Assembly (NCBI GenBank): GCA_947311435.1 | Contig: CAMZKT010000069.1 | Location: 1 to 32,167 of the forward strand | Source of the DNA: an uncultured Desulfocapsa sp. | Lineage (GTDB): Bacteria > Desulfobacterota > Desulfobulbia > Desulfobulbales > Desulfocapsaceae | DNA: 32,167 bases | Direction: 5' to 3' | Shown: piece by piece, positions 1-32,167 of the stretch | Numbering within the stretch: the first letter of the stretch is position 1 | How the letters are laid out: each line of letters starts with the position of its first letter | Made by a program: the position numbers and the translations under genes | The notes under the pieces: generated by a model | The model's database searches: none | What the model saw: the letters and a program-made list of their open reading frames with translations, nothing else | Told to the model about the DNA's origin: nothing

Positions 1-14
1 ACGATAACAAAAAA
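1..14 (+). promoter_or_regulatory. possible sigma-28 -10 element of the flagellin gene, cut by the window edge
   Basis: The window opens with ACGATAA, which matches six of seven bases of the sigma-28 -10 core CCGATAA. It lies about 85 bases before the flagellin start, a plausible place for a FliA promoter. The matching TAAA-type -35 element would lie outside the window, so the call rests on half a promoter. Confidence 0.3.
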
Positions 15-95
15 TAAGGTTTTACAGCAGTACCGTTTTTCACAGGGCAAGGATGCCCGAACATATCCCAAAACGAATATTCAAGGAGGAATATC

Positions 96-1667
96 ATGGG
101 TCTTAGTATAAACACAAACGTAATGTCTCTCAATGCTCAACGAAACTTGGGCAAATCCCAGAATGACCTGTCGAAATCAATGCAGCGTCTTTCATCCGGT
201 CTTCGCATCAACTCAGCAAAAGATGATGCTGCCGGTCTTGCAATCTCAGATCGTATGACCTCGCAAATCCGCGGTCTGAATCAGGCGGTAAGAAACTCCA
301 ACGATGGTATATCCCTTGCGCAAACCGCAGAAGGTGCGCTTCAGGAAACCACTAACATTCTTCAACGTATGCGTGAGCTGTCTGTCCAGTCGGCAAACGA
401 TACAAACAGTGCTTCGGACAGATCTTCCCTGCAGGCTGAGGTGAACCAGCTCAAGCAGGAAATGACACGTATTTCTGATACCACATCCTTTAATGGAAAG
501 AACCTGCTCGACGGAAGTATGACATCGGCCCAGTTCCAGGTTGGTGCCAATGCCAACCAGACGATTTCTTTTGGTATTGAGTCTGCTAAAGCTGCTGACC
601 TCGGAAGTAACATCCTGACCTCAACAAATGATGATGCAACAGGAATTCAAGCTGCTACTCCTGCAGCAACCGACACCAGTGGTGGAAATAACGTAACTGC
701 ACAAACACTGACAATTGTAGGCCCGGAAGGATCCGGAACTGTTGATGTTGCTCTTAATGCCAGTGCAAATGCTATCGTCGGCAAAGTAAATGAAGCCACT
801 GCCACCACTGGAGTGGAAGCAACGGCTCTGACAACAGCCACTTTGTCTGATCTTTCAGCAGACGGTACAGTTTCTTTCGATCTGCAGGGAACCAACAGTA
901 CAGCAGTTGGTATCAGTGCTACTGTCACCACAGACAACCTCTCATCCCTGGCACAGGCCATAAATGATCAGGCTGGAACAACGGGTATCACTGCCAAGTT
1001 GAGCGGCGACAACAAAAGTATAGAGCTGACTCAGGCATCGGGTCATGATATAAAAGTTGCCGATTTCGTACACAGTGCGGCAGGAGAGGCTGGCACAACT
1101 GCGACCATGAATGTTACTGGTAGCCAAACAAATGATTCTACCGGTGTTGCACTTAATCCTGTAACCTTAACAGATACTGCTACAGCAGCGGGTACACCTG
1201 ATAATAACTCTGCCAATAACGACTCAACAGTAGTTGGAGGTGAGATCTCTTTTTCCTCTTCCGGTTCTTTCAATGTAAGTACTGATGCAATTGCTACGGC
1301 TGGTTCTCTCTTTAACAATACAGTTGCCGGGGGAGCAAATGTCAGTACTTTAAGTTCCATAGACAATGTGGATATCACAACCGTCGAAGGTTCGGCAAAT
1401 GCCATCCAGTCCATAGATGGGGCCTTAATGCAGGTAGACAACATGCGCGGTGAGCTCGGTGCGGTTCAAAACCGTTTTGAATCAACCATCGCCAACCTGT
1501 CCAATGTTTCAGAAAACCTTTCTGCGGCGCGTAGTCGAATCCTCGATGCGGATATCGCCCAGGAAACTTCTGCAATGACCAAGAATAATATCCTGCAGCA
1601 GGCTGGTGTTTCCATCCTTGCCCAGGCAAACCAGGCTCCTCAGCTGGCCTTGTCACTGCTTGGCTAA
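96..1667 (+). CDS. fliC: flagellin
   Basis: This is the flagellar filament subunit, exported by the flagellar type III system and polymerised outside the cell. The N-terminus ([18 protein letters not shown], then [19 protein letters not shown] at about residues 33-51) and the C-terminus ([19 protein letters not shown], ending [12 protein letters not shown]) are the conserved D0/D1 helices. At 523 residues it is longer than a minimal flagellin of about 280. The extra length is a Thr/Ser/Ala-rich surface insert at about residues 180-420, which appears to hold flagellin-IN type repeats (around [19 protein letters not shown]). It contains no cysteine. The start is fixed by a strong AAGGAGG seven bases upstream. 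It leads the late flagellar block; flaG, fliD and fliS follow on the same strand. Confidence 0.97.
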
Positions 1668-1685
1668 TTTTCTTTCATCCTTTTC

Positions 1686-1717
1686 CCTCACGGGGGTGGC
1701 TTGCCATCCCTGTGAGG
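1686..1717 (+). terminator. stem-loop after flagellin, possible terminator or mRNA 3' end
   Basis: CCTCAC at 1686-1691 pairs with GTGAGG at 1712-1717, and the inner GG/TGG and CCA/CC bases extend the stem around a small loop. It sits 18 bases after the flagellin stop, as expected for a highly expressed transcript end. No T-run follows, so it may stabilise or process the mRNA rather than act as an intrinsic terminator. Confidence 0.5.
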
Positions 1718-1781
1718 CCATTGCATGTTTACCACAGCAGAAAACCAACCAATGTTAAACCTTCCATGGAAGGAGGAAACA

Positions 1782-2132
1782 ATGAATATTGAAGCATTAG
1801 CCAGCACTGGCAACACCAGTCAGATGCGATCCCCAACAGCAGAACAGGTTGACACCCAGCGAAAAGACAAGGAAAAGGCATCCGACACGCCCCAGGCATC
1901 GTCTTCTGAAAAAAAAGTTCAACCTGAAGAGCTCCTCAGTCAGATTAAGTCCGTCACCGAAGATGGTTTGTATAGTGTTCGTTTCGAAAGAGACGACAAC
2001 ACGGAACTTATCGTTAAAATATTTGACAACGAGACAGAAGAAGTGATCCGTCAAATACCCGCTGAAGAAATGTTACAATTACGGGAAACACTTGATGAAT
2101 TACGTGGAAATATCGTCGACGTTCAGGGTTAA
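1782..2132 (+). CDS. flaG: FlaG family flagellar protein
   Basis: FlaG proteins are small proteins encoded beside flagellin and the filament cap and affect filament length; their biochemical role is poorly defined. The C-terminal half (GLYSVRFERDDNTELIVKIFDNETEEVIRQIPAEEMLQLRETL) has the family signature: a beta-rich segment with IVKIFD and then VIRQIPAEE. The N-terminus is polar, charged and low in complexity (QRKDKEKASDT). I chose the ATG at 1782 (116 aa) because GGAAGGAGG lies just upstream. An in-frame ATG at 1725 would add 19 residues without a good ribosome site and would lie close to the flagellin stem-loop. Confidence 0.9.
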   Translation: MNIEALASTGNTSQMRSPTAEQVDTQRKDKEKASDTPQASSSEKKVQPEELLSQIKSVTEDGLYSVRFERDDNTELIVKIFDNETEEVIRQIPAEEMLQLRETLDELRGNIVDVQG

Positions 2133-2223
2133 ATTCCTCCTGCACAGACACTGTCAATCAACACGACGTTGTTTTATTTTCTTTCAACAGCTTGGATACG
2201 TTCAGAAAAAGTAGAGGTACATT

Positions 2224-3684
2224 ATGTCCGATGTAACATTTAGCGGCCTTGCCACAGGAATGGACACCGATTCCATTGTCAGCCAGTTGATGGATATCGA
2301 ACGGCTTCCAATCGACCGACTTGAAGCCAAGAAAACATCGGAAAAGAAAAAACTCGATGCCTACGCACAATTTAAATCCATTATTGATGATTTAAAAGAT
2401 GCCGCAGGAGCCATGACTCTCACCAGCCAGGTACGAACCAGTAAAATAAATCTCAGCTCGGAGGCTGCCTACACGGCGACATCGAGCAATGCGATCAGTG
2501 GCAGTTATGATATTTCCGTGGCACAACTCTCGCAGGTGCAAAAAAATGTCAGCGAAGGTTGGGCCTCCAATACCGACTCACTTCTTGGCACTGGTACATT
2601 CACCATTAATGGGACGGATATAACTATCACGGAATCCAACAATTCACTTGCCGGTCTGACAGAAGCCATAAACCAGATATCAGAGACAACCGGAGTAACT
2701 GCCACAATCATCAACAATGGCAGTGATACCGACCCGTATCACCTTGTTTTTACAGGAACCGACTCTTCCAAGTCCTTTACAATCAGCAGTAACCTTGAAG
2801 ATGCGACCGCCAATCCAATCGCCTTTAACACCACCCAGGCACAAACTGCTCAACAGGCTGTTGCATTTATTGATGGGATTAAGGTTGTCAGCGACACCAA
2901 TACCATTAGCGGTGCCATAAATGGGATCACGCTTAACCTGAACGAGCTGAGCCAAACAAGCTATGCCGGCACCGCAGAAACAGGTGTGGATCCCTGGGAC
3001 TGGGCCGACCCGCCGGTTTACAAAACAGACCAGATGCGCGTTGAACCCGACACCGACGCTCTCAAGGAAAAGGTCACCACATTTGTCAGCAGCTACAACA
3101 AGGCCATGGAGTGGATTCTTTCGGGCTATGCAGAATTTGGCGGCGCAACGTCCACCACTAAAGAAGACGGGACTGAAGAAGAGCTCCTGGGTACTGTTCT
3201 TCGCGGTGATTCATCCATTAACAGCATAAAAAGAGGCCTGCAGTCTCTGCTTAGCAACCCCATTGATACCAGTGGCCCTTTAAAAGTTCTCTCCCAGCTT
3301 GGTATCACCACCCAGGCGGATGGTACCCTTCATCAGGACAACAGTAAACTTGATGCTGCGTTACAGGACAACTACGAGGCAACTGTCCACCTGCTCTCCG
3401 GTGAAGGAGAAGTGGATGGAGTAATGAAGAACTTCAACTACTACCTCCTTGACATAACCAGTGGGACAGATGGTTTCTATGCTGCAAAAAAGAAAAGCTA
3501 CGACAGTACAGTAAATCGCATAGACGACCATATAGTTAGGATGGAACCACGGATGGCACTCAAAGAGAAAACATTACGTGCACAGTTCCTTGCCATGGAG
3601 CAGTTGGTCAGTGGCTTTAACGCACAGGGCAGTTTCCTCACCCAACAAATGGATATGCTCTCCAACATGATTTCAGGAAAATGA
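2224..3684 (+). CDS. fliD: flagellar filament capping protein FliD (HAP2)
   Basis: FliD forms the cap at the filament tip and guides flagellin assembly. At 486 aa it has the usual length. The N-terminal FliD_N region (FSGLATGMDTDSIVSQLMDIERLPIDRLEAKK) is typical. A flagellin-IN-like segment lies at about residues 120-180 (AINQISETTGVTATI). The C-terminal FliD_C coiled-coil region (VTTFVSSYNKAMEWI to LVSGFNAQGSFLTQQMDMLSNM) is intact. It follows flaG by 91 bases and shares an ATGA overlap with fliS, so the two are translationally coupled, and FliS-family chaperones serve the same export stage. The start has a modest AGAGG ribosome site. Confidence 0.96.
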   Translation: MSDVTFSGLATGMDTDSIVSQLMDIERLPIDRLEAKKTSEKKKLDAYAQFKSIIDDLKDAAGAMTLTSQVRTSKINLSSEAAYTATSSNAISGSYDISVAQLSQVQKNVSEGWASNTDSLLGTGTFTINGTDITITESNNSLAGLTEAINQISETTGVTATIINNGSDTDPYHLVFTGTDSSKSFTISSNLEDATANPIAFNTTQAQTAQQAVAFIDGIKVVSDTNTISGAINGITLNLNELSQTSYAGTAETGVDPWDWADPPVYKTDQMRVEPDTDALKEKVTTFVSSYNKAMEWILSGYAEFGGATSTTKEDGTEEELLGTVLRGDSSINSIKRGLQSLLSNPIDTSGPLKVLSQLGITTQADGTLHQDNSKLDAALQDNYEATVHLLSGEGEVDGVMKNFNYYLLDITSGTDGFYAAKKKSYDSTVNRIDDHIVRMEPRMALKEKTLRAQFLAMEQLVSGFNAQGSFLTQQMDMLSNMISGK

Positions 3685-4130
3685 TAATGAATCCCTACGC
3701 CCAACAAAAACAGTACAGTCAGAATTCCATAGAGATGGCATCGCAGGAGCAGATTCTCATCATGCTCTACGATGGCGCAATTCGTTTTATCCGGCAGGCC
3801 ATCACTGCCAGTGAGGCCCATGACATCACTGAAAAACTTGGGAGAATAAGTAAAGTTTTTGCTATTATCGTGGAGTTTTCCAACACACTCAACCATGATG
3901 TCGGCGGCCAAATAGCTGCCGACCTGGACGGTTTATATCAATTTATGCTGAGAGAACTGGGTAAAGCCAGAAAAGAAAAAGGGGAAGAAAGTCTTCGTGT
4001 TGTTGAAGGATTGCTGGTGGATCTACGAAAAACCTGGGGGGAAGCCATTGTCATCAGCAAAAAGGAAAGTGCCGGAAAGAAAAGCAGCATCCCGGATAGA
4101 ACATTCAAAACTCTTGCGGTGGCAGGGTAA
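3681..4130 (+). CDS. fliS: flagellar export chaperone FliS
   Basis: FliS binds the C-terminus of unpolymerised flagellin in the cytoplasm and hands it to the export gate. The N-terminus (MNPYAQQKQYSQNSIEMASQEQILIMLYDGAIRFIRQA) is the family hallmark, and the all-helical layout and 149-aa length fit. The start overlaps the fliD stop in an ATGA motif at 3681. A second in-frame ATG at 3687 would give a two-residue shorter protein beginning MNPYAQ, and either is possible. The last 20 or so residues (SKKESAGKKSSIPDRTF) are basic and look disordered. Confidence 0.95.
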   Translation: MIMNPYAQQKQYSQNSIEMASQEQILIMLYDGAIRFIRQAITASEAHDITEKLGRISKVFAIIVEFSNTLNHDVGGQIAADLDGLYQFMLRELGKARKEKGEESLRVVEGLLVDLRKTWGEAIVISKKESAGKKSSIPDRTFKTLAVAG

Positions 4131-4137
4131 TAACACC

Positions 4138-4557
4138 ATGACAAAGAATAAAAAAACAGTTCAAGATCTACTGCAGACGTCAATTTCCCAGTACACTGAG
4201 ATTTCACAGTTAATGGAAAACCTCGCACAGCCCGAAAACAGTCCGAGTATGGCGGAACTTTCCATGCTTGGAGAAAATATTCTTGAAAAACAGAACATTG
4301 CCATGGAAACTGACAAAGATCTGATGAGCCTCCTGCCCGATACTCTGTCAGATCCGGCAGTAGCCAGCAAAAACAAAATACGAACGGGATTGTTAAAGAA
4401 GATCATACAAATTAACCAGGGTATCACCTCGAATTTTTCCAATATCCACTCTCTGATGGACAGTGAACTTCGGCATTTAAGGAAAGGCCGGTCGGCCATG
4501 CTGGGGTATCAACAGTTGGCAGGCAAACCTGGTAAAAACCTTAACAATACCTTATGA
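4138..4557 (+). CDS. small helical protein, FliT/FlgN-like flagellar chaperone candidate
   Basis: The 139-residue protein is almost wholly alpha-helical by inspection, with no signal peptide and no membrane segment. It has a heptad-like helix in its middle (LLKKIIQINQGITSNFSNIHSLM) and a basic C-terminal stretch (ELRHLRKGRSAMLGYQQL) that recalls the end of FlgN/FliT-type chaperones. The family cannot be proved by eye. Position is the stronger argument: it starts seven bases after fliS and overlaps the next small gene by ATGA. A longer in-frame reading from 3997 runs inside fliS and has no ribosome site, so I took the ATG at 4138. FliT or FlgN normally sits in this place. Confidence 0.6.
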   Translation: MTKNKKTVQDLLQTSISQYTEISQLMENLAQPENSPSMAELSMLGENILEKQNIAMETDKDLMSLLPDTLSDPAVASKNKIRTGLLKKIIQINQGITSNFSNIHSLMDSELRHLRKGRSAMLGYQQLAGKPGKNLNNTL

Positions 4558-4907
4558 AAAATATAGAGGATCTCTTCCGGGAAAGTAGCAACCAATACCT
4601 GTATTTGGAGAACGAGGCCACCAGCCTTGGCAAAAAGATGATATGCCTTTCTCCGGATGAGATACTCAGTCGCTGTGAATGTCTGGGGAAGCTGCACAGA
4701 GAGCAAATAAAAGTTGATTCTTTTATTATGGGAATCATAACCGATTGTGGCCCTGAAATACTTCGCGAACCTTTTATCTACGAATACAAAGAGGCTCTTG
4801 ACAGTGCGCTTGAGGCCTTGGATGTGATCTCCCTGCAAGCTGGCAAACTTTTACAAACTCTCAACTCTTCCAAACCTTCTTTACCGACAAAGCATATTCG
4901 CGCCTGA
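4554..4907 (+). CDS. small helical protein of the fliDS operon, unknown
   Basis: I do not recognise this 117-residue protein. It is acidic, cytoplasmic and helical (SSNQYLYLENEATSLGKKM, then PFIYEYKEALDSALEALDVISLQAGKLLQTL). It starts inside the stop codon of the preceding gene (ATGA overlap), so it is made from the same message as FliS and the FlgN/FliT-like protein. Its size and fold type would suit a second export chaperone or a flagellar assembly factor; this is inference from context only. The reading frame is firm because of the coupling and because it spans its segment without an alternative frame. Confidence 0.6.
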   Translation: MKNIEDLFRESSNQYLYLENEATSLGKKMICLSPDEILSRCECLGKLHREQIKVDSFIMGIITDCGPEILREPFIYEYKEALDSALEALDVISLQAGKLLQTLNSSKPSLPTKHIRA

Positions 4908-4950
4908 CCTTCTATCAGCAGTCAGTATTCTTCCACCATGCCGGCTTAAC

Positions 4951-4977
4951 TAAAGTTTTTTTCTATTCTCTCGACAC
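4951..4977 (+). promoter_or_regulatory. candidate sigma-28 (FliA) promoter of the PilZ/FliK-like block
   Basis: TAAAGTTT at 4951-4958 is identical to the enteric sigma-28 -35 consensus. Eleven bases later CTCGACAC (4970-4977) lies where GCCGATAA is expected and keeps the central CGA, but only four of eight bases match. The spacing is exact. The pair sits 85 bases before the first PilZ gene, in the 154-base gap between the two flagellar blocks. Confidence 0.45.
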
Positions 4978-5061
4978 AAATTATTAAAAATGATAAATTT
5001 TACCTTATTGATTGTCCGTGTTGAATAAAAACTCCTCTTCTTTTTCAAATAAGGATATCCA

Positions 5062-5751
5062 GTGACTGAAAATAATGAACTTCTCAAAAACATTTCCGAC
5101 GACAAACCGGTTCGACTCTTTCTCCCCGTAACGGATTCTGACGACAGGCTCCTGATTCCATGCATTTTAAAAAAAATGCAGAACGGTCACTTCCAGTTAC
5201 TGTTTGTTCCCGGCTCTCTTCCCGTGGAAAAGGTAGACATGAACACCTCCTGCCTCATCAACATTGATCTTGGCGGAAAAAGTGTCTCACTAGAAAGTAA
5301 AATAATCGATATCAGCAATAGCCAAACTCTGGAGATGGTTCCACAGAAGAGCATTAGCCACGAACAGATGCGGGAATATTTCAGAGTTGACTGTACAATT
5401 CCCATAATGTTATCTTCAATAGTTCCTGAAGCATTTGCCACAAAAGAAGACAACTGGAAGATCCCGGGAACCACCGTGGATCTCAGCGGCGCCGGACTTC
5501 GTGCAAGTTTCTCACAGGAGCCGCCGGCCGACACCCAGGTAAGGATTGAGTTGGCATTGCCAAGTACAGAAACCAACATTGTTCAAACTCTGGCCTCCCC
5601 CGTTCGGATAACACAGCTCACAGAAAAACTCTGGGATGCAGCCTATCAATTTGATGTGATAGAAGATGAAGATCAGGACGCCATCATAGGGTGTTGTCTT
5701 ATTGAACAGAGACGTTTACTTCGTTTAAAGGTAAAAGTAAAAAAATACTGA
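5062..5751 (+). CDS. PilZ domain protein, YcgR-like c-di-GMP receptor (first of a tandem pair)
   Basis: The protein (229 aa) has a YcgR-like N-terminal beta-rich domain (about residues 10-100) and a C-terminal PilZ domain. The c-di-GMP binding signatures are both present: RxxxR as R104-EYF-R108, and DLSGAG at 140-145. PilZ proteins of this build sense cyclic di-GMP and slow or redirect the flagellar motor, and the flagellar neighbours agree. It begins with GTG, preceded by AAGGAT at 5051-5056; no in-frame ATG lies near. The next gene is a paralogue with the same architecture 54 bases downstream. The target on the motor is not evident from the sequence. Confidence 0.85.
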   Translation: MTENNELLKNISDDKPVRLFLPVTDSDDRLLIPCILKKMQNGHFQLLFVPGSLPVEKVDMNTSCLINIDLGGKSVSLESKIIDISNSQTLEMVPQKSISHEQMREYFRVDCTIPIMLSSIVPEAFATKEDNWKIPGTTVDLSGAGLRASFSQEPPADTQVRIELALPSTETNIVQTLASPVRITQLTEKLWDAAYQFDVIEDEDQDAIIGCCLIEQRRLLRLKVKVKKY

Positions 5752-5805
5752 TTGCTCAAGACATCCGGGCAGCGACAGACACAAGTAACTTGAAAGGAAA
5801 GTGCA

Positions 5806-6486
5806 TTGACTGCTTCTATAGCTGAAACAATAAAAATGTTATCCGACAGCGATTCGGCAAAGATTGATATTCCAACCATTGACGGCCCAAGGGTTCGTTT
5901 AAACTGCATTTACAAAGAATCTGAATCACCTGCCTTCTTCCTGGTTTTCCCGCCTAAACGACTTCCAGATGATATTGACATGAATAAATCATGTCCTGTC
6001 TCCATTAATAATGGAGATAAAGCACTAACTCTCAGTGCAGAGATCGTTGAGATAAAGGGCGACAGGACAATGGAATTGGTGGCGAGAAAAAAGCTTTCCC
6101 CCGAAAGTCTGCGCGAGTTCTTCCGTGTCGATACCAGGGTTCCTGTTCATGCCCGCTTCCACCCGCCATCGCTTAATGACCAGAGACGTCGATGGTCGCT
6201 TGACGGATGGACATTAAATCTTTCTGGAAGTGGAGCCTTAACCGTTCTTCCTGAAGAACCCAAAACCAGGAACAAAATAGAACTCTTTATACACGTCGAC
6301 GCCAAAAGCCCCATAGAATGTCTTGCCCATATCGTAACAATAAAACATATTCGCAGAGCCGTTTACCAGGTGTCTTTTCATTTCGACGACATATCGCAAA
6401 AAGACAAAGATTCCATTATTTCGTTTTGTCTTAAAGAACAGAGAAATCAACTGCGGAATCAGATACAAACCGTGGACGACCAGTGA
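5806..6486 (+). CDS. PilZ domain protein, YcgR-like c-di-GMP receptor (second of a tandem pair)
   Basis: This 226-aa paralogue of the preceding protein shares the pattern DIDMNKSC, then LREFFRVDTRVPV, then TLNLSGSGAL. The c-di-GMP contacts are intact: R103 and R107 (RxxxR) and N138-LSGSG-143. I read the start as TTG at 5806, with AAAGGA at 5793-5798 upstream; the first in-frame ATG (5836) would remove ten residues. Sequence divergence from the first copy is large outside the motifs, so the duplication is old and the two may act on different partners or respond to different c-di-GMP levels (inference). Confidence 0.83.
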   Translation: MTASIAETIKMLSDSDSAKIDIPTIDGPRVRLNCIYKESESPAFFLVFPPKRLPDDIDMNKSCPVSINNGDKALTLSAEIVEIKGDRTMELVARKKLSPESLREFFRVDTRVPVHARFHPPSLNDQRRRWSLDGWTLNLSGSGALTVLPEEPKTRNKIELFIHVDAKSPIECLAHIVTIKHIRRAVYQVSFHFDDISQKDKDSIISFCLKEQRNQLRNQIQTVDDQ

Positions 6487-6605
6487 CTGACCTACTCCGT
6501 ATAACCAGTACTCCTGAAACACACATATACCATGCGACACTGAAGCTATAACATACGTATAGAAACCAACAGTTAAGATCGTTTTCCTTTTCCAGGAAGA
6601 GTAGT

Positions 6606-7649
6606 ATGGATACAATCAACCCGCTCTCACCCATTAAGTCTGTTGGAACTGCAACTTCTGATACAAGCGGAAGACAGCAATTTCAACAACAGGGAACACC
6701 CGGAAAAATTATAACAGCAACGGTTCTTGAATCTGCCGGCAATAACAAGGTTTACCTCAATATATCCGGTAAGAAAATTCTTGCTGGCGGTGACAAGGTA
6801 TCCCTGCAGCCAGGAACCAGGCTTAACCTGGAAATTCTTGCCACACAACCCGTACTTGAGCTGAAGATTGTTTCTAAAACCCCAGAAGTATTGTTTGGGA
6901 AGACATTGACGCTCCTGGGAAACAATCTTGATATCAGCTCACTTTTTCAAGTATTAAAGGGTGATGTATCTCCCCTCCCAACCCCTCTTAGCACTACCGC
7001 CCGTAATACAATTCAAAACTTTTACCACCTTCAACACAGCGTCACCGGCAAGGAAGGTGCTGGAGCACAATTACAGCAGGTCATCAACAGGCTTGGTCTT
7101 ACTCTTGAATCTACATTAGCAAAAGGGAATTCTGATACTGCCGGGAAAACCTTGAAGGCTGCACTCCTGGAAATCTCTTCAATTCTACGAGAAGGTGGTT
7201 CTATTGCAGGTACTGCCAACAAGTTGCTGGGTACACTTGAACTGTTCCAACTGGCACAGCTTCGTCTATCCACAGAAAACCTTCTGCTGTTTCCACTTCC
7301 ACTCCCGTTCTTGAATAACGGATACCTGCTAGTTGAACAGGATCAAGAGACAACTCAGACAAAACAAAGAACTGATATGCTTCGTTTTTCCCTTCATCTG
7401 AGTTTAGATGCTTTGGGAGATATCAAAATCTCCTTCCTTCAGACAAGTGAGGGGCTGTATATACAATTTTCCTGTGATTCCCCTGAAAAGAAAAAGTTTG
7501 CCATGGACTCACAGGAAGAGTTAAAAGAGATCATCAGCAATAAAAAAATCCTCGGCCTGAGTTTCACTGATACTGCTGAGAACCCTGTGGATGACCTTAT
7601 CCGTCGCCTTGTTCCCAGTGGGGAATCCATGCTTAATATGAGAGTATAA
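6606..7649 (+). CDS. flagellar hook-length control FliK-like protein
   Basis: The N-terminal half of this 347-aa protein carries a small beta domain (ITATVLESAGNNKVYLNISGKKI to LKIVSKTPEVLFG, about residues 36-95). A helical middle follows. The C-terminal part (MLRFSLHLSLDALGDIKISFLQ, about 258-325) matches the layout of the FliK C-terminal domain that contacts FlhB: a leucine-rich strand, an LG turn, and a further hydrophobic strand. The next gene encodes an FlhB C-terminal homologue nine bases downstream, which fits a substrate-switch pair. It is shorter and more ordered than classical FliK and lacks a long Pro/Gln-rich ruler, so it may be a divergent paralogue rather than the main hook ruler. 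The start ATG has GAAGAG upstream. Confidence 0.65.
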   Translation: MDTINPLSPIKSVGTATSDTSGRQQFQQQGTPGKIITATVLESAGNNKVYLNISGKKILAGGDKVSLQPGTRLNLEILATQPVLELKIVSKTPEVLFGKTLTLLGNNLDISSLFQVLKGDVSPLPTPLSTTARNTIQNFYHLQHSVTGKEGAGAQLQQVINRLGLTLESTLAKGNSDTAGKTLKAALLEISSILREGGSIAGTANKLLGTLELFQLAQLRLSTENLLLFPLPLPFLNNGYLLVEQDQETTQTKQRTDMLRFSLHLSLDALGDIKISFLQTSEGLYIQFSCDSPEKKKFAMDSQEELKEIISNKKILGLSFTDTAENPVDDLIRRLVPSGESMLNMRV

Positions 7650-7657
7650 AATAATCC

Positions 7658-7942
7658 ATGGCTAAGAAAGGGCTGGAAAAAGCAGTTGCTATCCTCTATG
7701 ATTCACAAGAGTCATCGTCTCCTAAAGTCATAGCATCAGGCAAGGGAGAAGTTGCAAAAAAAATAATTGAGACCGCAAGAGAAGCCGGTGTTCATATTCA
7801 GGAAGATGTCAATCTTGTAGAATTACTTTCCAAAATTGATCTTGGTGAAGAAATCCCTGCCGAATTATATCAGACCGTGGCCGAAGTATTAGCCTTCGTC
7901 TATAAAGTCAATGATAAGTTTAAGAACAAAATTCAATCCTGA
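7658..7942 (+). CDS. FlhB C-terminal domain homologue (FhlB/YlqH type)
   Basis: The 94 residues align with the cytoplasmic domain of the type III export switch FlhB/YscU: KAVAILYDSQESSSPKVIASGKGEVAKKIIETAREAGVHIQEDVNLVELLSKIDLGEEIPAELYQTVAEVLAFVY. The membrane part of FlhB is absent, and so is the NPTH autocleavage motif, which lies just before this segment in FlhB; the protein corresponds roughly to the released FlhB-CC fragment. Stand-alone copies of this domain occur in many flagellated bacteria. It follows the FliK-like gene by nine bases, so both are likely co-translated and may act together in export specificity. Confidence 0.88.
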   Translation: MAKKGLEKAVAILYDSQESSSPKVIASGKGEVAKKIIETAREAGVHIQEDVNLVELLSKIDLGEEIPAELYQTVAEVLAFVYKVNDKFKNKIQS

Positions 7943-7969
7943 ACTCCATAAAACGATTGGCTATCAACT

Positions 7970-8002
7970 GATGGCGTTGTAAAAACTCTTCATTTGCTTC
8001 GT
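7970..8002 (-). repeat. truncated copy of repeat family C (CTCGTAAAAA element)
   Basis: The segment TGATGGCGTTGTAAAAACTC and the following CTTCATTTGCTTCGT are the reverse complement of the right end of the complete copy at 27268-27411, with a few substitutions. The rest of the element is missing, so this is a remnant in opposite orientation, 27 bases after the FlhB-like gene. Confidence 0.7.
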
Positions 8003-8052
8003 CGAGTGTATCGTAAACTCAAAGTCTAAACCTTGCTGTTATTACAAAATCT

Positions 8053-8202
8053 GTAACTGTCAGGTGGCACCTGCATTTAGCCAGGCCACAGGACTGTAAC
8101 TGTTTAGGAGTGCCCTATATTCGTCCATTTGATCCTTCGAAGCGTATTATGATACTCGAGAAGGATCAAATGGGCGAAGATGGGATGCTCCTGAACAGTT
8201 AC
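8053..8202 (+). repeat. GTAAC hairpin element, family A, variant core
   Basis: GTAACTGTTTAGGAG (8096-8110) and CTCCTGAACAGTTAC (8188-8202) form 15-bp ends with one mismatch. Inside, an 18-bp arm at about 8120-8137 (TTCGTCCATTTGATCCTT) pairs with AAGGATCAAATGGGCGAA with one mismatch, so the whole 107 bases fold as one long hairpin. A further GTAACTGTCAGG lies 43 bases before the left end (8053), as in the other family A copies. The ends and overall length match the copies at 22648 and 31974, but the core does not. It lies 29 bases upstream of the metallopeptidase gene. Confidence 0.8.
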
Positions 8203-8231
8203 CAAAACCTTAACATTTCCTGGGGTAAATT

Positions 8232-9086
8232 ATGCTTTGGAAGAATGGAAGAAGAAGCACAAATGTCGTCGATAAACGGAGAATTCGTGTTCCACGTGGG
8301 AAAAAGGGCGGTGGTATCGCCATTCTGCTTCTTGCCTTGGCAGGTATGTATTTTGGTATCGACCCCACACTGATAATGAACATTGCTGGAGACATGCAGC
8401 AGGAAACGACAGCAACCACCGAACCGCCCCGTTCGGCCGAGCAACAGCAGCTTACAGAATTTATTTCTGTTGTACTTGCCGACACCGAGGACACATGGAA
8501 TACCATATTTTCCGAGAAAGGTGGCCGCTATAGAGAACCAAAGCTTGTTTTATTCACTGGTGAAGTGCAATCTGCATGTGGTTTTGCCCAAGCTGCAATG
8601 GGTCCGTTTTATTGTCCTGCCGATCAGCATGTCTATATTGACCTTGCCTTTTACCAGGATCTAAAAGACCAACTCGATGCCCCTGGTGACTTTGCCCAAG
8701 CCTATGTTATTGCCCATGAAGTCGGGCATCATGTGCAAAAGCTCGTAGGTATTAGCGATAAAGTCAATGAAGCGAAAATGCAGATCCCCAAAAAAGAAAG
8801 CAATAGACTCTCTGTCAAACTCGAGCTCCAGGCCGATTGCTATGCAGGAATTTGGGCCAACCATGCCGACAAAGTTAGAAACATCGTAGAAAAAGGAGAC
8901 ATTAAAGAAGCACTCAATGCAGCCAGCCACATTGGAGATGACAGGTTACAACAACAATCAAAGGGCTATATAACTCCCGATTCTTTCACCCATGGTTCTT
9001 CAAGGCAACGGGTGCACTGGTTTACAGTGGGATACACAAAAGGTACCATGGAAGCCTGTGATACGTTTTCCATCAGCAAATTATAA
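8232..9086 (+). CDS. putative neutral zinc metallopeptidase, YpfJ family
   Basis: At 284 aa this protein matches the pfam04228 group in length and layout. A conserved polar N-terminus (MLWKNGRRSTNVVDKRR) is followed by one transmembrane helix (about residues 28-43, GGIAILLLALAGMYFG), so the catalytic domain probably faces the periplasm. The zincin motif HEVGH is at 162-166 and a likely third ligand Glu198 lies in ELQADCYAGIWA. Family-typical segments SACGFAQAAMGPFYCPAD and VYIDLAFY are present. Its substrate is unknown. The gene stands alone between two repeat elements; its ribosome site is weak (TGGGGT). Orientation and motif order leave little doubt about the family. Confidence 0.92.
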   Translation: MLWKNGRRSTNVVDKRRIRVPRGKKGGGIAILLLALAGMYFGIDPTLIMNIAGDMQQETTATTEPPRSAEQQQLTEFISVVLADTEDTWNTIFSEKGGRYREPKLVLFTGEVQSACGFAQAAMGPFYCPADQHVYIDLAFYQDLKDQLDAPGDFAQAYVIAHEVGHHVQKLVGISDKVNEAKMQIPKKESNRLSVKLELQADCYAGIWANHADKVRNIVEKGDIKEALNAASHIGDDRLQQQSKGYITPDSFTHGSSRQRVHWFTVGYTKGTMEACDTFSISKL

Positions 9087-9093
9087 AATAGAA

Positions 9094-9255
9094 GTAACTG
9101 CTTACAGGGCACCGCATCTTTCCGCGGTCACGCTGGCTTGCGTATGACTAATACGCTGCGCCAACCTGCCTGCCTGCGAAAAGCTGCAGCACCCTGTAAG
9201 TAGTTACAAAATCAGTGGTTTATGGAAGTAATTCGCTTCCCCCGTGAGTAGTTAC
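9094..9255 (+). repeat. GTAAC hairpin element, family B, complete
   Basis: GTAACTGCTTACAGGG (9094-9109) and CCCTGTAAGTAGTTAC (9192-9207) are near-perfect inverted ends of a 114-base hairpin. A 48-base tail follows and finishes with CCCGTGAGTAGTTAC at 9241-9255. The tail is shared with the half copy at 15216-15283. Read on the minus strand, the order is GTAACTACTCACGGG, spacer, then the hairpin, which is the same plan as family A. It starts seven bases after the metallopeptidase stop and could also serve as its transcript end. Confidence 0.8.
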
Positions 9256-9290
9256 AAATAGAATATCTGTTTCACAACAAAAGTTACACA

Positions 9291-9442
9291 CTCGTAAAAA
9301 GGTCAAGTGAGAGATGGGTAGGTAAAAATATTCAGGCGTGAGATGCGTATTCTTTGTTTGATTTCGGCGCACTAGGGCACGTTGCGATTAAACAAGAAAA
9401 TATACGGCAACGAATCAGGTGAAGAGTTTTTATGACCCCATC
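9291..9442 (+). repeat. repeat family C, MITE-like element
   Basis: About 150 bases beginning CTCGTAAAAAGGTCAAGTGA and ending GAAGAGTTTTTATGACCCCA match the element at 27268-27411 along most of their length, including the inner GAGAGATGG, ATTTCGG and ATTAAACA segments. The ends are imperfect inverted repeats (TCGTAAAAA with TTTTTATGA). No open reading frame is seen inside. It lies directly before the promoter of the ferredoxin-like gene. Confidence 0.78.
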
Positions 9443-9463
9443 AAAAGTCTAAAATTTCATTTT

Positions 9464-9505
9464 TTGACCCAAGTCAAGGTACTTATTTTTTCCCTGTAAT
9501 ACAGT
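9464..9505 (+). promoter_or_regulatory. HcpR-type operator and class II promoter of the FrdX-like gene
   Basis: TTGAC-CCAA-GTCAA at 9464-9477 is a perfect 5+4+5 palindrome of the kind bound by HcpR, a Crp/Fnr-family regulator of nitrosative and redox stress in sulfate reducers. A -10-like TACAGT lies at 9500-9505. If transcription starts near 9512, the palindrome is centred at -41.5, the usual class II activator position. HcpR regulons typically hold hcp and frdX, which fits the downstream gene. The regulator itself is not in this window. Confidence 0.65.
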
Positions 9506-9565
9506 ATGTGATCATAATCAGCCAACATAACTTCAGATTGGCTTCGTTCATTTAAGGAGATTACA

Positions 9566-10327
9566 ATGAAAACAGTACGAAAAATTATAGAAATAGATGA
9601 AGAATTGTGTGATGGATGCGGCCTCTGTGTACCTGACTGCGCTGAAGGCTCCCTTGTCATTGTGGATGGTAAGGCAAAGATGGTTTCAGACAACCTTTGT
9701 GATGGCTTGGGTGCTTGTCTGGGCTCTTGTCCAACCGGAGCTTTAAAAATTATAGAACGTCCAGCTGAAGACTTTGACGAAGAAGCTGTTGAAAACTATC
9801 TGGCAAAGCAACAGAATTCAACCGCACCACAAGCAAAACCTAAACATTCCGGGTGTCCTTCGGCCCAGCTGAAAACATTTTCACCAAAAACTCCCTGTCA
9901 AACGGCCAACACCCCAAAACCTCTCGCTATGGCCGCTGGTAATGGAACATCGTCTCTTACCCACTGGCCGGTACAAATTCGTCTGGTACCGCCAACAGCA
10001 CCTTTTCTTCAGGGTGCAGACCTGTTAATTGCTGCCGATTGCTCTGCGGTTTCGGCACCGAATTTTCAACTGGATTACCTAAACGGAAAAGTTGTGATGA
10101 TGGGCTGTCCTAAGTTTGATGACGCTGACAGTTACGTCGAGCGTTTCAGTGAAATTATAGCAAACTGTAACTTGAACAGCATCACCATTCTCATTATGGA
10201 AGTTCCCTGCTGTTCATCTATGAATGGAATTATCGAACAGGCAATTAATAAAGCTGGGAAAAGTGTACCTGTGGAGCAGATAACAATTTCTGCCCAAGGT
10301 GTTGAAGTTTCTCGAAAAACGTGGTAA
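9566..10327 (+). CDS. frdX: 4Fe-4S ferredoxin-type protein, FrdX-like
   Basis: The N-terminal 65 residues form a bacterial ferredoxin domain: C15-x2-C18-x2-C21-x3-C25, then C45-x2-L48-x2-C51-x3-C55-P. The second motif lacks its middle cysteine (CDGLGAC), so the cluster that would use C25, C45, position 48 and C51 has one protein ligand fewer. After a Pro/Gln-rich linker, a C-terminal domain (about 125-250) carries further cysteines (ADCSAV, MMGCPKFDD, EVPCCSSMNG). Proteins of this build are encoded beside the hybrid cluster protein in anaerobes, and the upstream HcpR-like palindrome supports that link. No hcp gene lies here. The start has AAGGAGA ten bases upstream. The gene symbol is inferred from layout and operator. 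Confidence 0.75.
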   Translation: MKTVRKIIEIDEELCDGCGLCVPDCAEGSLVIVDGKAKMVSDNLCDGLGACLGSCPTGALKIIERPAEDFDEEAVENYLAKQQNSTAPQAKPKHSGCPSAQLKTFSPKTPCQTANTPKPLAMAAGNGTSSLTHWPVQIRLVPPTAPFLQGADLLIAADCSAVSAPNFQLDYLNGKVVMMGCPKFDDADSYVERFSEIIANCNLNSITILIMEVPCCSSMNGIIEQAINKAGKSVPVEQITISAQGVEVSRKTW

Positions 10328-10356
10328 CAGCAATCTTTTTGTTACTATTGCTACCA

Positions 10357-10381
10357 GGGGAGCATATGCTCCCCTTTTTTT
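10357..10381. terminator. intrinsic terminator between convergent genes
   Basis: GGGGAGCATATGCTCCCC at 10357-10374 is a perfect palindrome followed by seven T residues on the plus strand. It ends the frdX-like transcript, and its T-run overlaps the stop codon of the convergent YkgJ-type gene. The minus-strand side has no T-run directly after the stem, so termination is mainly for the plus-strand gene. Confidence 0.92.
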
Positions 10382-11033
10382 ATTGTTCAGCTTGACGCAG
10401 GCACAATGAATTTACAGACGGTACAACAGTAAACCCTAAAGGGTGAAGGAGTTGAAAAAGAGGCCTCCCAAAAAGGAACATTTCCTCTTGAAGAATTTGT
10501 GTTGATTTTGCAACAGCTCTGTCACGGAACCTCAAATCATCGTTTACAGCATTTTCAAGATTTTTAAGCATTCCCTCTGGCAATTTCTGAGTGAATTTTG
10601 TGCAATCCGGCAAAGGACAGATACGTTCATATTCCAATACCATATCTGCCAGGAAGCTATCTTTTTCCAAAATATCAAAACGGCTTAGTAGGTCTTTACC
10701 TACAATCGCGAGGCTTTCCTCGGGGGCCCAGCATTTCAACAGGCCACAGGCTACTGGCCTGGTTTCGTAAATAGTACAACCACGAATTTGCGCGTCATAA
10801 TAGCAACATGCCCATTCCTTTCCTGTCCCCTTCAGCTTTATCAGCTCATTGCGTGTTGCCTCCACCCGATTTGCCACAGGATTAAAGGCGAATTCACCTT
10901 TACGGATAGTTATAAGATTTTTCCGTGGTATACGGCCACTGTTGAGTAATGAAATATCACTACCGTGAAGCGACGGCCCTCCTTTGATACAGCAGGTACC
11001 ACATTGCTTGCAGGATGTTTGTTGTTTTTCCAT
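10380..11033 (-). CDS. YkgJ family cysteine-cluster protein
   Basis: The 217-aa protein starts with a dense cysteine motif (SCKQCGTCCIKGG, C8, C11, C14, C15), followed by WACCYYD, then GCTIYETRPVACGLLKCW, and CPLPDC. The CxxCxxCC plus RPxxC pattern is the signature of the YkgJ/Fe-S-oxidoreductase-like zinc or iron cluster family (pfam03692). The family's biochemical function is unknown; metal binding is assumed from the cysteines. There is no signal peptide, so it is probably cytosolic. It is a single gene on the minus strand between a shared terminator and the divergent pqi operon, from which it is separated by 65 bases containing an ACACAA/TTGTGT inverted repeat. Confidence 0.85.
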   Translation of the reverse strand: MEKQQTSCKQCGTCCIKGGPSLHGSDISLLNSGRIPRKNLITIRKGEFAFNPVANRVEATRNELIKLKGTGKEWACCYYDAQIRGCTIYETRPVACGLLKCWAPEESLAIVGKDLLSRFDILEKDSFLADMVLEYERICPLPDCTKFTQKLPEGMLKNLENAVNDDLRFRDRAVAKSTQILQEEMFLFGRPLFQLLHPLGFTVVPSVNSLCLRQAEQ

Positions 11034-11098
11034 TATTGAGCAGTTTGTATTTGAAAACTATTTAATTCACACAAAACCCTTCTTGTGTAAACGGCAAT

Positions 11099-11779
11099 AT
11101 GCTATTCTATGGTTCTGAAAATAACTCATCATCATTAATGCAAATGAATCCAAGCAATCACCTTACCGCCTGTCCGGCCTGCGATCTCCTGATGGAGACG
11201 ATATCGATAAAACAAGGGGAAAAAGCAGTTTGCCCCCGCTGCGAGACCCTCTTGCGACAAGCTAAAACACATTCGATCACAAAAGTTCTGGCAATTACCT
11301 CCAGTGCGCTTATAGCCTATATCCCGGCAATCTTCACCCCTCTTCTCACTCTAAAGACAATGGGCCTGGCCCAAAGCGGATCAATATTTGATACTTTTTT
11401 AAGCTTCTATCATCAAAAATATTATTTCGTGGCAGTATTGGTCTTTGTCACGTCTATCTTCTTTCCTCTTCTTAAACTCAGCCTTCTTTTTTTTGTATCT
11501 CTCCAATTAAAGATAGGTGTGTATTCTCGATCGCTTCCATTATTGTTCAGGATCTCACACTATCTTGACGAATGGGGAATGCCAGATGTCTACTTGATTG
11601 CCGTTTGTGTAAGTATCATAAAAGTAAGTAACCTTGCTACAGTTGAGTACAATATAGGTTTATTTTGTTTTATCTTTCTTGTTTTTATGACTCGTGCTTC
11701 CGTATCAGCCTTGGATACGCACCTTTTCTGGAACACCATCGAAAATATGAAAAAGAAACTCAGACATATAAAGAAATGA
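11099..11779 (+). CDS. pqiA: paraquat-inducible protein A family, first half-protein
   Basis: PqiA proteins are inner-membrane partners of MCE-domain lipid transport bridges. This 226-aa copy has an N-terminal zinc-ribbon-like pair (CPACDLL at about 25-31 and CPRCETLL at about 48) and four transmembrane helices (about 65-90, 115-142, 160-180, 185-205), with the typical LDEWGMPDVYLIAV segment. Enteric PqiA is about twice as long and contains two such units; here they are two genes, joined by an ATGA overlap. ATG 11099 has no clear ribosome site; ATG 11138 (MQMNPSNHL) is an alternative that keeps both cysteine pairs. Confidence 0.85.
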   Translation: MLFYGSENNSSSLMQMNPSNHLTACPACDLLMETISIKQGEKAVCPRCETLLRQAKTHSITKVLAITSSALIAYIPAIFTPLLTLKTMGLAQSGSIFDTFLSFYHQKYYFVAVLVFVTSIFFPLLKLSLLFFVSLQLKIGVYSRSLPLLFRISHYLDEWGMPDVYLIAVCVSIIKVSNLATVEYNIGLFCFIFLVFMTRASVSALDTHLFWNTIENMKKKLRHIKK

Positions 11780-12396
11780 TAGTGACCAAGCCCTCTGCCA
11801 TGTCGGCCGGATATCTTTCCTGCCATGATTGTGGCAAACTTCTCCAGGTAAAGCTACTCCCGAATAGGTCTGCTCTCTGCTGTCCCAGGTGTTATGCATC
11901 TGTTCACTTCCGGAAACCTCACTCAATTTCCAAGGTGTGGGCTCTCGTAATAACTGCCATGATTCTTTTCATCCCGGCAAATATTCTCCCCATTATGCGT
12001 GTTGATTTCCTTGGTGTCGTAGATTATTCGACGATTATGGATGGAATTATTTATTTTTTCCATGAAAAGGAATACGGAATAGGACTTATCATATTAATCG
12101 CTTCTGTTTTGGTTCCACTCTTTAAAATTATAGGTATGCTCATTATCCTTCTTACAATTAAATTCAAGTGGAGAAGAGGACTTCGCCACAAAACAGCCAT
12201 GTTTCATTTCATCGAGTTTATCGGACGATGGTCTATGCTTGATGTCTTCGTTATCGCCTTAATGTCATGCCTTGTTGATTTTGGCAGGATCAGTTCAACC
12301 ATGGCTGCACCTGCTGTAACGTACTTCTCTTCAGTGGTCATCTGTACAATGTTTGCGGCCCTGACATTCGATTCACGGCTACTTTGGGATGCATGA
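11776..12396 (+). CDS. pqiA: paraquat-inducible protein A family, second half-protein
   Basis: This second PqiA unit has its own cysteine pairs (LSCHDCGKLL and CCPRCYASVHF) and four membrane helices with the family motif FIGRWSMLDVFVIALM. I take the ATG at 11776, inside the stop of the first unit (ATGA), giving 206 aa; a longer reading from 11665 lies wholly within the first gene. The two units are clearly paralogous (KPHSISKVWALVITAMILFIPAN compared with KTHSITKVLAITSSALIAYIPAI). PqiB follows 81 bases downstream, so the three genes probably form one operon for lipid traffic between membranes. Confidence 0.88.
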   Translation: MIVTKPSAMSAGYLSCHDCGKLLQVKLLPNRSALCCPRCYASVHFRKPHSISKVWALVITAMILFIPANILPIMRVDFLGVVDYSTIMDGIIYFFHEKEYGIGLIILIASVLVPLFKIIGMLIILLTIKFKWRRGLRHKTAMFHFIEFIGRWSMLDVFVIALMSCLVDFGRISSTMAAPAVTYFSSVVICTMFAALTFDSRLLWDA

Positions 12397-12477
12397 TGCC
12401 CCTCATAATTATGTCATGTCGGGAACTTTTCTAACCTTCGTCATTAAGATATTCCAACAGAAAGAGTTAAACGCGCT

Positions 12478-14037
12478 ATGGAAACACCAATTATTAAAAA
12501 TAGAAATGGCATTTCACCTGTCTGGATTCTTCCCTTAGTAGCCATCCTCATTGGAGGGTACCTTGTGTACAAAGATATCCAGGAATCCGGCATTATAATT
12601 AATGTCCTTATTAAAGACGCAAACGGATTAACAGCAGGTAAAACCAAAGTTATGTACAAAGGACTTCCCGTGGGAACTCTCAAAGGCTTTTCTGTAAGTC
12701 CTGACCTGCAACATATCAATGCAGAAATTGAGATGGTTAAACAAGCAAAAAAAAGATTAACCAAGGATACTCTTTTCTGGGTGGTACGTCCTGAAATTTC
12801 CATGAACCGGATTACCGGGCTGGATACTCTGGTTACAGGAAGCTATTTTGAGATTCAACCCGGAAATTCCAGTGAGCACTCCGTTTCCTTTGCGGCGCTC
12901 ACCGAACCGCCTCCCATATCAAACCGTGTTCCCGGCCTTCATTTAACACTGGAAACAGACCAGGCTGTATCACTTGAAACAGGGTCACCTGTATATTACA
13001 AAATGATTCAGGTGGGGGAAATTGTCTCCAATTCCCTGAAACAAAACGGAAAAATAAAGACAAAACTCCTCATCTACCCAAAATATGTCGGGCATGTAAG
13101 TAGTTTATCCCGTTTTTATATGAGTAGTGGTGTACACTTACAAGCCAACTTGCCCAATGTCTCCTTACATCTGGATCCAATTAAGACCATTCTTCAGGGT
13201 GGAATAAGTTTCATTACACCAGAGGGTGGAAAGGAGATAAGAGATAACAAAACTGTACTAAAGCTCTACAAGAGCGAAAGCCATGCGAGGCGTGCTGATG
13301 ACATACCAATAAGACTCAGTTTCTCCGTTGATCATGGGCTGGAATCGGGTGCAAAGATCCGTTACAACGGGATAGACATAGGCTTTGTCAATGATATTAA
13401 GCTCAGCCAGGACATGAAAACAGTTAACGCAAAGGCATTTATTACTCCAGGCATGAAAGGCCTACTCACAGAAGATGCCTATCTCTGGCTGGTGAATGCC
13501 AAATTCGACGCGCATGAAATATCTAACCTGAGCACCCTTGTCAAGGGCTCCTATATCAATATTATCCCAGGGAAAGGCAAGGGATCACGAGAATTTACTG
13601 TACACGACACCCATCCCGTGAATATGACCAAACTCACGGGGCTTAACCTGGTACTTGAAACTAGCCGTCTGGGTTCACTGGGCTATAACAAACCAGTGTA
13701 TTACCGACAGGTACAAGTTGGACACACAACTGGATATGAGCTTTCCCCCACCGGACAAAATGTCCTTATTTACCTGAACATTCACGATAACTTTGTTAAT
13801 CTTGTACGCGAAAACACAAAGTTTTGGAATAGTAGCGGCTTTAGAATCAAAGGGGGACTGATGACAGAAATGCAGATATACACCGAATCTCTAGCCGCTA
13901 TGATTAATGGAGGGATCTCTTTCGCCACCCCTAATAAGGAGGAAATGGGCAACAGAGTAAGCAATGGAAAACACTTTACGCTGCACCGGGAACCAGATGA
14001 AGATTGGCTGACATGGAGTCCATCACTGACACTATGA
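12478..14037 (+). CDS. pqiB: PqiB-type MlaD/MCE protein with four MCE-like units
   Basis: The protein (519 aa) has one N-terminal membrane anchor (GISPVWILPLVAILIGGYLV, 11-30) and then MCE-like units at about 38-130, 153-250, 276-368 and 387-485. Units 1 and 3 resemble each other (GLTAGKTKVMYKGLPVGTLKG and GLESGAKIRYNGIDIGFVND), as do units 2 and 4 (SLETGSPVYYKMIQVGEIV and SLGYNKPVYYRQVQVGHTTG; both end in GGISF-TP). The layout is therefore an A-B pair repeated twice, while enteric PqiB has three MCE domains. Such proteins stack as hexameric rings that make a lipid tunnel across the periplasm. The PqiC lipoprotein usually following PqiB is absent; an outer-membrane phospholipase faces it instead. 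Confidence 0.9.
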   Translation: METPIIKNRNGISPVWILPLVAILIGGYLVYKDIQESGIIINVLIKDANGLTAGKTKVMYKGLPVGTLKGFSVSPDLQHINAEIEMVKQAKKRLTKDTLFWVVRPEISMNRITGLDTLVTGSYFEIQPGNSSEHSVSFAALTEPPPISNRVPGLHLTLETDQAVSLETGSPVYYKMIQVGEIVSNSLKQNGKIKTKLLIYPKYVGHVSSLSRFYMSSGVHLQANLPNVSLHLDPIKTILQGGISFITPEGGKEIRDNKTVLKLYKSESHARRADDIPIRLSFSVDHGLESGAKIRYNGIDIGFVNDIKLSQDMKTVNAKAFITPGMKGLLTEDAYLWLVNAKFDAHEISNLSTLVKGSYINIIPGKGKGSREFTVHDTHPVNMTKLTGLNLVLETSRLGSLGYNKPVYYRQVQVGHTTGYELSPTGQNVLIYLNIHDNFVNLVRENTKFWNSSGFRIKGGLMTEMQIYTESLAAMINGGISFATPNKEEMGNRVSNGKHFTLHREPDEDWLTWSPSLTL

Positions 14038-14136
14038 CGCCTGGCAAGAAAAACTTCCGAGAAAAACAAAAAAAACGTCATCTCCTGTCAACAAACGGAT
14101 TTCGTTAGTATTTTTAATGAACCACATCACCTTCCA

Positions 14137-15168
14137 CTACAACCAGTCGGTTAAAGAAATACCTACTCCGACAGTATTCACATATTGATTATAATCAATC
14201 AGGCTCTCACCATATCCTGTGAAATATTGTGCGTAGCCCTTCAAATATGGCCAGTTACCAAGAGGGAAACTCCAACTGAGCTCAATAGCTCCTCGTTTGA
14301 ACCCTGATTCAAGATTGTTTCTGGACATCACGCTAAAAACATGATCACCCAGTTTATAAGAAGCACTGAGTTCGAAATGGCCGAGATAATCAGTGATATC
14401 GGGATTGTCATCATTATCTACATCTTCCTGCAGGCGATACCATGGCTTAACGCTCATAGCAAGATTACCTCGTTCGAACGTAAACCAGCCATAAACACGG
14501 TTCCAACTACGTGACAAAACACCTCCCTGTCCATTGGATTGGTGCACAACACCAAAGGAATTCCATGCGTTGGTAAAACCCAGGAACTCCCAATTTGGAT
14601 GAAATTGAACCCATACTTCGGGTTCATGATTCGTTTCACGGAAAGGTGCCGAGTTCTCGTTATACAGCTGCCAGAAGGATCGGTTTGTATAGGCTGCATA
14701 GATGTCAAAAGTTCCGTCCCAAATTCCAACCAATAAAGGAATTTTCAAACTAATCTGAAACTTTGCTTCCACATCATCGAGATTGAAGCTGGAATCCTTA
14801 TAAGCCTCTTGATACAAATCAGGGTGATAAGAGCTGGTATTGTAAGAGGCTGCAATTGCATAGTTGGGTTTGTGAGCCATAAGAGTAAATGGTTCGAGAA
14901 CATGTTTTTCATCTTCTCTTAGTCTCTCCCGAACAAGAGCTTTGGGTTCCTCTCCATATTCCTCATAGCTTCCTTCATCAATCTGTTTTTCACATTGTGA
15001 ACGGAGTTCTCCAATTGTCATTGAGTCTTTGACAATATTTAAGCTCTTTGTCATACAGTCTTGAAGCTCTGTCGCCTGAACACCTTGCAAGAGAATAAAA
15101 GACGAGGCTAAACCCGCCATTGTTATACTCCCATAACGCTTCAACCCTTTTTCTCGAAACACACTCAT
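14137..15168 (-). CDS. pldA: outer membrane phospholipase A1
   Basis: OMPLA hydrolyses phospholipids that reach the outer leaflet of the outer membrane. The catalytic residues are all present in the family context: His209 and Ser211 in VVHQSNG, Asn223 in SRSWNRVY. Family blocks VKPWYRL, DNPDITDYLGHFEL and GYGESLIDYNQYVNTVGVGI follow, and the chain ends in an aromatic-rich strand. I chose the ATG at 15168 (343 aa): it has GAGGTGAG upstream and opens a normal signal peptide (about 1-32, cleavage near GVQA). An upstream in-frame ATG at 15219 would add 17 residues. Between signal and barrel lies an extra acidic helical region (about 35-95). It converges on pqiB, whose product moves the same kind of lipid. 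Confidence 0.95.
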   Translation of the reverse strand: MSVFREKGLKRYGSITMAGLASSFILLQGVQATELQDCMTKSLNIVKDSMTIGELRSQCEKQIDEGSYEEYGEEPKALVRERLREDEKHVLEPFTLMAHKPNYAIAASYNTSSYHPDLYQEAYKDSSFNLDDVEAKFQISLKIPLLVGIWDGTFDIYAAYTNRSFWQLYNENSAPFRETNHEPEVWVQFHPNWEFLGFTNAWNSFGVVHQSNGQGGVLSRSWNRVYGWFTFERGNLAMSVKPWYRLQEDVDNDDNPDITDYLGHFELSASYKLGDHVFSVMSRNNLESGFKRGAIELSWSFPLGNWPYLKGYAQYFTGYGESLIDYNQYVNTVGVGISLTDWL

Positions 15169-15215
15169 TTTCTCACCTCTCAGAAGAACAGGTCTGTAAA
15201 AAACATATTTATAAG

Positions 15216-15283
15216 GCACCCTGTAAGCAATTACAAAATCGGTGGTTTTTGAAAGTAAGTCGCTTTCCCCCGTGAGTAGTTAC
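15216..15283 (+). repeat. GTAAC element family B, 3' half copy
   Basis: CACCCTGTAAGCAATTAC (ending 15234), then AAAATCGGTGGTTTTTG, a GTAAGTCGCTTTCCCCCGTG segment and AGTAGTTAC (ending 15283) match the right part of the complete copy at 9190-9255 almost base for base. The left hairpin arm is missing. It lies about 48 bases upstream of the phospholipase start, so it may overlap that gene's promoter region. Confidence 0.75.
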
Positions 15284-15332
15284 ATCGACACACAAAAAAC
15301 CACATAATTACGACGAATAAACAAGGTGTCGT

Positions 15333-15409
15333 ATGTTTATATATCCCTCGAGAGTTTATAACAATCAGCTATTTGGAACAGTGACTCGAATGAAGGGTTT
15401 TATAAACAT
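15333..15409. repeat. imperfect 77-base hairpin
   Basis: ATGTTTATA at 15333-15341 pairs perfectly with TATAAACAT at 15401-15409, and the arms continue inward imperfectly (ATCCCTCGAGAGT against the complement of ACTCGAATGAAGGGTTT). No other copy is seen in the window. It occupies the 248-base gap between the phospholipase and the CoA-transferase genes, and could serve as transcript end for the latter. Confidence 0.5.
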
Positions 15410-15467
15410 ATCCACTCACGGGTTCTAGTCTCTACAAACCATCGTAATTGTAACTTGTTGAAAACCA

Positions 15468-17348
15468 TTAAAAATCAATCCTAAAACTATACACGCCCTC
15501 TTCAACAGAACTTTGCACTTTATAACCGGAATGATTAAATATTGCTTGCATCCTCCTGTTATCACGCAGGACCTCTGCAGTAAACCCTGATATCCCACTT
15601 GCTTTAGCTAATGTGATCAGGTGCTTAAACATAAACGTCCCCAAACCCATATTCTGCCATTCATCACGAATCACGAAGGCTACCTCTGCACGATTTGTAC
15701 GTTCATCAAGGTAGTACCTGCCCACGGCCACGATATCATCGCCATGCGCCTCGGGAAGAGTCCCTACTATGGCAACATCTTTACGATGATCGACATAGAC
15801 AAAGTTCTGTATTTCTCGTTGCCCGAAATGTTGGTTATGACTCATAAATCTGTAATACAAGGTCTCCTTTGAGAGATCGTACAAGAGATCCCGCATTAGC
15901 GGTTCATCCGTTGGATGAATAGGCCTGAAATAAATTTCGGTACCAGATTTCAGCAAGTAGGTTGCGTTCATCATATTCTGAGGAGCAACCACAAATTTCC
16001 CCTCAACTTCTACAAAATCTTTCCGGATATACTTTGCTTCGATAGCATCTTTTAAGAGTTGTTCACGATGATCTGGATGTGCTATTGAGATAAGAGCAAG
16101 AGTACGATCCTGTACTGATTTTCCATGAAGATACGCAACACCATATTCCGTCACAACATAATGAACCGTGGCACGGCTGACTACAACTCCTGCACCTGGT
16201 GTTAAATGTACATTGATTCGTGAGTGGCCATCTCGAGTTGTTGAAGGAATGGTTATTATTGCCCTTCCACCTTCTGAACGAGCCGCACCTCTATTAAAAT
16301 CCACCTGCCCTCCTACCCCTGAATAAAAGCTACCATCCTCAGAATCTGAACAGACCTGTCCGGTAAGATCAATTTCCATTGCCATATTAATGGACACCAT
16401 GCGTTTCTGATTTCCTATCACATTTGAATCATTCACGTATTCTGTTGGACGGAAGGAAAAAAGTGGGTTATCGTCAACAAAATCATACAATTTTTTGGTA
16501 CCCATACAAAAACTTGTAACAACCTTGCCCCTATTGGTCGATTTTCTGTTGCCACTCACAGCCCCACTTTCAATCAGCTGCAGGATATCATCAGTGATGA
16601 GCTCTGTGTGAATACCAAGGTCATGTTTTCCCTTCAATGCAAGTATTACCGCCTGGGGGATTCGTCCAACACCTGGAATTCTACCAAGTCCAAATTCAAC
16701 GGTGGATTCATTGGGCACAAGACCTGCAACATACTCTGCTATTTTGATACTAATTTGGTGCGGTAGTTTGGATTCTCGTTCAAGAAGAGGTACGTCTGCC
16801 GGAACCAGGATATCAAGATCATACACGTCAATCAAACTGTCTCCTCGTGTCCACGGCATCTGAGGATTCACCTGGGCGATCACGAGAGAGGCGTTCCTGG
16901 CTGCACTCTTTACAATATCAACGGAGACACCGAGACTCATTTTTCCACGTGAATCAGGTGGGGTGACCTGGATCAAGGCCACATCTAGGGGAAGTTGTCC
17001 CGAATCAAAAAGACGAGGGATATCAGACATCAAAACAGGTGTGTAATCTCCACGACCGTCCCTGATCACTTCACGCACATTATGCCCGATAAAGAATGAA
17101 TTTATTTTGAAGCAACTAGCGAATTTCTTATCAGCATAGGGGGCATTCCCCTTGGTTAAAAGCTCTATAATTTCTATGTCAGCCAGGTTTCCAGCTATTT
17201 TGCTCATCGCTTCGACGAGGACCGTCGGCTCACCACATCCAGAACCCAGAAACACACGATATCCTGATTTCAAAAGCGACAGCGCCCTCTTTGGAGTCTT
17301 AAGCATATCCTTGTATGTTTCTTTCCAGTGAAGATCGTAATCCACCAT
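15468..17348 (-). CDS. acetyl-CoA hydrolase/CoA-transferase fused to a GNAT acetyltransferase domain
   Basis: Residues about 1-450 are an acetyl-CoA hydrolase/4-hydroxybutyrate CoA-transferase-type enzyme (VFLGSGCGEPTVLVEAM; VEFGLGRIPGVGRIPQAV; GVGGQVDFNRGAARSEGGRAIIT; ATVHYVVTEYGVAYLHGKS). Residues about 469-626 are a GNAT domain (EIYFRPIHPTDEPLMRDLL; acetyl-CoA loop RDEWQNMGLGTFMF). The first part should move CoA between acyl groups or hydrolyse acetyl-CoA; the second could acetylate a lysine, perhaps on the ligase encoded just upstream. It starts nine bases after the acetate-CoA ligase gene with GGTAGGAGAG as ribosome site, so the two are co-translated. No break lies between the domains, so the fusion is genuine. 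The substrate specificity cannot be read from the sequence. Confidence 0.9.
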   Translation of the reverse strand: MVDYDLHWKETYKDMLKTPKRALSLLKSGYRVFLGSGCGEPTVLVEAMSKIAGNLADIEIIELLTKGNAPYADKKFASCFKINSFFIGHNVREVIRDGRGDYTPVLMSDIPRLFDSGQLPLDVALIQVTPPDSRGKMSLGVSVDIVKSAARNASLVIAQVNPQMPWTRGDSLIDVYDLDILVPADVPLLERESKLPHQISIKIAEYVAGLVPNESTVEFGLGRIPGVGRIPQAVILALKGKHDLGIHTELITDDILQLIESGAVSGNRKSTNRGKVVTSFCMGTKKLYDFVDDNPLFSFRPTEYVNDSNVIGNQKRMVSINMAMEIDLTGQVCSDSEDGSFYSGVGGQVDFNRGAARSEGGRAIITIPSTTRDGHSRINVHLTPGAGVVVSRATVHYVVTEYGVAYLHGKSVQDRTLALISIAHPDHREQLLKDAIEAKYIRKDFVEVEGKFVVAPQNMMNATYLLKSGTEIYFRPIHPTDEPLMRDLLYDLSKETLYYRFMSHNQHFGQREIQNFVYVDHRKDVAIVGTLPEAHGDDIVAVGRYYLDERTNRAEVAFVIRDEWQNMGLGTFMFKHLITLAKASGISGFTAEVLRDNRRMQAIFNHSGYKVQSSVEEGVYSFRIDF

Positions 17349-17357
17349 TTTACTCTC

Positions 17358-19460
17358 CTACCTTTCTTCCTGTAGAGGTGCAAGCGTCATTCGTGCATCT
17401 GCAACCACTGGCCTTGAACCAAAATCGCCGACTATAAAAGGGTTAATATCAAGCTCTAAAATTTGTGGAAAATCAGTAGTTAACTGACTGATTCGCTGAA
17501 GACCGGATGCAATGGCTGTAATATCTACCCCCCCCTGTCCCCTGCGGCCTTGAAGCATGGCATATGACTTAGTGGATTTGAGCATCTGCACAGCTTCCTG
17601 CTCAGTTATCGGTGCAAGATGAAAGGTAACATCCTTCATAACCTCCACCAGAATACCGCCAAGACCAAACATGAGCATGGGTCCAAATTGTGGATCACGG
17701 GTCATACCAATAATAACTTCAAGACCCTTGCTGGCCATTTTTTCAACATAAACACCCTGAATTCTTGCTTCTGGAACCTTTTTCTTTATTTTCAGGGTCA
17801 TCAAATCGTATGTATCTTCTGCTGCTTCAGCATTGGCAACATTGAGAAAGACTCCGCCAAGATCACTTTTATGGATAATATCAGGAGAAACTATTTTCAT
17901 TGCCACCGGAAACCCTATGCGCTGAGCAATCTCCACAGCCTCTTCTGCATCGGATGCAAGGGCTCCCTCCGGAACATGAAAACCATAGGCGCCCAAAACA
18001 TCTTTCCCCTTCACCTCACCAAGCTGGAGAATCCCCGTCCGCTGACGACGATAAAGAATACGCTCGACCCTTCTACGATTCACCTTAAACCTGGTAACTG
18101 TTCGTGGAGGTCTTTGTTTCCAGGCAGCATACTCTCCCATCCTTTTGAGTGCTGCAACAGCTCTTTCGGGAGAATCATAACAGGGAAGCCCGGCATGTGT
18201 TAATTCTTTTCTTGAAACCCTTCCATTTCGGTAGCCCATTAAGACGGCCAGAACTGGTTTGACTCCATTAATACTGTTGGCAATGGCCATTGCTGTTTCA
18301 TCGGGTTTTTTCAGGGCACGAGGTGTCAGTACGACAAGAACAGAGTCTACTCTCGAATCTTCAATAGCTGATTTAACAGCAGCACCATACTCATCAGGAT
18401 CAATGTCACACAATATACTTATACTACCACCACTTTTTTCTGGAGGTACCGCTGCAGCAATGTTTTCATTATGGCTATTACACTCGACTACTTTCATCCC
18501 TGCATTTTCAACGGCATCAGCTGCCATGATACCCGGACCACCAGCATTTGTTATAATAAAAACATTTCTGCCCTTCGGCAGCGGCTGGAGGGAAAACGCT
18601 TCCGCATAGTCCAACAATGATTCAAAAGTATCGGCTCTTATTATTCCTGCTCGTTTAAAAGCTGCACCGTAAGCGGTATCAGCGCTTGCAAGGATGCCAG
18701 TATGAGATACCGTTGCCTTTAAACCTGCCTCTGTAGTTCCTGATTTCAGAATTATTACAGGTTTATTATTAGCGGCGTCTTCAGCAGCTTTTATAAAGTT
18801 TTTCCCGGAAACGATATCCTCTAGATAGCCGACTATCACCTTGGTCTGTTTATCTTTTGCCAAATATGAAAGGATATCAACCCCTGCAATATCAGCCTTA
18901 TTTCCCAGGCTGATCATTTTTGCGACCCCAAGATGCTTTTCCATTGCAAGATCCAACATTACCCAGCAGAGAGCACCCGATTGTGAAAAAATTGAAATGG
19001 AGCCAGTTGGAGGCAGTTGTCCGACAAAAGATGCATTTATCGTGTGCTCAGTATTCATAAAGCCAAGACAATTCGGCCCAAGCAGCCGGATTCTTTTTTG
19101 CTGGCAATACCTTGCAAGTTCCTGCTCCTGAACAGCACCTTCAGGGCAACTCTCACGATAACCGGAAGCAACAACAACAACTGCTTTCACATCAACAATT
19201 GAGCATTCCTTAATGAGTCCTCTCACCTGTTCGCTTGGAACGGCAAAAATAACCAGGTCAATCTCCTCACCGTACTCAGTAAGTGACGGGAAACATGGAA
19301 GTCCCTGCAATTCGGTCACGGCCGGGTTGATTGCTATCAGTTTGCCTTTAAAACCATCCCGTTTCAAATTATGTAAAATAGTGTGCCCTATTTTACCCTC
19401 TGTTCGAGAAGCACCAACAACAGCGATACTCTCAGGAGCAAATAGTTTGTCCATACTCAT
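17358..19460 (-). CDS. ADP-forming acetate-CoA ligase, fused alpha and beta parts
   Basis: The 700-aa protein combines a CoA-binding Rossmann domain (SIAVVGASRTEGKIGH, 11-26), two succinyl-CoA-ligase-like domains and a C-terminal ATP-grasp domain (about 480-700). The phospho-transfer histidine is present as H253 in VSHTG, and a second conserved histidine as H530 in DIIHKSDLGGV. The enzyme interconverts acetyl-CoA + ADP + Pi with acetate + CoA + ATP. Enteric PatZ has a similar but catalytically dead body; here H253 argues for an active ligase. The GNAT domain that PatZ carries is instead on the next protein. ATG 19460 or the third codon ATG can start it; neither has a clear ribosome site. Confidence 0.9.
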   Translation of the reverse strand: MSMDKLFAPESIAVVGASRTEGKIGHTILHNLKRDGFKGKLIAINPAVTELQGLPCFPSLTEYGEEIDLVIFAVPSEQVRGLIKECSIVDVKAVVVVASGYRESCPEGAVQEQELARYCQQKRIRLLGPNCLGFMNTEHTINASFVGQLPPTGSISIFSQSGALCWVMLDLAMEKHLGVAKMISLGNKADIAGVDILSYLAKDKQTKVIVGYLEDIVSGKNFIKAAEDAANNKPVIILKSGTTEAGLKATVSHTGILASADTAYGAAFKRAGIIRADTFESLLDYAEAFSLQPLPKGRNVFIITNAGGPGIMAADAVENAGMKVVECNSHNENIAAAVPPEKSGGSISILCDIDPDEYGAAVKSAIEDSRVDSVLVVLTPRALKKPDETAMAIANSINGVKPVLAVLMGYRNGRVSRKELTHAGLPCYDSPERAVAALKRMGEYAAWKQRPPRTVTRFKVNRRRVERILYRRQRTGILQLGEVKGKDVLGAYGFHVPEGALASDAEEAVEIAQRIGFPVAMKIVSPDIIHKSDLGGVFLNVANAEAAEDTYDLMTLKIKKKVPEARIQGVYVEKMASKGLEVIIGMTRDPQFGPMLMFGLGGILVEVMKDVTFHLAPITEQEAVQMLKSTKSYAMLQGRRGQGGVDITAIASGLQRISQLTTDFPQILELDINPFIVGDFGSRPVVADARMTLAPLQEER

Positions 19461-19548
19461 GCAACAGACCCCGTAACTATAACGTTTATGGTTGTGTGAA
19501 GGATTTAGTTACAATTTAACTTCATCTGAACTTGCTAAAAGAACGCCA

Positions 19549-20187
19549 TCAACCCGCCTTGACAGTAAATCCATTTTCTTCAAAAAGTTCTAAAATAACT
19601 GCAATTTTAAAGGTATTGATCCTGACATAAATCACATCCCCACCCTCTCTATCATAAATACGCAACACCCTGGTGAACGGGATGCGTTCTCTCTCGAGCA
19701 GTGTCACTAGTCTTGTCATAATAGTCTGGCTTCCGTCATCGTATAAACCTATGAGCACGGCACCTTTTTCACCGACACCGAACAATGTTTTATAGGCAGC
19801 GTTCAGATCACGTATTGAAAACATTCCAATTACCTGTTCTCCTTCAAGAACCGGCAAGCCACCTGTCTTGTGCTTATCAAAAAGAAACAAGGCGTCATCA
19901 AGAGTTGAGTCGATTCCCAGGGTAACACACTCTGTTGACATAATTTCAGAAACAGTTGTTTCCTGTACTCTTTCATATACTAGTCTCCGTTCACTCTCAC
20001 TGATCACTGAGGAAGGATAGGCAGAACGCAGATCACGGTCAGTCAGAATTCCAATGAGTTTTTTGTTTATATCGACAACAGGGAGATGCCTGAAATTAAA
20101 CTCATTGAGCAAGGCTCTAGCCTCGGGAAGAAGCATGGAAGGATCTACTGTTATGGGATCGGGTGTCATATATCGCACGATGTACAT
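19549..20187 (-). CDS. CBS-pair plus ACT-like regulatory protein, AcuB-like
   Basis: The protein (212 aa) has two CBS motifs (MTPDPITVDPSMLLPEARALLNEF with HLPVVDINKKLIGILTDRDLR at about 7-55; MSTECVTLGIDSTLDDALFLF with GGLPVLEGEQVIGMFSIRDL at about 83-130). A C-terminal ACT-like domain follows (GAVLIGLYDDGSQTIMTRLVTLLERERIPF). The CBS pair probably binds an adenine nucleotide. This arrangement is that of Bacillus AcuB, a protein of unknown mechanism encoded with the acetyltransferase AcuA and deacetylase AcuC. Here too it sits beside a deacetylase-family gene (37 bases upstream) and an acetate-CoA ligase (88 bases downstream). Confidence 0.85.
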   Translation of the reverse strand: MYIVRYMTPDPITVDPSMLLPEARALLNEFNFRHLPVVDINKKLIGILTDRDLRSAYPSSVISESERRLVYERVQETTVSEIMSTECVTLGIDSTLDDALFLFDKHKTGGLPVLEGEQVIGMFSIRDLNAAYKTLFGVGEKGAVLIGLYDDGSQTIMTRLVTLLERERIPFTRVLRIYDREGGDVIYVRINTFKIAVILELFEENGFTVKAG

Positions 20188-20224
20188 ATCAACCTCTCAT
20201 TAATTTTTTTTACAACAATGTTGG

Positions 20225-21187
20225 TTATTCACTCGTTAGTCCTCTTAAGTACGATTCGACCGAAAGTCCAAGCACAGAAAGTTCATAACCACCCTCCAGA
20301 ATGGACAACAAATGCCCTTCTGTATACTTATCAGCCCATATTTTCATCTTCCTTCCTATTTTGTAGTACAAATCTGTTGAGAAGCACAGTCCAGACATGT
20401 GGTCTTCACAATGGGCATCAAAACCTGCTGCTATAATAATAGCATCAGGCTGCCAGTCTGCAAGTTTTTTGGGAATCACATTGTCCAGGAGGTCCATCAC
20501 TTTTATATCTCCATCACCTGGCTGCAACGGAAGATTGAGAATACTGCCTTTCCCTTTCCCTAGTCCATTTTCATCCCTATAGCCAGTACCTGGATAACTA
20601 AAACTTGGATGCTCATGAATCGAAATATAGTAACTTCCCGACTCTTCTTCAAATGCAGATTGAATTCCATTACCATGATGTGCATCAAAGTCGAATATAA
20701 GTACTCGTTTTTTATTATAATGTTTTTGCCAATACCTGGCAGCAATGACACAATTATTAAAAAAGCAAAACCCAAAAGGGTTCGAATGCTCTGCATGATG
20801 TCCTGGTGGTCGTACTAAACAAAATATATTTTTTCCACCGCCATTCTCAATAAGATTAATGGCTGTTATACCCGCCCCCGCAGCAAGACAGGCCACATTG
20901 TAAGAATCATAACAAACCTGATTGTCAATATGATCAATATATGTATTTCCCCTAAGAACAGCTTCCTCAAAACGAAACAGCCAGTTTTCTCCATGAACTC
21001 TTTTGATATCTTCTCTCGCTGCACTATTTGGAGAGACTAAAGCCACCGAAGAATACCATGAACTCAGCTCAAGGGTTTCTTTAATCACCTGCAGCCTGGC
21101 CGGATTTTCTGGATGACCAACACCACCAGTATCGTGGCTGAGGTAACTCATATCTTCTATTAATGTAAGAGGAGGGAACGATTCCAT
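20225..21187 (-). CDS. histone deacetylase family protein, AcuC/acetylpolyamine-amidohydrolase-like
   Basis: The arginase-fold deacetylase signature is complete: the catalytic pair H130-H131 in RPPGHHAEHSNPFGFCFFNN, zinc ligands D168 and H170 in FDFDAHHGNG, a third ligand Asp in AAGFDAHCEDH, and the glycine-rich LEGGYEL near the end. At 320 aa it has single-domain size. In bacteria such enzymes remove acetyl groups from proteins (AcuC acts on acetyl-CoA synthetase) or from polyamines. Its place as the first gene of a set with AcuB-like, acetate-CoA ligase and GNAT-fusion genes favours a protein substrate, probably the ligase (inference). The gene starts 185 bases from the divergent selenoprotein gene. 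Confidence 0.9.
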   Translation of the reverse strand: MESFPPLTLIEDMSYLSHDTGGVGHPENPARLQVIKETLELSSWYSSVALVSPNSAAREDIKRVHGENWLFRFEEAVLRGNTYIDHIDNQVCYDSYNVACLAAGAGITAINLIENGGGKNIFCLVRPPGHHAEHSNPFGFCFFNNCVIAARYWQKHYNKKRVLIFDFDAHHGNGIQSAFEEESGSYYISIHEHPSFSYPGTGYRDENGLGKGKGSILNLPLQPGDGDIKVMDLLDNVIPKKLADWQPDAIIIAAGFDAHCEDHMSGLCFSTDLYYKIGRKMKIWADKYTEGHLLSILEGGYELSVLGLSVESYLRGLTSE

Positions 21188-21233
21188 ACAATGGCCAGAA
21201 AACTCTTATTGAATATGCAAGTATGTTCGGTGT

Positions 21234-21267
21234 ATCGTGTAACGGGTTCCTGTTCAGATCACACGAT
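21234..21267. promoter_or_regulatory. inverted repeat in a divergent promoter region
   Basis: ATCGTGT at 21234-21240 and ACACGAT at 21261-21267 are perfect complements separated by 20 bases, in the 185-base gap between the divergent deacetylase and selenoprotein genes. It may be an operator or a hairpin in the minus-strand leader. A TATACT at 21318-21323 could be a -10 box for the plus-strand gene, but no good -35 is seen. Confidence 0.3.
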
Positions 21268-21372
21268 CAGTTCCCCAAGACGACAACAAGTTTATAGAAA
21301 ATCAACAAGCTCTACACTATACTTTCAACTGCAATAATGCAACTGTAGCATCAACAAGGGAACACATAAACT

Positions 21373-21624
21373 ATGACTATTACCTTTTATCACTCAAGCC
21401 TCTGACCCCGTTGCCACATGGCACAAAAAGCTCTGGACGAGCTGATCCTTGATATGAATGACGTACGGGTAGAAAAAATTGAAGTAATCACTCATCCTGT
21501 AAGGGCTCTACAGGATGGAGTCAAAATCATCCCCACCCTCAAATCAGGCAATGAAAGTATCAGCGGATTCCTGCTTAGTCGAAAAAAGATCAAGGCCTTC
21601 CTTGAAAAGGTAACACAACAGTGA
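21373..21624 (+). CDS. selenocysteine-containing thioredoxin/glutaredoxin-like protein (in-frame TGA at 21403-21405)
   Basis: Starting at ATG 21373, with AAGGGA at 21356-21361 as ribosome site, the frame reads MTITFYHSSL, then TGA, then PRCHMAQKALDELILD, and stays open to 21624 (83 codons plus stop). Reading TGA as selenocysteine (Sec11) gives U-P-R-C, the active site of a thioredoxin fold, placed as expected between the first strand and first helix. The rest fits the fold, including a cis-Pro-like IIPTL before the last strands. The ATG after the TGA (21418) has no ribosome site and would remove the active site and first strand. A hairpin with GG in its loop lies 28 bases after the TGA. It probably serves as a small thiol/selenol redox protein. 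The next gene starts inside its stop (GTGA). Confidence 0.82.
21403..21451 (+). promoter_or_regulatory. candidate bacterial SECIS element
   Basis: After the UGA at 21403-21405, AGCTC (21429-21433) pairs with GAGCT (21439-21443) around the five-base loop TGGAC. An outer CAA/TTG pairing (about 21424-21426 with 21449-21451) could extend it. The loop starts 28 bases after the UGA, within the 16-37 base window known for bacterial SECIS elements, and has G at its second and third positions, as SelB recognition requires. The stem is short, so folding should be computed. Confidence 0.6.
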
Positions 21625-22472
21625 AACATCTTATTCTGAGCTCTGTCACACGACTGGATGTTGTTGTGTGGATAATGGTCTTATTATTTTTTTGTGGAAG
21701 TAGCCTTCTTTTCGGGGGAAATCTTCAACTTGCATTCATGGGGGCATCCGGCATCATCATGGAAATGATGCTAATCAGCTTATCTATTGAAATAATAATT
21801 GAATCAATCAGGCATATCAAGGGGATAGGAACAGTAACCGGTTTTATCACCAACGGACCAGAGGCTTTGTGCCTAATTGTAGGGCTTGTTACGGGCGATG
21901 TTTTATTCGCGGCATCCACACCACTTGGTTCCAATTTTATGAATCCTATACTACTTGTAACATCCGCAATTCTATGTAAAAGCGTATTGCTAACATTTAA
22001 AACAAAACCGATTTACAGCAGTATAACCATACTCAGTACAGCAAGTCTTGCTGTAAGTTTTTACCTGATCCCAGAATCATTTTATCCGTATTGGCTGGTC
22101 ATTGCTCTTCTCATTACAGTACCCCTCTTTTGCCTGCGTCCAGATGAGGGTGAGGAAGAAAGCGATGCGATGCACGATGGTGATGCCAGAATATGGCTTA
22201 TACCAGCAGTTCTCCTTTTGATCGGCGCTGGTTATTTTCTTGATCCGGTAGTCTCTTTTTCCGCGGAGCACTCCAAAGCACCGAAAGGAATTATTGGTTT
22301 TTTTATTTTGGCAACTCTTACTTCTTGGCCAGAGTTTAAATCATGCCTAGCTTTATTGAGCCGGAGAAAACCATTGGCTGCCATACTAAACATCACAATT
22401 TCCAACATTACCAATATCTGGTTAGCTGCCGGTGGGGTTGGATTCTACCTATTTGGTAAAATAGGTTTTTAA
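21621..22472 (+). CDS. CaCA-type (sodium/calcium exchanger-like) membrane protein
   Basis: The protein (283 aa) is very hydrophobic, with roughly nine to ten membrane helices. Two related alpha-repeat-like segments appear in opposite halves: TNGPEALCLIVGLVTGDVLFAASTPLGSNFMNPILL (about 77-112) and TSWPEFKSCLALLSRR followed by NITISNITNIWLA (about 234-270). In each an acidic PE motif is followed by a G/SNxxN motif, as in cation exchangers of the CaCA superfamily. A charged loop (RPDEGEEESDAMHDGDA) divides the halves. It starts with GTG overlapping the stop of the selenoprotein gene, so its translation is coupled to that gene. The transported ion is unknown. Confidence 0.75.
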   Translation: MKHLILSSVTRLDVVVWIMVLLFFCGSSLLFGGNLQLAFMGASGIIMEMMLISLSIEIIIESIRHIKGIGTVTGFITNGPEALCLIVGLVTGDVLFAASTPLGSNFMNPILLVTSAILCKSVLLTFKTKPIYSSITILSTASLAVSFYLIPESFYPYWLVIALLITVPLFCLRPDEGEEESDAMHDGDARIWLIPAVLLLIGAGYFLDPVVSFSAEHSKAPKGIIGFFILATLTSWPEFKSCLALLSRRKPLAAILNITISNITNIWLAAGGVGFYLFGKIGF

Positions 22473-22488
22473 TTCGATCATCCGGAGA

Positions 22489-22570
22489 GGGTGAGTGAAA
22501 CGAGAAGAACACTCACCCAAAAGTTGAACTCCCTCGGCAAGATCCAGAATAACAAAAGTTCTTCTCGTTT
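22489..22570 (+). ncRNA. possible pseudoknot-forming RNA at the end of the exchanger transcript
   Basis: GGGTGAGTG (22489-22497) pairs with CACTCACCC (22510-22518), a perfect 9-bp stem. Its loop, with the adjoining C, reads AAACGAGAAGAAC (22498-22510) and is perfectly complementary over 13 bases to GTTCTTCTCGTTT (22558-22570). The two pairings together would make an H-type pseudoknot, or they could exclude each other as a switch. It starts 17 bases after the exchanger stop. There is no coding frame here. A role as transcript end is the plain alternative. Confidence 0.45.
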
Positions 22571-22601
22571 TCAGAAATGTACAATTGAGTGAACCTTAAG
22601 A

Positions 22602-22755
22602 CGTAACGATTCAGGTGAAATTGAAAAATCAGCAAAAACATCGAATTGTAACTGTTCAGCAGTGCTTTATATGTGTTCAAGCAGGATTGCGAACTAGAGT
22701 AGTCCTCTGTGAGTAAGCCTGATCGAACACAGAGGAAGTGCTGCTGAACAGTTAC
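22602..22755 (+). repeat. GTAAC hairpin element, family A
   Basis: GTAACTGTTCAGCAG (22648-22662) and CTGCTGAACAGTTAC (22741-22755) are perfect 15-bp inverted ends of a 108-base hairpin. Inner pairs include GTGTTC/GAACAC and CAGG/CCTG, and an alternative CCTCTGTG/CACAGAGG hairpin lies on the right. The 46 bases before it (from CGTAACGATTCAGGTG at 22602) are shared with the copy at 31928-32080. It ends one base before the leuA stop codon, between two convergent genes, where it could act as a bidirectional transcript end. Confidence 0.88.
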
Positions 22756-22756
22756 C

Positions 22757-24436
22757 TTAAGACAATCTATTTAATGCACTTAGAACTGCTTTTATAGATG
22801 CGACAATAATATCAGTATCAATTCCTACGCCCCATTTTTTCGTCCCATCCGACCTTGTCACTTGAATGTAGGCTACTGCCCTGGAACTTGATGTCTTACT
22901 CAAGGCATGCTGGTGATAACTACTCAGTGTAAAATCCCCCTTGATAGCTGCTTTTAATGCTGAACAAAAGGCATCAAGTGGCCCATTCCCCTCTGCTGTC
23001 ATTGAAATCTCGTCGCCGTCAACTTCAAGAACGGCTGCAATTTCAGCAAATGATGCATGCTCATCATTATCTATATGCCGTTTCACAACATTAAAACTAT
23101 TCAGGCAATACGGCTCAGTCTCATGAAGATATTCTTTTTCAAACGACTCCCATATCTCAGCACTTCTCAGCTCTCGTCCAGCAGAATCAGTTAATTCCTG
23201 GATGATTGCACCAAATTCAGGGTGCATGGATTTAGGCATTTTCAGCCCAAACTCCCTATCCATAATGTAAGCCACACCACCCTTTCCGGATTGACTGTTA
23301 ATACGAATAATAGATTCGTAGGTCCTTCCTACATCTGTGGGATCAATAGGAAGGTATGGTACTGCCCATATCCCATTCCCCTCACGTTCACAAAGATCCA
23401 TCCCTTTGTTTATAGCATCCTGATGAGATCCTGAAAATGCAGTATATACAAGCTCTCCAGCATATGGATGCCTCACATGTACAGGGATCTTAGTTACCTT
23501 TTCAGATATACTTATCAAGCGATTCATATCATGAAGATCAAGCCCAGGGTTTATCCCTTGAGTGAATAAGTTCAGTGCAAGGGTTACCAGATCAACATTC
23601 CCGGTACGCTCACCATTCCCAAAAATAGTTCCCTCAACCCTGTCACCTCCAGCCATAAGGGCAAGCTCCGTTGCGGCAACAGCACACCCCCGATCATTAT
23701 GAGCATGAAGGCTGACAATTGCAGAATCTCTGTTCTTCATATTTGTGCAAAACCATTCAATTTGATCTGCATATACATTTGGAGTGGACATTTCGACTGT
23801 AGCAGGGAGATTTATAATAACTTTATTATTGGGTGTTGCTCTCCACTCAGCCATGACGGCCTCACAGATTGATAAAGCAAAATCAAGTTCCGTTCCCGTA
23901 AAACTCTCAGGAGAATATTCAAAACAAAAATTCGTTTCAGGATAATTTTCAGCCTCCTCTCTGACAATCCGCGCTCCCTCAACACCAAGAGCAGTTATCT
24001 CATCACGCCTCATCTTGAAAACAGCACGCCGTTGAAGAGTCGATGTGGAATTATAAAGGTGCATTACAACGTTCTTTGCGCCTCTTACTGAGTCAAACGT
24101 CTTTTTAATGAACTGTTCCCGTGCTGGCGTAAGCACCTGGATAGTTACGTCGTCAGGGATAAGATTGTTCACAATAAGGGTTCGTGAAAACTCAAACTCA
24201 ACTTCCGAGGCTGATGGAAAACCGACCTCAATCTCTTTAAAACCCACTTCGACGAGTAATTCGAACAATTCAAGCTTTTGTTTAAGATCCATCGGCTTAA
24301 TAAGTGCCTGGTTTCCGTCACGAAGATCAACACTACACCAACTCGGAGCTTGAGAGATTGTTTTACTGGGCCACATGCGACCAGGCAAATCAACTCCCCG
24401 ATAGGGTTTGTATTTATTTACAGTCTCAGGTTTCAT
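22757..24436 (-). CDS. leuA: 2-isopropylmalate synthase, LeuA type 2
   Basis: LeuA condenses acetyl-CoA with 2-oxoisovalerate, the first committed step to leucine. The 559-aa length and N-terminus (YRGVDLPGRMWPSKTISQAPSWCSVDLRDGNQAL) mark the longer LeuA2 subtype. LRDGNQAL and SLHAHNDRGCAVA hold the catalytic arginine and metal ligands of the TIM barrel; the C-terminal LeuA dimer domain (about 430-555) binds leucine for feedback inhibition. The start has AAGAGGAAG upstream. A leader peptide and terminator precede it on the minus strand. The ilvBN genes for the shared upstream pathway are transcribed in the opposite direction. Confidence 0.96.
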   Translation of the reverse strand: MKPETVNKYKPYRGVDLPGRMWPSKTISQAPSWCSVDLRDGNQALIKPMDLKQKLELFELLVEVGFKEIEVGFPSASEVEFEFSRTLIVNNLIPDDVTIQVLTPAREQFIKKTFDSVRGAKNVVMHLYNSTSTLQRRAVFKMRRDEITALGVEGARIVREEAENYPETNFCFEYSPESFTGTELDFALSICEAVMAEWRATPNNKVIINLPATVEMSTPNVYADQIEWFCTNMKNRDSAIVSLHAHNDRGCAVAATELALMAGGDRVEGTIFGNGERTGNVDLVTLALNLFTQGINPGLDLHDMNRLISISEKVTKIPVHVRHPYAGELVYTAFSGSHQDAINKGMDLCEREGNGIWAVPYLPIDPTDVGRTYESIIRINSQSGKGGVAYIMDREFGLKMPKSMHPEFGAIIQELTDSAGRELRSAEIWESFEKEYLHETEPYCLNSFNVVKRHIDNDEHASFAEIAAVLEVDGDEISMTAEGNGPLDAFCSALKAAIKGDFTLSSYHQHALSKTSSSRAVAYIQVTRSDGTKKWGVGIDTDIIVASIKAVLSALNRLS

Positions 24437-24498
24437 ATTCTTCCTCTTGTGGTTGCCCGATACAAGCCATTTTCCATCGCATCCTACTGGGCATAAAC

Positions 24499-24532
24499 AA
24501 AAAAAAGGCCGCAGTAAACGCTGCGGCCTTTT
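24499..24532 (-). terminator. leu attenuator terminator
   Basis: On the minus strand GGCCGCAG-CGTTTA-CTGCGGCC is followed by eight T residues, a strong intrinsic terminator. It stands about 60 bases before leuA and about 40 bases after the leader peptide stop, which is the place of an attenuator. A segment CTGTGGC within the leader coding region (24589-24595) can pair with the 5' arm of this hairpin (GCCGCAG, one G-U pair), giving an antiterminator when the ribosome stalls upstream. The alternative fold is inferred. Confidence 0.85.
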
Positions 24533-24569
24533 CGGATTATCTTTACTACGTATCGTTTCCTCTGTACGC

Positions 24570-24653
24570 CTAAAAAACTCCCGGTCTCGCCACAGTTAAC
24601 TCCCTAAGCAGGGTTAATAATAGAAAAGATAGGAGATTTTTGGCACACATCAT
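24570..24653 (-). CDS. leuL: leucine-rich leader peptide of leuA
   Basis: A 27-codon frame begins with ATGATG at 24653 and ends with TAG at 24570. Eight of its residues are leucine, in the order LL, then LLL, LL and L (residues 7-19), encoded by CTC, CTA, CTA, TTA, TTA, CTG, CTT and TTA. The first part reads MMCAKNLLSFLLLTLLREL. It lies between the predicted leuA promoter and a terminator that precedes leuA, so it has the form of a classical translation-coupled attenuator: shortage of charged leucine tRNA stalls the ribosome and lets leuA be transcribed. The ribosome site is weak (GAGAG). Confidence 0.82.
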   Translation of the reverse strand: MMCAKNLLSFLLLTLLRELTVARPGVF

Positions 24654-24675
24654 ATTTCTCTCGGTATTTGTATTG

Positions 24676-24718
24676 ATTATAAAATAATAAAATAATCACC
24701 ATACGACAATATTGTCAA
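24676..24718 (-). promoter_or_regulatory. predicted sigma-70 promoter of leuL-leuA with overlapping palindrome
   Basis: On the minus strand a consensus -35 TTGACA (24713-24718) is followed after 18 bases by TATTTT (24689-24694). A perfect TATAAT lies further on (24676-24681), though without a good -35 at standard spacing. The -35 overlaps the perfect 12-bp palindrome GACAATATTGTC (24705-24716), which could be an operator. The leader peptide starts about 23-30 bases after the likely start site. Confidence 0.6.
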
Positions 24719-24784
24719 GTGGGGAATCAAGTCTTTGAGAAAAAGTAGGTTTTCACTGTTTTTCTTCCTGTTTTTTCTTGGTTA

Positions 24785-24813
24785 TTGACAACAACAGCAC
24801 GGTTAGATATATT
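24785..24813 (+). promoter_or_regulatory. predicted sigma-70 promoter of ilvB-ilvN
   Basis: TTGACA (24785-24790), a 17-base spacer and TATATT (24808-24813) make a near-consensus promoter. Transcription would start near 24820 and leave a leader of about 80 bases before ilvB. Unlike leuA, this leader has no branched-chain-rich peptide and no terminator hairpin. Confidence 0.75.
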
Positions 24814-24899
24814 TCCATGAATTATGTCGGTAGTTAAATGTTACATTGAACACTTGACTACACACCTAAAACCTCAACATATCGAAAGGAAAAGGGTTC

Positions 24900-26603
24900 A
24901 TGAACAAAATAACAGGCTCTGAGGTTATTGTGCAATGCCTCCTTGAAGAAGGGGTTACTACTATTTTTGGTTTCCCTGGAGGAGCGGTAATTGACCTCTA
25001 TGATACTCTTATGGATTCCAAAGTACATCATGTACTCGTACGACACGAGCAGGGTGCTGTACACGCCGCAGATGGTCTGGCGCGCGTTACTGGTGATGTG
25101 GGCGTGGCACTTCTTACATCAGGTCCCGGTGCAACAAATGGCGTGACTGCAATTGCAACAGCATACATGGATTCCATCCCCATGGTCATCCTCACAGGAC
25201 AGGTTCCCACTCCGCTCATTGGAAATGATGCATTTCAGGAAGTCGATATTGTTGGTATCACGAGACCATGCACTAAACACAATTATCTGGTAAATAAAGC
25301 CGAGGATCTTCTTCCAACATTACGTGAAGCGTTCCACATCGCACGTACGGGTCGTCCAGGCCCTGTTCTTGTAGATCTCCCCAAAGATGTTGTAGCCTCC
25401 ATGATTGAATTTACCGAGAAAAAGCCTATCCGTATGCAAAATTATCAACCCACCTATGAACCTCATTTAGGGCAGGTTGAAAAAGCATGTAAAGCTATTC
25501 TGAAAGCAAAGCAACCCGTGCTTTACGTAGGTGGGGGAGTAATTCTCTCCAATAGCAATGAAGAGTTAACAGTTTTAGCCAAAAACCTCAATATCCCAGT
25601 AACAATGACTCTCATGGGACTTGGCGGTTTTCCTGGAAGAGATTCTCTTTCCATGGGAATGCTTGGTATGCACGGAAGTTACACCTCTAATATGGCTGTT
25701 GCTAAAAGTGACCTGCTCATTGCTGTTGGTGCAAGATTTGATGATCGTGTGACCGGGAGAGTCGATGCTTTTGCACCACATGCCAAAATTATTCACATTG
25801 ATATTGACCCCACTTCTATCAGTAAAAATGTCACTGTTGATATTCCAATTGTGGCCGACTGTAAACATGCCCTTGCTGCCATGAATAAATGGTTTAGCAC
25901 ATCCGGAGAAAACCTCCAATCCATCGGAGATACTCACAATGCTTGGATTGAGACAATTAATGAGTGGACAAAAAAACACCCCATGACCTATCATGATGAG
26001 GGAGAAACCATCAAACCTCAATTTGTTATTGAGAAGTTAGATGAACTAACTAACGGTGATGCCATTATCACTACAGAGGTTGGGCAAAATCAGATGTGGG
26101 CCGCACAGTTTTACAAATTCAACAGGCCTAGGCACCTTGTAACCTCTGGTGGTTTAGGCACAATGGGTTTTGGACTTCCAGCTGCCATTGGTGCCAAAAT
26201 GGCGTTTCCTGAAGCAACCGTTATTGATGTCGCAGGTGATGGCTCAATACAGATGAACATCCAGGAACTCTCAACGGCTAAACAGTATGGCTGTCCGGTG
26301 ATTGTTTGCATACTTAACAACAACTACCTTGGTATGGTTCGACAGTGGCAAGAACTTTTCTACGATAAAAGATATGCTTCAACCGTTATGGAGGTAACTC
26401 CTGATTTTGTTGCCCTTGCAGAGGCATACGGTGCAGTCGGTTTCCGGTGCGATAAAACCAGCGAAGTCAAAGAAACCATTAGAAAGGCCTTGGAGGCGGT
26501 CAAGGAAAACACTGTCATCCTTGATTTCCGGATTTCACGAGAAGAAGGTGTTTTTCCAATGGTTCCTGCAGGAAAAGCAACCACTGAAATGCTGCTTGTT
26601 TGA
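24900..26603 (+). CDS. ilvB: acetolactate synthase, large catalytic subunit
   Basis: This thiamine-diphosphate enzyme makes acetolactate or acetohydroxybutyrate for valine, leucine and isoleucine. At 567 aa it is full length. The N-terminal PYR domain opens with TGSEVIVQCLLEEGVTTIFGFPGGAVIDLYD and keeps the catalytic Glu in VRHEQGAVHAADG. The FAD-related central domain carries GARFDDRVTGRVDAFA. The C-terminal ThDP/Mg motif is GDGSIQMNIQELSTAKQY to ILNNNYLGMVRQWQ. The ribosome site is AAAGGAAAAGGG. The small subunit ilvN follows 88 bases downstream. Confidence 0.97.
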   Translation: MNKITGSEVIVQCLLEEGVTTIFGFPGGAVIDLYDTLMDSKVHHVLVRHEQGAVHAADGLARVTGDVGVALLTSGPGATNGVTAIATAYMDSIPMVILTGQVPTPLIGNDAFQEVDIVGITRPCTKHNYLVNKAEDLLPTLREAFHIARTGRPGPVLVDLPKDVVASMIEFTEKKPIRMQNYQPTYEPHLGQVEKACKAILKAKQPVLYVGGGVILSNSNEELTVLAKNLNIPVTMTLMGLGGFPGRDSLSMGMLGMHGSYTSNMAVAKSDLLIAVGARFDDRVTGRVDAFAPHAKIIHIDIDPTSISKNVTVDIPIVADCKHALAAMNKWFSTSGENLQSIGDTHNAWIETINEWTKKHPMTYHDEGETIKPQFVIEKLDELTNGDAIITTEVGQNQMWAAQFYKFNRPRHLVTSGGLGTMGFGLPAAIGAKMAFPEATVIDVAGDGSIQMNIQELSTAKQYGCPVIVCILNNNYLGMVRQWQELFYDKRYASTVMEVTPDFVALAEAYGAVGFRCDKTSEVKETIRKALEAVKENTVILDFRISREEGVFPMVPAGKATTEMLLV

Positions 26604-26691
26604 TTTATATCGTACGTAGAATACAAACTCAAGCTGTCTGTACTATAAGCAGCTGATGAACAATTATTTTTTCTATTCACAGGGTAAACAG

Positions 26692-27174
26692 ATGAAACAT
26701 ACTCTTTCAGTTCTTCTTCAAAATAAGCCAGGAGTCCTTTCCCGTGTCACAGGGTTGTTCAGTGGCCGTGGATTTAACATTGAAAGTCTCAGTGTTGCAG
26801 AGACCCTTGATTCTTCTCTTTCCTGTCTCACGCTGGTTACCTCCGGCAATGAAGCAATCGTCGAGCAGATCACAAAACAACTTCACAAACTCATCGATGT
26901 AATTAAAGTAACCGACATCAGCGAGAGTGAGTATGTTGAAAGAGAGATGGCACTTATAAGGGTGAAAGCCGAAAATACCACTCGTGCTGAAGTTTTACGG
27001 ATTATAGATATTTTTCGCGGAAAAGTTGTTGATGTCAGCCCCAAAGCCTATGCCGTCGAGGTAACTGGAACAGCCACTAAGATTCAAGCCATTATTGACA
27101 TTCTCCGCCCCATAGGAATTAAGGAGATTGTACGTACTGGCACCATCGCCATGGCACGTGCACCTAAAAAATAA
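26692..27174 (+). CDS. ilvN: acetolactate synthase, small regulatory subunit
   Basis: The 160-aa protein starts with the ACT domain HTLSVLLQNKPGVLSRVTGLFSGRGFNIESLSV, which binds valine for feedback inhibition, and ends with the C-terminal IlvN domain (REMALIRVKAENTTRAEVLRIIDIFRGKVVDV). I placed the start at ATG 26692, with AGGG seven bases upstream; this gives the usual length and N-terminus. An in-frame ATG at 26656 would add 12 residues unlike the family. A terminator follows, so ilvBN is a two-gene unit here; the ilvC gene often found next is not present. Confidence 0.96.
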   Translation: MKHTLSVLLQNKPGVLSRVTGLFSGRGFNIESLSVAETLDSSLSCLTLVTSGNEAIVEQITKQLHKLIDVIKVTDISESEYVEREMALIRVKAENTTRAEVLRIIDIFRGKVVDVSPKAYAVEVTGTATKIQAIIDILRPIGIKEIVRTGTIAMARAPKK

Positions 27175-27216
27175 ACCTCACAAGTCTTTCTTTCGCTACA
27201 CTAAGGTCTTCATGTA

Positions 27217-27252
27217 AAAGCAGGTCACGATTGAAATCGATACCTGCTTTTT
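27217..27252 (+). terminator. intrinsic terminator of ilvBN
   Basis: AAAGCAGGT (27217-27225) pairs with ACCTGCTTT (27242-27250), with an inner CGATT/AATCG stem, followed by a short T-run. It lies about 43 bases after ilvN and directly before a family C repeat. Confidence 0.85.
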
Positions 27253-27267
27253 GTTATACTTGATAAA

Positions 27268-27411
27268 CTCGTAAAAAGATCAATAGAGAGATGGATAAGT
27301 AAAAAACTTCCGATGCGAGACGCTTTTTTTTTATTTCGGTGTACCAGGCTACGTCGTAATTAAACAAAAATACAGCAACGAAGCAAGTGAAGAGTTTTTA
27401 CGATGCCATCA
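27268..27411 (+). repeat. repeat family C, MITE-like element
   Basis: The element begins CTCGTAAAAAG and ends GAGTTTTTACGATGCCATCA. TCGTAAAAA and TTTTTACGA are perfect inverted ends. The interior matches the copy at 9291-9442 (GAGAGATGG, TTTATTTCGG, ATTAAACAAAAATA, CAACGAA). It carries no gene. It fills the gap between ilvBN and psd. Confidence 0.8.
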
Positions 27412-27442
27412 TACTTAACAACTCATCAATTCTTCTAAACTC

Positions 27443-28087
27443 ATGACTCGTCCCAGAATACCACTCGCTATGGAAGGCTACCCTTTCATAGCTTTATCCG
27501 CCTTCGTTACTCTTATTACAGCCATTCTCGGATATGAGATTTTGGCATGGCCTTCTCTTTTAATCACCTGTTTTGTTATTTCATTCTTCAGAGACCCGGA
27601 ACGAATGACAGATGCAAATAGCGAAGATTTATTGTCACCCGCCGACGGAAAAGTCATTCTCATTGAAGAGCAGTTTGATGACATTTACTTAAATGAGCAG
27701 GTTATAAAGATATCCATCTTCATGAATGTCTTTAACGTACATGTCAACAGAATCCCCATGGATGGGATCATCCAGAAGATCAAGTACCAACCTGGAAGAT
27801 TTTACTCCGCCGACAGCATAAAAGGTGCGCTTTTAAATGAGAGGTGCGGCGTTGTCTTAGAATCAGAATCCGGACAACGTATGGCTTTTGTTCAAGTGGC
27901 AGGGTTGATTGCGAGACGAATTGTTAATTGGTTGGAACCAGAGGACAATGTCCGACGTGGTGATCGTTTTGGACTGATCCGATTTGGCTCACGGGTAGAT
28001 CTGTATTTACCTCTGACAAGCAACGTCTCCGTAAAAACAGGTCAAAAAGTCACTGCCGGGAAAACACCCATTGCATCAATCTCTTAA
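27443..28087 (+). CDS. psd: phosphatidylserine decarboxylase proenzyme
   Basis: Psd converts phosphatidylserine to phosphatidylethanolamine at the inner membrane. The 214-aa length is that of the short Psd subtype. A hydrophobic N-terminus (about 12-48) anchors it; SPADGKV (65-71) and NVFNVHVNRIPMDG (95-108) are family blocks. The self-cleavage site that makes the pyruvoyl group is G182-S183 in LIRFGSRVD. No clear ribosome site precedes the ATG. The next gene makes its substrate, which supports the call. Confidence 0.95.
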   Translation: MTRPRIPLAMEGYPFIALSAFVTLITAILGYEILAWPSLLITCFVISFFRDPERMTDANSEDLLSPADGKVILIEEQFDDIYLNEQVIKISIFMNVFNVHVNRIPMDGIIQKIKYQPGRFYSADSIKGALLNERCGVVLESESGQRMAFVQVAGLIARRIVNWLEPEDNVRRGDRFGLIRFGSRVDLYLPLTSNVSVKTGQKVTAGKTPIASIS

Positions 28088-28287
28088 AGACCCAACTCCT
28101 TGGCAATGTCTTTTGTTCTTATACGGTATATTGTTCCTTATGGGAAACCGTGTGAATTGTTAATGTTGGCCGTTTCTTTATAAAATTGATGACCTGAAGA
28201 TTGAACCAAAGAAACTCCTTCGTTTCGTGAAACACCATACAATTCAGATAATACCCATATGATTTTCTTCAACCATGAGTGGATACC

Positions 28288-29049
28288 ATGACAGATAATG
28301 CCACCAATTTGGATAATCGCTTTTACCCTCTACCTTGTATGTTCACTCTGGCCAGTCTGTTTTGTGGTTTCTATTCAATAGTTACTGCTTTCAATTCTGA
28401 ATTCAAAACCGCAGCCATTGCTATACTGGTAGCTGCTATTTTTGACGCAGTTGATGGTCGTGTTGCACGAATGACAAACAGTACCAGTAAGTTTGGAGCC
28501 GAGCTTGATTCCCTCTGCGACATGGTATCTTTTGGGGTCTCCCCTGCTGTCCTGGCATATTTGTGGGCATTACACCCATACGGGAGATATGGCTGGCTTG
28601 CAGCATTTCTCTACGTGGCCATGACATCCTTACGCCTTGCCAGGTTCAATTCCTGTGTCAGTTCATCGAATTCCAAAAATTTTACAGGTCTCCCCTGCCC
28701 TGCAGCGGCGGCCATGATTTCCGCAGCTGTTTTATTCAGTCATTTCTTAGGTATAACCGGTGAGGTAAAGCATATTTCCCTGCTTATGCTTGTCTACATT
28801 CTCTCTTACCTTATGGTCTCAACACATACATATTATAGCTTCAAAGAACTACCCAAATTCAAAATGAAAAGGTTCCAGGTTCTGGTTGGATTTCTTCTTC
28901 TTTTTATTCTTGTTGCCGCTGAACCACAAATCATGCTATTCACACTGTTTTTAATATATCTAGCATCAGGACCAGCCTATGGTCTCATTCTCAGGTTGCG
29001 GTCAAAAAAGAAACAGAGTATAGACACACCCAAAAAGCAAAAGCCATGA
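28288..29049 (+). CDS. pssA: CDP-diacylglycerol-serine O-phosphatidyltransferase
   Basis: The enzyme makes phosphatidylserine from CDP-diacylglycerol and serine. The CDP-alcohol phosphotransferase signature DAVDGRVARMTNSTSKFGAELDSLCDMVSFG is complete, with the aspartates that bind the metal. About eight hydrophobic helices follow (LPCMFTLASLFCGFYSIVTAF first), and the tail is basic (RLRSKKKQSIDTPKKQK). I start at ATG 28288 (253 aa); an in-frame GTG at 28279 would add three residues. Psd, its pathway successor, lies 200 bases upstream; the gap holds no recognisable gene. Confidence 0.95.
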   Translation: MTDNATNLDNRFYPLPCMFTLASLFCGFYSIVTAFNSEFKTAAIAILVAAIFDAVDGRVARMTNSTSKFGAELDSLCDMVSFGVSPAVLAYLWALHPYGRYGWLAAFLYVAMTSLRLARFNSCVSSSNSKNFTGLPCPAAAAMISAAVLFSHFLGITGEVKHISLLMLVYILSYLMVSTHTYYSFKELPKFKMKRFQVLVGFLLLFILVAAEPQIMLFTLFLIYLASGPAYGLILRLRSKKKQSIDTPKKQKP

Positions 29050-29207
29050 ATTTTTCCATATCCTATGGAAGGCTACCAACATCCTAAACATATGGCGTTA
29101 AATCCCTTTGTTTTATAAACTTATATTTAAAATATGACTGGTCTTGGATAACTTAACATTAGAGATACAATCCTCACTTTTATTTTTCAAGCATATGGAT
29201 ATTTATT

Positions 29208-30236
29208 ATGACTCATGAAAAGAAAACGTACAATGTGGCAATCGCTGGTGCAACGGGTGCAGTTGGTGGTGCTATGCTCGATGTCCTTTCAAGGCGGTCT
29301 TTTCCCATTAATGAATTAAGACTCTTGGCTTCTGAACGTTCTGCCGGGAAAAAAATCATTTTTAAAGGGCAGGAACTAAAAGTTCAGCAACTTAGTACAG
29401 AATCTTTTCAAGGAATTGATATAGCACTCTTTTCAGCAGGTGCATCAAGATCGTTGGATTTTGCTCCCGCAGCCGTAGCTTCTGGAGCTGTAGTGATTGA
29501 CAATTCTAGTGCGTACCGGATGGATAATGAAGTCCCTCTTGTTGTGCCAGAGGTGAACCCGCATGCAATAGCCCAACACAGCAAACGTGGCATCATTGCC
29601 AACCCTAACTGCTCTACAATTCAAATGCTTGTAGCATTAAAGCCCATTCTCGATAAAGTAGGTATTAAACGACTGGTTATATCCACATACCAAGCAGTCT
29701 CTGGTACCGGTGCGAAAGCCATTGAGGAGCTCAAACAACAGGTCAAGAACTACACAGACGGAAGAGAGTTACTAGCCTCTGTATATCCACACCAGATCCT
29801 GTTCAACTGTCTCCCTCAAATAGATTCGTTTCTTGCAAACGGATACACTAAAGAAGAAATGAAGATGGTAAATGAAACCAGAAAAATATTTGAAGATGAC
29901 ACCATTGGGATTACCGCGACTGCTGTTCGTGTTCCCGTCTTTTACGGGCACTCTGAGTCAGTGAATATAGAAACACGAAGAAAAATAACTGCAAACGAAG
30001 TTAAAGAATTAATGGTGAATGCCCCCGGAGTAAAACTGGTCGATAATCCGGACAAATTGCAATATCCGCTCGCCACCAACTGTGAAGGGGATTTCAACAC
30101 CCTTGTTGGCCGTATTCGTGAAGACGAATCGATTAATAATGGTATAAACCTTTGGGTTGTCTCGGACAATATCTTGAAAGGTGCTGCACTTAACGCTGTG
30201 CAAATTGCAGAAACCTATATTGCAGATTACAGATAA
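29208..30236 (+). CDS. asd: aspartate-semialdehyde dehydrogenase
   Basis: Asd reduces aspartyl phosphate to aspartate semialdehyde for lysine, methionine, threonine and diaminopimelate. The NADP-binding start VAIAGATGAVGGAML (10-24), the catalytic Cys135 in ANPNCSTIQ, the SGTGAKAIEEL segment and the C-terminal VSDNILKGAALNAVQIAE are all intact in a 342-aa protein of normal size. The 158 bases before it contain only AT-rich sequence and a small TTCCATA/TATGGAA hairpin near 29055. Its stop codon abuts the TTG start of rsmD. Confidence 0.97.
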   Translation: MTHEKKTYNVAIAGATGAVGGAMLDVLSRRSFPINELRLLASERSAGKKIIFKGQELKVQQLSTESFQGIDIALFSAGASRSLDFAPAAVASGAVVIDNSSAYRMDNEVPLVVPEVNPHAIAQHSKRGIIANPNCSTIQMLVALKPILDKVGIKRLVISTYQAVSGTGAKAIEELKQQVKNYTDGRELLASVYPHQILFNCLPQIDSFLANGYTKEEMKMVNETRKIFEDDTIGITATAVRVPVFYGHSESVNIETRRKITANEVKELMVNAPGVKLVDNPDKLQYPLATNCEGDFNTLVGRIREDESINNGINLWVVSDNILKGAALNAVQIAETYIADYR

Positions 30237-30830
30237 TTGAGGATTATCAGTGGCCTGGTACGAGGTCGAAAACTTAATACTCCCAGGAGCAACTTTTCTG
30301 GAATCCGTCCGACAACCGATCGTGCCAGAGAGGCTCTCTTCAACATACTTGGCAATAGACCTTACGATGCTCGGGTGCTTGATCTTTTTGCCGGTACTGG
30401 AGCGTTGGGTCTGGAAGCTTTTAGCAGAGGTGCTAAGCAGGTCGTTTTTGTTGAAAAACAGAGGCAAGCAATACAGCTCATCAAGAAAAATTGTGCGCTC
30501 TGCGCAAACGGTGTAAAAAAAACTCAGGCTAAGGATCTCGTAATAATACAACATGATCTTTCTAGGGGGGTTACCTTTAAACACCCTCTTTGGAATTCAC
30601 AAACTAGTTTTGATATCATTTTCCTTGACCCTCCGTATAATAAAAACATTGCAGAGAAAACCCTTCAGAATTTAGATACAAGCTCCCTACTAAATACTCG
30701 CACACTCGTCGTTGCAGAGGAAAATAGTGGGAATACCTTGCCTGAGTTTTTTTCCAGACTTCTACTTTCGGACAAACGCCGTTATGGAGAAACTGGTTTT
30801 TGGTTCTACGAAGTAAAGAACCTAGAATAG
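30237..30830 (+). CDS. rsmD: 16S rRNA (guanine966-N2)-methyltransferase
   Basis: RsmD methylates G966 of 16S rRNA. MRIISGLVRGRKLNTP with RPTTDRAREALFNIL, the SAM-binding loop VLDLFAGTGALGLEA (48-62) and the catalytic DPPY (131-134) define the family, and 197 aa is the usual size. The start is a TTG placed directly after the asd stop; the second codon onward matches the conserved family N-terminus, so this start is secure even though it is not ATG. Translation is probably coupled to asd. Confidence 0.95.
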   Translation: MRIISGLVRGRKLNTPRSNFSGIRPTTDRAREALFNILGNRPYDARVLDLFAGTGALGLEAFSRGAKQVVFVEKQRQAIQLIKKNCALCANGVKKTQAKDLVIIQHDLSRGVTFKHPLWNSQTSFDIIFLDPPYNKNIAEKTLQNLDTSSLLNTRTLVVAEENSGNTLPEFFSRLLLSDKRRYGETGFWFYEVKNLE

Positions 30831-30865
30831 AAATTACCTAAATCCTGCAATTAACAAGATCGGAG

Positions 30866-30942
30866 TCTGCGCTTACCTGGCGGAGATACGAGGTTCAGGC
30901 CATCGTGCCCGTACACAAATTAGATATCGGGTAAGCAGTTAC
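30866..30942. repeat. degenerate GTAAC element, family B-like
   Basis: CTGCGCTTACC near 30867-30877 and GGGTAAGCAGTTAC ending at 30942 are imperfect inverted ends like those of the family B element at 9094. The core is shorter and does not match it. It fills the gap between rsmD and coaD, and may be a decayed copy. Confidence 0.5.
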
Positions 30943-30971
30943 GATATTAAACAAGACACCACAGGGAAACA

Positions 30972-31478
30972 ATGCCTCCTTCAACTCAACAGAATAAAAG
31001 TCTGGCCATCTACCCGGGGACCTTTGATCCCATCACCATGGGACATCTCGATATAATTGATCGAGCTCTGAACCTTTTTGATAGAGTTATTATTGCCATA
31101 GCCATTAATCCAGGAAAAGCTCCTCTCTTTTCTCTCAATGAGCGACAACAGATGGTTAAAAAGTGTTTTCCCCGCGATTATTCACGTATCACAGTGGAAG
31201 CTGTTTCGGGATTACTGGTACAATATGCTGTTGACAAAGGGGCGATTGCAATTATTCGTGGTTTGCGTGCTGTCTCTGATTTTGACTACGAATTTCAACT
31301 GGCATTGATGAACAGAAAACTTAAACGCGAAGTTGACACAATATTCCTTATGCCAGGATTCAGGTGGATTTATATCAGTTCTTCCATCATAAAAGATGCT
31401 GCCAGGCACGGTGGCGATGTCGCTGATTTAGTGCCAGAGCATGTGAACGAGTGTCTTCTTAAAAAATTCCCAATCTAA
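30972..31478 (+). CDS. coaD: phosphopantetheine adenylyltransferase
   Basis: CoaD makes dephospho-CoA from phosphopantetheine and ATP. The nucleotidyltransferase signature AIYPGTFDPITMGHLDIIDRA (with the TxGH motif), the IIRGLRAVSDFDYEFQLALMNRKL block and ISSSIIKDAARHGGDV near the end are diagnostic. At 168 aa it is full length, with about ten extra polar residues before the first strand. AGGGAAAC precedes the ATG. RsmD and CoaD genes are neighbours in many bacteria. Confidence 0.97.
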   Translation: MPPSTQQNKSLAIYPGTFDPITMGHLDIIDRALNLFDRVIIAIAINPGKAPLFSLNERQQMVKKCFPRDYSRITVEAVSGLLVQYAVDKGAIAIIRGLRAVSDFDYEFQLALMNRKLKREVDTIFLMPGFRWIYISSSIIKDAARHGGDVADLVPEHVNECLLKKFPI

Positions 31479-31514
31479 TGATTTACACTGACATCTTTTC
31501 CCTGGTTCTCATTC

Positions 31515-31925
31515 ATGGTACCCTGTAAAGAAAAAACATACGTGCCGAGCAAGCGAAATTTTCTTCTCCTTTTAGCAAGTCTTGCTGCAACCTACCCTGT
31601 TTTCCGTTTTCTTAACTTCTCAATTCCTAGAAAACCACGGATCATTGAACTCAGCAAAACATCACTCACACCTGCTGGATTCCACATTGCTACAGGCTAC
31701 ATACTCTTTGATAACGGAATAGACACTTGGGCGATCTCCAGAAAATGTACTCACCTTGGCTGCACAATCAACCTGCACGAGAAAGATAACTACCTTGAAT
31801 GTCCTTGCCATCAAAGTCGTTTTACTACCAAAGGTCTTGTTATTCGAGGCCCCGCCAAGAGAGCACTCACCCGCTATAATGTTGAAACCCTAAAAGATGA
31901 TGGTGGATATATTATCACTATTTAA
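31515..31925 (+). CDS. Rieske 2Fe-2S protein of a bc-type complex
   Basis: The 136-residue protein has one membrane helix near its N-terminus (about 15-33, NFLLLLASLAATYPVFRFL) and a small Rieske domain. Ligands are C78 and H80 (CTHLGC) and C96 and H99 (CPCHQS); C83 and C98 would form the stabilising disulfide. The pattern is that of the iron-sulfur subunit of bc1/b6f-type or related quinol-oxidising complexes. A cytochrome b gene would be expected next, but instead a repeat element follows at once, and none is seen before the window ends. The ribosome site is weak. Confidence 0.88.
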   Translation: MVPCKEKTYVPSKRNFLLLLASLAATYPVFRFLNFSIPRKPRIIELSKTSLTPAGFHIATGYILFDNGIDTWAISRKCTHLGCTINLHEKDNYLECPCHQSRFTTKGLVIRGPAKRALTRYNVETLKDDGGYIITI

Positions 31926-31927
31926 AT

Positions 31928-32080
31928 CGTAACTATTCAGGTGAAATTGCAAAATCAGCAGAAACATCGGACTGTAACTGTTCAGCAGTGCTTTATATGT
32001 GTTCAAGCAGGATTGCGAACTAGAGTAGTCCTCTGTGAGCAGCCTGATCGGATACAGATGAAATGCTGCTGAACAGTTCC
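31928..32080 (+). repeat. GTAAC hairpin element, family A
   Basis: This copy matches the one at 22602-22755 over its whole length. The 46-base lead (CGTAACTATTCAGGTGAAAT onward) and the ends GTAACTGTTCAGCAG (31974-31988) and CTGCTGAACAGTTCC (32066-32080) are shared; the core differs by a few substitutions that weaken the CCTCTGTG/CACAGAGG inner stem. It begins two bases after the Rieske stop codon. The remaining 87 bases of the window hold no gene that I can support. Confidence 0.88.
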
Positions 32081-32167
32081 CAAAACAGTATGGTTTTGAA
32101 AAATCCATTACTTTATTGCCAATGATGCGTTATTATGGCTCAAAATTTAAATAGCAACTCTTCTTAA

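Follow-up and report, generated by a model that had tools for sequence, protein, structure and literature searches.

A probable thioredoxin-fold selenoprotein with a UPRC motif in an uncultured Desulfocapsa, and its selenocysteine and cysteine relatives

Small thioredoxin-like selenoproteins with selenocysteine (Sec, U) in a UxxC motif are an already known kind of protein. The 2026 review PMC13188914 lists a Sec-containing thioredoxin (Trx, PF00085, UxxC) and describes the thioredoxin-like selenoproteins Sec.1 and Sec.2 (PF13192), with the Sec motifs CxU and UxC. The bSECIS model given there has a stem of 4–16 bp, an apical loop of 3–9 nt, a G in the first two loop positions and a distance of 16–37 nt from the UGA. 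In the same review, substitution of Cys for Sec is called rare, with documented cases found primarily in FdhA and SelD. Other small selenoproteins of the thioredoxin or glutaredoxin fold, several of them with UxxC, are Uxx-star, SaoT, GOS_C and HUIPC. For Desulfolithobacter dissulfuricans GF1, PMC12013277 gives a deep-Sep count of 22 known selenoprotein genes and 0 new ones. Our literature search, which took in article text as far as it was available and not supplements, found no description of a UPRC selenoprotein family and no Sec version of the thioredoxin family TIGR00411; the UPRC family may already be listed under ‘thioredoxin’ in supplements.

Here, we analyzed a stretch of 32,167 nucleotides from an uncultured Desulfocapsa sp. 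(contig CAMZKT010000069.1 of assembly GCA_947311435.1), referred to below as the window. On its forward strand, positions 21373–21624 read as ten codons opening with ATG, an in-frame TGA as codon 11 (21403–21405), P-R-C as codons 12–14 directly after it, 69 more residues, and a terminal TGA (21622–21624). This is the arrangement from which a first-pass annotation of the bare sequence had proposed a hidden selenoprotein, and its ATG, its TGA and the PRC in the same frame are all where that annotation had placed them. Homologs, codon evolution and the predicted fold suggest a thioredoxin-like selenoprotein of 83 residues in which the TGA is read as Sec at residue 11, the first position of U-P-R-C. 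We put the probability that the locus is a genuine selenoprotein gene, encoding a single-domain thioredoxin-fold oxidoreductase with Sec inserted at codon 11, at roughly 0.93.

The gene and its protein family

A mechanical ORF list bore out the prediction that standard annotation would start at 21418 and end at 21624, giving a protein of 68 residues from which the active site is missing. Such a start removes 15 residues from the N-terminus and with them the entire active site; the other 62 TGA genes found here risk the same loss, so that the selenoprotein nature of the enzyme easily goes unnoticed. A possible ribosome-binding site, AAGGGA (21356–21361, forward strand), lies 11 bases 5' of the ATG. 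It is a candidate for the ribosome site claimed earlier, but its spacing is rather long and it is weaker than had been stated.

A six-frame whole-genome search with stops read through (E 1e-6) detected a homolog in 63 of 96 relatives. The codon aligned with codon 11 is TGA in 24 of these first homologs and encodes Cys in 39; the motif is UPRC in 23 members of the TGA set and UPRS in one, and CPRC in all 39 members of the Cys set. We then considered a base-level sample of 109 genes, made up of the first 63, the TGA cases among the matches listed in an order-wide search, and some Cys cases; 49 of the 158 family-bearing genomes lie outside it. Here, the codon is TGA in 63 genes and TGC or TGT in 46, and no other codon occurs. 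Homologs with Cys aligned to the TGA, whose absence would have spoken against the earlier reading, thus make up 39 of 63 genes in the first set and 46 of 109 in the extended one. In 63 genomes this codon is TGA, and a single misread base in the window, another doubt that the first-pass annotation had raised, is therefore not the cause. The [U/C]PRC motif is found in 108 of the 109 genes, including CPRC in 46/46 Cys versions, the exception being UPRS. In this variant, Sec is kept and the resolving Cys is replaced by Ser (L003:1501-1749 and L046:4001-4246, from a member of the window's genus; both contigs are 207,497 long, so that the two records probably represent one genome).

Among 257 genomes of the order, a profile of the 63 sequences detected the family in 158, spread over 45 of 69 genera; in a phylum-wide sample of 395 genomes, it did so in only 7, all seven from the same order. 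Within the genomes sampled, the family is confined to this one order, which we take to be Desulfobulbales. The genome G530 carries the TGA version. In the window's genus, the gene is present in 18 of 20 genomes, in all 18 with TGA, and the two that lack a match have a completeness of 76% and 72%. Among viral contigs, 25 stretches fit the pattern, none of them a relative.

The 18 gene-bearing genomes of the genus also allowed synonymous and nonsynonymous differences to be compared on the two sides of the TGA. The pS/pN values are 0.683/0.127 for codons 2–10 and 0.548/0.143 for codons 12–27, and the two other frames display the opposite pattern or little difference. Judging from these substitution patterns, the sequence evolves as protein-coding both before and after the TGA.

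In Pfam, the window protein scores 24.0 bits with Thioredoxin (PF00085; positions 24–83 of 103), barely over the gathering cut-off of 23.5, and falls below the cut-offs of Thioredoxin_3 (PF13192; 24.0 versus 24.8) and Glutaredoxin (21.1 versus 22.9). In NCBIfam, the window protein falls well short of every model's cut-off; for the other 62 members, NCBIfam results were read as E-values and not as bit scores against cut-offs, and 55 of the 63 members match TIGR00411 at E 0.001. The best solved relative by family profile is the thioredoxin 1fo5 (E 1.1e-12), which we take to be MJ0307. A predicted model of the window protein with Cys in place of Sec (pLDDT 87) has the elements E2-7, H13-25, E32-37, H42-47, E55-58, E61-64 and H70-82, corresponding to a thioredoxin fold without an N-terminal extension. 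In this model, helix 1 begins shortly after residue 11 and has the active-site pair at its N-terminus. The top Foldseek matches are nearly all thioredoxins and the rest are thioredoxin-fold domains or fusions, with TMq values of 0.68–0.84 among the 50 matches listed. Columns 11–13, with Sec counted as Cys, are invariant in 63 rows, as is Pro54, which precedes strand 3. The thioredoxin-like fold and the active-site position proposed earlier are supported by the Pfam and 1fo5 profiles, the confident model and Foldseek.

The window protein resembles the Sec-containing thioredoxin of PMC13188914 in its thioredoxin fold, in Sec as the first residue of UxxC, in the existence of Cys homologs and in the bSECIS downstream. 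From classical thioredoxin it differs in its length of 83 residues, its lack of an N-terminal strand and helix, and its UPRC motif, and its score with the classical model TIGR01068 is 19.5 bits, against a cut-off of 96.8. It shares a compact fold with the MJ0307 family thioredoxins of TIGR00411, but scores 29.5 bits where the curated cut-off is 92.75, and the motif of 1fo5 is CPHC, whereas the Cys versions of the window's family have CPRC. The mycoredoxin and glutaredoxin-like families are similar in length and in their N-terminal CxxC-type motif, but the scores of the window protein stay far from the cut-offs of mycoredoxin TIGR02200 (32.2 versus 89.5 bits), NrdH TIGR02194 (23.1 versus 85.75) and GlrX_YruB TIGR02196 (23.4 versus 88.55). 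The same holds for Uxx-star (Uxx_star, NF041212; 16.7 versus 66 bits), which, like SaoT, GOS_C and HUIPC, is comparable as a small selenoprotein of the Trx/Grx fold; SaoT (NF040730), GOS_C (NF045500) and HUIPC (NF047660) are absent from the 15 NCBIfam families that the protein matches at E 0.1. PF13192, the family of Sec.1 and Sec.2, is among its two best Pfam matches, but its own motif is UxxC and not CxU or UxC, the motifs ascribed to those proteins in PMC13188914.

A hairpin after the TGA and the selenocysteine machinery

A bSECIS-like hairpin, AGCTC-TGGAC-GAGCT, is found at 21429–21443 on the forward strand. It consists of a 5 bp stem and the 5-nt apical loop TGGAC (29th base after the TGA), which has G in its position 2 and is separated from the TGA by 28 nt. 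These values fall within the stem, loop, G and distance constraints of PMC13188914, whose model has an energy condition besides. Taken alone, the hairpin is not unusual for its codons and is equalled by 10% of its codon shuffles. Across the family, with the limits relaxed a little (loops of at most 14 nt), a hairpin of the bSECIS type is present in 63/63 Sec genes versus 22/46 Cys genes.

Alignment of the Sec genes separates two placements of the stem. In 32 sequences from three genera of the window's family, it is fully paired at register 29 without exception (32/32), versus a maximum of 10 fully paired stems in any of 300 synonymous-codon shuffle sets; the register was derived from 21 sequences, and each of the 11 genes added later conforms to it. 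Among the first 21 sequences, changes on both sides occur at two of the five pairs, which is reached by 16 of 500 column shuffles, and the covariation score is reached by 0 of 500. In the other 31 Sec sequences, which come from other families, 92.3% of the cells are paired at register 22, versus 64.7% (sd 2.7) in shuffles, a register that was chosen on the very sequences on which it was scored; complete stems are found in 19/31, and 12/31 are without one or more of the five pairs. At the register of the other, each Sec set is near the shuffle level (0.544 versus a mean of 0.503, and 0.394 versus 0.396) and has no complete stem. The Cys genes are at the shuffle level at register 22 (0.487 versus 0.475) and slightly above it at register 29 (0.548 versus 0.489 on average and 0.539 at most), where they include two complete stems, both from genus g5. 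The fit to register 22 is poor for two Sec genes of family f15, whose hairpin may have a third placement; SECIS placements in the family number two, perhaps three.

Rfam yielded no match to the window at gathering and, at E 1, none within 21300–21700. A promoter scan of the window was uninformative, with four sites found versus 3.6 expected. Five terminator-like sites were found versus 1.3 expected; two lie inside the selenoprotein gene on the opposite strand, and one of these is the mirror of the SECIS stem.

The window's assembly (2.45 Mb in 134 contigs, 88.84% complete) contains selA (G000:C58:462-1823, 476 aa) and a Sec-type selD with one in-frame TGA (G000:C35:404-1342). Searches of this 88.84%-complete assembly for selB (E 1e-60) and tRNA-Sec (gathering score) found neither. 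In the genus, selD with TGA is present in 20/20 genomes, selA in 17/20, selB at E 1e-60 in 16/20 (15 above the family cut-off) and tRNA-Sec at gathering score in 16/20. In relatives, selB adjoins a gene that we take to be an MBL-fold hydrolase (5/5 loci inspected) and selC adjoins what is presumably glyQ (4/4), both named from their sequences. In the window's assembly, the best that the hydrolase query retrieved was a partial match of 34% identity, and the glyQ query retrieved nothing. Since their usual neighbors are absent as well, selB and selC of this genome most likely fall in assembly gaps; glyQ is normally essential, and its absence argues for gaps and against loss. The first-pass annotation had held that a genome without selB and selC would count against Sec. 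Taken literally, neither is found in this incomplete assembly. It does contain selA and a selD with TGA, however; most of the genus has selB and tRNA-Sec, and the neighboring genes are missing too.

Parts of the machinery also lack a match in some other genomes with the TGA gene. No SelB was found at E 1e-60 in G003 (98% complete), G583 (99%), G613 (92%) and G579 (55%), no tRNA-Sec match in G001 (98%) and G005 (78%), and no selA match in G009 (100%, two contigs) and G005. In G009, selA alone gave no match, whereas selB, tRNA-Sec, a selD containing TGA and the TGA gene itself are all present. In five genomes of the genus (G001, G007, G008, G012 and G018), selD is matched twice above the cut-off, and both matches contain an in-frame TGA.

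Two other readings of codon 11 have to be weighed against these results. If the TGA were a true stop, as in a pseudogene or through a sequencing or assembly error, either the 68-residue ORF from 21418 or nothing would be made. That ORF does exist, with an ATG, and the searches of this assembly retrieved neither selB nor selC; this reading is nevertheless very improbable, as TGA stands at the same codon in 63 genomes, the reading frame is conserved upstream of it, and both the active site and the first strand precede 21418. Because the Cys homologs begin upstream of the motif and the upstream codons are conserved, we rejected the 68-residue ORF as a real product. An open frame after a TGA does not by itself reveal which residue is inserted, and an ordinary amino acid could be placed there through a changed code or leaky read-through. 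However, the same gene ends with TGA, on which ground an alternative genetic code was rejected. The 46 homologs without TGA, moreover, all have TGC or TGT, selA and a TGA-containing selD occur here and selB and tRNA-Sec in the genus, and a hairpin matching the bSECIS constraints follows the TGA, all of which reduces the probability of an ordinary amino acid to almost nothing. Insertion of Sec, as in the hidden UxxC selenoprotein first proposed, is the reading supported by the Sec/Cys pairs at codon 11, the hairpin in every Sec gene examined and the protein-like evolution on both sides. In keeping with established bacterial biology, the hairpin, which lies 28 nt downstream of the TGA, would recruit SelB with Sec-tRNA, and Sec would be inserted instead of termination.

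Exchange between selenocysteine and cysteine

A tree of the 109 proteins requires 13 Sec/Cys changes, six of which are forced by supported branches. The alignment has 85 columns for 109 rows and many forks are unresolved, so that we claim only the forced changes; these put the number of Sec/Cys changes in the family at six or more. At least four genera (g5, g37, g39 and g295) hold both versions. In g5, two Cys genes (genomes G023 and G039; loci L019 and L020, compared with the Sec loci L138 and L139) keep a complete register-29 stem. Over 69 bases around the codon, the Cys gene of G023 and the Sec gene of G583 have one difference, in the third base of the recoded codon. Since g5 has 12 Sec genes, the simplest reading is a recent reversion from Sec to Cys in which the hairpin would have been retained as a fossil; it is possible that the Cys codons are assembly base errors.

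SelB was considered as a means of telling Sec-form from Cys-form genomes and rejected. Outside the genus, it is present in 42/45 Sec-form genomes (the misses being G583, G613 and G579) and in 32/35 Cys-form genomes, in a test that covered 80 of 91 genomes, the 11 omitted being all Cys-form and 9 of those less than 90% complete. SelB is as common in Cys-form as in Sec-form genomes, so that loss of the machinery does not account for the Cys versions.

The most unusual features of the family are the shift of the SECIS register and the live exchange between Sec and Cys. The family would constitute a natural experiment, in which one small protein in one order has undergone at least six forced changes and occurs in both versions in at least four genera, and in which the direction and the steps of exchange are testable. 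It also includes a Sec/Cys gene pair 1 base in 69 apart, with an intact hairpin.

Genomic neighborhood and possible function

Downstream of the selenoprotein gene, at 21621–22472 on the forward strand, lies a gene for an exchanger-like membrane protein of 283 residues with a diverged sodium/calcium exchanger domain (Pfam PF01699, E 4.2e-07, residues 197–274). Because only the C-terminal part has a Pfam match, its identity as an exchanger is tentative. An AlphaFold2 model based on three sequences reached a pLDDT of only 37, and a profile of 16 sequences retrieved no solved structure at E 1. This gene starts with a GTG that runs into the terminal TGA of the selenoprotein gene, the two together reading GTGA. 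In the genus, the overlap is four bases in 17/18 loci, two of these being deduced from a match beginning at residue 36, and a single base in one. Cysteines 25, 84, 119 and 242 of the exchanger-like protein are conserved in most of 33 homologs. C84 is found in 33/33 and C242 (241 or 243 where the numbering shifts) in 30/33, and both are close to the two repeat motifs of the protein, NGPE and SWPE.

Fold and motif point to a likely reaction scheme for the selenoprotein. The selenolate of Sec11, at the N-terminus of helix 1, would attack a disulfide or a similar oxidised sulfur of a partner, and the resulting mixed selenylsulfide would be resolved by Cys14. Pro54, a predicted cis-proline, would shape the partner site, and the oxidised protein would be re-reduced by a cellular reductase. 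The downstream exchanger-like protein, with its conserved cysteines, may be one partner in this clade; the family also occurs without it.

That the selenoprotein serves mainly to regulate the thiol state of the exchanger-like protein, with its conserved C25, C84, C119 and C242, is conceivable but doubtful. The exchanger-like gene directly follows in 33/63 loci, including 18/18 in the window's genus, and C84 and C242 are conserved to the extent given above; in the other 30 loci, however, there is no exchanger match in the stretch examined, some stretches being short, three g5 loci with Sec and Cys versions have none between the gene and leuA, and in other families the gene adjoins a class-I adenylate cyclase-like gene. 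As the gene also occurs without the exchanger and elsewhere next to the cyclase-like gene, a fixed partner is not supported. An unlikely alternative function is binding of a metal, or transfer of sulfur or selenium, by the UPRC pair with no disulfide or selenylsulfide cycling. CxxC pairs are also known from metal sites, according to PMC1088965, and one genome, with UPRS, has no resolving Cys; the thioredoxin fold, the motif at the N-terminus of helix 1, the invariant Pro54 and the consistent CPRC of the Cys versions speak against such a role. It is also quite improbable that the recoded UGA acts in addition as a selenium gate on the exchanger-like gene, such that low selenium would cause a stop at codon 11 and no re-start at the exchanger. 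The start of the exchanger-like gene inside the stop codon of the selenoprotein gene, with the four-base overlap prevailing in the genus, would suit such a gate, under which ion exchange would track selenium supply, but this start has its own AAGG about 10 bases upstream. A thioredoxin-fold oxidoreductase remains the reading that we prefer.

On the other side of the selenoprotein gene, a histone-deacetylase-like gene (Pfam PF00850, E 5.5e-86) occupies 20225–21187 on the reverse strand; such a gene stands beside the selenoprotein gene in 26/63 loci. Loci from other families of the order (L028, L092, L094, L096, L108 and L115) have a class-I adenylate cyclase-like ORF upstream on the same strand, an identity assigned by Pfam for L115 only and by eye for the other five. 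Elsewhere in the window, 15468–17348 holds an ORF of 626 residues, which we take to be an acetyl-CoA hydrolase/transferase with a C-terminal acetyltransferase domain, adjoining an ORF of 700 residues that is presumably acyl-CoA synthetase-like. Positions 96–8000 hold what appears to us to be a series of flagellin, FlaG, FliD and FliS-like ORFs, with PilZ-like ORFs after them.
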